From positions 124,001 to 188,000 of the forward strand of contig JADMJJ010000036.1 of assembly GCA_018780645.1 (NCBI GenBank): 64,000 bases of DNA, read 5' to 3'. This document shows positions 1 to 64,000 of the stretch, piece by piece. The notes under the pieces are model-generated. The model saw only the letters and a list, made by a program, of their open reading frames with translations. It made no database searches and was not told the DNA's origin. The DNA is from Burkholderiaceae bacterium. Its GTDB lineage: Bacteria > Pseudomonadota > Gammaproteobacteria > Burkholderiales > Burkholderiaceae_C. Made by a program: the position numbers and the translations under genes. Numbering within the stretch: position 1 is the first letter of the stretch; every line of letters begins with the position of its first letter.

Positions 1-3000
1 GGCGCCTTGCTGCCGATGAGCGGCGAGAAGAAGGTGGCCGTGCTGGTGCGCGACCTGCCGGGCCTGCGCATCGAGCTGGGCCGCGTGCAACCGTCGCAGC
101 TGCAGCATCTGGTGTCGCAGGCCCAGGGCAGCTTCACCAATCCCGAGTTCTACGGCAGCTTCGGCCCGGACAATATGACCGAGCGCTTCGAGCGCAAGCA
201 GCCCCTGCCGCAGCTGCAGCGCGGCAAGCCGCACTACGAGGCGATCGATCTGTCCGAGTACCTGGCCAAGGACGGCGAACAGAAGCGCGGCCTATTCTTG
301 CTCAAGGTGCAGGGCTATGACCCCAAGGCCGAGGACGGCAGCCGTGCCGTGCCGGCCCGTACCGAACCGGAGGAGGGCGAAGGCGAGGGCGCTGGTGGAG
401 ATCAGGGCGAGGCCGCGCCGCAGGACGGCACTGACCCGGCCAGCATGGAGCAATCACGCCTGCTGCTGGTCACCGACCTGGGCCTGCTGATCAAGCAGAG
501 CACCGATGGCTCGCGCGATGTGTTCGTGCAGTCCATCTACACCGGCCTGCCGCTGGCCGGTGTGACCGTCGAGGTGATGGCCAAGAACGGCAGCATCCTG
601 TTCAGCCAGCTGACCGATGCCGGCGGCCGCGCCCATTTCGACAAGCTCGAAGGCCTGACCCGCGAGCGCGCGCCGTTGCTGGTGCTGGCGAGGAAGGCCG
701 GCGACATGAGCTTCATGCCGCTGAACCGTTATGACCGCCAGCTCGACTATTCGCGCTTCGACGTTGGCGGCATGCCCAATGCCCGCACGCAGGATCAGCT
801 CAGCGCCTATCTGTTCTCCGATCGCGGCATCTACCGCCCTGGCGAGACGATGAAGATAGGCCTGATCGTCAAGGCCGCCGACTGGGCCAGGCCGCTGGCC
901 GGCGTGCCGCTGGAGGCCGAGGTGCTCGATGCCCGCGGCCTGACCGTCAAGCGTGAGCGTTTGCGTCTGGCGGCCGGCGGCTTTGCCGAACTGAGCCACA
1001 CGACCCTGGAGACTTCGCCCACCGGCAATTACACGGTCAACCTGAACATCATCGGCAAGGAGGGCCGCGTCGAGCGGCAGATCGGCACCGTCACGGTCAA
1101 GGTGCAGGAGTTCCTGCCGGACCGGATGAAGGTCACGGCCCAGCTGTCTTCACCCGCCGTCGAAGGCTGGGTCAACCCGAAAGACCTGAAGGGCCGCATC
1201 AACGCACAGAACCTGTTCGGCACGCCCGCCGAGAACCGCCGTGTCGAGGCCAGCATGACCTTGCAGCCGGCCTGGCCGGCCTTCCGCAGCCATGCCGACT
1301 ACCAGTTCTACGACCCGCAGCGCGCCAAGGAGGGCTTTACCGACGAACTGCCCGCGGGCCAGACCGATGTGAACGGCGACGCCGAGTTTGACTTGCGGCT
1401 GCAGCGTTTCGCCAAGGCCACCTACCGCCTGAGCCTGCTGGCCAAGGTGTTCGAGCCCGAGGGCGGGCGCAGCGTGGCGGCCGAGACCAGCGCGCTGGTC
1501 TCCGAGCAGGCCTTCCTGATCGGCGTCAAGCATGACGGTGACCTGGGCTATGTGTCGCGTGGCAGCCAGCGCTTCAGCCATCTGATCGCCATCGACCCGG
1601 CGGCGAAGAAGACGGCCGTGCAAGATCTGACCCTGCAGTTCGTCGAGCGCAAGGTCGTGTCGGTGCTGATGCGCCAACCCAATGACACCTACCGCTACGA
1701 GTCGCGCAAGAAGGAGAGCGTGATCAGCGAGGGCGCGCTGGCTATTCCCTCGGCCGGCCACAAGCTGGCGCTGGACACCTCCAAGGCTGGCAACTACAGC
1801 TATGTGCTGCGCGACGCCTCTGGCACCGAGCTGAACCGCATCGACTACAGCGTGGCCGGCGCTGGCAATGTGACGCGCTCGCTGGAGCGCAATGCCGAGC
1901 TGCAGCTGACCCTTAGCAAGAAGGACTACGCCCCTGGCGAAGACATCGAGATCAGCATCCGCGCGCCCTACGTCGGCGCCGGCCTGATCACCATCGAGCG
2001 CGACAAGATCTATGCGCAGCAGTGGTTCAAGACCACCACCACCGCCTCGGTGCAGAAGATCAAGCTGCCCAAGGACTTCGAGGGCAATGGCTATGTGAAT
2101 GTGCAGTTTGTCCGCGACCCGGCCTCGGACGAGATCTTCATGAGCCCGTTGAGCTATGGCGTCGTGCCTTTCGCCACCAGCCTGGCGCAGCGCACCAACA
2201 ACCTGAAACTGACGGTGCCCGAGCTGACCAAGCCCGGCCAGGCGCTGAAGATCAAGCTCGCCGCCGAGAAGCCGACACGCGCGGTGGTGTTCGCCATCGA
2301 CGAGGGCATTCTGCAGGTGGCCCGCTACCAGACGGCAGACCCGCTGGGCTTCTTCTTCCAGAAGCGTGCGCTGGAGGTGCGCAGCACGCAGATCCTCGAC
2401 CTGATACTGCCCGAGTTCAAGCGCCTGATGGCCGCCTCGGCCCCGGGCGGTGATGATGCCGGCGCCAATGCGCGCCAGCTGAACCCGTTCAAGCGCAAGG
2501 GCGAAGCGCCGGCCGTGTACTGGTCGGGCATTGTCGACGTCAACGGCGAGAAGGAGTTCAGCTACACCGTGCCGGGCCACTTCAATGGCACGCTTCGAGT
2601 GATGGCGGTGGCCGTCAATGACGCGGCCATCGGCGTGGCGCAGACCAAGGCCCTGGTGCGCGGCGACTTCGTGCTGTCGCCCAACCTGCCGCTGATGGTC
2701 ACGCCGGGCGACCAGTTCGAGGTTTCGGTCGGTGTGGCCAACAACGTCACCGGCGCGCCCAAGGATGCTCCGGTGCTGCTGGCGATCAAGCCGGCCGCCA
2801 CCTTCGAGCTGGTGGGCGACCCCAGCCAGACATTGAAGATCAGCCCCATGCGCGAAGGCGTGGCCCGCTTCAAGCTGAAGGTCAAGGATGCCGCCGCGGC
2901 CAAGCTCGGCTCTGCCACCTTGGAGTTCACCGCCAGCTGGAACGGCAAGACGGCGACGCGCCGCATGGACATCAGCGTGCGCCCGGCCACGCCCATGGCC

Positions 3001-4563
3001 ACCACCCTGAGCATAGGCAGTTTCAGCGGCTCCAAGGACGTGGACACGCCGCGCACCCTGGTGCCTGAGTTCCGCAAGCAGGAGGTGGCGCTGTCGGTGC
3101 TGCCGCTGGCCCTGGCGCCGGGGCTGATGACCTATCTCGACCACTTCCAGCATGCCTGCACCGAGCAGCTGGTGAGCCGCAGCCTGCCCGCCCTGGCCCT
3201 GGCCAAGCGGCCTGAGTTCGCGCAAGACCGACCGCCGCAGAGTGCCGCTTTAAGCCTGCAGCAGACCCTGAACGTGCTGCGCACCCGGCAGAACGCGCAG
3301 GGCGGCTTCGGGCTCTGGGCGGCCTCTGTGCAGGCTGACGAGTACGCGTCGGTCTATGCCGTGCACCTGATGCTGGAAGCGCGCGAGCTCGACGTGCCCG
3401 GCGCCACCGTGCCGGCCGATATGCTGAACAAGGGCCTGGAGTATCTGCAGCAGCTGGCGGCCAGCAATCCGGCCGATCTGAACGCGGCGCGCCAGCGGGC
3501 CTATGCGATCTATTTGCTGACGCGCAACGGCGCGGTGACGACGCCGCTGCTGGCGGGCCTGCGCGAAACCCTGGACGCCAAGCATGCGAAGGAGTGGAAG
3601 CTAGATGCCACGGCCGCCTACCTGGCCGCAACCTACCAGCTGCTGAAGCAGGAGAAGCCCGCGGCCGAGCTGATCTCACCGCTGGCCAGGCAGGTCGAGC
3701 AGGGCGGGCCGGTCTATCGCTATGCCTACTACAACGACCCGACGATACGCGACGCGCAGACGCTGTACCTGCTGGCCCGCCACTTCCCGGCGCGGTTGAA
3801 GGGCCTGGACGCCAAGGCCTACGCGCGCTTCGTCGCGCCGCTGGCCAGCGGTGGCTACAACACCGTGTCCTCGGCCTGGACGGTGCTGGCCTTCGATGCG
3901 ATGGCGCGCACCTTGGGCGAGCAGGCGCTGGGCAAGCTGGCCGTCGTCCAGCTCGATGCCAAGGGCGTGGCCGCGCCGCTGGCGCTGCCCGCCAATCTGC
4001 TGCCGCGTGCGGCCTTCCTGCCCGGCACGGCCAAGCTGAAGCTCAGCAACGACAGCGGCCTGACCAGCTACTACGCCGTCACCCAGACCGGTTATGACGC
4101 CGTGCCGCCGACGCAGGAGCTGAAGTCCGGGCTGGAAGTGGTGCGCGAGTACGTTGGCGCCGATGGCAAGCCGGTCACGCGGGTGTTGGTCGGCGATGAA
4201 GTGACGGTGCGCCTGAGCCTGCGCGGCATGCCGATGACCAGCGCCTCGGGCGCCGGCAGTGCGACGGTCAGCAGCGTCGCGCTGACCGATCTGCTGCCCG
4301 GCGGCTTCGAGCCGGTGCAGGGGCGCGATGCGAATGGCGCACCGAGCACAGTCGCCGGCCCGAATCTGGAGTTCGCCGATGTGCGCGAAGACCGCGTCGT
4401 GATCTACAGCTGGGCCGATGACAAGGTGCAGACCTACACGTACAAGATCCGCGCCACCAATATCGGCGAGTTCGTTGTGCCGCCGGCATTCGCGCAATCA
4501 ATGTATGAGCGCGAGCGCCAGGCGCGTTCGCTGGCCGGGCGCATGGTCGTCGTGGCGAAGTGA
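1..4563 (+). CDS. alpha-2-macroglobulin family protein (YfhM-like), 5' truncated by window edge
   Basis: Bacterial alpha-2-macroglobulins are periplasmic or lipid-anchored protease traps. The frame is open from base 1, so the true start and any signal/lipobox lie upstream; 1520 residues are present against about 1650 in E. coli YfhM, so roughly a tenth is missing. Repeated beta-rich MG-type domains fill the first two thirds (for example DRGIYRPGETMKIGL near residue 275). An A2M-domain signature (YWSGIVDVNGEKEFSYTVPG) lies near residue 840. The thioester motif CTEQ is at residues 1053-1056 of the visible translation, so a covalent trapping mechanism looks intact, followed by the alpha-helical thioester domain and a C-terminal receptor-like domain. 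It is followed at 7 nt by a nucleotidyltransferase gene and then pbpC; the A2M-pbpC pairing is known from many proteobacteria and suggests envelope defence linked to wall repair. Confidence 0.93.
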   Translation, partial: GALLPMSGEKKVAVLVRDLPGLRIELGRVQPSQLQHLVSQAQGSFTNPEFYGSFGPDNMTERFERKQPLPQLQRGKPHYEAIDLSEYLAKDGEQKRGLFLLKVQGYDPKAEDGSRAVPARTEPEEGEGEGAGGDQGEAAPQDGTDPASMEQSRLLLVTDLGLLIKQSTDGSRDVFVQSIYTGLPLAGVTVEVMAKNGSILFSQLTDAGGRAHFDKLEGLTRERAPLLVLARKAGDMSFMPLNRYDRQLDYSRFDVGGMPNARTQDQLSAYLFSDRGIYRPGETMKIGLIVKAADWARPLAGVPLEAEVLDARGLTVKRERLRLAAGGFAELSHTTLETSPTGNYTVNLNIIGKEGRVERQIGTVTVKVQEFLPDRMKVTAQLSSPAVEGWVNPKDLKGRINAQNLFGTPAENRRVEASMTLQPAWPAFRSHADYQFYDPQRAKEGFTDELPAGQTDVNGDAEFDLRLQRFAKATYRLSLLAKVFEPEGGRSVAAETSALVSEQAFLIGVKHDGDLGYVSRGSQRFSHLIAIDPAAKKTAVQDLTLQFVERKVVSVLMRQPNDTYRYESRKKESVISEGALAIPSAGHKLALDTSKAGNYSYVLRDASGTELNRIDYSVAGAGNVTRSLERNAELQLTLSKKDYAPGEDIEISIRAPYVGAGLITIERDKIYAQQWFKTTTTASVQKIKLPKDFEGNGYVNVQFVRDPASDEIFMSPLSYGVVPFATSLAQRTNNLKLTVPELTKPGQALKIKLAAEKPTRAVVFAIDEGILQVARYQTADPLGFFFQKRALEVRSTQILDLILPEFKRLMAASAPGGDDAGANARQLNPFKRKGEAPAVYWSGIVDVNGEKEFSYTVPGHFNGTLRVMAVAVNDAAIGVAQTKALVRGDFVLSPNLPLMVTPGDQFEVSVGVANNVTGAPKDAPVLLAIKPAATFELVGDPSQTLKISPMREGVARFKLKVKDAAAAKLGSATLEFTASWNGKTATRRMDISVRPATPMATTLSIGSFSGSKDVDTPRTLVPEFRKQEVALSVLPLALAPGLMTYLDHFQHACTEQLVSRSLPALALAKRPEFAQDRPPQSAALSLQQTLNVLRTRQNAQGGFGLWAASVQADEYASVYAVHLMLEARELDVPGATVPADMLNKGLEYLQQLAASNPADLNAARQRAYAIYLLTRNGAVTTPLLAGLRETLDAKHAKEWKLDATAAYLAATYQLLKQEKPAAELISPLARQVEQGGPVYRYAYYNDPTIRDAQTLYLLARHFPARLKGLDAKAYARFVAPLASGGYNTVSSAWTVLAFDAMARTLGEQALGKLAVVQLDAKGVAAPLALPANLLPRAAFLPGTAKLKLSNDSGLTSYYAVTQTGYDAVPPTQELKSGLEVVREYVGADGKPVTRVLVGDEVTVRLSLRGMPMTSASGAGSATVSSVALTDLLPGGFEPVQGRDANGAPSTVAGPNLEFADVREDRVVIYSWADDKVQTYTYKIRATNIGEFVVPPAFAQSMYERERQARSLAGRMVVVAK

Positions 4564-4570
4564 GGAGAAG

Positions 4571-5365
4571 ATGAGTACCGTTGACCGATCAAGCCTGGTG
4601 GCGACGCTGCGCGGCGCCCTGGAAGCCCACGCGGATGTCGATGCTGCCTGGGAGGGCGGCAGTGCGGCCTTCAGCTATCGCGACGAGCTGTCCGATGTCG
4701 ATGCGGTGATAGTGGTGGCCGATGACGCTGTCGAAGCGGTGTTCGCGGCCGTCGAGGCGGCGCTCAACGCTTTGTCGCCGATTGCGCTGCGACATGACGT
4801 GACTGGCACGCCTGGCTTCACCCAGCGCTTCTACCGGCTGCGCGACGCCTCGGAGTTCCTGGTCGTCGATCTGGTGCTGATCAGGCGCAGCGATCCGCTG
4901 CTGTTCCGCGATGTCGAACTGCATGGCCGGGGCCAGACCTGGGTGGATCGCAAGGGCCTGTTGCAGCCCTCGTATCTGGATGCCGCGGCTGACCTTGAAC
5001 AGGCCCGCGCCCGCATCCCGGTGCTGCGCACGGCCTTCGACATGTTCCAGCACATCCCGACCAAGGAGCGGCTGCGTGGCCGCGCCGTCGAGGCCTTGCA
5101 GTTCTACCAGGGCATGACCTTGCGGCCCCTGGTCGAGGCGCTGCGCCTGCTGCATTGCCCGCAGCGCCGCATCTTCGGCCTGCGCTACCTGGCCCGCGAT
5201 CTGCCGGCCGAGGTGGTGGCGCGCATCGAACAGCTGATGTTCGTGGCCGATCTGCCCGATCTGGAGCGCAAGCACGAACAGGCGCAGCAATGGTTCTGGG
5301 AGACGATGGCCCGCCTGGAGCGCGATGGGCCCGGAGCGGCCGACGATGGGTCTGCCCAGAACTAG
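4571..5365 (+). CDS. nucleotidyltransferase-fold protein (264 aa)
   Basis: The N-terminal part carries a pol-beta-type nucleotidyltransferase signature: GGSAAFSYRDELSDVD (residues about 22-37), i.e. a glycine-serine loop followed by a D-x-D metal-binding pair, and a later acidic position in EFLVVDLVLI that fits the third carboxylate. The C-terminal half is helical and unassigned. The ATG at 4571 is chosen because AGGAGAAG directly precedes it; a longer in-frame reading would run back into the A2M gene. It lies between the A2M and pbpC genes with 7 nt upstream and a 20-nt overlap downstream, so the three are probably cotranscribed. Aminoglycoside-type adenylyltransferase or another small-molecule or protein nucleotidyltransferase are possible; the substrate cannot be read from the sequence. 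Confidence 0.8.
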   Translation: MSTVDRSSLVATLRGALEAHADVDAAWEGGSAAFSYRDELSDVDAVIVVADDAVEAVFAAVEAALNALSPIALRHDVTGTPGFTQRFYRLRDASEFLVVDLVLIRRSDPLLFRDVELHGRGQTWVDRKGLLQPSYLDAAADLEQARARIPVLRTAFDMFQHIPTKERLRGRAVEALQFYQGMTLRPLVEALRLLHCPQRRIFGLRYLARDLPAEVVARIEQLMFVADLPDLERKHEQAQQWFWETMARLERDGPGAADDGSAQN

Positions 5366-7736
5366 ACTGCGGCGGCTGGCCTGGCTGCTGCTGGTCATCG
5401 CGCTGGCCCTGGCGTCCCTGCGCCTGTGTCCCAAGCCGGCGCTGCGTGAGCAGGCCAGCTACTCGTCGGCTTTCTACAGCAGCGATGGCGCGCTGCTGCG
5501 CCTGACCTTGGCCCGCGATGAGCAATACCGCGTCTGGACGCCGCTTGAGCAGATCGACCCGCGTCTCATCGAGGCGGTACAGCTCTATGAAGACCGCTGG
5601 TTTGCCTGGCATCCAGGCGTCAACCCGGCCAGCCTGGTGCGTGGCGCCGTCAGCACCTGGAGTGGCGACAAGCGGCGTGGTGGTTCGACGCTGAGCATGC
5701 AGCTGGCGAGGCGCCTGTACCGCATCGACAGCCGCTCGCCGGTGGGCAAGCTCAGGCAGATAAGCGCGGCACTGTGGCTGGAGGCACGCCACGGCAAGCG
5801 CGAGATCCTGGAGGCATACCTGAACCTCGCGCCCTACGGCGGCAATATCGAGGGCGCCGGGGCGGCCAGCTTGATCTATTTTGGCAAGCGGGCGGATCAA
5901 CTGTTGCTGCCCGAGGCCCTGGCGCTGGCGGTGATCCCGCAGAACCCCAATCGCCGTGGCGGTGAGGCCTGGCCCGTCGCCCTGGGCCATGCACGCGGGC
6001 GGCTGTGGCATGCTTGGTTGAAGTGCCATCCTCAAGACCTGGCCCCGTCACAGCAGGCCAGCCTGAACCTGCCCTTGAATCTGCGCAGCGCCAAGGAGCT
6101 GCCGTTCGCTGCACCGCATGCGGTGCAGACCTTGATGCGGCAACTGCCGTCAGCGCAGACGACGCTGAGCCTGCATGGGCCGACGCAGCGCGCCGTCGAG
6201 CGCGCCATCACCCAGTTCCTCGATAGCCGTAAAGGCCAGGGCCTGAACAACGCCGCGGCCCTGTTGGTCGACACGCAGACGATGCAGGTGCGCGCCTGGG
6301 TCGGCTCGGCCAACTGGTTCGACGACAAGATTGACGGCCAGGTCAATGCCACCACGGCCAAGCGTTCGCCGGGCTCGACGCTGAAGCCATTTATCTACGC
6401 ACTGGCGCTGGACCAGGGCGTGCTGCACCCGGCCAGCATCCTGAAGGATGCGCCCACGGCCTTCGGCACCTACAGCCCGGAGAACTTCGACGGCCGCTTC
6501 GAAGGGCCCATCACCGCCGCCAACGCGCTGGTGCGCAGCCGCAACATCCCGGCCGTCCAGGTGTCGTCCAAGCTGCAGCAGCCGAACCTGTACCAGTTCC
6601 TGAAGCTGGCCGGCGTCAGCCAGCTGGCCAGCGAGCAGCACTACGGCCTGGCCCTGACCCTGGGTGGCGGCGAGCTGAGCATGGAGGAGCTGATCGGGAT
6701 GTACGCGATGCTGACGAACGACGGTGAGCTGAAGGCCTTGCGATTCACGGCTGATGCGTCGGGGCCGGCAAAGGGCCAGCAACTGCTGAGCGCAGAGGCC
6801 GCCTTCATCACCCTGGACATGCTGCGCAACAACCCGCGGCCCGACACCGGCCGGCCGGCCTTTCCCCGCGTGGCCTGGAAGACCGGCACCTCCTGGGGCT
6901 TTCGTGATGCCTGGACGGCGGGGGTGTTCGGCCGCTACGCGCTGGTCGTCTGGCTGGGCAACTTCGATGCCACCTCGAACCCAGCACTGGTCGGCGTGCA
7001 GGTCGCCGCCCCGCTGTTCTTCCAGATCGTCGACAGCCTGCGCAACCAGGGCCTGGACGCCGGCGAGGTGGCCACCAAGGCCCCGGCCAATCTGAGCCGC
7101 GTCGAGGTCTGCGCGGCCAGCGGCGACCTGCCCAACGAGCACTGCAAACAACTGGCCGAGACCTGGTTCATCCCCGGCAAGTCACCGATCAAGCTCAGCA
7201 CCCTGCACCGCGCCGTGCTGGTCGACGCCTCGGGCCGCGCCGTCTGCCGCCCCGGCGCCAACATCCGCGAAGAGGTGTTCGAGTACTGGAGCAGCGACAT
7301 GCTGCAGCTGTTCGCCCAGGCCGGCATGCCGCGGCGCGTGCCGCCGGCACCGGCGCGCTGCGGCGTGGTGGTGGCTGCCGAAGCCCAGGGTGATGGGCCG
7401 CGCATCGTTTCGCCGCTGCAGGGGGCCAGTTATGTTCTGCGGGTGAAGCAGGCGACGCCGCTTACAAGTCGTTCGCCGGGCCGCTCCCAAGAACGAGTTG
7501 GCCCCCCAGGGGGGGGGTCAGCGTACTCGCTGTATGGGGGTGCCATTCTTTTGAGAGCCAATGCCGCGCGGCAGGGGCTGGTTTATTGGTTTGCTGATGC
7601 GGCGTATCTGGGGCAGGCCGCCGCCGGGAAGGATTTGAGTTGGCAGCCGCCAGCGGCTGGGCGCTATCTGCTCAGTGCGGTGGATGCTCAGGGTGCGGCC
7701 GATACACGAGAGGTGGCGGTGGAGTTCACGAATTGA
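5346..7736 (+). CDS. pbpC: penicillin-binding protein 1C, bifunctional transglycosylase/transpeptidase
   Basis: Class A penicillin-binding protein that polymerises and cross-links peptidoglycan in the periplasm, 796 residues. An N-terminal membrane anchor (about residues 10-28) is followed by the glycosyltransferase 51 motifs EDRWFAWHPGVNP, GGSTLSMQLAR and NLAPYGGN, then the transpeptidase motifs STLK (nucleophile Ser, about residue 344), SRN and KTGTSWG, and a C-terminal BiPBP_C domain typical of PBP1C. The ATG at 5346 is preferred over 5325 because GGAG ends 9 nt upstream and the overlap with the preceding gene is smaller. The C-terminal domain is odd: residues about 705-735 (SRSPGRSQERVGPPGGG and following) interrupt the expected strand and are encoded by a C/G-tract palindromic stretch resembling an intergenic repeat inserted in frame. 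Confidence 0.95.
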   Translation: MGLPRTRLRRLAWLLLVIALALASLRLCPKPALREQASYSSAFYSSDGALLRLTLARDEQYRVWTPLEQIDPRLIEAVQLYEDRWFAWHPGVNPASLVRGAVSTWSGDKRRGGSTLSMQLARRLYRIDSRSPVGKLRQISAALWLEARHGKREILEAYLNLAPYGGNIEGAGAASLIYFGKRADQLLLPEALALAVIPQNPNRRGGEAWPVALGHARGRLWHAWLKCHPQDLAPSQQASLNLPLNLRSAKELPFAAPHAVQTLMRQLPSAQTTLSLHGPTQRAVERAITQFLDSRKGQGLNNAAALLVDTQTMQVRAWVGSANWFDDKIDGQVNATTAKRSPGSTLKPFIYALALDQGVLHPASILKDAPTAFGTYSPENFDGRFEGPITAANALVRSRNIPAVQVSSKLQQPNLYQFLKLAGVSQLASEQHYGLALTLGGGELSMEELIGMYAMLTNDGELKALRFTADASGPAKGQQLLSAEAAFITLDMLRNNPRPDTGRPAFPRVAWKTGTSWGFRDAWTAGVFGRYALVVWLGNFDATSNPALVGVQVAAPLFFQIVDSLRNQGLDAGEVATKAPANLSRVEVCAASGDLPNEHCKQLAETWFIPGKSPIKLSTLHRAVLVDASGRAVCRPGANIREEVFEYWSSDMLQLFAQAGMPRRVPPAPARCGVVVAAEAQGDGPRIVSPLQGASYVLRVKQATPLTSRSPGRSQERVGPPGGGSAYSLYGGAILLRANAARQGLVYWFADAAYLGQAAAGKDLSWQPPAAGRYLLSAVDAQGAADTREVAVEFTN
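7455..7552 (+). repeat. probable in-frame repeat insertion inside pbpC
   Basis: Between codons for YVLRVKQ and GGAILLRAN, two halves of a normal BiPBP_C domain, lies about 90-100 bases with different texture. It holds the palindromic tract CCCCCCAGGGGGG followed by several more Gs, and flanking text (CCGCTCCCAAGAACGAG, TACTCGCTGTATGGGGGTG) that resembles intergenic repeats I remember from Comamonadaceae-type genomes. The reading frame is kept through it. Exact ends are uncertain because no uninterrupted homologue can be aligned here, and no second copy was found in this window. Confidence 0.55.
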
Positions 7737-7806
7737 GGGCTCACGCTACCCGTCATCTAGCTGGACGGTTTGGTCAGTTGCGCGGGCCGCTGCTGTGATC
7801 GGCTAC

Positions 7807-7913
7807 GGGTTTGTCCCCTTGGCCTCGATGGGGCAGGCTCCGCTAAATAGCCAGTTCGGGCGCGGCGCGCCACAGTTCCACGCCGGGCGCAGCAGGCCAA
7901 AGGCTTGGTATGG
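7807..7913 (+). repeat. 107-bp imperfect direct repeat, copy A
   Basis: Aligns without gaps to 9151-9257 with 69 of 107 positions identical by eye count. The ends are nearly invariant (GGGTTTGTCC at the left, TTGGTATGG at the right) and the middle is variable. Offsets 10-14 and 22-26 can pair as a short hairpin in both copies, with one compensatory change (C-G here, T-A in copy B). It ends 40 bases before the ATG of the membrane hydrolase gene. Confidence 0.75.
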
Positions 7914-7952
7914 ACTCGAAGTGCATCAACAACACATTCGGCCATCTCACAA

Positions 7953-9110
7953 ATGTCACCGATTCACATCATCCCAGTACATGGGACCTTTGCGCGCGGC
8001 GCACTCTGGGCTTGCCCGGAGTCAGCTCTCCTGTCGTACTTAGTGAATCGACTAAGAACAGAAGGACTGGATTCAAAAGTTCACGATTTCAATTGGAGTG
8101 GTCGAAATGACGTTTCGGCACGCTATGAGGGCGCAAAGGCGCTTGCCGAACTTATTGACTCAATCGGCATAGCGACTGATGAAAAGCTATTTGTCGTTGC
8201 GCATAGTCACGGCGGCACACTACTCTCTCTGCTATTTCAACATTTCCCTACCCAAGCAGACCGTGTAACGGCAAGTGTCTGTATGGCAACCCCTTGGATT
8301 TCAGTGCGGGCCGAACCAAATATCCTTGACATTAGAGCTGGCGTATACGGATTGGCGATGCTCGGGATTCTGCCAATCTCGGTCGTCGCCGTTGCACTTG
8401 CCGTATATGCTATGTCGAACCTCAACCTAGCATACCTGTTCCTCCTATTTGGGTTTGTTCCGATAGCTTTGATGCTCATGCTCGTCTGCGTATACGTTAT
8501 TTTTCAACTCTACAGACCGAAGGGTGTACTCGAAGATATTCGCGACAGAGTAAATCGCTTTGCTAGCGAGATGGACACGGGATCAACGAAGGTGCCGCGC
8601 ATGCTCTGTATCATTCCATCGCGGGACGAGGCGTCCGCGCTTTTGAAAATGGCTGAAATTGGAGAGTTTCTATTGAAGGCAATTTTGCGGCCGCTAGTGT
8701 TCCTCGGGCTGCATCTATCCGGAAAATCGGGGCGACGTTGGACTACGGTATCAATTTTCGCCATAATTTGGATGGCAGTTGCTCTATTAATTATCAATTA
8801 CCCACCACTGCTCCTTTGGATCACCGGCGCTTCCTTCGCCGTTTTGTTGCTTATGATTGTTTCGCTTATTGTGTCAGGCATAGTGTTTGGAGCAACGAGC
8901 GCCGCTGCAAGACTCTATTGTCGATTCTCGGTAGACCCAACGCCGCTAGGGTGGCACGAGATTCTGATGATTCGATCTGAGGCAAGTATGCTCAATCACA
9001 GTGCAATCTATGAATATCCTTCTGTCCACGAAGCGATCTTCCAGCACTTTGCTGGTGCTTCCGGCGAACCCGGGGTCAAGTCTAAAAGTTTGAACCCCCT
9101 CCCCCGATGA
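7953..9110 (+). CDS. membrane-associated alpha/beta hydrolase, lipase-like (385 aa)
   Basis: Residues 4-11 (IHIIPVHG) give the first strand and oxyanion-region HG of an alpha/beta hydrolase, and AHSHGG at residues 83-88 is a nucleophile elbow with Ser85. An acidic and a histidine partner cannot be fixed, although HSAIYEYPSVHE near the end looks like the histidine loop. Unusually, two hydrophobic segments (about residues 130-205) and two more (about 280-335) are embedded between the catalytic halves, so the protein should be anchored in the membrane with its active site facing the cytoplasm. The ATG at 7953 is the first that begins with the catalytic core. Base composition is near 50% G+C, far below its neighbours, which suggests acquisition. 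The substrate is unknown; a phospholipase-like effector is one option. Confidence 0.75.
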   Translation: MSPIHIIPVHGTFARGALWACPESALLSYLVNRLRTEGLDSKVHDFNWSGRNDVSARYEGAKALAELIDSIGIATDEKLFVVAHSHGGTLLSLLFQHFPTQADRVTASVCMATPWISVRAEPNILDIRAGVYGLAMLGILPISVVAVALAVYAMSNLNLAYLFLLFGFVPIALMLMLVCVYVIFQLYRPKGVLEDIRDRVNRFASEMDTGSTKVPRMLCIIPSRDEASALLKMAEIGEFLLKAILRPLVFLGLHLSGKSGRRWTTVSIFAIIWMAVALLIINYPPLLLWITGASFAVLLLMIVSLIVSGIVFGATSAAARLYCRFSVDPTPLGWHEILMIRSEASMLNHSAIYEYPSVHEAIFQHFAGASGEPGVKSKSLNPLPR

Positions 9111-9150
9111 CTCGCCGCCGTCGAGCCTGTCGCTCGGCCCGCGCGATCGC

Positions 9151-9257
9151 GGGTTTGTCCTCATGGCCGCAATGAGCCCGGCTGCGCCCAATAGTCAGTA
9201 CGGCGCAGCGCTCTGGTTGTTTCGTCCCGAGCGTGGCCAGCCAAGGTGTTGGTATGG
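9151..9257 (+). repeat. 107-bp imperfect direct repeat, copy B
   Basis: Partner of copy A at 7807-7913, same length and orientation. It contains the hairpin CTCAT...ATGAG at offsets 10-26 and a perfect 8-bp inverted repeat GCTGCGCC/GGCGCAGC at offsets 31-38 and 52-59; copy A conserves only the first of these. It ends 46 bases before the ATG of the RelA/SpoT-domain gene, nearly the same distance as copy A from its gene. Integron attC sites were considered, but the core consensus was not found. Confidence 0.75.
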
Positions 9258-9302
9258 GCTCCCCTCGCGGCAACAGTACATTTGCCCTCAAAGAAAGACT
9301 TC

Positions 9303-10373
9303 ATGGCGTTCGTCGAACCTCAGTACACAAAAGGGCAGGTGAATCGGGCCGGTCAGATCTTGGTGGACCCAGAGGCGTATTCGCTTCAAGAGCGTCTTTG
9401 GGCGGACGTTGTGTTGGCCAATTGGCGGGCTTGCCACGGCTATCCGATCAATACGTTCCAGGCTCTGCTAAGGCTGAGACTCAAAGCGATCGACAAGAAC
9501 GCGATCGTCGCGCAGCGCATGAAGCGTGCACCCTCAATCATTCTGAAGTTGCAGCGTTTCGACGGCATGAATTTGGCACGGATGCAAGACATCGGAGGCC
9601 TCCGTGCTGTAGTCAGCTCCGTGGCACGGGTGAGGAAGCTGGAGGCCGAATATAGAAACAGCCAGTTCAAGCACGTACTTGTCTCGTCGAAAGACTACAT
9701 TGCGGAGCCGAAGCCAGATGGCTATCGCGGAATCCACCTCATCTATCGGTACTTGAATCCCAGAGCGCCAGCATACGAAGGACTGTCGCTCGAGCTTCAA
9801 GTGAGAACTCGCTTGCAACACGCGTGGGCAACGGCAGTCGAGACCATGGGGACCTTCCTAGGGCAGGCACTGAAATCCGGCCAGGGGGAGCAAGAGTGGC
9901 GAGGTTTCTTCGCGAAAGCCAGTGCAGCGCTCGCAGTCGTCGAGAAGTCACCTGCGGTCCCGGGATTCGAGGAGTGCTCGCCCGCAGAAGTCTTCGCGCA
10001 AGTTGCGGATGCGGAGCGTTCGCTCCACGTCTTGGACAAGCTCAACGGCTTTGCGATTGCAGCAGACCAAATTACCACTGAGCGTGGTCAAGGTGCATAC
10101 CATTTGGTTGTTCTGGATTCCGAGAAGCGGACGGTTCAAATACGCCCGTATCCAATCGCGCGCCTTGAGCAGGCGAATATTGACTACGCCGAAATCGAGA
10201 AGCGGACGAAGGCAGGCGATCCTATCGAAGCCGTACTTGTATCAGCGGGCCCAGTCGACGCGCTTCGGAAGGCTTATCCAAACTACTTCCTCGATACGCA
10301 AGCGTTTGTGGCGCAGATTACAAAAGTTATTGCTGACGTTCCACCGGGTGCTCAAGGCGCCCGTTCTAGTTGA
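9303..10373 (+). CDS. stand-alone RelA/SpoT synthetase-domain protein (356 aa)
   Basis: The middle of the protein matches the (p)ppGpp-synthetase fold: RMKRAPSIILKLQRF (72-86) as the nucleotide-binding basic helix, DIGGLR (96-101), DYIAEPKPDGYRGIHLIY (131-148) and LELQVRTRLQHAWATAVE (163-180), whose Glu164 occupies the catalytic position of the E-x-Q-x-R-T motif. There is no hydrolase (HD) domain and no TGS/ACT regulatory region, so it is not the housekeeping RelA or SpoT. A C-terminal extension of about 170 residues is not recognised. Relatives include small alarmone synthetases and toxSAS toxins such as CapRel, which act in phage defence. The ATG at 9303 is preferred over a GTG 57 bases upstream because a purine-rich AAAGAAAG precedes it. 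Lower G+C than the host suggests transfer along with the upstream hydrolase gene. Confidence 0.85.
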   Translation: MAFVEPQYTKGQVNRAGQILVDPEAYSLQERLWADVVLANWRACHGYPINTFQALLRLRLKAIDKNAIVAQRMKRAPSIILKLQRFDGMNLARMQDIGGLRAVVSSVARVRKLEAEYRNSQFKHVLVSSKDYIAEPKPDGYRGIHLIYRYLNPRAPAYEGLSLELQVRTRLQHAWATAVETMGTFLGQALKSGQGEQEWRGFFAKASAALAVVEKSPAVPGFEECSPAEVFAQVADAERSLHVLDKLNGFAIAADQITTERGQGAYHLVVLDSEKRTVQIRPYPIARLEQANIDYAEIEKRTKAGDPIEAVLVSAGPVDALRKAYPNYFLDTQAFVAQITKVIADVPPGAQGARSS

Positions 10374-10458
10374 TTGATTTGCAGTGATTTTTTCAGCGCC
10401 TTTCGGGCGATTTGCCGCCTTGTAGACGTTGTCCACCACCGAAGCTCACCTACTCCCC

Positions 10459-10983
10459 ATGGACTTTGCCCACCGAGACGCCGTACCCTCGGACCTCCCC
10501 CGCATCGTCGAGATCTACAACTTCGCCGTGGCCACGCGAAAGTGCAGTTGCGATCTTGATCCGACGACGGTTGAGGCGCGTCGGCAGTCGTACGACGGGC
10601 ACACGCCGAACCACAGGCCTTTGTGGGTGGCCGAAGACAGCAGCAAGCCGGGCCAGGGCGCGATCGGGTATCTGGGTTTCTTCCACTTCATGAACGAGCG
10701 GCCCGGCTACTTCATCACCGCCGACTTGGCGATCTACCTGCACCCGGACTATCAGCACAGGGGCGTGGGTTCGTATCTACTGACCCAGGCCATTCAGTTC
10801 GCCCCGGCGCTGGGCATCGAGACGCTGACCGCCACCATCTTTGCCTCGAACCAGGACAGCATTCGGCTGTTCGAGAAGTTCGGCTTCGAGCGCTGGGGCT
10901 TCATGCCGCGCGTGGCTCGTTTGGAGGGGGTGGAGAAGGATCTTGTTCTGGTTGGCCGCCGACTGTTTGGAGTCACGGACTGA
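10459..10983 (+). CDS. GNAT N-acetyltransferase, MnaT/phosphinothricin-acetyltransferase type
   Basis: 174 residues. The opening AVPSDLPRIVEIYNFAV and the acetyl-CoA loop YQHRGVGSYLL (about residues 94-104) are typical of the YncA/MnaT and Pat/bar branch of the GNAT superfamily, which acetylates the amino group of methionine analogues, other amino acids or phosphinothricin. The C-terminal strand SNQDSIRLFEKFGFERWG completes the fold. The ATG at 10459 is chosen; an in-frame TTG at 10429 would add ten residues with no better upstream signal. The composition returns to the chromosome average here, so the low-GC island ends before this gene. Confidence 0.85.
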   Translation: MDFAHRDAVPSDLPRIVEIYNFAVATRKCSCDLDPTTVEARRQSYDGHTPNHRPLWVAEDSSKPGQGAIGYLGFFHFMNERPGYFITADLAIYLHPDYQHRGVGSYLLTQAIQFAPALGIETLTATIFASNQDSIRLFEKFGFERWGFMPRVARLEGVEKDLVLVGRRLFGVTD

Positions 10984-11117
10984 CTGACGAGCGGAGCCCG
11001 CCGCGAGCGGACCGGCTTCGATCTAACCCGTTGTGCTTGCAGTAGTGGGATTCAGAACGTTTCAGCCGCGATTCAGCTGTTTTCAGGACGGATGATTCTT
11101 TCAGGTAAGACATTAGA

Positions 11118-11141
11118 GCCACGGCGATTTGGCGTCGTGGC
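11118..11141 (+). other. hairpin upstream of the 75-residue orphan
   Basis: GCCACGGCG and CGTCGTGGC form a 9-bp stem with one G-T pair and a six-base loop, followed by CTTTCC. It could be a weak terminator of the GNAT gene or a leader structure for the small gene starting 65 bases downstream; nothing in the sequence decides between these. Confidence 0.35.
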
Positions 11142-11205
11142 CTTTCCGGCCGAAGTTCGACGAGTCCGTGCCCATCGGCAGTCATTCAACCAGGGAGTAA
11201 GCATC

Positions 11206-11433
11206 ATGTCTTGGAGCATCAGCAGTGCCATCTATGGAGGCACAAACGGCAGCAACGATTCCGTAGCGGTGAGCGTGGTTGACGCCCTGTATGCGACGAT
11301 GGGCGGAGACCCCGACCCCGGCGTCGCGAAAGCGTTCGCGGCCGTCCTCTCGGAGACCTCGGGCGTGGGCCCTGACATGCTTTTTGCCTGCCAGGAGAAC
11401 CGGTCGATCCAGTTTCCTCAGGGCATTGTCTAG
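11206..11433 (+). CDS. small protein of unknown function (75 aa)
   Basis: MSWSISSAIYGGTNGS begins 8 bases after a clear AGGGAG ribosome site, which is the main support for the gene. The protein has no membrane segment and no recognised motif; it is glycine- and serine-rich at the start and then helical (SVVDALYATMGG). It stands alone between the GNAT gene and the convergent GST gene. I do not recognise a family. Confidence 0.5.
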   Translation: MSWSISSAIYGGTNGSNDSVAVSVVDALYATMGGDPDPGVAKAFAAVLSETSGVGPDMLFACQENRSIQFPQGIV

Positions 11434-11469
11434 GGCCGGGCCGGGCCGGGCTGGGGTTCAGGTCTCGGT

Positions 11470-12081
11470 CTAAACCCCCTCGTTCTGCATCGCCGGCCGG
11501 GCCTGGACCCGGCCCAGCCATTGCTGCACATGGGCGTGGGCGGCCACCGGCGCGCCGATGTAGACGCTGTAGCCGATCACCGAGCCGACCAGCAGATCCG
11601 CCAGCGAGTAGGTGTCGCCCAGCATCCAGGGCTGGCGCGCCAGCCGGGTGTCGAGCAGGGCCAGCAGCTCATTCAGCTCGGCACCGGCCGCGTCGGCATG
11701 GGCGCTGCTGCGCAGCGCCTCATCACCGAGGGTCGCGCGGTGCAGACGCGTCAGCACCGCACCATAGCTGACATAGGCCCAGGCACACCAGGACAGGGCC
11801 TGCAGCCGCTCGGGCGTGCCGGCCGCCGGCCACAGCCCGCGCTCGACCCCATAGGTCTCGCCCAGCCACAGCTGGATGGCCAGCGCTTCGAACATCGGCG
11901 CGCCGTCCACCGTCAAGGTCGGTACCTTGCCATTCGGGTTCAGGGCCAGATAGTCCGGGCGATGCTGCTCGCCGGCCCGGATGTCGATCTTGACCCGCTC
12001 ATGTGGCAGGTCCAGCTCGGCCAGCGCGCAGGCGACGGGGGTGGCGCTGGACATCGGGTACCAGTACAGAACGACGGACAT
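11470..12081 (-). CDS. glutathione S-transferase family protein (203 aa)
   Basis: The N-terminal thioredoxin-like domain carries YWYPMSSATPVACALAELDL, with a serine in the usual glutathione-activating region, and NPNGKVPTL, whose cis-proline loop binds glutathione. EALAIQLWLGETYG gives the E-[SA] contact. The all-helical C-terminal domain has the conserved LGDTYSLADLLVGSVI N-capping region. The ATG at 12081 follows GGAGAGAAAACC; a longer reading would run into the divergent regulator's leader. It is divergently arranged with the YafY-type regulator over 115 bases, so regulation by that protein is plausible. Confidence 0.9.
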   Translation of the reverse strand: MSVVLYWYPMSSATPVACALAELDLPHERVKIDIRAGEQHRPDYLALNPNGKVPTLTVDGAPMFEALAIQLWLGETYGVERGLWPAAGTPERLQALSWCAWAYVSYGAVLTRLHRATLGDEALRSSAHADAAGAELNELLALLDTRLARQPWMLGDTYSLADLLVGSVIGYSVYIGAPVAAHAHVQQWLGRVQARPAMQNEGV

Positions 12082-12196
12082 GGTTTTCTCTCCTGTTGAA
12101 GTGGTTTGATGGGCCTCGGCACAGCGCCGACGACTGCAGCCACTGTAGAAGTCATTGCGGACAGATTCGGCCCTCAATCAAAGCTACAGTGCTCGG

Positions 12197-13195
12197 ATGC
12201 TGAGTGCTTCCTCCCGACTGCTGCAGCTCCTGTCCCTGTTGCAGGCCCGGCGCCATTGGGCCGGGCCCGAGCTGGCCGAGCGCCTGGGCGTGCATCCGCG
12301 CACCCTGCGCCGCGACATCGACCGGCTGCGCGAGCTGGGCTATCCGGTGGCGGCCAGCAGTGGCGTGGCCGGTGGCTATGCCTTGCGGGCGGGCCAGGCC
12401 CTGCCGCCGCTGCTGCTGGACGACGAGGAGGCGCTGGCCGTGGCGATCGCCCTGCGCACCGCCGCCTCGGGCCGGGTCGGCGGCATCGAGGAGCCGGCCC
12501 TGCAGGCCATGGTCAAGCTGGAGCAGCTGATGCCGGCACGGCTGCGTCGGCGCGCCGATGCGCTGCGCTCGGCGGTGCAGGCCATGGACCCGATCGGCCC
12601 CAGCGTCGACGCCGGCCTGCTGGCCGATCTGGCCGGCGCCTGCCGCGATCAGCTGGGCCTGGACTTCGACTATGTGGATGCCAAAGGCGGGCCCAGCCGT
12701 CGTCGGGTCGAGCCCCAGGGTGTGGTCCACACCGGCCACCGCTGGTATCTGGTGGCCTGGGACACGCTGCGCAGCGACTGGCGCACCTTCCGCATCGACC
12801 GCATTGCCGGCACGGCGACGATTGGCGGGCATTTCGCGCCGCGCACCGGCCCCGAGGGCGGCGATCTGCGCGCCTTTGTCGCGCGCTCCGTGGTGCTCTC
12901 GCCCCATGCCGAGCAGGCCCGGGTGATCCTGCATGCGCCGCTGGCCCAGATGGCCGCGCGCATCCCGGCCACGGCCGCGCGGCTGGAGGCGGTTGACGAC
13001 GGGCAGCACTGCCTGCTGCAATGCGGCGCCCATGCGCTCGACTCGCTGGTCTACTGGCTGATAACGCTGGAGGTCGAGTTCGAGGTGCTGGCTTCGGTGG
13101 CGCTGCGCGAGCGGCTGATGCTCGCGGCCGAGCGGGTGATGCGCGGCCTGGGTCGGCCGTGGGACCCACCCAAGCCTGGCCCTCGAAAACTGTGA
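12197..13195 (+). CDS. YafY-type transcriptional regulator with WYL domain (332 aa)
   Basis: The N-terminus is an HTH_11 winged helix (RLLQLLSLLQARRHWAGPEL, then RTLRRDIDRLRELGYPV as the recognition region, residues about 5-65). The central WYL domain is represented by GHRWYLVAWDTLRSDWRTFRIDRI. A C-terminal WCX extension follows. Such proteins sense ligands, often nucleotides, and repress or activate a neighbouring gene; here the target is likely the divergent GST gene. The ATG at 12197 opens directly on the HTH and is preferred to an upstream in-frame start at 12155. Confidence 0.9.
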   Translation: MLSASSRLLQLLSLLQARRHWAGPELAERLGVHPRTLRRDIDRLRELGYPVAASSGVAGGYALRAGQALPPLLLDDEEALAVAIALRTAASGRVGGIEEPALQAMVKLEQLMPARLRRRADALRSAVQAMDPIGPSVDAGLLADLAGACRDQLGLDFDYVDAKGGPSRRRVEPQGVVHTGHRWYLVAWDTLRSDWRTFRIDRIAGTATIGGHFAPRTGPEGGDLRAFVARSVVLSPHAEQARVILHAPLAQMAARIPATAARLEAVDDGQHCLLQCGAHALDSLVYWLITLEVEFEVLASVALRERLMLAAERVMRGLGRPWDPPKPGPRKL

Positions 13196-13255
13196 TTACG
13201 TACAGTATTATGGTCAGGCGCAAATGCGCCGAACCAAACTCAGGAGTGCTTCATC

Positions 13256-13669
13256 ATGCTCGACCACATGACCTTCCGCGTGACTGATATTTCACGCGCC
13301 AAGACGTTCTACAGCGCGGCCCTTGAGCCGCTGGGCTACAGCCTGTGTTTCGAGGGCAACTTCGGCACCAACATCGTGGGCTTCGCCTATCCGGATGCCG
13401 CTGAACCCGATGGAAAGAAGGCCGATGTCTGGTTCATCGATGGCCCGTCGCCCTACGGTGGCCCACCCTCCACCTCAGGCTGCCACCTCGCGTGGCGCGC
13501 ACAGAATCGTGCGCAGGTGGATGCCTTCTACAAGGCGGCGATGACCGCTGGCGCCAAAGACAATGGTGCCCCGGGCCTGCGGCCGGACTATCACGCCAAC
13601 TACTACGGGGCGTTTGTCATTGACCCCGAGGGCAACAATATTGAAGCCGTCTGCCATCTGCCCGAGTAG
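13256..13669 (+). CDS. VOC-family (glyoxalase/dioxygenase-like) protein 1
   Basis: 137 residues in the beta-alpha-beta-beta-beta fold repeated twice. Metal-ligand positions look intact: His4 (LDHMTF), the histidine of CHLAW and the glutamate of NNIEAVC near the end. A CAGGAG site lies about 11 bases before the ATG. The C-terminal half is nearly the same as in the third gene of the cluster (GLRPDYHANYYGAFVIDPEG against GLRPHYHANYYAAFVIGPDG), showing that the two are paralogues. The substrate cannot be assigned; the family includes glyoxalases, ring-cleavage dioxygenases and fosfomycin-modifying enzymes. Confidence 0.88.
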   Translation: MLDHMTFRVTDISRAKTFYSAALEPLGYSLCFEGNFGTNIVGFAYPDAAEPDGKKADVWFIDGPSPYGGPPSTSGCHLAWRAQNRAQVDAFYKAAMTAGAKDNGAPGLRPDYHANYYGAFVIDPEGNNIEAVCHLPE

Positions 13670-13804
13670 GCATGGCCCGTGCCGTGCAAGGCCTTCGGTA
13701 GCTCGGCGGAAAAGCCTGGGTCAGCGCCAATGCTCGGCTGCGCGGAAATGCCGAGATGCAGCTACCGCAGGCGCTTGTTCACATCACTCTAAAGGGGGTC
13801 TTGT

Positions 13805-14176
13805 ATGCCTGTTGTCGCCCTTGATCACGTCCAACTCGCAATGCCTGGAGGGGCCGAGCCGCAGGCGCGAAACTTCTACGGCAGCCTATTGGGCCTCACC
13901 GAGCTGGCCAAGCCAGAGGCACTTGCCGCCCGCGGTGGTGCCTGGTTTCAATGCGGCAGCATTCAAGTGCATCTTGGGGTCGAGAGTGGCTTTCGCCCGG
14001 CCATGAAAGCGCATCCCGCTTTTCTCGTCGAGCAGTTCGAGGAACTGCTGGCTCGTCTTCAGCGTGAAGGGTTCGAGATTACCGAAGACACATCGCTTCC
14101 GGCCGTCCGAAGGGCTTTCACCAATGATCCCTTTGGCAACCGCATTGAACTGGTCGCATCCGATGCCGCTGCCTAG
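13805..14176 (+). CDS. VOC-family protein 2
   Basis: 123 residues. ALDHVQLAMPGG places the first ligand histidine near residue 7, QVHLGVE and KAHPAFLV supply the central strand, and PFGNRIELVAS supplies the terminal glutamate. It is not closely similar to the flanking VOC genes, so the three-gene cluster mixes subfamilies. An AAAGGGGGT purine run about 6 bases upstream serves as ribosome site. No substrate can be inferred; it looks like the glyoxalase/bleomycin-resistance branch. Confidence 0.88.
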   Translation: MPVVALDHVQLAMPGGAEPQARNFYGSLLGLTELAKPEALAARGGAWFQCGSIQVHLGVESGFRPAMKAHPAFLVEQFEELLARLQREGFEITEDTSLPAVRRAFTNDPFGNRIELVASDAAA

Positions 14177-14423
14177 TTCTTCAATCGCGAGGATGCCGCC
14201 CCTCATCTCAAACGCTGTCCGGGCCGCTCTCCCTTGCTGAGACTCTTCGGGCGCGGGCCATGACTGGCTCTTCCGGTGTCAGCAGTCGTCGGCTCGCTTG
14301 CGACTGGCGGCGGTTGCGAGGGTCAGCCCCTGGGCCGTGGTCGACCGGAATCAGGACCGGGGGCGGACCGCATCAGCAACAATGGCATCTGCCCCGCGCG
14401 GGCCTACCCATTCAGGAGCATTG

Positions 14424-14798
14424 ATGTTTGACCACGTCAAATTCGGCGTCAGCGACTATGCGGCGAGCAAGGCGTTCTTCCTCAGGGCACTCGAACCGCT
14501 CGGGGTCACCGTTGTTACGGAATGGCCGCCGAACGGTGTGGAACTGAGCCAGCCGATGGGCAAGGTTTCCCTTTGCCTGTATCAAACCGATGAGAGGCCA
14601 GCGCATCTGCACCTGGCGTTCACGGCCGGCAGTCGCCAGCAGGTCGATGCCTTCTATCGAGCGGCTCTGGCGGCTGGCGGCACGGACCACGGTGCGCCCG
14701 GTCTGCGCCCGCACTATCACGCAAACTATTACGCGGCCTTCGTCATCGGTCCCGACGGGCACAACGTCGAAGCGGTTTGTCACGAACCAGAAGCCTGA
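14424..14798 (+). CDS. VOC-family protein 3
   Basis: 124 residues, a paralogue of the first VOC gene of the cluster. FDHVKFGVSDY holds the first ligand histidine, HLHLAFTAGSR the second, and DGHNVEAVCHEPE the glutamate. The ATG at 14424 follows CAGGAG at seven bases; an upstream in-frame extension of 42 residues is rejected because it lacks the family's N-terminus. The 247 bases before it show no further gene. Confidence 0.88.
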   Translation: MFDHVKFGVSDYAASKAFFLRALEPLGVTVVTEWPPNGVELSQPMGKVSLCLYQTDERPAHLHLAFTAGSRQQVDAFYRAALAAGGTDHGAPGLRPHYHANYYAAFVIGPDGHNVEAVCHEPEA

Positions 14799-15076
14799 CC
14801 GCTGCCCACCCAGGGGAAGGCCTTCTCCTGGACCCCCGGATGTCGCGCCCATTGAGCTGGCGTCCCTCAAGCCCCAAGCACCACTGCGCCACCCTTGTTG
14901 GCAACCGGCGTCTGCCCCGGTGGCAGGGCTTCGCCTTGAGTAATGGAGCGCCTTTCGTGCACTGGTGAAACGTCCAGCCCCCAAGGTGAGGGGTTTGCAG
15001 GCAAATATTGTTTAGGTAAAACGATAAAAATCGCGGCGTCGTCGCGTTGTCTGCGCAACTTCCCTTTGGAGTCACC
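14799..15076 (+). other. intergenic leader of the PEP-CTERM gene
   Basis: 278 bases without a supportable gene. The first part is GC-rich and unstructured; bases about 14997-15035 are AT-rich (CAAATATTG, AAAACGATAAAAATCG) and probably contain the promoter of the downstream secreted protein. I could not fit a confident sigma-70 or sigma-54 box. Confidence 0.3.
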
Positions 15077-15559
15077 ATGTTCAACAAGAAATTGGCGTTG
15101 GCCGCCGCGATTGTTGCCACTTCCAGCGCTGCATTCGCGAACGACGTGGTTGGTTCTCCTTCGTTTGCCGGGCTCACGTCCACGTATTCGGCACTGCACA
15201 GCGCCGGTGCATTCACCGATACCTTCACCTTCATGATGCCGGGCATCACATCAGCCAGTGTGAGCATCACCACCATTGGTGCGGGTGTGGCCGACATCGA
15301 CTTCATCTCGGCCACCCTGAACAGCATGCCCCTGGTCTTGACCACGGATGCTGGCGGCTTTGTCGAGTTGCTCTACACGCCGGGGAGCTATGCCGTCACC
15401 GGTCCGCTGACGCTGGTCATCAAGGGCATGTCCGCTGATAACGCCAGCTACAGCGGTACCCTGAACGTCACGGCCGTGCCGGAACCCGAAACCGTCGCGC
15501 TGATGTTGGCCGGCCTGGGTGTGATCGGCTTCGTGGCGCGTCGCCGTCGCGCCGTCTGA
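15077..15559 (+). CDS. PEP-CTERM sorting domain protein (160 aa)
   Basis: A secreted protein with an N-terminal signal peptide (FNKKLALAAAIVATSSAAFA) and a C-terminal sorting tail: VPEPE, a hydrophobic stretch (VALMLAGLGVIGF) and an arginine cluster (ARRRR). PEP-CTERM proteins are cleaved by an exosortase and are associated with exopolysaccharide and floc formation. The beta-rich middle resembles other short PEP-CTERM proteins with no known enzymatic role. The ATG at 15077 directly begins the signal peptide. A strong terminator follows at 38 bases, so the gene is monocistronic. Confidence 0.92.
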   Translation: MFNKKLALAAAIVATSSAAFANDVVGSPSFAGLTSTYSALHSAGAFTDTFTFMMPGITSASVSITTIGAGVADIDFISATLNSMPLVLTTDAGGFVELLYTPGSYAVTGPLTLVIKGMSADNASYSGTLNVTAVPEPETVALMLAGLGVIGFVARRRRAV

Positions 15560-15596
15560 TTTACCGCGGGCTGAACGCCCGTGCAGCGACACGATC

Positions 15597-15620
15597 GGGC
15601 TCCTTCATGGAGCCCTTTTT
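15597..15620 (+). terminator. rho-independent terminator after PEP-CTERM gene
   Basis: A perfect 7-bp stem GGGCTCC/GGAGCCC with loop TTCAT is followed by five Ts. It ends the PEP-CTERM transcript; the convergent membrane-protein gene stops just beyond. Confidence 0.9.
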
Positions 15621-15643
15621 GTTGGCCGTGGCCACCAGCGCCT

Positions 15644-16066
15644 TCAGGCCGCCGCTGCGCGCAAGCCCGGCCGCGCCTGCCCGCAGCGCCTCAGGCCCAG
15701 CCCCTCCCAGCCGGCCAGCACGAGCACGCCCGCAGCCTGCACCAGCAGCAGCGCCTCGCCCCAGGCATTGAAAGTCACGACCTGACCGGCCAGGAGGGCC
15801 AGGCAGGCCAGCGCCCAGCCGACATTGCCCGCGACGATGCACCTGATCAGCCAGGGCAGCACGCGCGGCGCACGCCACAGGGCCAGCAGCAGCGCGGTGT
15901 AGCCGACCATGAACAGGCCGGTGCCGCTGAGCAGGGCGGCCGGCAGCAGGGTCAGCTCGGCCAGCGGCGTGGTGAAGGCCAGCTGCTGCGCGGCTACGGC
16001 GCCGCTGACGATTGCGTCGGCCAGCAGGGCGACCTTCAGTGTGGGGGACATGGGCAGTGTGCTCAT
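15644..16066 (-). CDS. small integral membrane protein (140 aa)
   Basis: Four hydrophobic segments (starting VALLADAIVSGAV, TLLPAALLSGTGLFMVGY, VLPWLIRCIVAGNVGWALA and ALLLVQAAGVLVLAG) are separated by short loops, so this is an inner-membrane protein. The start at 16066 follows GGAGAGAAGCG; longer readings extend into the divergent regulator gene and are rejected. It is divergent from the MmyB-type regulator at 16203, and such small membrane proteins often sit beside these regulators. No transport or enzymatic motif is visible. Confidence 0.8.
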   Translation of the reverse strand: MSTLPMSPTLKVALLADAIVSGAVAAQQLAFTTPLAELTLLPAALLSGTGLFMVGYTALLLALWRAPRVLPWLIRCIVAGNVGWALACLALLAGQVVTFNAWGEALLLVQAAGVLVLAGWEGLGLRRCGQARPGLRAAAA

Positions 16067-16202
16067 CGCTTCTCTCCGTTGGTGGTTGAATCGGATGAGC
16101 CAATGGTGCAAGCCGCGCATCAAGCCGGCGATTACCTCCCAGGTCATTGGCCCGCTGCCGCCAGCCTTTAGGATGCGATGCAAACAAACGGGGGCAAGCA
16201 GC

Positions 16203-17042
16203 ATGGCAGTGGCCGAACTACAGAGCCGAACCACGGTGGGCGAGCACCTGCGCACCTGGCGCGAGCGCCGGCGCATGAGCCAGATGGCGCTGTCGCTGGA
16301 GGCGGGCATCTCGACGCGGCACCTGAGCTTTCTGGAGACCGGCCGCTCGCAGCCCAGTCGCGAGATGATCATGCTGCTGGCCCGCCATCTGAACATCCCG
16401 CTGCGCGAGCGCAATGTTCTCTTGGTTGCCGGTGGTTTTGCGCCGCTGTACGGCGAGCGGCCCTTCGACGACCCTGGCCTGGAGGCCGCGCGCCGCGCCG
16501 TCAAGCTGATCGTGCAGGCTCATGAGCCGTTTCCGGCGCTGGCCGTCGACAGGCACTGGAACATGATCTGCGCCAACCGCGTCGTGCCGCTGCTGCTCGA
16601 GGGTGTGGCCCCGCATCTGTTGCAGGGCCCGGCCGTCAATGTGCTGCGGCTGTGCCTCCACCCCGAGGGCGTGTCGCGCCGCATCCTGAACCTGCGCCAG
16701 TGCCGCGACCATCTGCTGGAGCGGCTGGAGCAGCAGATCGCCAACACCGCTGATACCGGCCTGGTGCGGCTGCTGCAGGAGTTGCAGGCCTACCCGGCCG
16801 ACAACACCTCGCCCCAGGCCAGGTCTGCGCCGCCCTCGCCGGAGTACGGGGGCCTGGTCGTGCCCCTGCACCTGGCCGTGGGTGACCGCGCGCTGAACCT
16901 GATGAGCACCGTCACCGTGTTCGGCTCGCCGATGGATGTGACCGTGTCCGAGCTGGCGATCGAGACGTTTTTCCCGATCGACGAGGCCAGTGCGGCCTAT
17001 CTGCGCGAGCTGGCCAGGGGCGACCGGGCGCTGGACAAATAG
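16203..17042 (+). CDS. XRE-family regulator with MmyB-like ligand domain (279 aa)
   Basis: Residues about 10-70 form an HTH_3 domain (LRTWRERRRMSQMALSLEAG, then STRHLSFLETGRSQPSREM). The rest, with LAVDRHWNMICANR and LNLMSTVTVFGSPMDVTVSE, matches the PAS-like MmyB ligand-binding domain, reported in the family to bind fatty acids. The ATG at 16203 is used because upstream in-frame sequence overlaps the divergent membrane-protein gene. The 136-bp divergent gap probably contains a shared operator, and the membrane protein is the likely target. Confidence 0.88.
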   Translation: MAVAELQSRTTVGEHLRTWRERRRMSQMALSLEAGISTRHLSFLETGRSQPSREMIMLLARHLNIPLRERNVLLVAGGFAPLYGERPFDDPGLEAARRAVKLIVQAHEPFPALAVDRHWNMICANRVVPLLLEGVAPHLLQGPAVNVLRLCLHPEGVSRRILNLRQCRDHLLERLEQQIANTADTGLVRLLQELQAYPADNTSPQARSAPPSPEYGGLVVPLHLAVGDRALNLMSTVTVFGSPMDVTVSELAIETFFPIDEASAAYLRELARGDRALDK

Positions 17043-17094
17043 CGGCGCATGCCCCACATTCGGCCGGTTCCATCGGTCAACCAGGGAGCTTGAG

Positions 17095-20000
17095 GTGCTG
17101 GGAGAAGACGATCCGACAGTCAAGTGGTGCCAGGAGATGCGGGCCCTGCTCAAGCTGGCCAGGACGGTGATGCCGCAGGAGGGCGACGAGGCCCTCGCGG
17201 ACGGCGACCCGACCGACAACGCCGACGCCGCGCTGCTGCTGAAGAAGAGCTTCCAGCAGCGTTTTGCCAAGGATCCCAAGGGCGCCTCCCAGGCGCAGTC
17301 GGACCGGCTGTCCCTCGCCCGCACGCAGTTCACCAACCTCTACTCGGGCACGCCCGACGACAAGACGCTGGCGCTGATCAAGGCCCAGTTCGAGGTTATG
17401 GTCAAAGCCTATGCGCTGGAACTGCCGCAATGCACGCTGCGCCAGCAGATGCTCGCCCGGCTGGAGGCCTTGGCGCCGGCTAAGAAGACCGGCGCCGCCC
17501 TGGTGCCGGGCGCCGTCGACACCGACACCGGCACGCTGGCATCGCTGCGCGATGCCGCCGTCGAGGCGCTGGAGCGCGCCGGCTCGCTGCAGGCGCTGGG
17601 CGCCGAGCAGCTCCGGCTGGATGCCATCGCCCAGGAGCGCGAGCGCATCGAACTGCGCATCGAACAACGGGGCAAGCAAGCCGAACGCATCGAAGCCGAT
17701 GTCGAGGCGCTGAAGCCGGCCCCGGAGGCCCCGCCGGGCAGCCTGAACACCGAGCGCGGCGCGGTGCGTGCGCTGCTGGCGCCGCCGCTGAGCGACGACA
17801 CGCTGGCCAAGGCCGAGGACGCGCTGCTGAAGCTGCGCAGCGCCTGGGCGCCTGTGGAGCAGGAGGCGCTGGCGCTGCGCCAGATGCGCGCGCTGTTCGC
17901 CGCCGAGGCCGCCAAGCTGAGGGAGCGGGTGCAGGCGCTGGAGGCCAGCCTGGGCCAGAAGAACAAAGGTCCGGCGCTGAAGATTCTTGGCGATCTGGTC
18001 AAGCTCGAGCCCAAGCTCGCCGTCACCGCCGGCCGGGCCGAGACCGAGAAGTTTCCGGCCGCGCTGGATGCGCTGAAGATCGAGATCATGGGCCTGATCG
18101 CCAGCATGACCGGCGGCGGCAACGCGGCCGCCAAGGAGGCCGCGATCACCTTCATGCGGGCCGAACTGGCGCGCTGCGCCGCCGAGGCCAAGCAACTGCC
18201 CAAGCTTGACGACACGGCCGAGGGCTATGCCGAGGCCCTGGACAAGACCATGGCCAAGGCCCTGCAGCTGCTGGGAGTGGGCACCGGCGGCCAGGTCTCC
18301 AAGGCGCGGCCCGAGGTCGAGACCTGCAGCGATCTGGTCAGCGACTGGCGAGCCTATGTGGGCCCGGCCGGCATTGTGCTGGGGCAGCGCAAGGCGGCCG
18401 TGGCCCAGCTGATACAGCCGGCCAATCCGCCCGACGCCGATCCGGCTTTCGGCCTGGCGCTGGACGCGCTGCGCAAGCAGGTCAACACCAGCCTGGCCAA
18501 GCCGCTGCTTGAGGTCAACGTCACAGAGGCCGAGACCCATGCCAAGCCCTTCCCGGCGCTGCTGAAGCGGGCCACCGACGATGCCGCGGCGGCCAAGCGC
18601 GTCACCGCGGCCCGGCTGATCCTGGCCACCGAGTACGCGGCGGCCAGCGGCGCGGCCCGGCCGGCGGCGCGCACCGAGCTGAGCAAGGCCAAGGCGCTGG
18701 TCGATACCCGCTTCACCCTCGCCGGCATGGACCGCGACATGCCGCTGACGGCCCGGCTGCACGAGGAACTGGTCGCGCGCATGCGCGAGGTGGCCGCCGA
18801 GGGCAGCTATGCCGATACGCCCAAGGCGCCGTTCGCCGATCTGGCCGAGGGCGTGCGCGAGCTGGCTTTCACGGTCTGCGGGCCGGGCCTGATCACCGGC
18901 ATGGACAAGAAGTCGCGGGAGGCCCTCAGCGCCGTGCTGGTCAGCGACGGGCCGGCGATACGCCTGCTGGCCGAGGGGCCGCTGGGCGGCAGCCCCAAGG
19001 TGTTTGCCAAGGTGCTGGCCCGCTGCGGCCCTGGCGGTCTGGCCACGCTGGCACGTGCGCTGGACGGCGAGGCCGGCAAGGGCGCCCGTGCCTCGCTGGA
19101 GGGTCTTGTCGACAAGGCCGGGCTGGGCGGCAATCCGGAGCTGCTCAGCCGCCTGCTGGGCGACGCGCCCAAGCCCGGCGACAGCCCCGAGCTCACGCTG
19201 GCCAAGCAACAGGCCCAGGCGCGCAATGCGGCCGGCCTGAAATCGTTGGCAGAGAACTTCAGCGGCGACGCCGGTCAGGCGGCGATGAGCGCGCTGATGG
19301 TCGAGGGCGGCCTGGCCGGCAGCGATGGCTCACTGGCCAGCCTGATGCACAAGGGCGGCTTCGATGGCAAGGGCGACGAGCTGCGCGCCTTTGCCGATGC
19401 CTTCGTCGGCGACAGTGCCGGGCTCAAGCGCCTCGTCAGCACCGCCGGCGTGGCCGAGCACGTGGCCGTGCTGGGCCCGCTGGCCAAGAAGGCCGGCGCC
19501 GTGGGCGTCAAATCGATTGCCACGGCCTTCACCCAGCCCGAGGACTGCGCCCGGCTCAAGGGCCTGCTCGACGGCGGCGGCATGGGCGGCGACACCAGCC
19601 TGCCGGGCAAGAAGCATGAGCATCCGGACACGCTGAGCAAGGTCTTCGTCGACGGCCTGGGCGGCAAGGGCGAGAACCTGAAGGTCTATGCCAAGGCTTT
19701 TGGCGGGCCCGATGGCCCTGCCGACTCCAAGCGCATGCTGGATGCCTTCAACGAGTTCCCCGACTATCCCGAGACGCCGCCCAAGGACTACCGGCAGCCG
19801 GGCAAGGGCCTGGCGCTGCTGCTTGGCGGCAAGCAGCTCAAGGGCACGCCGGAGCAGCGCATCACCAAGCTGGCGACGCAATTCATGCCCAATATCAAGA
19901 CCGTTCCCGAGGGCAACCAGCGCAACCAGGCGATACGGATGGCGCCGCATATGGCGCTGGAGACGGCGCAGGAGGGCTGGAAGCCCGAAAGCGGGGCGAT

Positions 20001-20352
20001 GCGGACTGCCGGGATCGAGACGGTCACCGCCTCTGTGCTGAAGCGCCATCAGCCGGAAACCTACGACAAGGGCAAGACGAACTACGAGCAGTCGATGTTT
20101 CCGCCCGGCATCGATGTGGGCGCGCTGATCGACCAGGCACTTGCCCAGGTCTCTGACGACCGCGACCATGCGGAGCAGGTCACGGTCACCGTGGGTCCGC
20201 CGCCGACCCAGATCACCGTCGAGATCGGCTATGTGAACGACACCATGGTCAACCACTTCGGGCCGCGGGGCAGCGTCGCGCCGCCGCATCCGATGGAAAC
20301 GCCGGTCTTCCGCGAAGCGGAAATCAATGCCATCTTTGCCGCGATCAAATAG
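17095..20352 (+). CDS. large coiled-coil and repeat protein of unknown function (1085 aa)
   Basis: The reading starts at a GTG preceded by AGGGAG at an ideal distance. There is no signal peptide or membrane segment. Residues about 150-400 are charged, alanine- and leucine-rich and heptad-like, suggesting coiled coil (for example ERERIELRIEQRGKQAERIE). Residues about 635-890 contain a degenerate repeat of 35-40 residues, recognisable as GL-x-x-LA-x-AF-x-GD-x(4-8)-L-x(3-6)-GG-[LF]-G (for example LKSLAENFSGDAG and ELRAFADAFVGDSAG). The last 195 residues form a separate region rich in His, Pro and Asp (NYEQSMFPPGIDVGALIDQA, NDTMVNHFGPRG). A small gene follows 27 bases downstream. Size, modularity and the partner recall effector/immunity or polymorphic-toxin loci, but no toxin motif is recognised; a structural or cytoskeletal role is equally possible. 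Confidence 0.75.
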   Translation: MLGEDDPTVKWCQEMRALLKLARTVMPQEGDEALADGDPTDNADAALLLKKSFQQRFAKDPKGASQAQSDRLSLARTQFTNLYSGTPDDKTLALIKAQFEVMVKAYALELPQCTLRQQMLARLEALAPAKKTGAALVPGAVDTDTGTLASLRDAAVEALERAGSLQALGAEQLRLDAIAQERERIELRIEQRGKQAERIEADVEALKPAPEAPPGSLNTERGAVRALLAPPLSDDTLAKAEDALLKLRSAWAPVEQEALALRQMRALFAAEAAKLRERVQALEASLGQKNKGPALKILGDLVKLEPKLAVTAGRAETEKFPAALDALKIEIMGLIASMTGGGNAAAKEAAITFMRAELARCAAEAKQLPKLDDTAEGYAEALDKTMAKALQLLGVGTGGQVSKARPEVETCSDLVSDWRAYVGPAGIVLGQRKAAVAQLIQPANPPDADPAFGLALDALRKQVNTSLAKPLLEVNVTEAETHAKPFPALLKRATDDAAAAKRVTAARLILATEYAAASGAARPAARTELSKAKALVDTRFTLAGMDRDMPLTARLHEELVARMREVAAEGSYADTPKAPFADLAEGVRELAFTVCGPGLITGMDKKSREALSAVLVSDGPAIRLLAEGPLGGSPKVFAKVLARCGPGGLATLARALDGEAGKGARASLEGLVDKAGLGGNPELLSRLLGDAPKPGDSPELTLAKQQAQARNAAGLKSLAENFSGDAGQAAMSALMVEGGLAGSDGSLASLMHKGGFDGKGDELRAFADAFVGDSAGLKRLVSTAGVAEHVAVLGPLAKKAGAVGVKSIATAFTQPEDCARLKGLLDGGGMGGDTSLPGKKHEHPDTLSKVFVDGLGGKGENLKVYAKAFGGPDGPADSKRMLDAFNEFPDYPETPPKDYRQPGKGLALLLGGKQLKGTPEQRITKLATQFMPNIKTVPEGNQRNQAIRMAPHMALETAQEGWKPESGAMRTAGIETVTASVLKRHQPETYDKGKTNYEQSMFPPGIDVGALIDQALAQVSDDRDHAEQVTVTVGPPPTQITVEIGYVNDTMVNHFGPRGSVAPPHPMETPVFREAEINAIFAAIK

Positions 20353-20379
20353 CGCCGCACGATGCGTTCAGGAGCAGTC

Positions 20380-20832
20380 ATGCAAATCAGGTTCGAGATT
20401 GACGATTTTGGCGACGAGGCGGCCTCGCTTCAGGCCGTGTCCGACGGCCGCGCGCCCGAGGAGCCCTATCACCTGTGGGGGCGCGTCCTGCTGGAGCAGG
20501 AGGGCCAGCCCACGGTGGTGATCGACGACGACATGACCCTGCTGGGCCTGGCGCTGTGCGCCGATGTGCCCGCGGCGCTGCGCCGCGACGGCAGGGCTCA
20601 GCTGCGTCTGGCCGGCTGGCCCGGCAGTTACAGCTTTGTGGCCGAGGGCGGTGTGGTGCACCTGACCGGCTCCAAGGACACGGACGTCCGCCTTGATCAG
20701 GCCGAGCTGTTGCAGGGCCTGCATGCCTGCGGCCAGCGCCTGGCGGCCTTCATCCAGACTCTGGCGGTGAGCTGCCCGCAGTACGGCAAGGCCGGCCGCG
20801 TGCTGGCGGCGAACCTGGCCGATCGTGGCTGA
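20380..20832 (+). CDS. small partner protein of the large repeat protein (150 aa)
   Basis: The ATG follows CAGGAG at six bases and the gene starts 27 bases after the large repeat-protein gene, so the two are almost certainly cotranscribed. The protein is acidic (IRFEIDDFGDEAAS, IDDDMTLLG) with alternating beta strands and a C-terminal helix containing two cysteines (LHACGQRLAAF, AVSCPQYGK). It has no signal peptide. An immunity or chaperone role is suggested only by position and acidity. I do not recognise a family. Confidence 0.75.
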   Translation: MQIRFEIDDFGDEAASLQAVSDGRAPEEPYHLWGRVLLEQEGQPTVVIDDDMTLLGLALCADVPAALRRDGRAQLRLAGWPGSYSFVAEGGVVHLTGSKDTDVRLDQAELLQGLHACGQRLAAFIQTLAVSCPQYGKAGRVLAANLADRG

Positions 20833-20845
20833 TGCCTGAGCAGAC

Positions 20846-21769
20846 TCACCAGCCGCCGTAATCCCCGCCCGCCTCCTCGCGCCGCGACCGGAAGCCGTCG
20901 AGCAGAAAGTCCACCAGCGCGCGGGTCTTGGCCGACAGATGGTGCTTGGTCGGGAACACCAGATAGATGTCGGCCGGCGGCAGACTCCAGTCGGCCAGCA
21001 CCCGGCGCAGCCGGCCCGAGCGCAGATAGGGGGCGGCGTCCCACTGCGAGCGCAGCAGAATGCCCTGGCCGTCCAGCGCCCAGCCCAGCGCCGCCTCGCC
21101 GTCATTGCTGCTCAGCGTGCCGCGCACCTTGACCGTCTCCTGTTTGGCGCCGGCGCGCAGATGCCAGGTGCCATAGGTCTCGTCGCTCTCGCGCAGAAAG
21201 ATGCAACGGTGCTGCTGCAGCTCGCGCGGCGTGGCCGGTTCGCCTGCCTGCCTAAGATAGGCGGGCGCGGCGCACAGCACGCGGCGGTTGGGGGCCAGCA
21301 GGCGGGCCGTCAGCCGCGCATCGGGCAGCTCGCCCAGGCGCACCGAGGCGTCGAAACCCTGTTCGACCAGGTTCACCGGCCGGTCCGTCAGGTGCAGCTG
21401 CACCTCGACCTCGGGAAAGGCGCGTGAGAACTTCGACAGCATCGGTGCGATGTGCTGGCGGCCGAAGCCCAGCGTGGCGTTGATCTTCAGCAGGCCCTTG
21501 GGCGTGGCCCGCGAGCCGGCCACCGTGTGCTCCAGCGCATCGAGCTCGGCCAGCACCCGCGTGCCCTCGACCAGATAGGTCTCGCCCTCGGGCGTCAGGC
21601 TGATCCGCCGCGTGGTGCGGTGCAAGAGCCGCACGCCCAGCCGAGCTTCCAAGGCGGACAGGCGCTTGCTCACCGACGGTGGCGTCACGCCCATCTCCTG
21701 CGCCGCCGCGGCCAGGCTGCCGCGCTTCATCAGCAGCACGAAGAAGCTCAGGTCGGAGAAGGCGTCCAT
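20846..21769 (-). CDS. LysR-family transcriptional regulator (307 aa)
   Basis: The N-terminal HTH (SLAAAAQEMGVTPPSVSKRL, then LEARLGVRLLHRTTRRISLT) and the two-lobed effector domain (starting GLLKINATLGFGRQHI) are full length for the DmlR/AaeR-like branch of LysR regulators. It is divergent from the dehalogenase-leuCD operon across 97 bases, so it is probably that operon's regulator and binds a small organic acid. The tail SRREEAGGDYGGW is species-specific. It converges on the small partner gene with a 13-base gap. Confidence 0.92.
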   Translation of the reverse strand: MDAFSDLSFFVLLMKRGSLAAAAQEMGVTPPSVSKRLSALEARLGVRLLHRTTRRISLTPEGETYLVEGTRVLAELDALEHTVAGSRATPKGLLKINATLGFGRQHIAPMLSKFSRAFPEVEVQLHLTDRPVNLVEQGFDASVRLGELPDARLTARLLAPNRRVLCAAPAYLRQAGEPATPRELQQHRCIFLRESDETYGTWHLRAGAKQETVKVRGTLSSNDGEAALGWALDGQGILLRSQWDAAPYLRSGRLRRVLADWSLPPADIYLVFPTKHHLSAKTRALVDFLLDGFRSRREEAGGDYGGW

Positions 21770-21866
21770 AGGTGAGTTGAAGGCACGAATGAATTGTCGT
21801 GAGCGACATTATGTTGCGGCGGGGCACGACTACCATCGCTTCATCGCCGCTGCCTGGAGTGCCGTC

Positions 21867-22778
21867 ATGAACACGAATCTGCAGAGCCTGCTGCCCGGCT
21901 TCGAGCACCGCCTGGTGTCGATGGGCGAGGGCGTCCAGATCGCCGCTTCCATCGGCGGCTCGGGTCCGCCGCTGCTGCTGCTGCACGGCCATCCGCAGAC
22001 GCGGGCGATCTGGCACCGCGTCGTGCCCGAGCTGCTGAAGCACTTCACCGTCGTCGCCGCCGATCTGCGCGGCTATGGCGATTCATCGAAGCCGGCCGGC
22101 GTGCCCGATCACGGCAACTATGCCAAGCGGGTGATGGCGCAGGACCAGCTGGTGCTGATGCAGGCGCTGGGCTTCAGCCGCTTCGGCGTGCTGGCCCATG
22201 ACCGCGGTGCCCGCGTCGCCCACCGGCTGGCGCAGGACCATCCGCAGGCGGTGCGCGCTATGGTTCTGCTGGACATCGCACCGACCCTGGCGATGTACCA
22301 GCAGACCAGCGAGGCCTTTGCCCGCGCCTACTGGCACTGGTTCTTCCTGATCCAGAAGGCACCGATGCCCGAGCGGCTGATCGCCGCCGACCCAGCGGCC
22401 TATGTGCTGGAGGTGATGGGCAATCGCAGCGCCGGGCTGGCGCCGTTCGACCCGCGGGCGTTGGCCGAGTACCAGCGCTGCCTGGCCCTGCCGGGCACGG
22501 GCCACGGCATCTGCGAGGACTACCGCGCCGCCGCCGGCATCGACCTGGCACACGACCGCGCCGACCGCGAGGCCGGGCGGATGCTGCAGGTGCCGCTGCT
22601 GGTGCTTTGGGGGGAGCGCGGCGTCGTCCATCAATGCTTCAAGCCGCTCGATGAATGGCGGTTGGTCGCCAACGATGTCCGGGGTCAGGATTTGCCTTGC
22701 GGCCATTACGTGGCCGAGGAAGCGCCCGAGGCGCTGCTGGCGCAGGCACTGCCCTTTTTGACCCAGGATCTGCCATGA
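21867..22778 (+). CDS. haloacetate/fluoroacetate dehalogenase-like alpha/beta hydrolase
   Basis: 303 residues, the normal length of fluoroacetate dehalogenases. LLLLHGHPQTRAIWHRV is the oxyanion region, AHDRGARVAHRLA carries the aspartate nucleophile in place of serine, and GHYVAEEAPEALL the catalytic histidine. DIAPTLAMYQ and YWHWFFLIQ are cap-domain features of this subfamily, contributing halide and carboxylate contacts. Fluoride-selective residues cannot be checked without alignment, and epoxide hydrolases share much of the fold. The ATG at 21867 opens the family's usual N-terminus. Its stop overlaps the leuC start (ATGA), showing translational coupling to leuCD. Confidence 0.85.
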   Translation: MNTNLQSLLPGFEHRLVSMGEGVQIAASIGGSGPPLLLLHGHPQTRAIWHRVVPELLKHFTVVAADLRGYGDSSKPAGVPDHGNYAKRVMAQDQLVLMQALGFSRFGVLAHDRGARVAHRLAQDHPQAVRAMVLLDIAPTLAMYQQTSEAFARAYWHWFFLIQKAPMPERLIAADPAAYVLEVMGNRSAGLAPFDPRALAEYQRCLALPGTGHGICEDYRAAAGIDLAHDRADREAGRMLQVPLLVLWGERGVVHQCFKPLDEWRLVANDVRGQDLPCGHYVAEEAPEALLAQALPFLTQDLP

Positions 22779-24193
22779 CTTCATCTGGAAAAACGCTGTA
22801 CCGCAAGCTGGTCGAGTCGCACACCGTCGCGACCCTGGACGCGCAGAACGTGCTGCTGTTCTGCGATCTTCACCTGATGAACGAATACACCAGCCCTCAG
22901 GCCTTTGCCGGCCTGCACGAGCAGGGCCGCGGCGTGCTGGTGCCGGGGCAGAACGTCGCGGTGGTCAGCCACATCATCCCGACCCATCCGGTCAAGTTTC
23001 GCGTCATCGCCGATCCGCCGTCGGCGCTGCAGGCCAGCAATCTGAAGCTCAACTGCGATCGCCACGCCATCCCGCTGTTCGACACCAATGACGCGCTGCA
23101 GGGCATCGAGCATGTGGTCTCGCCCGAGCTGGGCATGATCCGCCCCGGCATGGTGGTGATCTGCGGCGACAGCCATACGACCACCTATGGCGCCCTCGGT
23201 GCCCTGGGCTTCGGCATCGGCACCTCCGAGGTCGAGCATGTGCTGGCCACGCAGACGCTGGTCTATCGGCTTGCGCAGGACATGCGCATCCGCGTCGATG
23301 GGCGTCTGCCCCCGGGCACGACGGCCAAGGATCTGATACTGATGATCATCAGCCGCATCGGCGCCCAGGGCGCGCGCGGCTATGTGGTCGAGTTCTGCGG
23401 CACGGCCATCAGCGCACTGAGCGTCGAGGCTCGCTTCACGCTGTGCAATATGGCGGTGGAGGCCGGCGCGCGCGGCGCGCTGATTGCGCCCGATGCCACT
23501 TCAATCGACTACGTGCTGGAGCGTGCCACCGACATCACAGGCGCCTGGCGCGAACAGGCGCTGGCCGCCTGGGTCGAGCTGCGCAGCGACGCCCAGGCGG
23601 TGTTTGACATCGAGCACCGGTTCGACGCCGGCGAGGTCGTGCCCTACGTGACCTGGGGCACCAGCCCCGACCAGGCCGTGCCCATCACCGGCCATGTGCC
23701 TGATCCAGCAGCGCAGGCCGAAGGCGTGGCGCGGCAGAGCGCCGAGCAGGCGCTGCGCTACACCGGCCTGACTGCAGGCGCGCCACTCGAAGGCCTGGCC
23801 ATCCAGCATGTCTTCATCGGCTCCTGCACCAATGCACGCATTGAGGATCTGCGGGCCGTGGCCGAGATCGTGCGCGGGCGCAGCGTCGCGCCCTCGGTGC
23901 GGGCGATGGTCGTGCCCGGCTCGGGCCGCGTGAGGGCCCAGGCCGAGGCCGAGGGCATTGCCGATCTGCTGCTGGCCGCCGGCTTCGAGTGGCGCCAGCC
24001 GGGCTGCTCGATGTGCCTGGCGATGAATGACGATGTGCTGGCGCCCGGCGTGCGCTGCGCGTCCACCACCAACCGCAATTTCGAGGGCCGCCAGGGCCGC
24101 GGCGCGATCACCCACCTGATGAGCCCGGCGATGGCCGCCGCCGCCGCGATCACCGGCCATCTGACCGATGTGCGCCATTTGGAGAGCCTGTAA
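22775..24193 (+). CDS. leuC: 3-isopropylmalate dehydratase large subunit (aconitase family)
   Basis: The large subunit of an aconitase-type [4Fe-4S] hydro-lyase, 472 residues, matching LeuC length. VICGDSHTTTYGALGALGFG is the family signature, and the cluster cysteines appear in GDSHTT-proximal context, GSCTNARIEDLR and PGCSMCLAMNDD. The start codon overlaps the dehalogenase stop, so this copy belongs to an operon whose first gene is not part of leucine synthesis. No leuA or leuB lies in the window, so it may be the biosynthetic enzyme in an unusual setting or a paralogue acting on a related 2-alkylmalate, citramalate or dimethylmalate. Confidence 0.9.
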   Translation: MTSSGKTLYRKLVESHTVATLDAQNVLLFCDLHLMNEYTSPQAFAGLHEQGRGVLVPGQNVAVVSHIIPTHPVKFRVIADPPSALQASNLKLNCDRHAIPLFDTNDALQGIEHVVSPELGMIRPGMVVICGDSHTTTYGALGALGFGIGTSEVEHVLATQTLVYRLAQDMRIRVDGRLPPGTTAKDLILMIISRIGAQGARGYVVEFCGTAISALSVEARFTLCNMAVEAGARGALIAPDATSIDYVLERATDITGAWREQALAAWVELRSDAQAVFDIEHRFDAGEVVPYVTWGTSPDQAVPITGHVPDPAAQAEGVARQSAEQALRYTGLTAGAPLEGLAIQHVFIGSCTNARIEDLRAVAEIVRGRSVAPSVRAMVVPGSGRVRAQAEAEGIADLLLAAGFEWRQPGCSMCLAMNDDVLAPGVRCASTTNRNFEGRQGRGAITHLMSPAMAAAAAITGHLTDVRHLESL

Positions 24194-24194
24194 C

Positions 24195-24836
24195 ATGACC
24201 GACGCTACCCGCATCAAGGGTGTGGCCGCTCCGCTGCCGCTGGCCAATCTCGACACCGACCAGATCATGCCCAAGCAGTTCCTGCGCGGCATCGACAAGA
24301 TGGGCCTGGCCCAGGGTCTGCTGTACGACCTGCGCTTCGACGGCGAAGGCCAGGCGCGCCCCGAGTTCGTGCTGAACCGGCCGGCTTTCGCCGCCACCCG
24401 CATGCTGATCGCCGGCGCCAATTTCGGCTGCGGCTCAAGCCGCGAGCATGCGGTCTGGGGCCTGCAGCAGCACGGCATTCAGGCGGTGATCGCGCCGAGC
24501 TTCGGCGAGATCTTCTACTCGAACGCGATGAACAACCGGCTGCTGCTGGTGATGCTTGAGCCGGACCAGGTGCAGGCGTTGATCGATGAGGCGCAGGCTT
24601 CTGCCGAGCCCATGCAGGTCAGCATCGATCTGCAGACGATGACCTTGCAAAGCCCGGCGCTGCAGGCAAGCTTCAGCCTGGCCGAGCGCCACCGCCGCAT
24701 GTTCCTGGAAGGGCTGGACATGATCGGCGCGTCGCTGAGCCATCGCGATCAGATCAAGGCCTTTGCCGCGCGTCACTGGGCCGCCCAGCCATGGCTGCGC
24801 GATGTGGCGCGCATCACCACCGAGCGCCTGGGCTGA
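24195..24836 (+). CDS. leuD: 3-isopropylmalate dehydratase small subunit
   Basis: 213 residues, normal for LeuD. LDTDQIMPKQFLRGIDK gives the swivel-domain start, and GANFGCGSSREHAVWGL the conserved substrate-binding loop; FGEIFYSNAMNNRLL is also typical. It starts two bases after the leuC stop, with GGAG about ten bases upstream inside leuC, and together the subunits form the hydro-lyase heterodimer. It ends directly against the convergent response-regulator gene with no intergenic base, leaving no room for a terminator. Confidence 0.92.
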   Translation: MTDATRIKGVAAPLPLANLDTDQIMPKQFLRGIDKMGLAQGLLYDLRFDGEGQARPEFVLNRPAFAATRMLIAGANFGCGSSREHAVWGLQQHGIQAVIAPSFGEIFYSNAMNNRLLLVMLEPDQVQALIDEAQASAEPMQVSIDLQTMTLQSPALQASFSLAERHRRMFLEGLDMIGASLSHRDQIKAFAARHWAAQPWLRDVARITTERLG

Positions 24837-25472
24837 TCAGCGCGGGTGCCGGCTGGCCAGCAGCGCCGCCTCGACGCGGCTGCGCACCTGCAGCTTCTGC
24901 AGGATGTTGGTGACGTAGTGCTTTATGGTCTTCTCGGACAGGAAGATGCGCTCGCCGATCTCGCGATTGGTCAGGCCCTGGCCGATCAGTGCCAGGATCT
25001 CGCGTTCGCGCTCGGTCAGCTCCTGCAGCGGGTCGGGCGCCTTGCCTTGGGTCAGCGAGACCAGCATCTCGGCCGCGATCGACGGCGAGACGTAGACCTC
25101 GCCGGCCACTGCAGCGCGCACCACATGGGCCAGCTCCCGGGCCGACACACCCTTGAGCACATAGCCGCGCGCACCGGCCTTCAGCGCCGACAAGAGCTTG
25201 TCCTTGTCGTCCGAGCCGGTGAGCATGACGATGGCCGTGGCCGGGCAGGCCATGGCGATCTTCTCGGCGGTGACGATGCCGTTCCAGCCGGGCATGCTGA
25301 TGTCCAGCAGCACCACCTCGGGCAGCAGCGCCTGCGCCATGGCCAGGGCTTCCTCGCCGGAGGCCGTCTCGCCGACGACGCGAAACGCGGGGTCCATCTG
25401 CAGCGAGTGCACGACGCCCTGCCGGAACAGCGGGTGGTCGTCGACGACCAGGATGTCTATCGTCTCACTCAT
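24837..25472 (-). CDS. NarL/LuxR-family response regulator (211 aa)
   Basis: The receiver domain (DILVVDDHPLFRQGVV, phospho-acceptor Asp in VVLLDISMPGWNG, Thr in IVMLTGSDD, Lys in YVLKGVSA) is followed by a LuxR-type HTH (LTEREREILALIGQGLTNRE, then SEKTIKHYVTNILQKL). It overlaps the upstream histidine-kinase gene by 8 bases, forming a two-component pair. The genes it controls are not evident from the sequence; the divergent PEP-CTERM gene beyond the kinase is one candidate. Confidence 0.95.
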   Translation of the reverse strand: MSETIDILVVDDHPLFRQGVVHSLQMDPAFRVVGETASGEEALAMAQALLPEVVLLDISMPGWNGIVTAEKIAMACPATAIVMLTGSDDKDKLLSALKAGARGYVLKGVSARELAHVVRAAVAGEVYVSPSIAAEMLVSLTQGKAPDPLQELTEREREILALIGQGLTNREIGERIFLSEKTIKHYVTNILQKLQVRSRVEAALLASRHPR

Positions 25473-26868
25473 GGTCGGGGCCCTCGGCGCGCAGGGGCAG
25501 TGTCACGCGTATGGTCGTGCCCGTGCCTTCGACGCTGTGCAGGGCGAAGGTGCCGCCCAGCACCTCGACGCGCTGGCGCATACCGTGCAGGCCGAGGCGC
25601 CCCTTGGCCGCGATGGTTCGCGGATCAAAGCCGGGGCCCTGGTCGCTGACTTCGACGCGCAGCTGGCCGTCATCGCTGCGCAACAGCACGCGGCAGCCCC
25701 GGCCCTGGGCATGGCGGAAGGCATTCGCCAGCGACTCCTGCAGCAGCCGGTAGAGGGTGACCTTGACGCGGAACGAGGCATCGAGTTCGGGCAGCCGGGC
25801 GTCCAGCACCACCTCCGTGCTGGTCTTGGCCTGAAAGTCGCGCAGCACCCGCGCTGCCAGCTCGACCAGGCTCAGATGCTCGATATCGGGCAGTTCCATA
25901 TCGGCCGAGATGGCGCGCAGATCGGCCAGCGCCGCTTGCACGGCCAGGCGCGCCGGCTCCAGATGGTTGGCCCAGGGCGGGCGCAGGGCCGGATTGCCGG
26001 CGGCCGACGCGTCGTCCATATTCTTCAGCTGCATCAGCGCAAAGCCGAGGTCCTGGCCCGGGCCGTCATGGATGTCGGCCGAGATGCGCTGCAGCAGATG
26101 CTCGTTCAGCGTCGTGGCGCGTTCGGCCGCCCGTATCACCCGCTGCTGCAACTGGCCGTTCTGCTCGTTCAGTGCCGTCAGCTGCTGCACCTGCGTGCCC
26201 AGAGCACGGCGCTGTCTGTCGATCAGCTGGCTGCCGCGCCGCACCAGCAGGAACAGCAGCAGGTACATCGCCGTCATGGCCGCCGCCACCAGCAGCCAGC
26301 TGCGCCGCTGGGCCTGGCCGGCGTCGCGGTCGACCTCATCGGGGCGCTCATAGAACTCGGCCGCGGCGATCACCTCGCCGCTGCGATCGGCATGAATGGG
26401 GGTGTAGGTCTCGATCAGCCGCGGCAGCGGCTGGCCGTGCTGCGACTGCTCGGCATCGCTGCGTTCGCTGATCTCGGCATAGATGTGGCCGGCCAGGGCA
26501 TCGGCCAGGCCCTCGTCGATCGGGAAGCTGCGCCCCATGGTCGCGTCGTTGCTGAACAGCACGTGGCCATCGGGGCGCCAGATACGCAGCGAAACGATGC
26601 GTTGGCCCAGCGGCGTGTTGCTCAGGTCCGAGCGTAGCGCGGCGATGTCGGCGGCGCTCAGCACCGGGGCATTCAGCAGCGTCTGTACATGGGGGGCGGC
26701 GAAGCTGTCCACATACAGCGCGGTGACGCTGCCGATGCGGTGCACGACGCTGTCCTCCACCTGGCGGCCCACCCACCAGCCTATCACCAGCGTGCCGGTG
26801 AGCAGGATGGGGAAGCTGAGCATCAGGAACTGCTCGGCCAGCGAGCGGCGTTGGAAGAGTGTGTTCAT
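25465..26868 (-). CDS. NarX-type membrane sensor histidine kinase (467 aa)
   Basis: An N-terminal transmembrane helix (LSFPILLTGTLVIGWWV) and a second one near residue 200 (LLVAAAMTAMYLLLFLLV) flank a periplasmic sensor region of about 160 residues. A coiled linker leads to a HisKA_3 dimerisation domain with the phospho-acceptor His in RISADIHDGPGQDLGFAL, and then an HATPase_c domain (LLQESLANAFRHAQ, DQGPGFD, GLHGMRQRVEVLGG). The start at 26868 gives a sensible membrane topology; longer readings run through the divergent gene. The ligand is unknown. It is cotranscribed and overlapping with the NarL-type regulator. Confidence 0.93.
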   Translation of the reverse strand: MNTLFQRRSLAEQFLMLSFPILLTGTLVIGWWVGRQVEDSVVHRIGSVTALYVDSFAAPHVQTLLNAPVLSAADIAALRSDLSNTPLGQRIVSLRIWRPDGHVLFSNDATMGRSFPIDEGLADALAGHIYAEISERSDAEQSQHGQPLPRLIETYTPIHADRSGEVIAAAEFYERPDEVDRDAGQAQRRSWLLVAAAMTAMYLLLFLLVRRGSQLIDRQRRALGTQVQQLTALNEQNGQLQQRVIRAAERATTLNEHLLQRISADIHDGPGQDLGFALMQLKNMDDASAAGNPALRPPWANHLEPARLAVQAALADLRAISADMELPDIEHLSLVELAARVLRDFQAKTSTEVVLDARLPELDASFRVKVTLYRLLQESLANAFRHAQGRGCRVLLRSDDGQLRVEVSDQGPGFDPRTIAAKGRLGLHGMRQRVEVLGGTFALHSVEGTGTTIRVTLPLRAEGPDHE

Positions 26869-27057
26869 CGTGTTCGGGCAGCAGGCCCACTGTAGCTGGC
26901 CGCGACCCCGGTCGCCATGGACCAAGGTCTGAAGATTTCGCGACCAGGGGCCCGGGCCGATCACGCCTTTCGGGCCTGCTGCCGCCACCCTGTGCTGCCT
27001 ACGATGGATTCGGTGATCTGCACGCTGCCCACCACCCACCACCGATGGAGTATTGCC

Positions 27058-28173
27058 ATGAACCTGAATCCCGGCTTGCACCGCAAGCGCACCGCCTTGC
27101 CGGCTGCCGCCCTGGCCTTGCTGACCCTGCCCCTGGCCGCCCAGGCCCAGGTGTTCGGCAGCCTGTCCAATTTCGATGCCGTCAATGACACCGGCCACGA
27201 GGCCCATGGCTTCGAGATCGAGATCGAGGACTCCAGCTATGACCGCAGCAAGATCTACAGCGTATTCGGGCTGGACCGCAACTTCGGCGTGCCGCCGACC
27301 TCGGTGGAGCGCTATGGCGCGCCGGTGATCACCGAGATCGCCGGCTTCGGCGTGCGCGTGCGCTATGCCGCCAGCTTCTTGAACGGCGCCTGGAGCGTGG
27401 GCACGCCCACCGGCCCCTATCCCTTTGCCGGCGACAGCTGCTGGCCGCTGGGCAATCCGCAATACAACTCGGGCACGCTGAGCTGCGACCACTTCGGCAT
27501 CGCCACCTACGGCACGCCGGCCAAGGTCAACTACAACTGGCTGATCGATCCCGGCAACACCGGCACCTTGAGCCTGCAGCAGGCGGCCATTCCGGTGGTG
27601 CAGTTCGCCTACCAGGCGCCGGTGCCGGGGCCGATGCCCGCGGTGCGTCCGGTGGTGGCCGAGATCGAGGCGCACAAGGCCGAGAACGAGGTCTTCGGCA
27701 CCCCGTTCTGGGTCAAGATCTACTCCAAGCATGTGGGCCACAACGTCATGGTCGAGGATCTGATGAAGGGCCATGAGGACGTGCCCGGTGAGGCCGAGGT
27801 CGAGGCCGAGTACGAGGTCTTCCAGGCCGGCGAGGCCAATGGCAACAAGCTGCTCAATCTGGCCTTGAATCCGGAAGACGCGGCGGTGGTCTTGCGCTAC
27901 GAGTTCTACAAGTACCAGGGGGTGCTGAGCGCCGATGGCGAGGCCCTGTGCGGTGGCAAGGGCCGCGGCAAGAGCGGCGGCGGTGGTGGCGGTGGCCTTG
28001 GCCCGGCCGACTGCGGCGGCCTTGGCGTCTATGTGGGCGCGCAGATGGCGGCGCTGAACGCGGTGCAGCCCGAGTTGGCCGTGGCCGTGCCCGAGCCCGA
28101 GACCTATGCCCTGCTGCTGGCCGGCCTCGGCTTGGTTGGCCTGCGCGTGCGCCAGGCGCGACAGGAAGGCTGA
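27058..28173 (+). CDS. PEP-CTERM sorting domain protein with glycine-rich segment (371 aa)
   Basis: A signal peptide (ALALLTLPLAAQAQ cleavage region near residue 30) and the tail AVPEPETYALLLAGLGLVGL with basic end RVRQARQ identify an exosortase substrate. The mature part is beta-rich and includes a glycine run (KGRGKSGGGGGGGLGPADCG, about residues 301-320). GGAG precedes the ATG at nine bases. It is divergent from the two-component system over 189 bases and may be its target. No enzymatic domain is recognised. Confidence 0.9.
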   Translation: MNLNPGLHRKRTALPAAALALLTLPLAAQAQVFGSLSNFDAVNDTGHEAHGFEIEIEDSSYDRSKIYSVFGLDRNFGVPPTSVERYGAPVITEIAGFGVRVRYAASFLNGAWSVGTPTGPYPFAGDSCWPLGNPQYNSGTLSCDHFGIATYGTPAKVNYNWLIDPGNTGTLSLQQAAIPVVQFAYQAPVPGPMPAVRPVVAEIEAHKAENEVFGTPFWVKIYSKHVGHNVMVEDLMKGHEDVPGEAEVEAEYEVFQAGEANGNKLLNLALNPEDAAVVLRYEFYKYQGVLSADGEALCGGKGRGKSGGGGGGGLGPADCGGLGVYVGAQMAALNAVQPELAVAVPEPETYALLLAGLGLVGLRVRQARQEG

Positions 28174-28253
28174 CTGCGATTCTTGGGGTTGGCCCGGGCC
28201 GGGCGGCGGCGCATCATGCTGCGGCGCCGGCCCGGCGCGCCCGAAAGGCCTCC

Positions 28254-29273
28254 ATGCGCGCTTCCCTTGCCACGTTCACAGCCCTTTGCGGCCTGTTGTT
28301 CGGGGCGGGGCCGGCCGCCGCCTGGGGCCCCAGCGGCCATGCGGCCGTCGGCGCCATCGCCGACCAGCTGATTGCCGGCACGCCCACGGCGAAGAAGGTG
28401 AGGCAGATCCTGGGCAGCAATCTGCAGACGGCCGCCGGCTGGGCCGATTGCGCCCGCTCGGTGGAGTCCAGCGGCGGGGTCTGGAGCTATGTCAAGCCGG
28501 GCACCTGGCCCAGCTGCAAGCTCTACGAGAACCCTGAGAGCCAGGCCGCGCTGATTGCCTTCGTCAAGCGCAATGCCAGCCGCTGCGGCGGCTTTGCCAG
28601 CAGCGTGCAGTGCCGGCACAAGTCCTATCACTTCGTCGATCTGTCGCTGCCGCACACGACCTACGATCCCAAGCTGCCCGGCGCCGGGCCCACCGATCTG
28701 GTCCATGCGATCAATGCCGGCCTGATCGTGCTCCAGGGTGGCAAGTCATCGCCGCCGATCGACATCCGCGGCCAGCGCGAGGCGCTGCGCCTGCTGACCC
28801 ACTACATCGGCGACCTGCACCAGCCCTTGCATGTCGGGTCCATCTACCTCGATGACGCCGGCCGCCCGCTGGACCCTGCCACCGAGCAGGAGGCGCATGA
28901 GCACAGCAATGCCGGTGGCAACTCCATCATGGTCGGCAGCAGCAAACTGCACGGCCTCTGGGACGATGTGTCCGACAAGCTCCTCAAGCAGATGGTCAGC
29001 GGCCCCGGCCTGGCCGAGGCCCGCGCGGTGCCAGCCGCCAAGGGTGCGATGGCCCAGTGGGCGGCCGACTGGGCCGGCGAAGGTGTCGTCCAGGCCGGCA
29101 AGGCCTTCAAGGGCTTGAAGATCGGCGCCAGGCAGGCCGGCGCGATGGGTGCCGCATGGCCGGCCACGGCCACCGACCCTGACTACCGACAGACCCGTGA
29201 GGCGTTGCAGCACCAGCAACTGGTCAAGGCCGGCGCACGGCTGGCGCAGATGCTGACGACGCTGTTTCCCTGA
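28254..29273 (+). CDS. secreted S1/P1-type nuclease (339 aa)
   Basis: Family members are zinc-dependent enzymes that hydrolyse single-stranded nucleic acids and 3'-nucleotides outside the cytoplasm. After a signal peptide (ATFTALCGLLFGAGPAAA) the mature protein begins with AWGPSGHAAVGAIA, whose N-terminal Trp and following His are trinuclear-zinc ligands. Further ligands appear in KSYHFVDLSLP, HYIGDLHQPLHVG and the N-x-G-G-N-S/LHGLWDD region, in family order. It lies 80 bases after the PEP-CTERM gene on the same strand. A phosphate-scavenging role is plausible. Confidence 0.92.
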   Translation: MRASLATFTALCGLLFGAGPAAAWGPSGHAAVGAIADQLIAGTPTAKKVRQILGSNLQTAAGWADCARSVESSGGVWSYVKPGTWPSCKLYENPESQAALIAFVKRNASRCGGFASSVQCRHKSYHFVDLSLPHTTYDPKLPGAGPTDLVHAINAGLIVLQGGKSSPPIDIRGQREALRLLTHYIGDLHQPLHVGSIYLDDAGRPLDPATEQEAHEHSNAGGNSIMVGSSKLHGLWDDVSDKLLKQMVSGPGLAEARAVPAAKGAMAQWAADWAGEGVVQAGKAFKGLKIGARQAGAMGAAWPATATDPDYRQTREALQHQQLVKAGARLAQMLTTLFP

Positions 29274-29279
29274 GCCGGA

Positions 29280-29993
29280 TCAGGGGGCCAGGTATTGCGG
29301 GTGGCTGACCCGTATCTCTTCCACCGCGCTGAGCGTGCCCTGCAGATGCTGGCGCAGGCTGGCTTGTGCGGCGGCCGCGTCGCCGTTGGCAATGGCCTCG
29401 ACGATGGCGCGGTGGTCGCCGATGATGGCCCGCTCCTTGCCGGCCGAGGGCAGGTGCAGCAGGCGCAGGCGGTCCACATGGCCGCTGCGGCGCCGCACCA
29501 GATCGAACAGATCGGGCACGCCGGCGGCCTCGTACATCAGGCGGTGGAATTGCCGATCGGCGGCGATGAACTCGCGGTAGCTCTCGCCACCCATCAACCC
29601 CTGCTGCAACTCGATCTGTGCGCGCAGCTGAGCCAAGAGGGGCGGACTGGCGCTGCCGGCCAAGGTGCGCACGATCTCGGCCTCTATCGCCTGGCGCAGA
29701 AAGTGGGCCTGGCGGGCGGAGTCAATGTCGATGCGGCTCACCCTCGTCGCATGCTGCGGAAAGATATCGACCAGCCCCTCCTCGCCGAGCTTGATCAGCG
29801 CATCGCGTATCGGCGTCTGGCTCAGGCCGTAGTCATCGGCCAGCTCGGCGCGTGACAGCACGGTGCCCGGCGCCAGTTCCAGCGAGACGATCTGCTCGCG
29901 CAGATGCTCGAACACCTGGGGGGCGACCTGGCGGGTGCGGTCCAGGCGCAGCGGTGGGGGTTTGCTCGTGGGCATCGATGCGGAGGTGGCCAT
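29280..29993 (-). CDS. GntR-family regulator, FCD type (237 aa)
   Basis: A winged-helix GntR domain (EHLREQIVSLELAPGTVLSR, then LADDYGLSQTPIRDALIKLG) is followed by an FCD ligand-binding domain (FIAADRQFHRLMYEAAGVPD, GDHRAIVEAIANGDAAAAQA), which normally binds an organic acid and a divalent metal through conserved Asp and His residues. It is divergent from the Bug-type binding protein and enolase genes over 88 bases that contain a perfect palindrome, so it very likely represses that operon and perhaps itself. Confidence 0.93.
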   Translation of the reverse strand: MATSASMPTSKPPPLRLDRTRQVAPQVFEHLREQIVSLELAPGTVLSRAELADDYGLSQTPIRDALIKLGEEGLVDIFPQHATRVSRIDIDSARQAHFLRQAIEAEIVRTLAGSASPPLLAQLRAQIELQQGLMGGESYREFIAADRQFHRLMYEAAGVPDLFDLVRRRSGHVDRLRLLHLPSAGKERAIIGDHRAIVEAIANGDAAAAQASLRQHLQGTLSAVEEIRVSHPQYLAP

Positions 29994-30022
29994 GGAGCCC
30001 CGATTCTAGCCAGGGCCATGCA

Positions 30023-30051
30023 TTGACACACTAATGTATTAGTGCTTTACT
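30023..30051 (+). promoter_or_regulatory. promoter with embedded palindromic operator (GntR target)
   Basis: TTGACA (30023-30028) and TTTACT (30046-30051) are spaced by exactly 17 bases and read toward the Bug binding-protein gene. The spacer is filled by the perfect inverted repeat CACTAAT-GT-ATTAGTG (30029-30044). A regulator bound there would block RNA polymerase; the divergent GntR protein is the obvious candidate. The -10 matches the consensus at four of six positions. Confidence 0.8.
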
Positions 30052-30081
30052 GCGATCGAACCCACCCGAGGAGACAAACCG

Positions 30082-31056
30082 ATGAAACGCCGCCTGGCCC
30101 TGAGCTGCATTGCCGCCACCCTCTCCAGCACCGTGCTGGCGCAAGCCCCCGAATGGCCTCTGGCCAAGACCATCACCTATGTCGTGCCGTTCACGGCCGG
30201 CGGCTCAACCGATGTGGTGGGCCGCACCATTGCCGAGAAGCTGCAGGCGGTGCTGAAGCAAACGGTGGTGGTGGACAACAAGCCCGGCCAGGGTGGCGGC
30301 ATCGGTGCTTCCTATGTGGCCAAGGCCGCGCCCGATGGCTACACGCTGTTCGGCGGCACGATCAGCACCCATGCGATCAATGCCAGCCTGTACAAGAACC
30401 TGAGCTACGACCCGGTCAAGGACTTCGAGCCGGTGGCCCTGGTCGCCTTCCTGCCCAATGTGCTGCTGGTCGACCCGGCCCTGGGCGTCAACTCGGTGGC
30501 CGAGCTGATCGCTCTGCTGAAGAAGGACGAGAAGCGGCGCATCTTCGCCTCCTCGGGCGCCGGCACCTCGACGCACCTCGCCGGCGAGATGTTCGCCGAC
30601 CTGATCGGCGTGCCGCTGACCCACATTCCCTACAAGGGCACGCCGCCGGCCATGATCGATGTGTCTTCCGGCCAGGTCACCTTCATGTTCGACCAGATGA
30701 CCGCCGCACTGCCCTTGCTGCAGGCCGGCAAGCTCAAGCTGCTGGCGGTGACCACGGGCAAGCGCATCGCGCTGTCGCCGAACACGCCGACGATGATCGA
30801 GGCCGGTGTGCCCGGTTTCGAGATGTCGTCCTGGCAGGCCATCTTCGCGCCCAAGGGCACGCCCAAGCCCATTGTGCAGAAGCTCAGCACCGAGATCGCC
30901 AAGGCGCTGCGCCAGCCCGATGTGCAGGCCAAGCTGCATGGCCAGCTGGGCATGGAGATCGTCGGCGGCACGCCCGAGGAGTTGGCGGCGCTGATGGCCA
31001 AGGAGATTCCGCGCTGGGCGGCCCTTGTCAAGAAGTCCGGCGCATCGGCGAACTGA
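30082..31056 (+). CDS. Bug-family tripartite tricarboxylate transporter binding protein (324 aa)
   Basis: A periplasmic solute-binding protein with signal peptide (LALSCIAATLSSTVLAQA). ITYVVPFTAGGSTDVVGR and VDNKPGQGGGIGASYVAKA are the two ligand-loop signatures of the Bug/TctC family, and PYKGTPPAMIDVSSGQV is the third. Family members capture carboxylated compounds; no TctA/TctB membrane partners lie nearby, which is usual for Bug proteins in Burkholderiales. GAGGAG precedes the ATG. The downstream glucarate-dehydratase-like gene suggests an aldarate as ligand. Confidence 0.95.
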   Translation: MKRRLALSCIAATLSSTVLAQAPEWPLAKTITYVVPFTAGGSTDVVGRTIAEKLQAVLKQTVVVDNKPGQGGGIGASYVAKAAPDGYTLFGGTISTHAINASLYKNLSYDPVKDFEPVALVAFLPNVLLVDPALGVNSVAELIALLKKDEKRRIFASSGAGTSTHLAGEMFADLIGVPLTHIPYKGTPPAMIDVSSGQVTFMFDQMTAALPLLQAGKLKLLAVTTGKRIALSPNTPTMIEAGVPGFEMSSWQAIFAPKGTPKPIVQKLSTEIAKALRQPDVQAKLHGQLGMEIVGGTPEELAALMAKEIPRWAALVKKSGASAN

Positions 31057-31066
31057 GGGCAGGGCG

Positions 31067-32341
31067 ATGCACCGGGACATCAAGATCAGCGCCGTGCGCG
31101 TCACGCCGATTGCCTTCCGCGACGGCCCGCTGCTCAACGCCGCCGGCATACACGAGCCCTGGGCGCTGCGCGCCATCGTCGAGCTGGAGACCAGCGACGG
31201 CCGCGTCGGCATCTCCGAGACCTATGGCGACGAGCCGATGCTGCGCGTGCTGGAGCAGGCGCGCGCGATGGTGCTGGGCCTGTCGCCATTCGCGCTGAAC
31301 GCGATGGAGCAGCGCGTGCGGGCCACCATCAAGCCCAGCCCCGGTGCGATCGAGTTCGAGCTGGCGCCCGGCTCGCACACGGCCAAGAACGCGGCCAAGG
31401 TGGTCAGCACCTTCGAGGTGGCGATGCTGGACCTGCAGGGCCAGGTCGTTGGCGCGCCCATCGTCGATCTGCTCGGCGGCCCCGTGCGCCCGGCCGTGCC
31501 CTACAGCGCCTATCTGTTCTTCAAGCACGCCGAGCACATCGACAAGCCCTATGTGCCCGACGCCTGGGGCGAGGGCATCAGCCCCGAGCAGATCGTCGCC
31601 CAGGCGCGGCGGATGATCGAGATCTACGGCTTCCGGAGCATCAAGCTCAAGGGTGGTGTGTTCGAGCCGGCGCACGAGATCGCCTGCATGCGGGCGCTGC
31701 ATGAGGCCTTTCCGGGCCTGCCGCTGCGCCTGGACCCGAATGCCAACTGGTCGCTGGAGACCAGCATCAAGGCCGCCCCCGAGCTCGACGAGCTGCTGGA
31801 GTACTACGAAGACCCGACCCCGGGCCTGGCCGGCATGGCGGAACTCGCAAAGCACACGCCGCTGCCCCTGGCCACCAATATGGTCATCACGACGATGGAC
31901 GACTTCCGACGTGGCGCCGCCATGGGCTCGGTCAAGGTGCTGCTGTCCGACCATCACTACTGGGGTGGCCTGCGGCTGACGCAGACCCTGGCAAGGATGT
32001 GCGCGCTGTGGGATCTGGGCATGTCCATGCACTCGAACTCGCACCTGGGCATCAGCCTGATGGCAATGACGCACGTGGCGGCCAGCATCCCCAACCTGAC
32101 CTATGCCTGCGACACCCACTACCCCTGGCAGGAAGAAGAGGTCATCAAGGGCGGCCGCGTCAAGTTCGTGGACGGTGCGGTGCCTGTGCCGACCACGCCG
32201 GGCCTGGGTGTCGAGCTCGACCGGGAGAAGCTGGCCGAGCTGCACGAGCAGTACCTGAGTTGCGGCGTGCGCAACCGCGATGATTTGACGCAGATGCGCA
32301 AGTACGACCCGCAGTTCAGCGGCAAGACGCCGCGTTTCTGA
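31067..32341 (+). CDS. glucarate dehydratase-like enolase-superfamily enzyme (424 aa)
   Basis: A mandelate-racemase/muconate-lactonising-type member of the enolase superfamily. IKLKGGVFEP holds the K-x-K-type base, RLDPNANWSLET and YYEDPTPG supply metal-binding carboxylates, and MHSNSHLGISLMAM the catalytic His of the glucarate-dehydratase branch. It starts 10 bases after the Bug binding-protein stop, so uptake and dehydration of an acid sugar appear coupled. Whether glucarate, galactarate or another aldarate is used cannot be told here; the pathway's later enzymes are not in the window. Confidence 0.88.
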   Translation: MHRDIKISAVRVTPIAFRDGPLLNAAGIHEPWALRAIVELETSDGRVGISETYGDEPMLRVLEQARAMVLGLSPFALNAMEQRVRATIKPSPGAIEFELAPGSHTAKNAAKVVSTFEVAMLDLQGQVVGAPIVDLLGGPVRPAVPYSAYLFFKHAEHIDKPYVPDAWGEGISPEQIVAQARRMIEIYGFRSIKLKGGVFEPAHEIACMRALHEAFPGLPLRLDPNANWSLETSIKAAPELDELLEYYEDPTPGLAGMAELAKHTPLPLATNMVITTMDDFRRGAAMGSVKVLLSDHHYWGGLRLTQTLARMCALWDLGMSMHSNSHLGISLMAMTHVAASIPNLTYACDTHYPWQEEEVIKGGRVKFVDGAVPVPTTPGLGVELDREKLAELHEQYLSCGVRNRDDLTQMRKYDPQFSGKTPRF

Positions 32342-32347
32342 GTCGCT

Positions 32348-33238
32348 TCAAGCCACGCCGAGCAGGCGCTCGCGTACCAGCGGGTGCCACAGCCGGGCGT
32401 CGCGCAGCGGCGTGGCGGCCGGCAGCTCGGGGTTGCGCAGCAGCAGCCAGTGGCGCTCCGCCAGACGGGCGCGCCGTAGCTGAGGCCCCAGCCATTGCTC
32501 GGCCAGGGCGACGAAGCTGCCATCGGTTAGCACCAGCTCCCAGGCCTGGCGCAGGCGCTCGGCCAGCTCGGGCCGCCTGCGGCTGACGAAGAAGTACGAG
32601 GCCGCCGGGTAGGCGATCAGCCATTGCTCCAGCACCGTCAGGCCGATCTGGGCATCGACGATGGGATAGACCTCGATCGCGCCGAGGGCAAACAGGTCGA
32701 TGCGGCCGCGGCGCAACAAATCGGCATAGAGGTCGCGCCGCGTGATGGTCTGCACCGGCCAATCGTTGGCCAGCAGGACGTGCCTGTCGGGCCAGCTCTC
32801 GACCTGGGCGATGCTCAGCCGGCGCGCCTGCTCCAGCGTGCGCACCCCCTCCAGCTCGGCCCGGCGGCTGGCCAGCGCGATGGGCAGGCGCAGGCCCAGC
32901 AGGCCGCGGTAGAGGCAGACGCGCAGCGCCTCGGCCTGGGCTTCGCGCTGCACGGTGCTGATGGAGGTGGCGAGATCGAGTTCGCCGGCCGCCAGTTGCA
33001 GGAAGGCGCGGCCCTGCGTCATGAAGGGCACGGCCTGCAGCCGATAGGGGCCGTGGCTGGGCAGGGTCTTGTTCAGCAGCAGCCTGAGCACCGCGAGCTC
33101 GTAATTGGGCGCATTGGGCGGCAGGTCCACCAGCATATGGCGCACCAGCAGGCCGGGGCCATCGGCGGCCAGCGGGAGGCTCAGCGGTGCCAGCCCCAAC
33201 AGGGCCAGTGCTTGTCTGCGCGTTCGGCTGGACGACAT
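32348..33238 (-). CDS. periplasmic substrate-binding-like protein (SBP_bac_3 type, 296 aa)
   Basis: The start SRTRRQALALLGLAPLSLPLA is a twin-arginine-like signal sequence. The mature region has the two-lobe pattern of amino-acid-type binding proteins (MTQGRAFLQLAAGELDLATS; DLYADLLRRGRIDLFALG; YPAASYFFVSRRRPELAERL). There is no ABC transporter gene nearby; such orphan proteins in betaproteobacteria are common and their role is unclear. The ATG at 33238 is the first giving a signal sequence. It is convergent with the enolase gene, six bases apart. Confidence 0.78.
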   Translation of the reverse strand: MSSSRTRRQALALLGLAPLSLPLAADGPGLLVRHMLVDLPPNAPNYELAVLRLLLNKTLPSHGPYRLQAVPFMTQGRAFLQLAAGELDLATSISTVQREAQAEALRVCLYRGLLGLRLPIALASRRAELEGVRTLEQARRLSIAQVESWPDRHVLLANDWPVQTITRRDLYADLLRRGRIDLFALGAIEVYPIVDAQIGLTVLEQWLIAYPAASYFFVSRRRPELAERLRQAWELVLTDGSFVALAEQWLGPQLRRARLAERHWLLLRNPELPAATPLRDARLWHPLVRERLLGVA

Positions 33239-33382
33239 GGCTCGCAGATTAGCAGCGTCCCGTCGCGCGGTGAAGCCGGCGCGAACTTGCGCAAAAGCCG
33301 CGTCAGGGGGCCGCAGATCGCGGCGAATCGTTGCCGCCGCGCCCCTACGATGGGCGCCCGCCAACATCTGCAGGACCGCAAT

Positions 33383-33757
33383 ATGCTCGATCACGTTTCA
33401 CTGGGCACCCACCGCTATGCCGATGCCGTCGCCTTCTACCGCAAGGCGCTGGCACCGCTGGGCATCGAGCTGCTGCGCGACACCGGCGCCGAGGCGGCCT
33501 TCGGCACGCCCGAGCACTGGGCCTTCTTTCTGTATCCGGTGGAAGGCGGCGAGCCGGTGCTGGCCAAGGGCCTGCATCTGGCCCTGGCCGCCGCTTCCCG
33601 CATTGCGGTGCAAGGGGTCCATCAAGCCGCGCTGGCTGCAGGCGCGGCCGACATCTTCACCCCGCGTGAGCGGCCCGACATCAGCCCGACCTACTTCGGC
33701 GCGATGTTCAACGACCTTGACGGCCACAGGCTGGAAGTGGTGACCAACGCGGCTTGA
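33383..33757 (+). CDS. VOC-family protein 4
   Basis: 124 residues. LDHVSLGTHRYADAVAFYRK gives the first ligand histidine and helix, GLHLALAA the second and DGHRLEVVTNA the terminal glutamate. It is distinct from the three clustered VOC genes at 13-15 kb but of the same general architecture. It is divergent from the binding-protein gene and precedes an Lrp-type gene by 26 bases, so the two may be cotranscribed. Confidence 0.88.
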   Translation: MLDHVSLGTHRYADAVAFYRKALAPLGIELLRDTGAEAAFGTPEHWAFFLYPVEGGEPVLAKGLHLALAAASRIAVQGVHQAALAAGAADIFTPRERPDISPTYFGAMFNDLDGHRLEVVTNAA

Positions 33758-33783
33758 CGCGGCACCGAGGCTAGACTCGGTTC

Positions 33784-34272
33784 ATGCCTTCTCTTGAACG
33801 TCTAGACCGCTTCGACCGCCAGCTGCTCAACCTCGTCCAGGAGGATGCCGGCCAGACCACCGAACGCCTGGCGGAGCAGATTCCCCTGTCGCCCTCGGCG
33901 ATACAGCGGCGCCTGCGCCGCCTGCGCGACGAGGGCGTGATAGCACGGGAGATTGCGGTCGTCGATGCGCGCAAGGTCGGCCCTTCGACCCTGTTCGTCG
34001 TTGCGCTGAAGGTGGCGAGCGAGCGGCCCGAGCTGCTGAGCGAGCTGCGCGGCTGGCTGGCCGCCGAGCCCCAGGTGCAGCAGGCCTTCTACGTCACCGG
34101 CGAGGCCGATTTCGTGCTCATCATTTCCGCCCCCGACACCGCCACCTACGATGCCCTGATGGCCCGCCTGGTCGGCGACAACCCCAATGTGGATCGCTTC
34201 ACCACCAACGTGGCGCTGAACGTGGTCAAGCGCGGGTTGACGATTCCGGTGCCCTTGAACGAGCCGGACTGA
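33784..34272 (+). CDS. Lrp/AsnC-family regulator (162 aa)
   Basis: The N-terminal HTH (RFDRQLLNLVQEDAGQTTER, then PLSPSAIQRRLRRLRDEGVI) and the C-terminal RAM/AsnC ligand domain (VQQAFYVTGEADFVLIISAP) have the normal length and order. Family members respond to amino acids. The adjacent genes give no clear target. It ends three bases from the convergent GST gene. Confidence 0.93.
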   Translation: MPSLERLDRFDRQLLNLVQEDAGQTTERLAEQIPLSPSAIQRRLRRLRDEGVIAREIAVVDARKVGPSTLFVVALKVASERPELLSELRGWLAAEPQVQQAFYVTGEADFVLIISAPDTATYDALMARLVGDNPNVDRFTTNVALNVVKRGLTIPVPLNEPD

Positions 34273-34275
34273 GCA

Positions 34276-35010
34276 TCACCCGAGGTCGTCGAGTTCCGGG
34301 TAGTGGCGGAAGATGCCCTGCTCGTTGAACGGAATGCGCCGTTCGCTGGCCAGATAGGCGGCCACCCGGGGCAGGGCGGCCACGCGCTGATGCAGCTGCG
34401 TCACCTCGGGCGTCTGGGCCAGGGCCCGCGCCGCGGCTTTCGGGAAGGCATAGCGCAGGCCTTCCACTAGTTGGAACAGTGACAGATCGGCGTAGCTGAG
34501 CTTGCCGCCGACCAGATGGCGCGACCCGGCCGGGTTGCGCGCCACGATGCGCTCGAACCACTGCAGGAACTTGGGCATGCGCTCGCTGCAGAACTCCTTG
34601 GCGCGGCGCCGCGCCTCGGACTTCTGGTCCTCGTAGTACAGGCCGCTGCCGACCGGATGGTGGGTGTCGTGCGCTTCTGTCACCATGTCGGCGATGGTGA
34701 GCTGGATCTGCTGGGTCCAGACTCGGGCCTGTTCGTTGCGCGCCACCAGCTTCAGCTGCGGCCCGAGGTGGCTCAGGATGGCCGCGGTCTGCCCGACCAC
34801 GATATTGCCGTCCTTGAGGAAGGGCGGGGCGAAGGGCGGCGTCGTCAGACGGTCGTCCTGCATGCAGCTCAGCATCGCCGGCAGGCCCCGGCCTGCGTCT
34901 TCCGAGCCGCGCGCCACGTCGACGTAGGCCGCACCGGCGGCTTCCAGCGCCAAACGCACGAATTCGCCGCGACCCTGGATGGTCGGCCAATAATGAAGTT
35001 CATAGGTCAT
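34276..35010 (-). CDS. glutathione S-transferase family protein (244 aa)
   Basis: ELHYWPTIQGRGEFVRLALE has the tyrosine and arginine pattern of GSTs near the N-terminus, and VVGQTAAILSHLG is the glutathione-contact region. The C-terminal helices contain GGKLSYADLSLFQLVEG, the N-capping box. The ATG overlaps the stop of the upstream AraC-type regulator gene (ATGA), so the two are translationally coupled and no separate ribosome site is needed. A much longer reading into the AraC gene is rejected. The substrate is unknown. Confidence 0.9.
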   Translation of the reverse strand: MTYELHYWPTIQGRGEFVRLALEAAGAAYVDVARGSEDAGRGLPAMLSCMQDDRLTTPPFAPPFLKDGNIVVGQTAAILSHLGPQLKLVARNEQARVWTQQIQLTIADMVTEAHDTHHPVGSGLYYEDQKSEARRRAKEFCSERMPKFLQWFERIVARNPAGSRHLVGGKLSYADLSLFQLVEGLRYAFPKAAARALAQTPEVTQLHQRVAALPRVAAYLASERRIPFNEQGIFRHYPELDDLG

Positions 35011-35921
35011 GGGGCGGACTGTAGCCGGCCTTCGGTTGGCACCCTGGCGGCCGTGCGCAGGCGGGCGACGTCGCGCCCCGGTGGGGCACCGAACAGGCGG
35101 CTGTATTCGCGGCTGAACTGGGACGGGCTGTCGTAGCCCACGCTGAAGCCGACCGCCGCGACATCTTCCGACTCGGCCAGCAGCCGGTTGCGCGCGGCCT
35201 GCAGCCGTATCAGCTTCTGGTACTGCAGCGGGCTCATGGTCGTGACGGCGCGAAAGTGCCGGTGAAACGAGGACGAGCTCATCGCCACCATCTCGGCCAG
35301 TTCTTCGATGCGCACCGGCTTGGCAGGGTGAGCCCGTATCCAGCGAATCGCCCGGCTGATCTGCGACAGGCGGCTGTCGGCCAGGCCGATCTGCCGCACC
35401 ATCGCACCCTGTTCGCCATTCAAGAGCCGCCAGAGAATCTCGCGCTCCAGCATGGGGCCGAGCACGGCCGCATCGCGCGGCCGGTCCAGCAGCCGCAGCA
35501 TGCGTATCACCGGTTCGAGCAGCTCGGCCGGCGCGTTGCTGACGCCGAACCCGGCCGGCTCGGTCGGCGTTTGATCGCTGGCGGCCATCTCGAGCAGCAG
35601 GCTGGTGATGGCGGTCGGCTTCAAGGTCAGGCCGACGGCGAGATAGGGCGCCTCGCGGCTCGCCCGGAACACATGGCCGGCGATGGGCAGATCGACCGAG
35701 ACCACCAGATACTGCCCCGCGCCGTACTCGAACACCTTGTCGCCCAGCACCGCCCGCTTGGCGCCCTGGGCCACCACGGCAAAGATGGGCTCCATCACAT
35801 GATGAGCCAGTTCGGTGGGCGCATCGACCGATATGGCCCTGATGCCGGATGCGGTTGGGGGTGCCTGCGTCGACCCCGCGTGGCAGGCGATCAGCAGGCG
35901 AAGTTCTTCGATAAGCTCCAT
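35007..35921 (-). CDS. AraC-family regulator (304 aa)
   Basis: An AraC_N cupin-like domain (residues about 15-165) precedes two HTH motifs (IEELAEMVAMSSSSFHRHFR and VAAVGFSVGYDSPSQFSREY). This is the YqhC-like arrangement, whose members respond to aldehydes or related compounds. The start at 35921 (MELIEELRLLIACH) matches the family; an in-frame ATG 26 codons upstream is possible. It is divergent from a short-chain dehydrogenase and coupled to a GST, a layout suggesting control of detoxification genes. Confidence 0.9.
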   Translation of the reverse strand: MELIEELRLLIACHAGSTQAPPTASGIRAISVDAPTELAHHVMEPIFAVVAQGAKRAVLGDKVFEYGAGQYLVVSVDLPIAGHVFRASREAPYLAVGLTLKPTAITSLLLEMAASDQTPTEPAGFGVSNAPAELLEPVIRMLRLLDRPRDAAVLGPMLEREILWRLLNGEQGAMVRQIGLADSRLSQISRAIRWIRAHPAKPVRIEELAEMVAMSSSSFHRHFRAVTTMSPLQYQKLIRLQAARNRLLAESEDVAAVGFSVGYDSPSQFSREYSRLFGAPPGRDVARLRTAARVPTEGRLQSAP

Positions 35922-36075
35922 GGCGCCACCGTAACCGGCGCGCGCCGCAGGCGCAAGGGCCACCCGCATGAGCCGCCTCGGGTTGGCAGGATCGTGCAAG
36001 AGCCGGGCAGTTTAGTGCTACCGCGAAAGCCCGCCGGGCGCTCCAATGCACGCTTGCCCAATCAAGGAGTTTCTG

Positions 36076-36918
36076 ATGCAAAAGACATGGTTCATCACCG
36101 GCGCGAGCCGAGGTCTCGGTGCTGAAATTGCCAAGGCAGCCCTGCGTGCGGGTGACCGCGTCGTTGCCGCGGGTCGCAACCGGGCGGCGGTGAGCGACTG
36201 CCTCGGGCCCGACAGCGACCAACTGCTGGCGGTGGAACTCGACGTCAACAACGAAGCGCAGGCGCAGGCGGCCGTCGATGCGGCGGTGCTTCGATTCGGC
36301 ACCATCGACGTGCTGGTGAACAACGCCGGCTATGGCCATCTCGGCCTGTTTGAGGAGACCTCGGTGCAGGACGTGCAAACGCAGTTCGGCACCAATCTGT
36401 TCGGTGTGTTCAGCGTGACCCGAGTGGTGCTGCCCATCATGCGTGCGGCACGCCGGGGCCGCATCTTCAACATCTCGTCGTTGGCGGGCATGCGCGGCAT
36501 CTCGTTTGGCTCGCTGTACTGCTCGAGCAAGTTCGCGCTGGAGGGCTTCTCGGAGTCGCTGGCGCAGGAGATCGCGCCGTTCGGCATCCGTGTCGTGATC
36601 GTTGAACCGGGCCCGTTCCGCACCGATTTCCTGAGCACCGAATCTGTTCAATTCGCGGCCCATCCGGTGGCCGACTATGACCAGGCCCGAGCCAGCCAGC
36701 GCGCCTCGTTCGAGCAGCGTAATGGTCGTCAGCCCGGCGATCCGATCAAGCTGGCCGAGGCGCTGGTGCTATTGGCCAACGAAGCGGAGCCGCCGCTGCG
36801 CTTCGTGGCCGGCTCCATCGCCGTCGATGCCATCGAGGCCAAGCTGACCGACATGCAGACCGAACTTGCCCAATGGCGCCCACTCAGCGTCGGTACCGAC
36901 GGCAACTACGCGCGGTGA
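36076..36918 (+). CDS. short-chain dehydrogenase/reductase (280 aa)
   Basis: A classical SDR: cofactor loop TGASRGLGAEIAKA near the N-terminus, NNAGYGHLG, catalytic Ser in FNISSLAGMRG and the Tyr-Lys pair as YCSSK (about residues 150-154). AAGRNR after the second strand suggests NADP(H). The ATG at 36076 follows AAGGAG at six bases, whereas one at 36046 has no such site. It is divergent from the AraC-type regulator over 154 bases, making it the regulator's likely target. The substrate is unknown, though close relatives act on aldehydes and ketones. Confidence 0.93.
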   Translation: MQKTWFITGASRGLGAEIAKAALRAGDRVVAAGRNRAAVSDCLGPDSDQLLAVELDVNNEAQAQAAVDAAVLRFGTIDVLVNNAGYGHLGLFEETSVQDVQTQFGTNLFGVFSVTRVVLPIMRAARRGRIFNISSLAGMRGISFGSLYCSSKFALEGFSESLAQEIAPFGIRVVIVEPGPFRTDFLSTESVQFAAHPVADYDQARASQRASFEQRNGRQPGDPIKLAEALVLLANEAEPPLRFVAGSIAVDAIEAKLTDMQTELAQWRPLSVGTDGNYAR

Positions 36919-36932
36919 AGGAGCCTTCCGGC

Positions 36933-37340
36933 CTATCGGCGCACCATCCGGTCGAACACGCAGTCCAGCGCGGCATCGAGATCCTGGCAGCGCCCGGTGT
37001 GCACCGCTGAGGTCTGAAGGCTGGTGCTGCGCGGCGCCACCAACCAGTGAAAGCGCTCGCGCACCGAGAGCGCGCCGATGGCGCCGGCCTCCGGGCCGCC
37101 CGCGCAGATCAGCGGTATGGAGGCCAGGCTGGAACGCATCTGCTCGAGGTCCAGTTCGGGCGCCAGGGCGTGCAAGGCCCCCACGGCCGCGTTGTCGAGC
37201 TCCACCTTGGCCTTCAGGAAGCCGTTGGCCGAGCAGGACAGGATCACTCCGACATTGACGAACTCGCCCCGTTCCACGCGCGGCACCACCCGCACGATGG
37301 CGTAGTCATAGGTGCTGCGCACGCAGGGCCTCCTCGACAA
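36933..37340 (-). CDS. DUF3037-family protein (135 aa)
   Basis: YDYAIVRVVPRVERGEFVNV followed by GVILSCSANGFLKAKVELD is the DUF3037 signature. The start at 37340 overlaps the end of the upstream HipA-like gene by 35 bases, so the two genes are coupled. DUF3037 proteins are commonly found beside HipA-like kinases and have no established function. A target or inhibitor of the kinase is a reasonable guess, not shown here. Confidence 0.85.
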   Translation of the reverse strand: MSRRPCVRSTYDYAIVRVVPRVERGEFVNVGVILSCSANGFLKAKVELDNAAVGALHALAPELDLEQMRSSLASIPLICAGGPEAGAIGALSVRERFHWLVAPRSTSLQTSAVHTGRCQDLDAALDCVFDRMVRR

Positions 37341-38082
37341 ACTGGTGGGGCGACTGCAGCCGTTGGACGAAGTACCGGAAATAGGCCTCGCGCTGGGCCG
37401 CAGCGTCGGGGAAGTTCTCGTCCTCCTGCAGCCATGTGTCGGGAATCAGCTGCGTGATGCGCTCGATGATTTCGGGTGACAGACGCGCGCTCAGCAGCGC
37501 ATCGGCCTCGCGCAGCGCGGTGGCCCGGCGCAGCAGCACATGGTCCTTGATCATAGTGAACGGTGCCTCGCTGCGTTGCAGGCCGGTGCTCCAGTTGTGA
37601 TGGAAATACAGCGCCGCGCCATGATCGATCAGCCATAGCCGGCGATGCCACATCAACATATTGGCATTGCGGGCGCTGCGGTCGACATTGGACACCAGGG
37701 CATCGAACCAGACGATGGCCGAGGCCAGACCCGCGTCGGGGTGATCCACCAGTGGATCGAAGGTGACGGAGCCGGGCAGGTAGTCCAGCGCCAGATTGAG
37801 CCCGCCGCTGGCACGTATCAGGTCCTGGATCTCGGGGTCGGGCTCGGTGCGGGCCAGGTCGCCGTCAAGCTGGGCGAAGACGATTTCGGGCATGGGCAGG
37901 CCCACCGCCCGCGCCAGCTCGCCGGCCACCAGCTCCGCGATCAGCGCCTTGGATCCTTGCCCGGCGCCGCGGAACTTCAGCACATACATCCCGTCATCGT
38001 CGCCTTCGACGATCGCAGGCAGCGAGCCTCCCTCGCGCAGGGGGGTGACATAGCGGGTGACGTTGACAGTGCGAAGCGGCAT
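37306..38082 (-). CDS. HipA-like kinase-fold protein (258 aa)
   Basis: The protein has compact kinase hallmarks: MYVLKFRGAGQGSKALIAEL supplies the ATP-binding lysine and a glycine-containing loop, WFDALVSNVDRSARNANML resembles the catalytic loop with Asp and Asn, and LIDHGAALYF stands in for the metal-binding DFG. It is shorter than classical HipA (about 440 residues) and lacks the HipA N-terminal subdomain and a HipB antitoxin neighbour. Its partner is the overlapping DUF3037 gene. The start MPLRTVNVTRYVTPL is chosen because upstream sequence holds the tRNA and terminator. Confidence 0.85.
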   Translation of the reverse strand: MPLRTVNVTRYVTPLREGGSLPAIVEGDDDGMYVLKFRGAGQGSKALIAELVAGELARAVGLPMPEIVFAQLDGDLARTEPDPEIQDLIRASGGLNLALDYLPGSVTFDPLVDHPDAGLASAIVWFDALVSNVDRSARNANMLMWHRRLWLIDHGAALYFHHNWSTGLQRSEAPFTMIKDHVLLRRATALREADALLSARLSPEIIERITQLIPDTWLQEDENFPDAAAQREAYFRYFVQRLQSPHQFVEEALRAQHL

Positions 38083-38110
38083 GGCCCACAACCCGAGATG
38101 AGGCGCGAAA

Positions 38111-38135
38111 AGCAAACAGGCCCTCGTGGAGGGCC
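38111..38135 (-). terminator. terminator downstream of tRNA-Arg
   Basis: GGCCCTC and GAGGGCC form a perfect 7-bp stem with a three-base loop; on the minus strand it is followed by TGTTTGCTTTT. It lies 20 bases after the 3' end of the tRNA and should separate it from the HipA-like gene. Confidence 0.75.
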
Positions 38136-38155
38136 CGTCACCTTGTGCTGTTTTT

Positions 38156-38231
38156 TGGTGCGCCCGGCTGGGATCGAACCAGCAACCCTTGGCTTCGGAG
38201 GCCAATACTCTATCCATTGAGCTACGGGCGC
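38156..38231 (-). tRNA. tRNA-Arg (anticodon CCG)
   Basis: The acceptor stem GCGCCCG/CGGGCGC, D arm (TAGCTCAATGGATAGAG), anticodon stem TTGGC/GCCAA with loop CTCCGAA, and T arm (GGTTCGATCCC) fold into a complete cloverleaf. Anticodon CCG reads CGG (Arg). The 3' CCA is encoded, giving 76 nucleotides. Confidence 0.96.
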
Positions 38232-38360
38232 AGAGCTCGCAAGTGTACCCGGGCTTGAGCCCGGGTCCGACGGCCATGGCCTTGCCTTGTTGTGCGTTCA
38301 GCGACATGCGGCGCAAAAGCGGCTTTGCGTCTGTGTGGCCTTATCACAGCCCCGCGACGA

Positions 38361-38366
38361 TATAAT
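38361..38366 (+). promoter_or_regulatory. -10 element of the cytochrome gene promoter
   Basis: A perfect TATAAT lies 67 bases before the start codon of the cytochrome gene. The hexamer at 17-18 bases upstream is a poor match to TTGACA, so only the -10 is claimed. Confidence 0.5.
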
Positions 38367-38433
38367 CCCGCAGTTTTGCGCCTCAAAGCTTTGGGGCGCT
38401 GTTGCCCTGCCTGCCGACGCCAACGAGGATTTC

Positions 38434-38991
38434 ATGAGCGGAACCCCAGATCACGACAACACCCACGATGACGCACACGACGATGCGCACACGGGTCCGA
38501 TCAAGACCCCCAAGCAATTGGCCTGGGCCGTGTTGTTTGCCTTTGTGGCGCCGGTGATCATCATCATCCTGCTGGCCAATTTCGTCAGCTCGGACAAGAA
38601 GCCGGCCGCCGGTAGCGAGGGCCTGGGCGCCGAGGCGGTGGCCTCCCGCATCCAGCCCATCGGCAGCATCGAGCTGAAGGACGTCAACAATGTGGCGACC
38701 TTGAAGACCGGTGAGCAGGTCTATGCCGCACAGTGCTCGGCCTGTCACGCCACCGGTGCCGCAGGTGCACCCAAGCTGGCCGATCTGGCGGCCTGGGGCC
38801 CGCGCGTGAAGACTGGCTATGAGACCCTGCTGACCTCGGCCCTGAAGGGCAAGGGCAATATGGGCGCCCAGGGCGGTGGCGATTTCAGCGACTTCGAGAT
38901 TGGCCGCGCCGTGGTCTATCTGGCCAATCAGGGCGGCGCCAAGTTCGACGAACCCAAGGCGCCGGCAGCTGCCGCAGCGGCGTCCAAGTAA
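38434..38991 (+). CDS. membrane-anchored c5-type cytochrome c (185 aa)
   Basis: An unusual His/Asp-rich N-terminus (DHDNTHDDAHDDAHTG) precedes one transmembrane anchor (LAWAVLFAFVAPVIIIILLA) and a periplasmic domain with one haem site CSACH. GKGNMGAQGGGDFSD supplies the likely axial methionine. The fold suits a cytochrome c5-type electron carrier held at the outer face of the inner membrane. The C-terminus is a short Ala/Pro tail. A bidirectional terminator follows, so it is transcribed alone. Confidence 0.92.
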   Translation: MSGTPDHDNTHDDAHDDAHTGPIKTPKQLAWAVLFAFVAPVIIIILLANFVSSDKKPAAGSEGLGAEAVASRIQPIGSIELKDVNNVATLKTGEQVYAAQCSACHATGAAGAPKLADLAAWGPRVKTGYETLLTSALKGKGNMGAQGGGDFSDFEIGRAVVYLANQGGAKFDEPKAPAAAAAASK

Positions 38992-39007
38992 ACGGACCTG
39001 CCCGCTG

Positions 39008-39038
39008 AAAAAAAGCCGACCCTAGTGGTCGGCTTTTT
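39008..39038. terminator. bidirectional rho-independent terminator
   Basis: AGCCGACC and GGTCGGCT form an 8-bp stem around loop CTAGT, flanked by an A run on the left and a T run on the right. It serves both the cytochrome gene and the convergent PEP-CTERM gene. Confidence 0.92.
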
Positions 39039-39051
39039 CTTGGGCGCCCGC

Positions 39052-39684
39052 TTAACCGCGCCGCCGGGCGCGGTGGCCGATCAGTCCCATGCCAGCCAAC
39101 AACAGCATCCAGCTGCCAGGTTCGGGCACGGCCGGCACGCCGTCGAACGACAGCGTGATGCTCATGCGCCCGTTCGGGTAATCATTCATCGTGTCGCCCA
39201 ACTGCGTGTAGCTGGCGAAGCTGCCGTCAGCGGCATTCGCCGCCGAGCCCGCGGTGAAGGAGCCGGCCCGGCCGTAGACGGCGTGAACAACGGCGCTGGC
39301 CAGCTGGTCGCTGCCATTGATGCGCACGGCCACCTCGGTGATGTTGAAGCAGTTGTAGGGCACGTCGCAGTTGCCGGCGATGGTCAGATAGCTGCCATTG
39401 GCGCTCAGGCTGCCATCGGCGTCGGAGAAGTAGAGGTCGTAGTTCTCGTTGCCGTTGTAGGCGCCGAAGTCGCGGCCGGCCTGGCTCAGGGAGGCGCCGG
39501 CCAGCATCGCGGTCAGGCGCGTATCCCCGGCGGCAAAGTCGAACTGGTGGGCGGCGATGTAGGTGGCTTCCCAGACGCGTATGCCCTGGTAGCCGGCCAT
39601 GTCCTGGATGCCGGCCAGTGCCGGACCGGTGAGCGCCAGCAGTGCGGTGCCGGTCAGCAGGGGCAGTGTGAGAGTGCGCGTCAT
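39052..39684 (-). CDS. PEP-CTERM sorting domain protein (210 aa)
   Basis: A signal peptide (LTLPLLTGTALLALTGPALA) and the C-terminal tail VPEPGSWMLLLAGMGLIG with a basic end HRARRRG mark an exosortase substrate. The tail is PEPG rather than PEPE. Two cysteines in the middle (NCDVPYNCF) could form a disulfide. The start at 39684 follows GGAGATCGTC. No enzymatic motif is visible. Confidence 0.9.
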   Translation of the reverse strand: MTRTLTLPLLTGTALLALTGPALAGIQDMAGYQGIRVWEATYIAAHQFDFAAGDTRLTAMLAGASLSQAGRDFGAYNGNENYDLYFSDADGSLSANGSYLTIAGNCDVPYNCFNITEVAVRINGSDQLASAVVHAVYGRAGSFTAGSAANAADGSFASYTQLGDTMNDYPNGRMSITLSFDGVPAVPEPGSWMLLLAGMGLIGHRARRRG

Positions 39685-39727
39685 GACGATCTCCTGGCCC
39701 GCGGCAGCGGCGAGCCGATTCACTCTA

Positions 39728-40279
39728 TCACTCGAGTCGGGCCGTCACACCCCCTTGAAGAAGGGGGCGGCGCACGAAGCCGAACTGCCGCGGCAGCGCG
39801 GCGGCCTGCACATCCTGCGGCAGCCACAGGCCGGCCTCGACGGCGTCGGCGGCGCACTCCATGTCCATTGTGTGCACCAGGCCCAGGCCCAGATCGGTGG
39901 CGATGAAGAGGCGGCCATGCTCGTCCAGCCAGGCCGATTCGAAGCAGGCCTCCAGGCCGGTATGGCTGCGCAGCTGTGGCGCGGCGGACGTGGCCGTCAG
40001 CCGCCACACCCAGGGCGCGGCCTCCAGCTCGACATAGACGCGCTGCGGACCGTTCTGGAAGAACCAGCAGCCGGCGTCGTCATGCAGATAGTTGCGTTCG
40101 ATGAACTCGCGCAGCTTCTCGTGGGCGATGCGGCTGCCCTTGACGACGGGGAAGGGTCCTGCGGCCTGAATGCGGTCGTCGCGCATGAACCACTCGCCGC
40201 GCGCGTCCAGCGCCAGCCAGCCGTAGCAGTGCGGCACATTGGGCCATTTCTTCAGCGCTGCTTTGACGATGTCATCCAT
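39728..40279 (-). CDS. conserved Burkholderiales protein of unknown function (183 aa)
   Basis: The protein opens KWPNVPHCYGWLALDARGEW and contains CWFFQNGPQRVYVELEAAPW, strings I recall from a family conserved across Burkholderiales and annotated as DUF-type (the exact DUF number is not certain). It has no signal or membrane segment. It lies 26 bases downstream of the YheT-like hydrolase gene on the same strand and is probably its operon partner. Confidence 0.8.
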   Translation of the reverse strand: MDDIVKAALKKWPNVPHCYGWLALDARGEWFMRDDRIQAAGPFPVVKGSRIAHEKLREFIERNYLHDDAGCWFFQNGPQRVYVELEAAPWVWRLTATSAAPQLRSHTGLEACFESAWLDEHGRLFIATDLGLGLVHTMDMECAADAVEAGLWLPQDVQAAALPRQFGFVRRPLLQGGVTARLE

Positions 40280-40305
40280 GCGGGGCAGTTTGCCTTATCG
40301 AGACC

Positions 40306-41295
40306 TCAAAAGGAACCGGCCAGCCAGCTGCAGACGGCCTCCGGCATGGCCAGCACATGGCCCGGCGGCCAGCCGCGGGGAAAGCCGACATGGCCGCCCT
40401 GGCTTGGCTGCCACAGCGTGACGTAGGGGCTGATGTCGGTCGGGCCGGGCAGGCAGGCGGCCGGCACGAAGGGGTCGTTGCGCGCATTCATCACCAGGCC
40501 GGGGATGCGCAGGCTCTTCAGATGGGGTTTGGCCGAGGCGCGGGCCCAGTAGTCGTCGGTGTTGCGAAAGCCGTGCAGCGGCGCGGTGAACAGATTGTCG
40601 AACTCGTACAGATCGCGCGCGGCGCGCAGGCGTTCGCCATCGAACAGTCCCGGATGCTGCTCCAGCTTGCGTAGCGCCTTGGGCACCATGCTGCGCAGGA
40701 ACATGCGGGTATAGACGAGGCGATTGAAGCCACGGCCGATGGCGCGGCCGCTGGCCGCCAGATCAACCGGCGAGCAGACCGCTGCCACCGCCTGGGCCGT
40801 GGCGCCGGCGCTGTGACCGGCCTCCTGGGCCCAGCGCAGCAGCGCGTTGCCGCCCAGCGAGACGCCGACGGCGACGATGGGCCCGCGATGCCGCTCGCGC
40901 AGCCGGTCTAGCATCCAGCCAACTTCGACATGGTCGCCCGAGTGGTAGGCGCGGGGCGCCAGATTCAGCTCGCCGGAGCAGCCGCGGAAATGCGGCACCG
41001 CATAGGCCCAGCCGCGGGCGCGGGCCAGGCTTGCAAAGGCCAGCGCGTAGTGGCTGGAGGATGAGCCTTCGAGGCCGTGGAACAGCACCAGCAGCGGACG
41101 TTCCGTGCCGGCCTCGGCCTCGTCGACCAGATGATCGACATCGACGAAATCGCCGTCCGGCGTGGCCCAGCGCTCGCGGCGATAGGTCGGCTTGGCGGCC
41201 TGGAAACGGCGCGCCCACAGCGCCGCCCAGATCGTCTGCGCATTGCCGCCGGGCAGCCACAGCGGCGCGTGATAGCCCGAGGCGTCGCCACTCAT
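40306..41295 (-). CDS. YheT-family alpha/beta hydrolase (329 aa)
   Basis: LLVLFHGLEGSSSSHYALAF is the oxyanion region, VGVSLGGNALLRW the nucleophile elbow with Ser, NARNDPFVP the acid and QGGHVGFPRGW the histidine, in the order and spacing of the YheT/EMB8 family. These are cytoplasmic esterases of unknown substrate. Its start overlaps by one base the stop of the upstream NTF2-like gene, consistent with an operon of four or five genes reading toward lower coordinates from ilvE. Confidence 0.92.
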   Translation of the reverse strand: MSGDASGYHAPLWLPGGNAQTIWAALWARRFQAAKPTYRRERWATPDGDFVDVDHLVDEAEAGTERPLLVLFHGLEGSSSSHYALAFASLARARGWAYAVPHFRGCSGELNLAPRAYHSGDHVEVGWMLDRLRERHRGPIVAVGVSLGGNALLRWAQEAGHSAGATAQAVAAVCSPVDLAASGRAIGRGFNRLVYTRMFLRSMVPKALRKLEQHPGLFDGERLRAARDLYEFDNLFTAPLHGFRNTDDYWARASAKPHLKSLRIPGLVMNARNDPFVPAACLPGPTDISPYVTLWQPSQGGHVGFPRGWPPGHVLAMPEAVCSWLAGSF

Positions 41296-41744
41296 CAGTG
41301 CAAGACGGCAGGCGCTTCGATGATCTCCTGCACGTCATTGGCCGTGCCCGGGCTGGCGTGGTGCACGACCATGCGCCAGCCCATGGCCGTCTTCAGATAG
41401 ACGTTGGTGGCAATCACCCAGGCGCTTTGCGAGCCCTTGGGGCCCTGCACCTGCACCCGCTCCAGCACATTGTGGATGGAGGTTTCGCCATTGCTGAGCG
41501 TGCGCACGCGCTCGGGCACGGCATGCACCGGCCCCTGGCTCAGCACGGCCTCGAAGGTGGCGCGGATCGCGCCGACGCCCACCACCCGCGGCCCGCCCGG
41601 GTGCACGCAGGAGACCTCCTCCTCGTCGGCCCAGACGGCCATAAGCCGGTCCAGATCGCCCTGCTGCAGCGCTTCATAGAACTGCGCCTCGGTGTCTTCG
41701 GGCGAAGAGAGCAGGGCGGCGGCCCGGGCTTTGCGCAACGGCAT
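41295..41744 (-). CDS. NTF2/SnoaL-like protein (149 aa)
   Basis: QFYEALQQGDLDRLMAVWAD followed by HPGGPRVVGVGAIRATFEAV is the cone-shaped NTF2-like fold of the YybH/SnoaL-like group. Such proteins bind or act on small molecules, and the active-site residues are not diagnostic. It is coupled to the downstream hydrolase (TGATG overlap). The adjacent zinc-finger gene starts 13 bases before it. Confidence 0.85.
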   Translation of the reverse strand: MPLRKARAAALLSSPEDTEAQFYEALQQGDLDRLMAVWADEEEVSCVHPGGPRVVGVGAIRATFEAVLSQGPVHAVPERVRTLSNGETSIHNVLERVQVQGPKGSQSAWVIATNVYLKTAMGWRMVVHHASPGTANDVQEIIEAPAVLH

Positions 41745-41757
41745 GTGCGAGCGCGGT

Positions 41758-41967
41758 TCAGTGGTGCGCGTGCACGACTTCGCCCGCCTTCAGGCGGTAC
41801 ACGGTGCCGCAGTAGGGGCACTTGCCGCCGTCGGCGCTGCCCACCACGTCGATGAAGACCTTGGGGTGGTTGCTCCAAAGCGCCATCTTCGGGTTCGGGC
41901 AGGCGACGACGCCGGGGCCCTGCAGTTCGGCGGCGGTGACTTCAACCAGGGATTTGGATTCGCTCAT
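41758..41967 (-). CDS. zinc-finger (CHCC) protein (69 aa)
   Basis: The pattern VACPNP ... NHPKVFID ... KCPYCGTVYRL gives one Cys, one His and a CPYC pair, matching the zf-CHCC family related to mitochondrial complex I subunit NDUFS6. In betaproteobacteria this gene regularly follows ilvE, as it does here (15 bases). Its molecular role is not established. Confidence 0.9.
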   Translation of the reverse strand: MSESKSLVEVTAAELQGPGVVACPNPKMALWSNHPKVFIDVVGSADGGKCPYCGTVYRLKAGEVVHAHH

Positions 41968-41982
41968 GATTCTTCCTTCGCC

Positions 41983-42909
41983 TCAGACCTTGGACAACCA
42001 GCTGGCGTACTTGGGATTGCGCCCGTGCACGATGTCGAAGAACGCGGCCTGTATCTTCTCGGTGATGGGGCCACGTGAGCCCGCGCCGATCTCGATGCGG
42101 TCCAGCTCGCGGATAGGCGTCACTTCGGCGGCGGTGCCGGTGAAGAAGGCCTCGTCGCAGATATAGACCTCGTCGCGGGTGATGCGCTTCTCGACCAGCT
42201 TCAGGCCCAGGTCCTGGCAGATCGAGAAGATGGTGTTGCGGGTGATGCCGTTGAGCGCGCCGGCCGACAGGTCCGGCGTGTAGACCACGCCCTTGTTGAT
42301 GATGAACAGGTTCTCGCCCGCGCCTTCCGACACGAAGCCCGAGGCGTCGAGCAGCAGCGCCTCGTCATAGCCGTCGTCGGTGGCTTCCATATTCGCCAGG
42401 ATCGAGTTGGTGTAGTTGGACACCGTCTTGGCTTGCGTCATCGTGATGTTGACGTGGTGGCGGGTGAAGCTCGAGGTCTTGACGCGGATGCCGCGCTTCA
42501 TGCCGTCTTCGCCGAGGTAGGCGCCCCAGGACCAGGCCGCGACCATCAGGTGCACGCGGGCGCCCTTGGGGCTGACGCCCAGCTTCTCGGAGCCTATCCA
42601 GATCAGCGGGCGGATGTAGGCGCTGTCGAGCTTGTTCTCGCGCACCGCGCTCTTCTGCGCCTCCATCACCTGCTCGGGGCTGAAGGGGATCTTCATGCGC
42701 AGGATCTTGGCGCTGTTGAACAGCCGCTCGGTGTGCTCCTGCAGGCGGAAGATCGAAGTGCCGCCGTCGGCCGTCTTGTAGGCGCGCACGCCCTCGAAGG
42801 CGCCGCAGCCATAGTGCAGCGTGTGCGTCAGCACGTGGATCTTGGCGTCGCGCCATTCGACGAGTTCGCCGTCCATCCAGATCTTGCCGTCGCGGTCGTC
42901 CATGGACAT
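41983..42909 (-). CDS. ilvE: branched-chain amino acid aminotransferase (308 aa)
   Basis: A class IV PLP-dependent transaminase that makes leucine, isoleucine and valine from their keto acids. HYGCGAFEGVRAYKT is near the N-terminus, the PLP lysine is in TQAKTVSNYTNS (about residue 158), and SEGAGENLFIINKGVVYTP and FFTGTAAEVTPI are diagnostic of IlvE rather than D-amino-acid transaminase. The length equals E. coli IlvE (309). GAGCTCCT on the plus strand gives an AGGAG ribosome site before the ATG. Confidence 0.96.
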   Translation of the reverse strand: MSMDDRDGKIWMDGELVEWRDAKIHVLTHTLHYGCGAFEGVRAYKTADGGTSIFRLQEHTERLFNSAKILRMKIPFSPEQVMEAQKSAVRENKLDSAYIRPLIWIGSEKLGVSPKGARVHLMVAAWSWGAYLGEDGMKRGIRVKTSSFTRHHVNITMTQAKTVSNYTNSILANMEATDDGYDEALLLDASGFVSEGAGENLFIINKGVVYTPDLSAGALNGITRNTIFSICQDLGLKLVEKRITRDEVYICDEAFFTGTAAEVTPIRELDRIEIGAGSRGPITEKIQAAFFDIVHGRNPKYASWLSKV

Positions 42910-43112
42910 GAGGAGCTCCTAGCTGTGGTTTCGGGCCATTTTATGCGCTGGCACCCGAAGCGCCGACCGTGACTTTGTTCTCACAGATCGGCGGCGCAGT
43001 GCGTCAAGCCCCCCGAGGCGCGGGGGCGCGGATGCTGGCGCTGATTCCGCCCATTTTTTACAGTCCGGGCATCAAAGCAAGAAACCGCTTTTCAATTTTG
43101 TTGGGAATCCCC

Positions 43113-43721
43113 ATGAACCGCCCTCTGACCCTCGCCTCCTTGATCTCGGCCGCTGCGCTGTCGCTGGCTGCGCCTGCACAGGCACTGACCATCAATGCCG
43201 GCGGACCGCTGTGCTCGGCCTCGGTCACCACCACTTCGCAAGCGGGTTATGTGGCCTGCCTGGGCTCGTTCGACGGCAATATCGACAACCAGCTGAACGG
43301 CGCCGATGGCGTGTTTGCCGCCATCGCCGCCGCGCCGAGCGCGGGTTTCGGCTTCAGCACCAATCAGTATTTCAACAGCGGCAACTACGCTGTCTCGGGC
43401 AACCCCTTTGCCACTGACGCTGGTGCCCTGGACAACGGCGTGATCAAGTTCGACAACGCGCAGACCGGCAAGTTCGTGCTGGGCATCAAGCAGGGCAATG
43501 ACTTCTCGCTGTATCTGTTCGACGGCTCCACCGTGGTCGGCGGCATCTCGCAGCTGATGATTGATTCCAATGGCGTCAAGCCGGGCAGCGGCACCGTGAT
43601 TTCCCACGCCGGTTTCCTCGGCACGCCCACCGCGGCTGTGCCCGAGCCCGAGACCTACGCGCTGATGCTGGCCGGTCTGGCGGCCGTGGGCTTGGTGTCG
43701 CGCCGTCGCAAGAGCCCCTGA
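43113..43721 (+). CDS. PEP-CTERM sorting domain protein (202 aa)
   Basis: A signal peptide (LASLISAAALSLAAPAQA) and the tail VPEPETYALMLAGLAAVGLV with RRRKSP identify the protein as an exosortase substrate. The middle (FDNAQTGKFVLGIKQGND, DFSLYLFDGSTVVGG) resembles other PEP-CTERM proteins of unknown role. The 203 bases between it and ilvE hold no gene. A GC-rich terminator follows at 20 bases. Confidence 0.92.
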   Translation: MNRPLTLASLISAAALSLAAPAQALTINAGGPLCSASVTTTSQAGYVACLGSFDGNIDNQLNGADGVFAAIAAAPSAGFGFSTNQYFNSGNYAVSGNPFATDAGALDNGVIKFDNAQTGKFVLGIKQGNDFSLYLFDGSTVVGGISQLMIDSNGVKPGSGTVISHAGFLGTPTAAVPEPETYALMLAGLAAVGLVSRRRKSP

Positions 43722-43740
43722 TTCGCTTCGACACATGATG

Positions 43741-43764
43741 AACCCCGCCGCGGCGGGGTTTTTT
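43741..43764 (+). terminator. rho-independent terminator after PEP-CTERM gene
   Basis: AACCCCGCC and GGCGGGGTT form a 9-bp stem with a two-base GC centre, followed by four more Ts. It lies at the very end of the convergent gene at 43764. Confidence 0.9.
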
Positions 43765-44162
43765 CATGCCGCAGCGGTTTCGTCGCCGGCCTCGGGCCGT
43801 GTCAGCGTGCGGCGCACGCAGCGGCCACCGCTGAACTCCAGCTCTACACCAACACCGCCGTCGTCTTCCCAGCGCCAGACCTCGGGGGTTTCCGACAGGC
43901 GGATGCCGAGACTGCGGGTCAGCGCGATCACGTCCATCAAGCGCATGCCGTCGCGCAGCTTGCTGTGCACCATCACCGCGCTGGCTACAGAGCCCTTGGG
44001 TGCGCTGCCGGCCTTTTGCAGCAGCCTCATCACGCGACTGAACTGCAGCAGCAGCCAGAACGCCACCAGGCTGACGGCTAGCACGATGCCCTGCCAGCCA
44101 TAGGAAAACCAGCCCGCCACCACGGCGGCAAGGGCCAAGGCCCAACCAATCCAATTGTTCAT
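43764..44162 (-). CDS. small membrane protein of unknown function (132 aa)
   Basis: Two hydrophobic N-terminal segments (IGWALALAAVVAGWFSYGWQ and IVLAVSLVAFWLLLQFS) lead to a cytoplasmic domain of about 85 residues (KLRDGMRLMDVIALTRSLG, EVWRWEDDGGVGVELEFSGG). It lies just downstream of radA on the same strand. I do not recognise a family with confidence; similar proteins occur in related genomes next to radA. Confidence 0.7.
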   Translation of the reverse strand: MNNWIGWALALAAVVAGWFSYGWQGIVLAVSLVAFWLLLQFSRVMRLLQKAGSAPKGSVASAVMVHSKLRDGMRLMDVIALTRSLGIRLSETPEVWRWEDDGGVGVELEFSGGRCVRRTLTRPEAGDETAAA

Positions 44163-44226
44163 GGGCGCGATGTTAGGGCCTGATCCACGTGGATCGCATG
44201 CGGGGTGACCACAACGCCGCCGAGCT

Positions 44227-45597
44227 TCAGGCGAGCCCGCGCAAAAGATCAATCGCCTGCTCGATCCGCTCCACCGCGTGCACGGTCAGCCCCTCGATGG
44301 GTTTCTTCGGCGCATTCGCCTTGGGCACGATGGCGACGCTGAAGCCCAGCTTGGCGGCCTCCTTGAGTCGCTCCTGGCCGCGTGGCGCCGGCCGCACCTC
44401 GCCGGCCAGGCCGACCTCGCCAAAGGCGATGAAGCCGCGGGGCAGCGGTTTGCCGCGTAGCGAGCTCTGGATCGCCAGCATCACCGCCAAGTCGGCGGCC
44501 GGCTCGGTGATGCGCACGCCGCCCACGGCGTTGATGAACACGTCCTGGTCATTGGTGACGACCCCGGCATGGCGGTGCAGCACGGCCAGCAGCATGGCCA
44601 GGCGTTCGCGGTCCAGGCCCACCGACAGGCGGCGCGGGCTGGGCCCGCCACTGTCCACCAGCGCCTGCAGCTCGACCAGCATCGGTCGCGTGCCCTCCAG
44701 CGTGACCAGCACGCAGGAGCCCGGCACCGGCTCGCCATGGGTGGACAGAAAGATCGCACTCGGATTGGCCACGCCCTTCAAACCCTTGTCGGTCATCGCG
44801 AACACGCCGATCTCGTTGACCGCGCCGAAGCGGTTCTTGATCGCCCGCACCAGGCGGAAGCTCGAGTGCGTGTCGCCCTCGAAATACAGCACCGTGTCGA
44901 CGATGTGCTCCAGCACCCGCGGGCCGGCGATCGCCCCTTCCTTCGTGACATGGCCCACCAGCACGATGGCGCAGCCGCTGGCCTTGGCGGTGCGCGTCAG
45001 CTGGGCCGCGCATTCGCGCACCTGGGCCACCGAGCCGGGGGCCGAGGACAGGTGCTCGGAGTAAAGGGTCTGGATCGAGTCGATGACGCAGAACGCCGGC
45101 TGCTCGAGCTCCAAGGTGGCGAGTATCTTCTCCAGGCTGATCTCGGCCAGCACCCGCACCCGCGTGCCGGCCAGGCCGAGCCGACGCGAGCGCATCGCGA
45201 TCTGCGCGCCCGATTCCTCGCCGGTGACGTAGAGCACCTTCAGCCGGCTCGACAGATCGTCGATCGCCTGCAGCAGCAGGGTGGACTTGCCGATGCCGGG
45301 GTCGCCGCCGATCAGCACCACGCCGCCCTCGACAATGCCGCCGCCCAGCACCCGGTCCAGTTCCTCCTGGCCGGTCGGCGTGCGCTCGAAGTCGCTGGCC
45401 TCGATCTCGCTCAAGGTGGCCACCGGCTGACTCTTGGCCAGGGCCTGGTAGCGGTTGTTCTTGCCACTGCCCCCGGGCGCCTCGGCCACGCTCTCTATCA
45501 TCGTGTTCCAGGCATTGCAGTGCGGGCACTTGCCCAGCCACTTGGCGCTGGTGCCGCCGCATTCGTTGCAGGTGTAGATCGATTTTTCCTTGGCCAT
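44227..45597 (-). CDS. radA: DNA repair protein RadA (456 aa)
   Basis: RadA is a RecA-like ATPase that promotes branch migration in homologous recombination. All hallmarks are present: a four-cysteine zinc finger at C10, C13, C24 and C27; Walker A in GGDPGIGKSTLLLQ; the RadA-specific KNRFG motif (KNRFGAVNEIG); and a C-terminal Lon-protease-like domain with LPRGFIAFGEVGLAGEVR. The ATG at 45597 opens on the zinc finger; the longer in-frame reading is rejected. The length matches E. coli RadA (460). Confidence 0.97.
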   Translation of the reverse strand: MAKEKSIYTCNECGGTSAKWLGKCPHCNAWNTMIESVAEAPGGSGKNNRYQALAKSQPVATLSEIEASDFERTPTGQEELDRVLGGGIVEGGVVLIGGDPGIGKSTLLLQAIDDLSSRLKVLYVTGEESGAQIAMRSRRLGLAGTRVRVLAEISLEKILATLELEQPAFCVIDSIQTLYSEHLSSAPGSVAQVRECAAQLTRTAKASGCAIVLVGHVTKEGAIAGPRVLEHIVDTVLYFEGDTHSSFRLVRAIKNRFGAVNEIGVFAMTDKGLKGVANPSAIFLSTHGEPVPGSCVLVTLEGTRPMLVELQALVDSGGPSPRRLSVGLDRERLAMLLAVLHRHAGVVTNDQDVFINAVGGVRITEPAADLAVMLAIQSSLRGKPLPRGFIAFGEVGLAGEVRPAPRGQERLKEAAKLGFSVAIVPKANAPKKPIEGLTVHAVERIEQAIDLLRGLA

Positions 45598-45702
45598 GAG
45601 GCTATTGTCGACGGGATCGCAGCAAGCTCGGCTATCGCCCCACGGCGGTGCATCGACCGGCACGACATGGTACAAACCCCGACCTAACTTGCGTGCCTAA
45701 GC

Positions 45703-46332
45703 ATGGACTTCTCCGTCTGGTTGACCTTCTTCGCCGCCTCCTGGGCCATCAGCCTGTCGCCGGGGGCCGGCGCCATTGCGGCGATGAGTTCGGGGCTGAA
45801 CTATGGCTTCAGGCGCGGATATTTCACGACCTTCGGGCTGATTCTGGGCATCCTGACCCAGGTCGTGGTGGTGGGCGCCGGCCTCGGCGCGCTGATCGCG
45901 GCGTCCACGCTGGGCTTCACCCTCGTCAAGTGGCTGGGCGTGGCCTACCTGGTCTGGCTGGGTATTCAGCAGTGGCGGGCACCGGCCAAGGCGATGGTGG
46001 CGGTCGATGGCGACAAGCTGCCGGTCACCAAGCGCCAGCTGGTGCTGCGCGGCTGGATGATCAATGCCGTGAACCCCAAGGGCACGGTGTTCCTGCTGGC
46101 CGTGGTGCCGCAGTTCCTGGACTTGCAGCAGGCGCTGGCGCCGCAGTATCTGGTGATCGGCCTGACCCTGGGCTTCACCGACCTGGTGGTGATGGCCGGC
46201 TACACGGTGCTGGCGTCCAAGGTGCTGTCGGTGCTGCGCTCGGAGGCCCATATCAAGGCGATGAACCGCGCCTTCGGCACCCTGTTCATTGCGGCCGGCG
46301 CCCTGCTGGCCGGCTTCAAGCGCGCGGCTTGA
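45703..46332 (+). CDS. LysE/RhtB-family amino acid exporter (209 aa)
   Basis: SLSPGAGAIAAMSSGLNYGF is the LysE-family N-terminal signature. Six hydrophobic segments, GWMINAVNPKGTVFLLAVVP after the third, and normal length support an inner-membrane exporter for amino acids or homoserine lactones. It is divergent from radA. The stop overlaps the TTG start of the next transporter, so the two exporters are translationally coupled. Confidence 0.92.
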   Translation: MDFSVWLTFFAASWAISLSPGAGAIAAMSSGLNYGFRRGYFTTFGLILGILTQVVVVGAGLGALIAASTLGFTLVKWLGVAYLVWLGIQQWRAPAKAMVAVDGDKLPVTKRQLVLRGWMINAVNPKGTVFLLAVVPQFLDLQQALAPQYLVIGLTLGFTDLVVMAGYTVLASKVLSVLRSEAHIKAMNRAFGTLFIAAGALLAGFKRAA

Positions 46333-47219
46333 AGTTCTCCGACCGCGCGCTGTTCTGGGGCCCGACCCTGATCTGGGCCTCGACCTGGCATGTGATCCTG
46401 TACCAGCTGGACAGCACGGTGCCGGTGCTGAATTCCGTCGCCTGGCGCTTCGGTCTGGCGGCGCTGATGCTGTTCGCCGTCGCCCGCTGGCAGGGCACTT
46501 CGCTGCGCCTGCCGCTGTCGGCCCATGGCCTGATGCTGGCCACCGGCATCGTCCAGTACAGCGGCAATTACTGGTCGGTCTATCAGGCCGAGTTGCACAT
46601 TCCCAGCGGCCTGGTGGCGGTGCTGTTCTGCCTGATGGTGTTCGGCAATGCGCTGTCGGGCCGGGTGTTCTTCGGCCAGCGGGTGACGCGGCGCTTTCTG
46701 TTCGCGGCCAGCGCCGGTGTGATCGGGGTGGTGATGATCTTCTGGCCCGAGATTGCCGCGACCGGCGCACGGCCCACCGCCGCCCTGGGCCTCGCCCTGG
46801 GCCTGCTGGCCGTGCTGGCCGCCTGCATAGGCAATGTGCTGACCCTGACCCTGACGCGCCGCAGCCTGCCGTTGATTCCGATCCTGTCCTGGAGCATGGG
46901 CTATGGCGCGCTGTTCCTGCTGCTGATGTCGCTGCTCACCGGCCAGGGCCTGCACTTTGACTGGCGGCCCAGCTATCTGCTGAGCCTGCTGTATCTGACG
47001 GTGTTCGGCTCGGTCACCGCGTTCGTGCTCTATTTCAAGCTCGCTCAGCGCCAGGGCACGGCACGTGCGGCGCTGACCGGCGTGGTGATCCCTGTCATTG
47101 CGCTGGTGATCTCGGCCGCGCTCGAGGGCTGGCAGCCCAGTCTGCTGTCGGTGGCCGGCATGGCGCTGTGCCTGGGCAGCATCTTTGTGGCGACGCGCCC
47201 GGCAGCCGCCCAGCCCTGA
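46329..47219 (+). CDS. EamA/DMT-family transporter (296 aa)
   Basis: Ten hydrophobic segments in two five-helix EamA repeats. The start is a TTG overlapping the stop of the LysE-type gene (TTGA); no ATG exists near the proper N-terminus (LKFSDRALFWGPTLIWASTW), and a long extension into the upstream gene in this frame is spurious. Family members export metabolites such as amino acids, and pairing with a LysE-family exporter supports that. Confidence 0.88.
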   Translation: MKFSDRALFWGPTLIWASTWHVILYQLDSTVPVLNSVAWRFGLAALMLFAVARWQGTSLRLPLSAHGLMLATGIVQYSGNYWSVYQAELHIPSGLVAVLFCLMVFGNALSGRVFFGQRVTRRFLFAASAGVIGVVMIFWPEIAATGARPTAALGLALGLLAVLAACIGNVLTLTLTRRSLPLIPILSWSMGYGALFLLLMSLLTGQGLHFDWRPSYLLSLLYLTVFGSVTAFVLYFKLAQRQGTARAALTGVVIPVIALVISAALEGWQPSLLSVAGMALCLGSIFVATRPAAAQP

Positions 47220-47282
47220 AAGCCGCCAATCTCGGCTAGCATCGGTGCGCTGACCGAGTGTGGACGGGCAGAGGAGGGCGGT

Positions 47283-49424
47283 TTGCTTGCATTGCTGAGA
47301 CGTCTTGCCTTCCGGCTGATCGCGCTGTGGCTTGGCTGTGGCTTGCTGGCCGGCTCCGCGTCGGCGGCCAGGCCGGCGCTGCAGCTTGATGCGGCCGAGC
47401 GGACCTGGATAGGCGCCCATCGGGACAAGGTGCTGACGGTCGGGTTCGACCCCTATGCCGGCCTGGACAGCTTCGAGTTCCAGGGCAAGCGCTTGGGCCT
47501 CTTGCCGGCCCTGCTGAAAGACATGCGCGAGCAGCTGGGCCTGCGCCTGGAGCCGGCCGAGGTGAAGAGCTGGGACGATGCCTACAGCCGCTTCGTCGCT
47601 GGCAAGATCGACGTGCTCTACGGCGCCAATGTGACGCCCGAGCGCGAGAAGATCATGCGCTTCACGGCCCCGGCGCAGAAGTACCCCTACACCGTGTTTG
47701 CGCGCAAGGACTCCAGCGTGCAGACGCTGGGCGACCTGGATGGCAAGCGGGTGGGCTTTCTGTCCAACGACTTCGTCATCGAACAGCTGCCCAAGGAGTT
47801 CCCGAATATCCACATCCAGGTGGTGAGCTTCGACGACCAGCAACTCGGCCTGAAGGCCCTGTCCGCTGGCGAGGTGGATGGCTTCGTCACCGCCGGCGGC
47901 GGCATCGAGTACGAGTTCCTGCATGAGCATCCGGGCCTGGCCCTGGTGGCGGTGCTCAAGGCCATCACCTCGGACATGACCTTTGCGGTGGCCAAGGACC
48001 AGGTCTTGCTGGGCCAGATCATCAACCGCTATCTGGAGCAGCGCCGCGAGGCCATCCGCGCGCTGGCCGGCGACGCCGGGCGCCTCTACAACCGCAAGGT
48101 GCTGCGCCTGACCGAGGGGGAGCTGCGCTGGCTGGATCAGAAGGGCGAAGCCGTGGTCGGCGTGGCCGAGGACTATCTGCCCTTCGACTACTACGACAAG
48201 GGGCGCTACAAGGGCATTGCCGGTGCCACCTTGGAGCGCATCGGCGACATCATCGGCATCCGTTTCAAGGTCGTCAGTGCGCCGTTCGTGCAGCTGATGG
48301 AGCGGGCCACGGCCGGCGATGTGCATGTGCTGAACATGGCCAAGACCGACGATCGGCTGGCGCACTTCATGTTTCCCCATGCCATCAGCACCGAGCGCGA
48401 CATCATCGTCGGCCTCAAGAGCAGCCCGCCGGTGCAGGACGTCTATGACCTGGATGGCCAGCGCGTGGCCGTCATCGACGGCTTCTGGCACGAGGAGTAC
48501 CTGCGCAAGAACCTGAAGCAGCCGCTGATCGTCAAGACCGACAGCATCCAGGAGTCCTTGCGCCTGCTGCGCACCGGCAAGGTGGCCTATGTGATCGAGA
48601 ACCCGACCGTGGTCGAGTTCTATATCAATGGCCTCGGTTACGCCGAGCTGGTCAAGCGCGGCGCCACCTCCAAGGACTCCTTCATCTACTTCGGCGTCAG
48701 CCGCCAGCAGCCCGAGCTTGCGGCGATCATGGACAAGGTCATCCCGCTGATCCAGTTCGAGGAGATGAAGTACCTCGGCATCCAGACCGTGCCGACCCTG
48801 CGCAACGAAGCCAACAGCCAGCTGACGATGATGCTGGCAGCGCTGGCCGTGCTGCTGCTGGTGATACTGGCGGTGACCGCCTATGTCGTGCGCAAGCTGA
48901 CGGCGCAACGGGCCAAGACCCAGTTCCTGCGCGAGCGCGAGCACCTGCTCTACACCGACAGCCTGACCGGCTTCCACAACCGCAACTACTTCAGCCAGAT
49001 GACAGACGCCGGCGCCGCCGGCGACTGCCCGCAGGCCATCGTGGTGGCCGACATGAACAACCTCAAGCAGGTCAACGACAGCCACGGCCATGCGGCCGGC
49101 GACACCCTGATCAATCTGTTTGCCCAGACCGCGCGGACGCAGTGGCCCCAGGCCGACTGCTTTCGCATCGGTGGCGACGAGTTCCTGTTCATCCTGCCCA
49201 ATCGAGGCGAGGCACAGCTGCTGGGCGAGCTGGCGGAGCTGAAGGCCCGCCTGCAGCAGGCCCGCCACGAGATTGCGCCGGGCGTCTGGATCAACCCCAG
49301 CGCGGCCCTGGGCCATGCGCTGCGGACCGATCCGCAGACCTCGCTGCACAGCTGCATCGCCCAGGCCGACGCCAGGATGTACGAAGCCAAGGCGGGCATG
49401 AAGAAGCGCCGCACCGATCGATGA
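47283..49424 (+). CDS. diguanylate cyclase with tandem periplasmic solute-binding domains (713 aa)
   Basis: A TTG start follows GGAGGG. After a signal sequence (residues 1-28) come two SBP_bac_3-type sensor domains (about 45-265 with VLTVGFDPYAGLDSFEFQGK, and 275-510 with AVVGVAEDYLPFDYYDKGRY). One transmembrane helix (MMLAALAVLLLVILAVTAYV) and a GGDEF domain follow, with intact active site RIGGDEFLF and the dimer motif DSLTGFHNRNYF. It should make cyclic-di-GMP in response to a periplasmic ligand such as an amino acid. There is no EAL domain, and no RxxD inhibitory site was identified with confidence. Confidence 0.93.
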   Translation: MLALLRRLAFRLIALWLGCGLLAGSASAARPALQLDAAERTWIGAHRDKVLTVGFDPYAGLDSFEFQGKRLGLLPALLKDMREQLGLRLEPAEVKSWDDAYSRFVAGKIDVLYGANVTPEREKIMRFTAPAQKYPYTVFARKDSSVQTLGDLDGKRVGFLSNDFVIEQLPKEFPNIHIQVVSFDDQQLGLKALSAGEVDGFVTAGGGIEYEFLHEHPGLALVAVLKAITSDMTFAVAKDQVLLGQIINRYLEQRREAIRALAGDAGRLYNRKVLRLTEGELRWLDQKGEAVVGVAEDYLPFDYYDKGRYKGIAGATLERIGDIIGIRFKVVSAPFVQLMERATAGDVHVLNMAKTDDRLAHFMFPHAISTERDIIVGLKSSPPVQDVYDLDGQRVAVIDGFWHEEYLRKNLKQPLIVKTDSIQESLRLLRTGKVAYVIENPTVVEFYINGLGYAELVKRGATSKDSFIYFGVSRQQPELAAIMDKVIPLIQFEEMKYLGIQTVPTLRNEANSQLTMMLAALAVLLLVILAVTAYVVRKLTAQRAKTQFLREREHLLYTDSLTGFHNRNYFSQMTDAGAAGDCPQAIVVADMNNLKQVNDSHGHAAGDTLINLFAQTARTQWPQADCFRIGGDEFLFILPNRGEAQLLGELAELKARLQQARHEIAPGVWINPSAALGHALRTDPQTSLHSCIAQADARMYEAKAGMKKRRTDR

Positions 49425-49508
49425 GTCTGGGCGGCACGAAGGTGCGCGCCGGTGTAAGGATTGGCCCGGGCGGGCGACCAACGGGTTCACTCCAGACAAG
49501 GACCCACC

Positions 49509-50039
49509 GTGCTGATGCCCCGCCAACCCGTTCCGCCGCTGCAATTGCCAACGCTTGCACACGGCGACTATGTGCTGATGGACGAGAAACCCGAGCACTT
49601 CAGCCTGCTGGTGTTCTATCGCGGCCTGCACTGCCCGATCTGCCACAAATACCTGCTTGAACTGAGCCGCCTGCAGGGTGAATTCGAGCGCCGGGGCGTC
49701 GCGGTGCTGGCCCTGTCCACCGACACCGCGGAGCGCGCCCAGGCCATGGCCGACAAGCTGCCCAAGCCTGCGCTGCGCATCGGCTATGGCCTGCCCCTGG
49801 AACAGGCCCGCGCCTGGGGGCTTTATGTCAGCAGCTCACGTGGCCCGACTTCGATCGGCATCGAGGAGCCGCCGCTGTTTTCCGAACCGGGGCTGTTTCT
49901 GGTCCGTCCGGACGGCACTTTGTACTTCGGCACGGTTCAAACCATGCCTTTCGCCCGCCCGCACTTCGATGAGCTGCTGGCGACACTGGACTTCGCCATC
50001 GCCAAGAGCTATCCGGCGCGCGGCGAAGTGGCCGCCTGA
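49509..50039 (+). CDS. peroxiredoxin-like thioredoxin-fold protein (176 aa)
   Basis: LLVFYRGLHCPICHKYLLEL carries a CPIC active site in an AhpC/TSA-type fold, and later strands (FLVRPDGTLYFGTVQTMPFA) agree. It lacks a signal peptide. A GTG at 49509, six bases after AAGGA, is preferred to the ATG at 49515, which would sit twelve bases away; the difference is two residues. It is followed within 36 bases by a thioredoxin-like gene and then a CcdA-like gene, indicating a thiol-redox group. Confidence 0.85.
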   Translation: MLMPRQPVPPLQLPTLAHGDYVLMDEKPEHFSLLVFYRGLHCPICHKYLLELSRLQGEFERRGVAVLALSTDTAERAQAMADKLPKPALRIGYGLPLEQARAWGLYVSSSRGPTSIGIEEPPLFSEPGLFLVRPDGTLYFGTVQTMPFARPHFDELLATLDFAIAKSYPARGEVAA

Positions 50040-50074
50040 ACCTGTCGATCGCTAGCCCCGTCAAGGAACTCCCC

Positions 50075-50467
50075 ATGAAATTGCTCAAGACATTGACCCG
50101 CCGCCTGACCCTCGGTGGCGGGCTGCTGCTGGCCTCCCTGGCCCAGGCGCTGACGATTGCGCCCTACAGCGCCGACGCGCTGGCCAAGGCCCAGGCGGCC
50201 GGTCAGCCGGTGGCGCTGCACTTCCACGCCAGCTGGTGCCCGACCTGCCGCGCGCAGGACAAGGCCTTGCAGACGCTGCAGGCTGAGCCCGGCCTGGACC
50301 TGCAGATCCTGACCGTCGACTACGACAAAGAACCCGCCCTGAAGCGTCAGCTCAAGGTGCAGACCCAATCGACCTTCATCGTCTACAAGGGCGCGAGCGA
50401 GAAGGCGCGCGATGCCGGCCACACCGGTGCGGACGAGTTGCGGGCCCTGCTGAAAAAGGCCCTCTGA
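50075..50467 (+). CDS. exported thioredoxin-family protein (130 aa)
   Basis: A signal sequence (LTLGGGLLLASLAQA) precedes a small thioredoxin domain with ALHFHASWCPTCRAQDKALQ (CPTC active site) and the cis-proline region QTQSTFIVYKG, where threonine replaces the usual VPT-type context. The domain is probably periplasmic. The CcdA-type membrane gene begins ten bases downstream, so electrons likely pass from the cytoplasm through that protein to this one. Confidence 0.9.
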   Translation: MKLLKTLTRRLTLGGGLLLASLAQALTIAPYSADALAKAQAAGQPVALHFHASWCPTCRAQDKALQTLQAEPGLDLQILTVDYDKEPALKRQLKVQTQSTFIVYKGASEKARDAGHTGADELRALLKKAL

Positions 50468-50477
50468 GCCCTTCGCC

Positions 50478-51203
50478 ATGACCAGTCTGTCCGAACTTGG
50501 CCTCAGCGTGGCTGCCGGCAGCCTGACCACGCTCTCGCCCTGCGTCTTTCCGCTGCTGCCCCTGGTGCTCGGTGGCGCCTTGCAGCGCAATCGCGCCGCG
50601 CCGCTGGCCATGGGCCTGGGCATGACCCTGTCATTCGCGTTGATGGGTGTGCTGGTGGGCCTGGCCGGCGATGCCCTGGGCCTTGACCGTGAGCTGCTGC
50701 GCGTGGCGGCCGCCTGGATGCTGCTGCTGTTCGGCCTGGTGATGCTGGTGCCGGCACTGAATGCCCGCTTCACCGGCTGGATCAGCCCGCTGGCCAGCTC
50801 GGCCAACCGGGCCGGTGAGCGGCTGGATGGCGGCTCTCTGCGCGGCGCCCTGCTGCTCGGGGGGCTGCTGGGCCTGATCTGGAGCCCCTGCTCCGGGCCG
50901 TTGCTGGGCTCGGCCCTGACCCTGGTGGCCACCGAGGGCGGTGCCGCACGTGGGGCGCTGATACTGGGCCTGTTCGGCTTTGGCGCGGCACTGCCCCTGG
51001 TTGGCGCGGCCTATGCCTCGCGCAACGGCTTTGGCCGGGTGCGTGGTTGGGTGCTGGCGCACGGCGAAACCAGCAAGAAGGTCTTCGGCCTGTTGCTGCT
51101 GCTGGTTGGCGTGGCCCTGCTGACCGGGGCCGACAAATGGCTGGAGACCCAGGTCAACGACAGGTTGCCGGACGCCTGGCTTCAGCTCATCACCCGCTTC
51201 TGA
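50478..51203 (+). CDS. CcdA/DsbD-type transmembrane electron carrier (241 aa)
   Basis: Six hydrophobic segments with the two conserved cysteines in SPCVFPLLPLVLGG and WSPCSGPLLGSAL identify the transmembrane core of DsbD/CcdA. This passes reductant from cytoplasmic thioredoxin across the membrane to periplasmic partners. There are no fused periplasmic thioredoxin domains; the separate thioredoxin gene directly upstream would replace one. A GC hairpin follows. Confidence 0.9.
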   Translation: MTSLSELGLSVAAGSLTTLSPCVFPLLPLVLGGALQRNRAAPLAMGLGMTLSFALMGVLVGLAGDALGLDRELLRVAAAWMLLLFGLVMLVPALNARFTGWISPLASSANRAGERLDGGSLRGALLLGGLLGLIWSPCSGPLLGSALTLVATEGGAARGALILGLFGFGAALPLVGAAYASRNGFGRVRGWVLAHGETSKKVFGLLLLLVGVALLTGADKWLETQVNDRLPDAWLQLITRF

Positions 51204-51205
51204 AT

Positions 51206-51227
51206 GCGGCCCCTTGGTGGGGGCCGC
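51206..51227. terminator. hairpin between convergent CcdA-like and PspC genes
   Basis: GCGGCCCC and GGGGCCGC form an 8-bp stem around a short loop but no T run follows on either strand. It may stop both convergent transcripts or simply be a GC-rich hairpin. Confidence 0.5.
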
Positions 51228-51233
51228 TGTCAG

Positions 51234-51545
51234 TCAGTCGTTCAGCGGCACAAAGATCCACAGCAGCAGATAGGCCAGCAGGCCGGTGCCGGCGCAGACA
51301 GCCAGCAGCACAAAGCCCAGGCGCCAGGCCCAGGAGGCCAGGCCGGTGACCTGGGCAATGCCGCCGCAGACACCGCCGAACCAGCGGTCGCTGCGGCTGC
51401 GCCGCAGGCGGTTTCCCATGTTCACGCTCGCCGGTCCGGTGCCACCACCCAGCACGCCGGCCTTGGCGCGCATGTATTCGTCGTCCGAGAGCCGGCCGCT
51501 GCGGTGCAACTCGGCCAGGCGTTCCAGTTCGATGCTGATGGACAT
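51234..51545 (-). CDS. PspC-domain protein (103 aa)
   Basis: The N-terminus (LERLAELHRSGRLSDDEYMR) is a SHOCT-like short helix pair. The C-terminal PspC domain has SDRWFGGVCGGIAQVTGLAS and two closely spaced hydrophobic segments ending LLAYLLLWIFVPLND. PspC-type proteins are linked to envelope stress signalling. No other psp genes are in the window, and several ATGs lie upstream in frame, but the one at 51545 begins the domain cleanly. Confidence 0.9.
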   Translation of the reverse strand: MSISIELERLAELHRSGRLSDDEYMRAKAGVLGGGTGPASVNMGNRLRRSRSDRWFGGVCGGIAQVTGLASWAWRLGFVLLAVCAGTGLLAYLLLWIFVPLND

Positions 51546-51681
51546 GATGGTCAGAGACTCCTGTGCATGGCAATGCGCCATGTCTGCAAGATAGGGGCGC
51601 ATACCCATCGTTACCAGGGTGGTGCGACGGGCTGCAGACTGCCGGGCACAGGGGGCACGCAGATCTGATGGGGGGCGGCAG

Positions 51682-52086
51682 CTAGAACTCCGGCTTTGCG
51701 CGCCCGGCCTTGATCCCGCTGCGCAGGCTCTTGCCCTCCAGCCGGCGCTGCTTGGAGCCATAGGTCGGCTTGGTGGCGCGCCGCGCCTTCGGAGTGTGGG
51801 CCACGGCCTGCACCAGCTCCACCAGCCGGGCCACCGCGTCGGCGCGGTTCTGCTCCTGGCTGCGCGACTCCTGCGCCTTGATGACGATCACGCCCTCGTT
51901 GCTGATGCGCTGGTCGGACAGCGCCAGCAGCCGCTCCTTGATCAGCGGCGGCAGGGTCGAGCGGCGGATGTCGAAGCGCAGGTGCACCGCGCTGCTGACC
52001 TTGTTGACGTTTTGGCCGCCGGGGCCGCTGGCGCGGATGAAGGAGAAGTCGAGCTCCCAATCGGCCGGCATCCAGTCCAGCTTCAT
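51682..52086 (-). CDS. arfB: alternative ribosome-rescue factor ArfB (134 aa)
   Basis: FIRASGPGGQNVNKVSSAVH contains the catalytic GGQ motif (residues 23-25), which hydrolyses peptidyl-tRNA on stalled ribosomes. The C-terminus is basic (ARRATKPTYGSKQRRLEGKS and following), which in ArfB enters the empty mRNA channel. Length and order match YaeJ/ArfB rather than full release factors. It lies 10 bases after alr on the same strand. Confidence 0.94.
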   Translation of the reverse strand: MKLDWMPADWELDFSFIRASGPGGQNVNKVSSAVHLRFDIRRSTLPPLIKERLLALSDQRISNEGVIVIKAQESRSQEQNRADAVARLVELVQAVAHTPKARRATKPTYGSKQRRLEGKSLRSGIKAGRAKPEF

Positions 52087-52096
52087 GCCCGCGACA

Positions 52097-53212
52097 CTAG
52101 TCGTGCGCCTGCACCGTCACCGGCACGCGCTGGGTCACGGCGGTCATCAGCTCCCAGCCAATGGTGCCGCCGGCATGAGCGACCTCGTCGATGGATAGCA
52201 GCGTGCCCCTGGGCCCCTCGCCCCACAGCGTGACTTCGCTGCCGATCTGGGCCGAGGGCATGGGCGTCAGGTCCACGGCCAGCATGTCCATCGACACCCG
52301 GCCGACCGTCTGCGTGCGCTGGCCCTCGACCAGGATGGGCGTGCCGCTGGGGCAGTGGCGGGGGTAGCCATCGGCATAGCCGCAGGCGACGATGCCTATG
52401 CGAATCGCGCGCTCGGCGCGGAAGCTGCTGCCGTAGCCGACCGTGTCGCCCGGCTGCAGCTGCTGGGTGGCGATCAGCCTGGAGCGCAGGGTCATGCCCG
52501 GCTTGAGGCCCCAGTGGGTCGCGCTGTGCTCCGGGTAGTCGGGCGAGCCGCCATAGCTCATGATGCCCGCGCGCACCCAGTCGGCGCGCACCGCGGGCGA
52601 CTGGCTGTGCCGCAAGGTGGCGGCGCTGTTGGAGAGCGAGCGCTCACCGGGTAGGTCTTCGGTCGCCGCCACGAAGGCCGCCACCTGGTGGGCGATGCCG
52701 TCGGCACCGAGGCGCTGGGCGTCGGCGTCGGAGAAGTGCGTCATCAGCGAAATCTCGTCGACCTGGGGCAGCACGTTGAGCCGCGTCCAGGCGGCGCGGA
52801 AGGCGCTTGGCGTGAAGCCGAGGCGGTTCATGCCGCTGTTCATCTTCAGGAACACGCGGTGCGGCTGATGCGTCTTGTGCATCGCCAGCCAGTCGATCTG
52901 CTGTTCGCAATGCACCGCATGCCAGAGGTTGAGGCGCGAGCAGAGCTCCAGATCGCGGGGCTCGAAGCAGCCTTCCAGCAGCAGGATGGGGCCGCGCCAG
53001 TCGAGTGCGCGCAGGCGCTGCGCCTCGTCGAGATCAAGCAGGGCAAAGCCATCGGCGCTGCGCAGGCCGGGATAGGCGCGCTCGATGCCATGACCGTAGG
53101 CGTTGGCCTTGACGACGGCCCAGACCCTGGCATCCGGGGCGCTGGCGCGCGCGCGGGCAAGGTTGTGGGCCAGGTTCTGGGGGTGGATGAGGGCTTCGAT
53201 AGGACGCGGCAT
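52097..53212 (-). CDS. alr: alanine racemase (371 aa)
   Basis: A PLP enzyme that converts L- to D-alanine for peptidoglycan. The PLP lysine is K35 in [12 protein letters not shown]; the second catalytic residue, Tyr, is in [30 protein letters not shown] and [13 protein letters not shown] are further family motifs. The length is typical. It is divergent from lplT across 137 bases, an arrangement common in betaproteobacteria. Confidence 0.96.
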
Positions 53213-53349
53213 GGCCGCAATTGTGGCAGCGCCCGGCGGCGCACGGGCGTGCGAGCCAAAGCGGGAGAGAAAGACGCGCGTGCTATAAACCTCGCGGCAA
53301 GGAGATCAAGCGCCGGCAGGTCGCCGCAGCATCTGCGCAAATCGAATCG

Positions 53350-54627
53350 ATGAAAAAAGGTTTCTACACGATCATGTCGGCGCAGTTTTTCAGCTCGCTG
53401 GCTGATAACGCCTTGCTGGTTGGTGCGATCGAGTTGCTGAAGTCCACGAACGCGCCGGCCTGGCAGGTGCCCGCGCTGGCGCCGATGTTCGCCCTGTTCT
53501 ATGTGCTGCTGGCGCCCCTCGTGGGCGCGTTTGCCGACGCCGCGCCCAAGGGCAGGGTGATGTTCCTGGCGAACAGCATCAAGGTGGTCGGCTGCCTGAT
53601 GATGCTGTTCGGCGGCCATCCGCTGCTGGCCTATGCCATCGTCGGCCTCGGCGCCGCGGCCTATTCGCCGGCCAAGTACGGCATCCTGACCGAACTGCTG
53701 CCGCCCTCGCAGCTGGTCAAGGCCAACGGCTGGATCGAAGGCCTGACGGTGGGTTCGATCATCCTCGGTGTGCTGCTCGGCGGGCAACTGGTCGGCCAGC
53801 GCCTGTCGGGCATGTTGCTGGGTTTTGACCTGCCCATGATGGACACCGGCATCGACACCGCCCCCGAGGCGGCCATCGCCTCGATGATCCTGCTCTACGT
53901 CATTGCCGCGCTGTTCAATCTGCGCATTCCGCGCACCGACACCGAGCTGCAGCCGATGAGCGTCAAGCCGCTGGAGCTGGTGCGCGACTTCATGCTGTGC
54001 AACTCCCGGCTGTGGAGCGACAAGCTGGGCCAGATCTCGCTGGCCTCGACCACCCTGGTCTGGGGCGTGTCCGGCAATCTGCGCGTGATCGTCTTCCCCT
54101 GGGCCGCCGTGGCCCTGGGCTACTCGACCAGCCAGGCCGCCTCGCTGGCCGGGGTGGTGGTCATCGGCACAGCGGTCAGCGCCATCGTCGCCTCGATGGT
54201 GATGCGCCTGGACAAGGCCACCAATCTGATCCCCCTGGGCATCCTGATGGGCTTTCTGATGCTGGGCCTGAACTACATCACCAGCCTGGCGGTGGCCATC
54301 CCCTTCCTGGTGGTGCTGGGCGCGACGGTGGGCTACCTGGTGGTGCCGATGAATGCGCTGCTGCAACATCGCGGCCATAACCTGATGGGCGCCGGCCGCT
54401 CGATCGCGGTGCAGAACTTCAACGAGCAGGCCTGCATCCTTGGCTTGGGCGCGGCCTACACGGCGCTGACCAAGTTCGGCATGTCCGCCTTCGGCGCGAT
54501 CACCATCTTCGGCCTGGTCGTGGCCGGCGTGATGTGGCTGATCTTGCGCTGGCACCAGCGCAACTGCACCGTCCACCGCGACGAGGTCGAGCGGCTGTTG
54601 GCGCTTGCCCGTACCGACAAGCACTGA
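53350..54627 (+). CDS. lplT: lysophospholipid transporter LplT (425 aa)
   Basis: A major-facilitator-type inner-membrane flippase that returns lysophospholipids for reacylation. SAQFFSSLADNALLVGAIEL and AAYSPAKYGILTELLPPSQLV are LplT signatures, and about twelve hydrophobic segments are present. In E. coli lplT is paired with aas; here an acyltransferase gene is absent and an EamA-type gene follows almost without a gap. The ATG at 53350 starts the canonical N-terminus (MKKGFYTIMSAQ). Confidence 0.95.
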   Translation: MKKGFYTIMSAQFFSSLADNALLVGAIELLKSTNAPAWQVPALAPMFALFYVLLAPLVGAFADAAPKGRVMFLANSIKVVGCLMMLFGGHPLLAYAIVGLGAAAYSPAKYGILTELLPPSQLVKANGWIEGLTVGSIILGVLLGGQLVGQRLSGMLLGFDLPMMDTGIDTAPEAAIASMILLYVIAALFNLRIPRTDTELQPMSVKPLELVRDFMLCNSRLWSDKLGQISLASTTLVWGVSGNLRVIVFPWAAVALGYSTSQAASLAGVVVIGTAVSAIVASMVMRLDKATNLIPLGILMGFLMLGLNYITSLAVAIPFLVVLGATVGYLVVPMNALLQHRGHNLMGAGRSIAVQNFNEQACILGLGAAYTALTKFGMSAFGAITIFGLVVAGVMWLILRWHQRNCTVHRDEVERLLALARTDKH

Positions 54628-54628
54628 G

Positions 54629-55510
54629 GTGGCTTCGGGCACGCTGCTGCCGGCGCTGGCGCTGAGCCTGAACGCGCTGATCTGGGGCCTGTCCTGGTGG
54701 CCCTTCCGCCAGTTCGAGAGTGTCGGCCTGCACCCGCTGTGGACCACGGTGCTGGTCTATCTGCTGGCGGTACTGGCCATCAGTGCCACAAGGCGCGGCG
54801 CCTGGGGCCACGTTTTGCGCACGCCGGCGCTATGGGTGCTGGTGCTGGCCTCTGGCACGACCAATGCCGCCTTCAACTGGGCGATGACCATAGGCGACGT
54901 GGTGCGCGTCGTGCTGCTGTTCTATCTGATGCCGCTGTGGGCGGTGCTGTTGGCTCGGCTGCTGCTGAAGGAGAAGCTGACCCGCCTGGCCCTGCTGCGC
55001 GTGGCCCTGGCCCTCACCGGCGCGGTGATCGTGCTGAGCCCCGAAGGCGGCGGCCTGCCCCTGCCCAGCAGCCTGCCGGACTGGCTGGCCATCGTCGGCG
55101 GCTTCAGCTTCGCGCTGAACAATGTGATGCTCAGGCGCGAGGCCGCGCAACCGGAGGCGGCCCGCGCGCTGGCGATGTTCTGCGGCGGCGTGCTGGTGGC
55201 GGCGGTGCTGGCCTCGCTGCTGTCACTGCAGGGCCTGGCGAACTGGCCGACGCTGCTGAGCCCGGGTTGGGCCCTGGCCGCGCTGGCGCTGGGTGGCTTC
55301 TTCCTGATCAGCAATCTGGCCCTGCAGTTCGGTGCCTCGCGCCTGCCGGCCAATGCCACGGCGGTGATCATGCTGGTCGAGGTGCCCGTAGCCTCGGGCT
55401 CGGCCCTGCTGCTGGGTGGCGGCGCGATCACCTGGGCGATAGCCACCGGTGGCGTGCTCATATTGGCGGCCGCCCTGCTGGCCGCGCTGGAGAACAGTCA
55501 GGGTCATTGA
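54629..55510 (+). CDS. EamA/DMT-family transporter (293 aa)
   Basis: Ten hydrophobic segments in two EamA repeats (LNALIWGLSWWPFRQFESVG; SFALNNVMLRREAA). A GTG two bases after the lplT stop is chosen; a TTG at 54605 would add eight residues and overlap lplT. Substrate unknown. It is probably cotranscribed with lplT. Confidence 0.85.
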   Translation: MASGTLLPALALSLNALIWGLSWWPFRQFESVGLHPLWTTVLVYLLAVLAISATRRGAWGHVLRTPALWVLVLASGTTNAAFNWAMTIGDVVRVVLLFYLMPLWAVLLARLLLKEKLTRLALLRVALALTGAVIVLSPEGGGLPLPSSLPDWLAIVGGFSFALNNVMLRREAAQPEAARALAMFCGGVLVAAVLASLLSLQGLANWPTLLSPGWALAALALGGFFLISNLALQFGASRLPANATAVIMLVEVPVASGSALLLGGGAITWAIATGGVLILAAALLAALENSQGH

Positions 55511-55575
55511 AACCCCTGCTGCAAGCCGGCCCGGCCAGGGCTACGATGCGGGCTTCAATCATCAGGAGCACAGGC

Positions 55576-56067
55576 ATGGCCGAGACCAGTGTGTATGACT
55601 TCAAGGCGGTTTCCATCGAAGGCAAGCCGGCCGACCTGGCCAGCCAGCGCGGCAAGGTGCTGCTGATCGTCAATACCGCCAGCGCCTGCGGTTTCACGCC
55701 CCAGTTCGGCGGCCTGGAGCAGCTGTGGAAGGACTATGGATCCCAAGGCCTGGTGGTGGTCGGCTTCCCCAGCAACGAGTTCGGCAGCCAGGACCCGGGC
55801 AGCGACGGCGAGATCGCCAGCTTCTGCCAGCTGAACTACGGCGTCAGCTTCCCGATGATGAGCAAGGTCAAGGTCAATGGCGCCGAGGCCCATCCGCTGT
55901 GGAAATGGCTGAAGGGCGAGAAACCCGGCTTCCTCGGCACCGAGGGCATCAAGTGGAATTTCACCAAATTCCTGGTCGGCCGCGACGGCCAGGTGATCAA
56001 GCGCTATGCGCCCAATGACGAGCCCGCCAAGCTGCGCGGCGATATCGAGAAGGCGCTGAAGGCCTGA
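55576..56067 (+). CDS. glutathione peroxidase family thiol peroxidase (163 aa)
   Basis: IVNTASACGFTPQFGG carries the peroxidatic cysteine (in place of selenocysteine), FPSNEFGSQDPG the catalytic Gln, and KWNFTKFLVGRDG the Trp-Asn pair. Bacterial members usually use thioredoxin rather than glutathione. CAGGAG precedes the ATG at nine bases. The length is normal and no signal peptide is present, so it is cytoplasmic. Confidence 0.95.
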   Translation: MAETSVYDFKAVSIEGKPADLASQRGKVLLIVNTASACGFTPQFGGLEQLWKDYGSQGLVVVGFPSNEFGSQDPGSDGEIASFCQLNYGVSFPMMSKVKVNGAEAHPLWKWLKGEKPGFLGTEGIKWNFTKFLVGRDGQVIKRYAPNDEPAKLRGDIEKALKA

Positions 56068-56076
56068 CTGCAGGGC

Positions 56077-56793
56077 TCAGGCGCGCACCCAGAGGTAGCC
56101 ATAGCCCGGCCGCAAGGAGCCCTGGCTGGCCTGTTGCCGCAGCCATTCATTGACGGTCTGGCGAGAGACATGGGCCAGAGCGGCAAGCTCGGCCTGTGTG
56201 GTCCGCAGGGGCAGCCAGCCCTGGGCATCGGGCGGGCCGCTGCCGTGTCGGCGCAGCTGTTGCAGGGCCAGGCTCAGGCGCTCGGCGGCGCTGGCATGGC
56301 GTGAGGTCTCCAGCAGCTGCAGGGTGCCATCAAAGCGCAGCGCCAGCTCGCGCAGCAGAGCGCGGGCAAAACCTGGCACCTGGTCCATCAGGTACTCATA
56401 GGCGGCGTTGCCCAGCACCAGCAGTCGGGTCGGGCAGGTCGCCAGGGCCTCGTAACGCGAGGCCTGCTGCGTGGCGAAGGCGGCAAAGCCGAACAACCGC
56501 GGTGCGCTGACCATCTCGATGGCCGAGACGCGGCCGTCCTCGGCGGTGAAGCGGGTCTCGATCTCGCCGTCAAGCACGGCATAGAAGGCGTTGGTCTGTT
56601 GACCCTGTGCAAACAGCAGCTCACCAGTTCCCAAGCCACGGCCGCTGAGCAAGGGCGCAATGGCCTGGTGCTGCGCTGGCGCCCAGTCCAGCTGCGGGAA
56701 GTTGCTGCGCAGCACCCGCGTCAGGGCGGCGGCCAGCGGGGTGTCCGCGATACCAGGCTCAGTAGCGCTCGAGTGTTTTCTTCCAACTGCCAT
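56077..56793 (-). CDS. Crp/Fnr-family regulator (238 aa)
   Basis: A cyclic-nucleotide-binding-type beta barrel (LLFAQGQQTNAFYAVLDGEI) is followed by a Crp-type winged helix (TTQAELAALAHVSRQTVNEW). The Arg and Glu contacts for cAMP are not evident. The ATG at 56793 lies inside the end of the upstream binding-protein gene (35-base overlap), and the sequence after that gene's stop offers no better start, so the N-terminus is uncertain. Confidence 0.87.
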   Translation of the reverse strand: MAVGRKHSSATEPGIADTPLAAALTRVLRSNFPQLDWAPAQHQAIAPLLSGRGLGTGELLFAQGQQTNAFYAVLDGEIETRFTAEDGRVSAIEMVSAPRLFGFAAFATQQASRYEALATCPTRLLVLGNAAYEYLMDQVPGFARALLRELALRFDGTLQLLETSRHASAAERLSLALQQLRRHGSGPPDAQGWLPLRTTQAELAALAHVSRQTVNEWLRQQASQGSLRPGYGYLWVRA

Positions 56794-57535
56794 CTTGCTG
56801 CAGAGCCTTGAAGGCGCGTTCCAGCTCGGGAGCCCGGGCCAGCCAGGGGGAGTTCTTGGACAACACCACATACGCGGGTTCGCCATCCAGCCGGAACGGT
56901 TGCTGGGTCAAGGGCAACGTGGAGCCGGCCATCATCAACTCGCCCTGGCGGGCGGGCAAGACGACGGCATCGACGCGGCGCGCCGCGAGCATTTCCAGTG
57001 CCTTGGTGTAGTCGTTGACTTCGTAGCGCGTATAGCCGTTGCCGGCGTCGAACAGCGCGCCATACCGCTTGCCGCGCTGGACGGCAATGACGCGGCCCTG
57101 CAGATCGCTGAGTTCGCGTATCGGCGCCGCATCCCGATGCGTATAGAAGACCTTGGGCTCGCTGGGCAGCACGATCTGGGTGTAGTGCAGATAGGCCTCA
57201 CGCTCGGGCGTGCGCAGCGGGCCCATCATCAGATCGGCCTCGCCGCGTTCCAGCATCTTGAAGGCCCGCGCGGAGGGCAACTCGCTGAACTCGGCCTGGG
57301 TGCTGATGCGGGCCAGCGCCAGCTTCAGCAGGTCGTAGTACATGCCCGAACCATCACTGCCGCGGAACATGCGGTAAGGTGGGTCCGAGCTGCCGACAAC
57401 GCGCAGCAACGAGGCGGTGGACTGGGCCTGCGTCGTCCAGCCGGGTAGAAGACCCGCCAGCACGATCAGCAGGTGCCGCCGTGCCGGGCCAGGCGGGCCG
57501 GGCGTGGCTGTCTCGAATAGGGTGCTCAAGCGCAT
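56759..57535 (-). CDS. extracellular solute-binding protein, family 3-like (258 aa)
   Basis: A signal peptide (RRHLLIVLAGLLPGWTTQA) precedes the SBP_bac_3 pattern: VVGSSDPPYRMFRGSDGSGM, ERGEADLMMGPLRTPERE, LSDLQGRVIAVQRGKRYG and the C-terminal DGSWKKTLERY helix. No ABC transporter components lie nearby. Orphan proteins of this type may be sensors. The following Crp-type gene overlaps it, so the two are probably cotranscribed. Confidence 0.88.
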   Translation of the reverse strand: MRLSTLFETATPGPPGPARRHLLIVLAGLLPGWTTQAQSTASLLRVVGSSDPPYRMFRGSDGSGMYYDLLKLALARISTQAEFSELPSARAFKMLERGEADLMMGPLRTPEREAYLHYTQIVLPSEPKVFYTHRDAAPIRELSDLQGRVIAVQRGKRYGALFDAGNGYTRYEVNDYTKALEMLAARRVDAVVLPARQGELMMAGSTLPLTQQPFRLDGEPAYVVLSKNSPWLARAPELERAFKALQQDGSWKKTLERY

Positions 57536-57627
57536 GGCTGAAGCATACGCCGGCCCTACCCCAAGGCGGCGCGCGAATGTCGGGATGCCGACAGTTTTGA
57601 CCGACTTGTCGCGGTAGGCTGCTCGGC

Positions 57628-58716
57628 ATGACCAGCGAAACCCCTGCCTTTCTGGCCACTCAGGCCGCCAGTTTTCGTCACTTCGCCCTGCACGAGTGCG
57701 CCGAGGACCCGCTGTACAGGGCGATCTGCCTGGCCGTGGCCGAAGCGCCCGAGCTGCTGGGCCTGATGCGCCATGCACCGGGCCGGCAACGTCGACCGAA
57801 CCTGCTGCTTGCGGCGCTTCATGAACGCATCCTGTCCGGTGCGGCCCATGAGCTCGCGGCCTACTACCCCAGTGTCGGGGGCACCCGCCTGCCCGATGCC
57901 GGCCTGCCTGAGCTGCTGCTGGATTTTGCCGATCGGCAACAGGCTCGCCTGCTGCACCAACTGCGGACCCGGAGCACGCAGACCAATGAGATCGGGCGCT
58001 GCGCGGTACTGTGGCCGGCGCTGCAGCAGATCGCCCACCTGACTGAACGGGAGGCGCTGGCCTTGCTGGATTTTGGCAGCAGCGGCGGGCTGAATCTGGG
58101 TGTCGATCGCTATCGCTACGACTACGGCCAGTTTCAGCTCGGCGCCCCGGCAGCGCCAGGGCGGCCAAGCATCCGCTGCGACTGGTTGGGCGATGCGCCG
58201 CCGCTGGCGGCCGACTCCGCTTGGCACATCACGCAGCGCCTGGGCCTGGATCTGTCGCCGGTCGATGTGCATGATGATGAAGCAGTGCGCTGGCTGGCCG
58301 CCTGCCTGTGGCCGCATGACCGTGAGCGGGCGCTCCGCCTCGATCAGGCCGTGGCCCTGGCGCGCGCCGCCGGCCACGCTGTGCGGCAGGCCGACGATTG
58401 CATTGCCGCCATCGAACCCTGGCTGGACACGCTGCCGGCCGGCGTGCAGCCGGTGCTGTTCAATAGCTGGGTGCTGGCCTACTTCCCGCCGGAAGAGCTG
58501 GCCCGCTACCAGGCCGAGGTGGCGCGCCTGGTGCGCAGCAGAGGCCTGGCCTGGCTCAGCGCCGAGTCGCCATCTCTGCGGCCGACGGCCCTGGCCCTGC
58601 CGCCCACCGCGCCGGGTGCCTCGCCGCACAGCCTGTGGTCACTGGTCTGGCGCGACAGGACCGAGGCACTGGCCTGGTCGCACCCGCACGGCCGCTGGGT
58701 GCAGTGGCTGGGTTGA
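57628..58716 (+). CDS. DUF2332-family protein (362 aa)
   Basis: FRHFALHECAEDPLYRAICL, FGSSGGLNLGVDRYRYDYG and FNSWVLAYFPPEELARYQAE are the family's conserved strings. The central GSSGGLNL loop resembles a nucleotide or SAM-binding glycine loop, so a methyltransferase-like fold is possible but unproven. It is divergent from the binding-protein gene. An XRE-cupin regulator gene follows closely. Confidence 0.87.
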   Translation: MTSETPAFLATQAASFRHFALHECAEDPLYRAICLAVAEAPELLGLMRHAPGRQRRPNLLLAALHERILSGAAHELAAYYPSVGGTRLPDAGLPELLLDFADRQQARLLHQLRTRSTQTNEIGRCAVLWPALQQIAHLTEREALALLDFGSSGGLNLGVDRYRYDYGQFQLGAPAAPGRPSIRCDWLGDAPPLAADSAWHITQRLGLDLSPVDVHDDEAVRWLAACLWPHDRERALRLDQAVALARAAGHAVRQADDCIAAIEPWLDTLPAGVQPVLFNSWVLAYFPPEELARYQAEVARLVRSRGLAWLSAESPSLRPTALALPPTAPGASPHSLWSLVWRDRTEALAWSHPHGRWVQWLG

Positions 58717-58727
58717 AATGGAAACGC

Positions 58728-58764
58728 TGGACAGGTTATCCAAAATGTTGGATGATTTTGTCCA
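58728..58764 (+). promoter_or_regulatory. nested inverted repeats before the XRE-cupin gene
   Basis: An inner palindrome ATCCAA-AATG-TTGGAT (58738-58753) sits almost concentrically inside an outer pair TGGACA (58728-58733) and TGTCCA (58759-58764). It ends two bases before the regulator's ATG and fits an autoregulatory operator. It also carries the 3' end of the preceding intergenic space, only 50 bases long. Confidence 0.65.
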
Positions 58765-58766
58765 TC

Positions 58767-59345
58767 ATGCAGGAAGAAGACACGATCAATCTACGCATCG
58801 CCCAGCGGGTTCGCGAGCTGCGCGGTGCGCGGGGGCTGTCGCTGGAGGGGCTGGCCGCTGAATGCGGCGTCAGCCGCTCGATGATTTCGGTCATCGAGCG
58901 CGGCGAGAGCAGCCCGACCGCCGTGCTGCTGGAGAAGCTGGCCACCGGCCTGGGGGTGACCCTGGCCTCGCTGTTCGACGCGCCCGAAACCAGGCCCGAG
59001 CCGGTGGCGCGCCGCGCCGACCAGCCGCAGTGGCGCGACCCCGCCTCGGGCTATCTGCGCCGCAATGTCTCGCCGCCCGGCGTGGCGGCACCCTTCCAGA
59101 TCGTCGAGGTCAGCCTGCCCGCGGGCGCCCACGTGGCCTATGAGACCGGGGCGCGCGAACCGCGCGTGCATCAGCAGGTCTGGGTGCTGGAGGGCCGGGT
59201 GCAGGTCACGGTCGGCGACGCGCAGCACCGGCTTGACGCCGGTGACTGCCTGGCCATGGTGCTGGATCGCCCGACCGGCTTCCACAATCCCACCAGCGAG
59301 CCGGCCCGCTATGCCGTCGTGCTGACAACACCCACCACCCGATAG
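58767..59345 (+). CDS. XRE-family regulator with cupin domain (192 aa)
   Basis: An HTH_3 domain (INLRIAQRVRELRGARGLSL and CGVSRSMISVIERGESSPTA, residues 8-60) is joined to a C-terminal cupin (HQQVWVLEGRVQVTVGDAQH; metal-binding His partly conserved). This is the PuuR/SutR-like architecture for ligand-responsive repressors. The ATG at 58767 is preferred to 58752, which would place the start inside the palindrome. The GNAT gene four bases downstream is likely in the same transcript and may be regulated by it. Confidence 0.92.
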   Translation: MQEEDTINLRIAQRVRELRGARGLSLEGLAAECGVSRSMISVIERGESSPTAVLLEKLATGLGVTLASLFDAPETRPEPVARRADQPQWRDPASGYLRRNVSPPGVAAPFQIVEVSLPAGAHVAYETGAREPRVHQQVWVLEGRVQVTVGDAQHRLDAGDCLAMVLDRPTGFHNPTSEPARYAVVLTTPTTR

Positions 59346-59349
59346 AGCC

Positions 59350-59874
59350 ATGAGTCACGAACACACCGCGCGCCGCCTGCTGACCGTCAGCGACACCCAG
59401 CTGCAGCAGCTGGCCGAGCTGCTGATCGATTGCGTCGAGGGCGATGCCTCGGTCGGCTTCATGCACCCGCTGTCGCTGGAGCAGGCGCTGGCCTTCTGGC
59501 GGCGCGTTGCCGATGGTGCGGCCCGCGGCGAGCGGGTGTTGCTGATGGTCGAAGACGGGCAGGGCATTGTCGGCACCGTGCAGGTGGTGCTGGCCCAGCC
59601 CGACAACCAGCCGCACCGCGGTGATGTGTCCAAGATGCTGGTGCACCGCCGCGGACGGCGCCAGGGGCTCGGTGCGGTGCTGATGCGCGCCGCCGAGGCT
59701 GCCGCCATCGCCGCAGGCAAGACGCTGCTGGTGCTGGACACGGCCAGCGATGATGCCCGCCGGCTCTACACGCGTCTGGGCTGGCAGCGCTGCGGTGAGG
59801 TGCCGGGCTTCGCCTTGTGGCCCCGTGGCGGGCTGTGTTCGACGAGTTTCTTCTACCGCGAGCTGCCGACCTAG
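59350..59874 (+). CDS. GNAT-family N-acetyltransferase (174 aa)
   Basis: VSKMLVHRRGRRQGLGAVLM contains the acetyl-CoA pyrophosphate-binding loop (R-R-G-R-R-Q-G-L-G). LLVLDTASDDARRLYTRLGW completes the fold. It starts four bases after the XRE-cupin gene. Relatives include enzymes acetylating small amines; the substrate is unknown. Confidence 0.92.
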   Translation: MSHEHTARRLLTVSDTQLQQLAELLIDCVEGDASVGFMHPLSLEQALAFWRRVADGAARGERVLLMVEDGQGIVGTVQVVLAQPDNQPHRGDVSKMLVHRRGRRQGLGAVLMRAAEAAAIAAGKTLLVLDTASDDARRLYTRLGWQRCGEVPGFALWPRGGLCSTSFFYRELPT

Positions 59875-59971
59875 CTTCGTCGGCCCTGCCAAGTTCTAAA
59901 TGCCAAGTACAGGTCCGCAGCTGATTGACTCACGATGTGAGCCACTGAGATCCGTTTCCGATCAAGTCACC

Positions 59972-60973
59972 CTACTCGGTCAACTTCTTGTCTATGTCCT
60001 CAAGTTGACGAGGGTTCCGCGTGGATTCCTTGAGTGCCAGTAGCGCCATCCTGTAAGCCACATTGCGTGCCTCTGCACTCGTCGCTTTTACGTGGGGCTG
60101 AACGCCGACATGCTCCCAGTTTGCCTTCGTGATGGGGTTGATGGCTTGCCCGATGGGAATAGCAGCGCGATATCCATGGCCCAGTTCGAAGAACCGCCAA
60201 GGGTTCGCGCCACCTTTGGTGGTTTCGCCGACAATTGTCGCCCGACGCAGCTGTTTCAGGTTGTACGCAAATTCTTCGGCAGCCGAAAACGTTTCGGCGC
60301 TCGTCAGGATATACAGCGGAACATCGGTACGCCTCTTGCCGTCGATGTCTTCCAGTGTCCAGAATTCGGTGGTGGTGTTCGACGGCTTCCAATAGAAACT
60401 GTTCAAGTGAACCTTGCCGGCGAGCAGATAGCTGCTTATCAGGCGCACCATGTCCCCACTGCCGCCACCATTCTTCCTGAGGTCGAAAATGATGGCGTCG
60501 GTATCGGCGACCATTGCCATGACCGTTTTAACCCGGGTTCTCGAACTGTCATTGACGTTGTCGAACCCCCAAAAATCGACATAGCCGATATTGCCGTCCA
60601 GTATCTCGACTTTCTCAAAGCCTGAGTTCATTCGTCCCAGCTTGGTGAACCAGTCCTCGCCGCCCGCTCGCGCGCCCGCTTGCCTCTGGTCTCTCCACTG
60701 GACGCCAAAATGCTTGTCGAACCGGCGCAACGATTCAGTCAACAGCGCGGTCATTTCCTGATGGGTTGATACCTTGTTTATCGAACCCGAACGTATCACT
60801 TCATCCAGCGTCTTGTTGATGGCACCGACATGCTCGGTGAGTACATAGTTGTCTCCAATCTCCTGCCTGAGCTTGCCTACGACCAGGTCTTTTTCCTGTT
60901 GCGTGACTTTGGCTCCAGAAGCGAGCGACGAAATCGCCAGCAAGAAAGCTGCAGCAATGGCCTTGGTTATCAA
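59972..60973 (-). CDS. S41-family peptidase, exported (333 aa)
   Basis: A signal peptide (AIAAAFLLAISSLASG) leads to an N-terminal helical region and an S41 (C-terminal-processing/IRBP-like) protease domain: GNIGYVDFWGFDN, IIFDLRKNGGGSGDMVRLIS, and the nucleophile Ser in LTSAETFSAAEEFAYNLK. There is no PDZ domain, as in the IRBP-like branch. The start is a TTG, fixed by an in-frame stop 18 bases upstream and by GGAG seven bases before it. G+C is clearly lower than in the flanking genes, suggesting recent acquisition. The substrate is unknown. Confidence 0.9.
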   Translation of the reverse strand: MITKAIAAAFLLAISSLASGAKVTQQEKDLVVGKLRQEIGDNYVLTEHVGAINKTLDEVIRSGSINKVSTHQEMTALLTESLRRFDKHFGVQWRDQRQAGARAGGEDWFTKLGRMNSGFEKVEILDGNIGYVDFWGFDNVNDSSRTRVKTVMAMVADTDAIIFDLRKNGGGSGDMVRLISSYLLAGKVHLNSFYWKPSNTTTEFWTLEDIDGKRRTDVPLYILTSAETFSAAEEFAYNLKQLRRATIVGETTKGGANPWRFFELGHGYRAAIPIGQAINPITKANWEHVGVQPHVKATSAEARNVAYRMALLALKESTRNPRQLEDIDKKLTE

Positions 60974-61017
60974 GTTGCGACTCCATCGTTAAGGGTGTGC
61001 ATGACTCTTCGGGCCGA

Positions 61018-62181
61018 CTAAGTCAGCTCGATCTCGACGCGGTCCCGGCCCAGGGCCTTGGCGCGGTACAGCGCCCGGTCGGCGCGGCTGAGCAGGGCGT
61101 CGGCCGTGTCGCCGGGCTGCCAGACGGTGGCGCCAAAGCTGGCGCTGATGGCCTGCAGGGTGCCGCTGGCGGCTTGCGCCACGGCCAGGCGAAGCCGCTC
61201 GGCCAAAACGGCGACACCGGCAGCGTCGGTGTCGGGCAGCAGCACACAGAACTCCTCGCCGCCATAGCGGAAGGGCAGATCCTGGGCGCGCAGGGCCGCC
61301 CGCAGGCGCTGGGCAAAGGCGGCCAGCGCTTCGTCGCCGGCACGGTGGCCCTGTTGGTCGTTGATGCTCTTGAAGTGGTCCACATCGGCCATCAGCACGG
61401 CGTAGGGCTGGTGGCTGCGCTGGGCCATGGCCAGCGCATGGGCCATCGCGTCGTTCAGCGCGCGGCGGTTGGACAGACCGGTCAGGCCATCGGTCATCGC
61501 CTGCTGGCGCACCTCGGCCTCGGCGCGCATCTTGCACAGCTGCAAAAAGCCGAGGTTGGTGACGATGACGAACAGGAAACCGAAGATGTAGATCGGCTCC
61601 TGCCAGGCCAGCGGCATGTTCAGGTAGTCGATATGGGTGCCGGCCAGCAGCAGGCCGGCGGCGCGCAGCGGCAGCACCAGGCCCATCAGCACATAGCAGG
61701 CGGCGACGACGCGCTGCACCCGCTGCAACTCCGCCTGCGGTCGCTGCCATAGCGCCAGGCCGTTGAGCAGTTGCAACAGGCCATAGACAAAGCCGTTGAA
61801 GATGGTGGCCACCGCGTACTGGCTGCCCGTCACGGCCCCCACCGCCGTGACGACCGCGATCATCGCCAGCAGCCAGGGCGTGCCATAGCGGCGGCCCAGA
61901 AACTGCCGGATGGCGACAAAGTAGAGGGCCACGCCCACGGCGCCCAGCGCATTGCCCAGCCCGGCCGAGGCCCAGGTGGGCAGCCGGCCGGCATTGGCCA
62001 GCAACAAAAAGGCCAGGCTCTGGGCGGTGACGCCCAGCGTCCAGGTGCGCAGTCCGTTGCCGCGATCGGCACCGGTGCGCGCCACCCAGAACATGGTCGC
62101 CATCGCGGCCAGCGCGCAGGTCTGAGCCAGAAACAACGTGCGAAGGTCCACGAGAGGCTCAAAGAAAATCCAGACCCGCAT
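61018..62181 (-). CDS. membrane diguanylate cyclase (387 aa)
   Basis: About six or seven hydrophobic segments in the first 210 residues form a membrane sensor module, followed by a GGDEF domain with TDGLTGLSNRRALNDAMA and the active-site motif RYGGEEFCVLLP (GGEEF variant, normally active). DVDHFKSINDQQGHRAGD is a further signature. No inhibitory RxxD was identified with confidence. It makes cyclic-di-GMP in response to an unknown membrane signal. Confidence 0.93.
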   Translation of the reverse strand: MRVWIFFEPLVDLRTLFLAQTCALAAMATMFWVARTGADRGNGLRTWTLGVTAQSLAFLLLANAGRLPTWASAGLGNALGAVGVALYFVAIRQFLGRRYGTPWLLAMIAVVTAVGAVTGSQYAVATIFNGFVYGLLQLLNGLALWQRPQAELQRVQRVVAACYVLMGLVLPLRAAGLLLAGTHIDYLNMPLAWQEPIYIFGFLFVIVTNLGFLQLCKMRAEAEVRQQAMTDGLTGLSNRRALNDAMAHALAMAQRSHQPYAVLMADVDHFKSINDQQGHRAGDEALAAFAQRLRAALRAQDLPFRYGGEEFCVLLPDTDAAGVAVLAERLRLAVAQAASGTLQAISASFGATVWQPGDTADALLSRADRALYRAKALGRDRVEIELT

Positions 62182-62222
62182 CGTAACGCGGGAGGGGGCG
62201 GGGCCTGTGCGAAGGGCGTGCG

Positions 62223-63206
62223 CTAGGGCCGCTTCTTGAGCCTTTTCAGCAGTGCCTGCGCCGCCTGGGTGGATTGCGTGGCGGCAGCACTCGCGCCACG
62301 GGAGGCGAGTTCCTGTGCCGCTGCGGCACCGATCTTCAGCCGGTCCAGCGCGCCCGACTTGACGAAGACGTCAGCACCTGCCCGGGCTGCTGTGCCCAGT
62401 GCCGAGGCGCCGGACGCAACGGCCGCCGAACCCTTATCCAGGGTCGTGCTGAGCGTCGCGCCCACCGTCGTCAGCGAGTCCTTGAGCAGGCTGGGCCGGG
62501 CCTCGTCGAAGACGGCGGCAACCTTCTCCAATGCCAGCTCCTCGCGCTCATCGAGCGGGCCGTCGGCCTCGGCCACCGCGCGCAGAAAGTCCAGCAGCTC
62601 GCGGGTCATGGTCTGCGGGTTGCAGTCCGGATTGGTCTGGAGGAACTCGGCCAGCTGTTTGGCGAGCTCGCGCATCGTCACGGTTTCCAGTCCCTGCTCG
62701 ATGTGCTTGCAGCCTATCTTGACGAACTGCCGGTCATAGCCCCAGTCATCGATGAAATGGTCCTGGATGCAGCGGCGCTCATCAGCCTTGATGCGGCCAT
62801 CGATGGCCGCCAGCTTCAGGGCCAGTGGCAGCATCAGATCAAACAGGCTGATGGCCAGCAGGTCGATAGGCGTGTTGATGAACTTCGGAATGACGGTGAC
62901 CCGGTCACCCGACGCGCCATTGAGCAGGTGCATCACGCCGTACCAGGCGCCGCCGGAAACCACGGCCGCAGCCACCACCCAGCCGACCGGCGTGCTGGCC
63001 GCACCTAGTGCGGCCGCCACCAGCCCCGACTTGGCCACCGCCGCGCCGCCGCCCACCGCGCCAATCAGGTCCCAGTACCTGCGCACGGCATTGGCGTGGC
63101 GCAGCGAGGCATAGGCGTTCTCGCCGATGGCCAGCTTGCCCTTGAACTTCAGGGCGTCGCCGACCACCTGCTTGACGCCGTCGAACGGGGTCGCTTGCTC
63201 GGTCAT
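62223..63206 (-). CDS. TerB-like domain protein (327 aa)
   Basis: A hydrophobic glycine/alanine-rich segment (LIGAVGGGAAVAKSGLVAAA and beyond, about residues 47-95) suggests membrane association. Residues about 120-240 resemble the TerB/DjlA-type helical domain with paired acidic repeats (AAIDGRIKADERRCIQDHFI; AVAEADGPLDEREELALEKV). The C-terminal third is alanine- and lysine-rich. The role is unknown. It precedes a proline-rich protein on the same strand. Confidence 0.75.
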   Translation of the reverse strand: MTEQATPFDGVKQVVGDALKFKGKLAIGENAYASLRHANAVRRYWDLIGAVGGGAAVAKSGLVAAALGAASTPVGWVVAAAVVSGGAWYGVMHLLNGASGDRVTVIPKFINTPIDLLAISLFDLMLPLALKLAAIDGRIKADERRCIQDHFIDDWGYDRQFVKIGCKHIEQGLETVTMRELAKQLAEFLQTNPDCNPQTMTRELLDFLRAVAEADGPLDEREELALEKVAAVFDEARPSLLKDSLTTVGATLSTTLDKGSAAVASGASALGTAARAGADVFVKSGALDRLKIGAAAAQELASRGASAAATQSTQAAQALLKRLKKRP

Positions 63207-63228
63207 GCCCGCAGGTTACCCGATCGCG

Positions 63229-64000
63229 CTACTTGCCCAGCTGGGGGAACGGCGCCTCGAAGGGCATGGCCTGCAGCGCGTACCAGGAGCCGCCCCAGCC
63301 ACGGAGGGTCAGTTGACTGCCTGCCGAGCTCAGGTCCATGGCCTGACAGGTGGACTGCTGGCGTTTCGGGTTGGGGCCGCGGGCCGATTCGCAGGCCGCC
63401 AGCTCGGCGTGGCAGTGCATGCCGTAGCGCTTGCTGCCTGCCGTGCCCGTGTCTTCCTGATAGCAGAAGGCGCTGGCCGGCGGCGCGGCATTGGCCGTCG
63501 CGAGCGGCGGTATCCAGACCTCGATCACGCCCGGCGTGCCGTTGAGGCGCTGCGACAGCTCGGTGACCGACCAGGCCGTCTTCGCCTTCGGCGGTTGCAG
63601 CGCCTCGGCGCAATCCTTGGACGCCGCGTCGTGATGGAGCACGGTGATGCGCTTGGGCGTCTGCGGCGGCGTGCGGCCAGCGCGGCGGGCACTGTCCCAG
63701 ACGTCTTCGACGGGCGGCACATTGGCGCCCAGCTCGCGCCAGCGGTCACGCAGCGAACGCACGCTGTCGCGCAGCTCGGGGCCGAAGATCTGGATATAGA
63801 CCGTCTTGCCGGCGCAGACGAGTGGCGCCGCGGCGGCGGGCGCGGGGGCAGGGGCCGGCGCCGGAGCGGGGGCAGGGATCGGCTTGGCGGAAGATCCAGC
63901 GACCACTTTCGACGGCGTTTCCACCGGCTCGATCGGCGGCGGCGGTGGTGGTGCAGGCGGCTCGGCCGCGGACACCACGACCGGCTTGGGCGGCGCCGGT
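63229..64000 (-). CDS. proline-rich protein, truncated at window end
   Basis: The frame runs off the right edge, so the N-terminus is missing. The visible part starts with proline/alanine repeats (PPAPPPPPPIEP; PAPAPAPAPAPAPA), followed by a folded region of about 185 residues with cysteines near VCAGKTVYIQIFGPELRDSV and CYQEDTGTAGSKRYGMHCHA. TVYIQIFGPELRDSVRSLRD resembles a SPOR- or OmpA-adjacent periplasmic element, but this is only a resemblance. The Pro/Ala linker suggests a tethered, surface or periplasmic domain. Confidence 0.7.
   Translation of the reverse strand, partial: PAPPKPVVVSAAEPPAPPPPPPIEPVETPSKVVAGSSAKPIPAPAPAPAPAPAPAAAAPLVCAGKTVYIQIFGPELRDSVRSLRDRWRELGANVPPVEDVWDSARRAGRTPPQTPKRITVLHHDAASKDCAEALQPPKAKTAWSVTELSQRLNGTPGVIEVWIPPLATANAAPPASAFCYQEDTGTAGSKRYGMHCHAELAACESARGPNPKRQQSTCQAMDLSSAGSQLTLRGWGGSWYALQAMPFEAPFPQLGK

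Follow-up and report, generated by a model that had tools for sequence, protein, structure and literature searches.

A noncoding element of about 136 bases precedes unrelated single genes at a variable chromosomal locus in a genus of Burkholderiaceae

The variable segment and its genes

Behind a penicillin-binding-protein gene lies a variable chromosomal segment with two low-GC genes, each preceded by one copy of an imperfect repeat, referred to here as the element. The window, meaning the whole 64,000-nt stretch of DNA that was analysed (GC 66.8%), comes from the genome designated G000 (here, the own genome), which was compared with a sister species (G174) and a third species (G062); these three genomes constitute our sample of the genus. 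Copies of the element are named A and B in the own genome, and C and D in the sister species. The features of the locus are as follows.

5325–7736, plus strand: left neighbour, bifunctional penicillin-binding protein gene (Pfam Transgly, Transpeptidase and BiPBP_C; orthologues in the sister and third species)
7741–11016, strand not applicable: variable segment, with 9 bases in its place in the third species
7800–7935, plus strand: element copy A, full extent (7807–7913 in the initial annotation), from alignment with B and C; noncoding by the codon-position test
7924–7942, plus strand: attI-like core at the 3′ end of A (CATCAACAACACATTCGGC), the predicted and likely exchange point; 0.17% of random 22-mers match the attI core of the sister species as well, post hoc
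7953–9110, plus strand: gene 1, coding for 385 aa with hydrophobic segments and a weak likeness to alpha/beta hydrolases (Abhydrolase_6, E 0.0014, short of the Pfam cut-off)
9144–9279, plus strand: element copy B, full extent (9151–9257 in the initial annotation), from alignment with A and C
9267–9282, plus strand: stretch of B lining up weakly with the attI core (32% of random 22-mers as good)
9303–10373, plus strand: gene 2, 356 aa, RelA/SpoT-domain protein, phage-defence candidate PDC-S33 (PF04607, E 8.6e-17; PADLOC PDC-S33, E 1.7e-122)
10459–10983, plus strand: right neighbour, GNAT acetyltransferase gene (PF00583), next to the island in the own genome and the sister species

The GC content of gene 1 is 50.2% and that of gene 2 is 56.4%, against 66.8% for the window. 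Gene 1 has eight database relatives, itself included, among 7,997 scored, and gene 2 has 5,133 among 7,999 scored. In the sister and third species no counterpart of gene 2 was found, apart from RelA/SpoT proteins of housekeeping size. The left neighbour, which we take to be PBP1C-like, contains a 75-base in-frame stretch (7473–7547) that is rich in inverted G and C runs and presumably REP-like; it is unmatched in the orthologues of the other two species, and its core occurs once in the window. The GNAT gene is absent from the site in the third species, and beside copy C in the sister species it is split into two reading frames (L046, 2200–2640). As far as the glyoxalase-type genes, the three species differ from one another over the entire region.

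Over the 107 bp first annotated as an ungapped repeat (7807–7913 and 9151–9257), A and B are identical at 69 positions, well above the best 107-base ungapped matches of 47–53 in 60 dinucleotide shuffles of 7741–10480, confirming the repeat. In the alignment with C the likeness of A and B continues beyond these ends, to about 7935 and 9279, and each element therefore comprises about 136 bases. Counted from the ends of the 107-base repeats, the spacing to the gene is 39 bases (ATG at 7953) and 45 bases (ATG at 9303). The 107-base stretches have a GC content of 67.3% (A) and 62.6% (B). Only A and B stand out in a search of the own genome, with E values of 1e-68 and 1e-6; 39 further matches are at 0.016 or above. 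A supposed inverted fragment of the element at 10974–11002 was discarded as being at chance level (E 11).

Copies in the sister species and an empty site

Copy C, at 1.14 Mb in the sister species, has the same ends as A and B and a centre 27 bases shorter. It starts 12 bases after the stop codon of the penicillin-binding-protein orthologue (identified with Pfam), placing it at the orthologous site, and the gene downstream of it encodes a 156-aa protein without a family, unrelated to genes 1 and 2. At 4.72 Mb is copy D, a 5′-half copy preceding a gene fragment of 56 residues whose SnoaL-like match stays below threshold (E 0.0089). This copy is weaker than C (profile E 5.5e-5 over 853 kb, BLAST E 6e-4, and covariance-model E 0.1 in the sister genome, with an unconvincing 3′ half), and the stretch holding it was not found in the own genome or the third species. 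In the third species the penicillin-binding-protein gene is followed by 9 bases and then by the sequence to the right of the GNAT gene, with neither island nor element. Taken together, the contexts of A, B, C and D therefore give four copies before four different genes, with three of the copies at one spot.

Pairwise identity is 62% for A and B, 71% for A and C, and 74% for B and C, and the likeness stops shortly upstream of each gene. Orthologous noncoding pieces of the own and sister genomes are 80% and 86% identical (49 and 86 bases; two of the four pieces tried could be aligned). As the identities of A and B with C fall below these values, the copies look as if they had arrived separately. 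The recurrence of the element at an orthologous site before a non-orthologous gene, with the third species empty, supports the initial description of the arrangement as cassette-like; that proposal also survives the comparison with other genomes, the element being present in a second genome, upstream of a different gene.

Coding potential and fold of the element

Changes between A and B are distributed evenly over the codon positions (12/14/12). A small-protein reading was considered, because the three full copies have an open frame in common, with similar residues, and 27 bases are deleted from C; it was rejected on the even codon-position changes, and no protein homologues of the open frame were found. 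At E 0.1, a translated search of the element matched weakly in 99 of the 299 family genomes, and at the 16 such loci of other genomes that were inspected the element was absent. The interval 7000–11500 contains no tRNA or tmRNA. Rfam, searched up to E 5, places no family on the element, its one weak match lying off it.

RNAalifold yields a four-way fold of 27 pairs, on which 89.4% of cells pair over the four copies. Four pairs differ at both partners, a number equalled in 15 of 500 shuffles, and 5 of 500 attain the covariation score. In energy the consensus fold is better than 499 of 500 column shuffles for the gene strand, and than 419 of 500 for the opposite strand. Relative to the free fold, enforcing the consensus pairs costs 20.9 kcal/mol in A, 12.7 in B and 1.4 in C, and the gene strand of each copy, folded singly as RNA, has a z-score of -0.50 (A), -0.50 (B) or 0.34 (C). 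The hairpin that was first annotated at offsets 10–14/22–26 is present, and where A has C-G, B has T-A. Over the four copies, however, it pairs in 80% of cells, no better than shuffled sequence, with 411 of 500 shuffles scoring as high; a helix at columns 22–25/33–36 of the alignment (A5) fares better, being equalled by 28 of 500 shuffles. The selection on folded RNA or single-stranded DNA that was proposed from this hairpin is no more than suggested, and for a different fold, which among the full copies only C nearly prefers.

The chief rival to the interpretation given below is that the element is a structured RNA leader controlling each gene, having arrived with the gene or been reused at the spot, with no role in movement. 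Compensatory changes in the four-way fold and its energy on the gene strand point this way, as does the placement of the three full copies, each shortly before a start codon on the same strand. The folding cost in each full copy, the weak single-sequence z-scores and the lack of an Rfam family up to E 5 argue against it, and so do three features of the setting: no promoter-like site was found in front of A or B, the 12 bases between C and the preceding stop codon leave little room for a promoter, and the downstream genes have no common function. A leader is a genuine possibility, though on balance a somewhat unlikely one as a full account; it could also hold alongside a capture role.

Distribution of the element

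A covariance model of A, B and C was run, with stricter filters, on 399 genomes of the family and on a 399-genome sample of the order. Matches at E ≤0.5 occur in 28 of the 399 family genomes; strong ones (E <1e-28) are confined to the own genome and the sister species, the next having an E value of 1.3e-4. At a threshold of E 0.01 the order sample gave a match in one of its 399 genomes, and this was the own genome. In these searches the element is found only in this genus. Of the matches outside the genus (E 1.3e-4 and weaker), those inspected as alignments (L185–L189 and L191) and as sequences (L185–L189) were judged to be chance. Two genomes of another genus (g95; L189, 1501–1536, and L202) have stretches resembling the start of C at 29 of 36 and 28 of 36 bases, located 167 bases upstream of a gene that is presumably ribosomal-protein-S15-like. 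These were left out of the count because an unrelated Sinorhizobium stretch also matches at 28 of 36 bases, and chance may account for them.

A degenerate pattern of the 5′ half had no matches in genome_contigs and one in viral_contigs, the latter lying within a coding stretch and judged to be chance. As genome_contigs may omit near relatives (the sister species did not appear), the pattern scan is uninformative on the genus. The element is absent from all 31 loci of RelA/SpoT relatives and from the integron loci examined (best 11.4 bits, E 0.63). Twelve other genomes raised with A as query and two other genera raised with B were dismissed, none reaching E <0.5 with the A/B/C profile, as were plasmid records with short matches (3 and 11), of which the one inspected looks coding. 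No phage record matched the element, and neither the island nor the peptide had a match among plasmids. A literature search by title and abstract start, with thin coverage of subscription journals, returned no description of the element. The initial suggestion of an undescribed mobile unit goes beyond these results: no movement was observed, and spread beyond the genus is not established.

In another explanation the element would be either intergenic sequence resident in the genus or one of its inert repeats, beside which foreign DNA landed repeatedly at a tolerated spot, the second copy being due to local duplication. Such an origin would suit the presence of three of the four copies at one locus, the host-like GC of the element next to low-GC genes, and the differences among the three species in the region up to the glyoxalase-type genes. 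It is harder to reconcile with copy C, which at the orthologous place is only 71% (A) and 74% (B) identical and 27 bases shorter, with copy D at another locus, and with the new gene right behind each copy, which chance leaves unexplained. We consider it unlikely.

Integrons of the genus

Integron integrases above the curated cut-off are present in all three genomes of the genus and in none of 14 control genomes. Matches to attC number 73 in the sister species, 21 in the third species and 5 in the own genome, some sites being counted on both strands. The integrases are located on other contigs or 1 Mb away from the element; the initial remark that no integrase was seen is correct for the stretch read but not for the genome, which has an integron integrase on another contig. 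In the sister species a very large cassette array stands beside the integrase (contig C1, 2183001–2224000; L221, L259 and L264), and more attC sites lie far off, at about 0.59, 1.43 and 4.06 Mb. The cassette arrays examined contain no relatives of the island genes, the gene of C, the fragment of D, the GNAT gene or the neighbours.

An attC model was built from 12 sites of the sister and third species, on which true sites score 40–116 bits. With default filters it found none of A, B, C and D, and with filters off it gave 4.3 bits over B and nothing over A. The element does not carry the pair of attC end motifs, GTTRRRY at the 3′ end with RYYYAAC at the 5′ end: exact GTTRRRY is missing at the junctions of A, B and C, the 5′ motif having been examined by eye. 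Nor does the genus model detect an attC behind gene 1 or gene 2. Judged with this model, built on sites from the genus itself, the element is not an integron attC, which bears out the annotated lack of a standard attC core. Directly behind a glyoxalase-type gene ending at 14176 is a possible attC relic (14171–14221, CCCCTCATCTCAAACGCT; 14.8 bits, E 0.07), and the likeness between the own genome and the third species breaks inside it.

Very improbable is a history of decayed ordinary integron cassettes with the element as a worn attC. Integrons are abundant in the genus, the relic at 14171–14221 may be attC-like, and there is a likeness between the first part of the element and an arm of attC, which 2 of 200 shuffles equal in the best of 24 comparisons; but the model gives at most 4.3 bits over B, nothing over A and, with default filters, nothing over C and D, the ends of A, B and C have no exact GTTRRRY, and the element stands before the genes, not after them.

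The RelA/SpoT family is found as a true cassette at 1 of its 31 loci, as judged with the genus-trained attC model, which may miss other attC types. On this Silanimonas metagenome contig (L097, 1402–2525) a RelA/SpoT gene 69% identical to gene 2 is followed by an attC (2452–2525, 39.9 bits) that starts at the base after the matched gene; from its sequence, the locus appears to hold a phage-defence candidate as an integron cassette.

A possible attI-like 3′ end

The junction sequences are CAACAACACATTCGGC for A and CAACAATAGGCT for C, and the attI of the sister species reads CAACACGTTAGGCT. Cores of 22 bases were compared with 38-base junction windows alongside 20,000 random 22-mers, the windows having been chosen after the match was seen. 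With the attI core of the sister species, and in these post hoc windows, the proportion of random 22-mers as good is 0.17% for A, 32% for B, 0.78% for C and 0.145% for the sum. Summed over A, B and C, the corresponding values are 7.4% for the attI core of the own genome, 56% for that of the third species and 7.4% for an attC core.

With whole elements, the comparison of C with the attI of the sister species stands at 16 of 2,920 background windows, as the best of 18 comparisons, and in a set of 24 comparisons with shuffles it is reached by 0 of 300. Within the same set, A against the integrase end of the third species is reached by 2 of 300, C against a region of the own genome by 4 of 300, and B against the opposite strand of the sister species' attI by 7 of 300, so that GC-rich matches evidently arise easily. 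A profile of the element found nothing better than E 2 in the cassette arrays and attI regions. Both A and B have ATT in place of the invariant GTT. In copy D the likeness ends some 6 bases short of GTTAGAT, which fits GTTRRRY, a motif with a frequency of 0.0009 per base.

A possible capture site for single genes

We tentatively favour a capture function for the element: it would be an attI-like site, and an integron integrase working in trans is predicted to have placed unrelated genes behind it, one to each copy. The noncoding element of about 136 bases, directly upstream of each island gene, would be the capture site, and its 3′ end would be the point of exchange at which IntI, supplied in trans, placed single genes behind it. 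The sites may have decayed since insertion, with ATT for GTT in A and B and no attC behind the genes, and the folded element might have an additional role as an RNA leader. In favour of capture are the different genes behind the copies and the empty site, the identities of A and B with C, which are lower than those of orthologous noncoding pieces, the integrases and attC sites of the genus, the post hoc resemblance of the 3′ ends of A and C to the attI core of the sister species, the GTTRRRY motif past the break in D, and the RelA/SpoT cassette on L097. Counting against it are the poor match of B, the weaker figures for the other two attI cores, the choice of windows after the match was seen, the ease with which GC-rich matches arise, the result of the profile search in arrays and attI regions, the missing G of GTT, the lack of an attC behind genes 1 and 2, the absence of the element from the 31 RelA/SpoT loci, and the small sample of three genomes. 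The base composition also speaks against capture, the GC of the element being host-like and that of the genes not.

Doubtful, in our estimation, is the broader proposal of a new class of cassette with its site ahead of the gene. In such a cassette an element that folds, varies in length and ends in an attI-like core would be served in trans by the integrase of the resident superintegron, and single accessory genes, a phage-defence candidate among them, would collect at a hot spot of the chromosome.

Should the element prove to be a capture site, integrases of integrons would be adding genes singly to parts of the chromosome remote from their arrays, and with no attC left behind, surveys that rely on attC would overlook these gains. 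Should it prove to be a leader, one RNA would be common to unrelated acquired genes.

Comparison with known systems

Cassette insertion at genomic attG sites has reportedly been described by Loot et al. 2024. The present locus is similar in having cassettes in the chromosome away from an array; it differs in that an attG event would leave an attC behind the gene, and none was found here.

MITE-like repeats such as ERIC are about 100–150 bases long, with conserved ends and a length-variable centre, properties shared with the element. Unlike these, the element has at most two copies per genome and no obvious terminal inverted repeat, and each copy precedes a gene or gene fragment. Common to the locus and to the cassette arrays and CALINs of the genus are single, unrelated low-GC genes on the same strand and imperfect repeats of about 100 bases with a variable centre, but the repeat here is not attC and stands before the genes.

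For class 1 and 2 integrons, PMC12901181 describes attI-ORF-attI and delta-attI cassettes, in which an ORF is bounded by attI or partial attI rather than attC; IntI1 excises and inserts such cassettes of clinical integrons. By comparison, the likeness here is limited to the core and was found post hoc, the G of GTT is lost, no integrase is adjacent, and the 136-base body is unlike the attI of the genus. Among described arrangements, attI-ORF-attI and delta-attI cassettes come nearest to the one at this locus.
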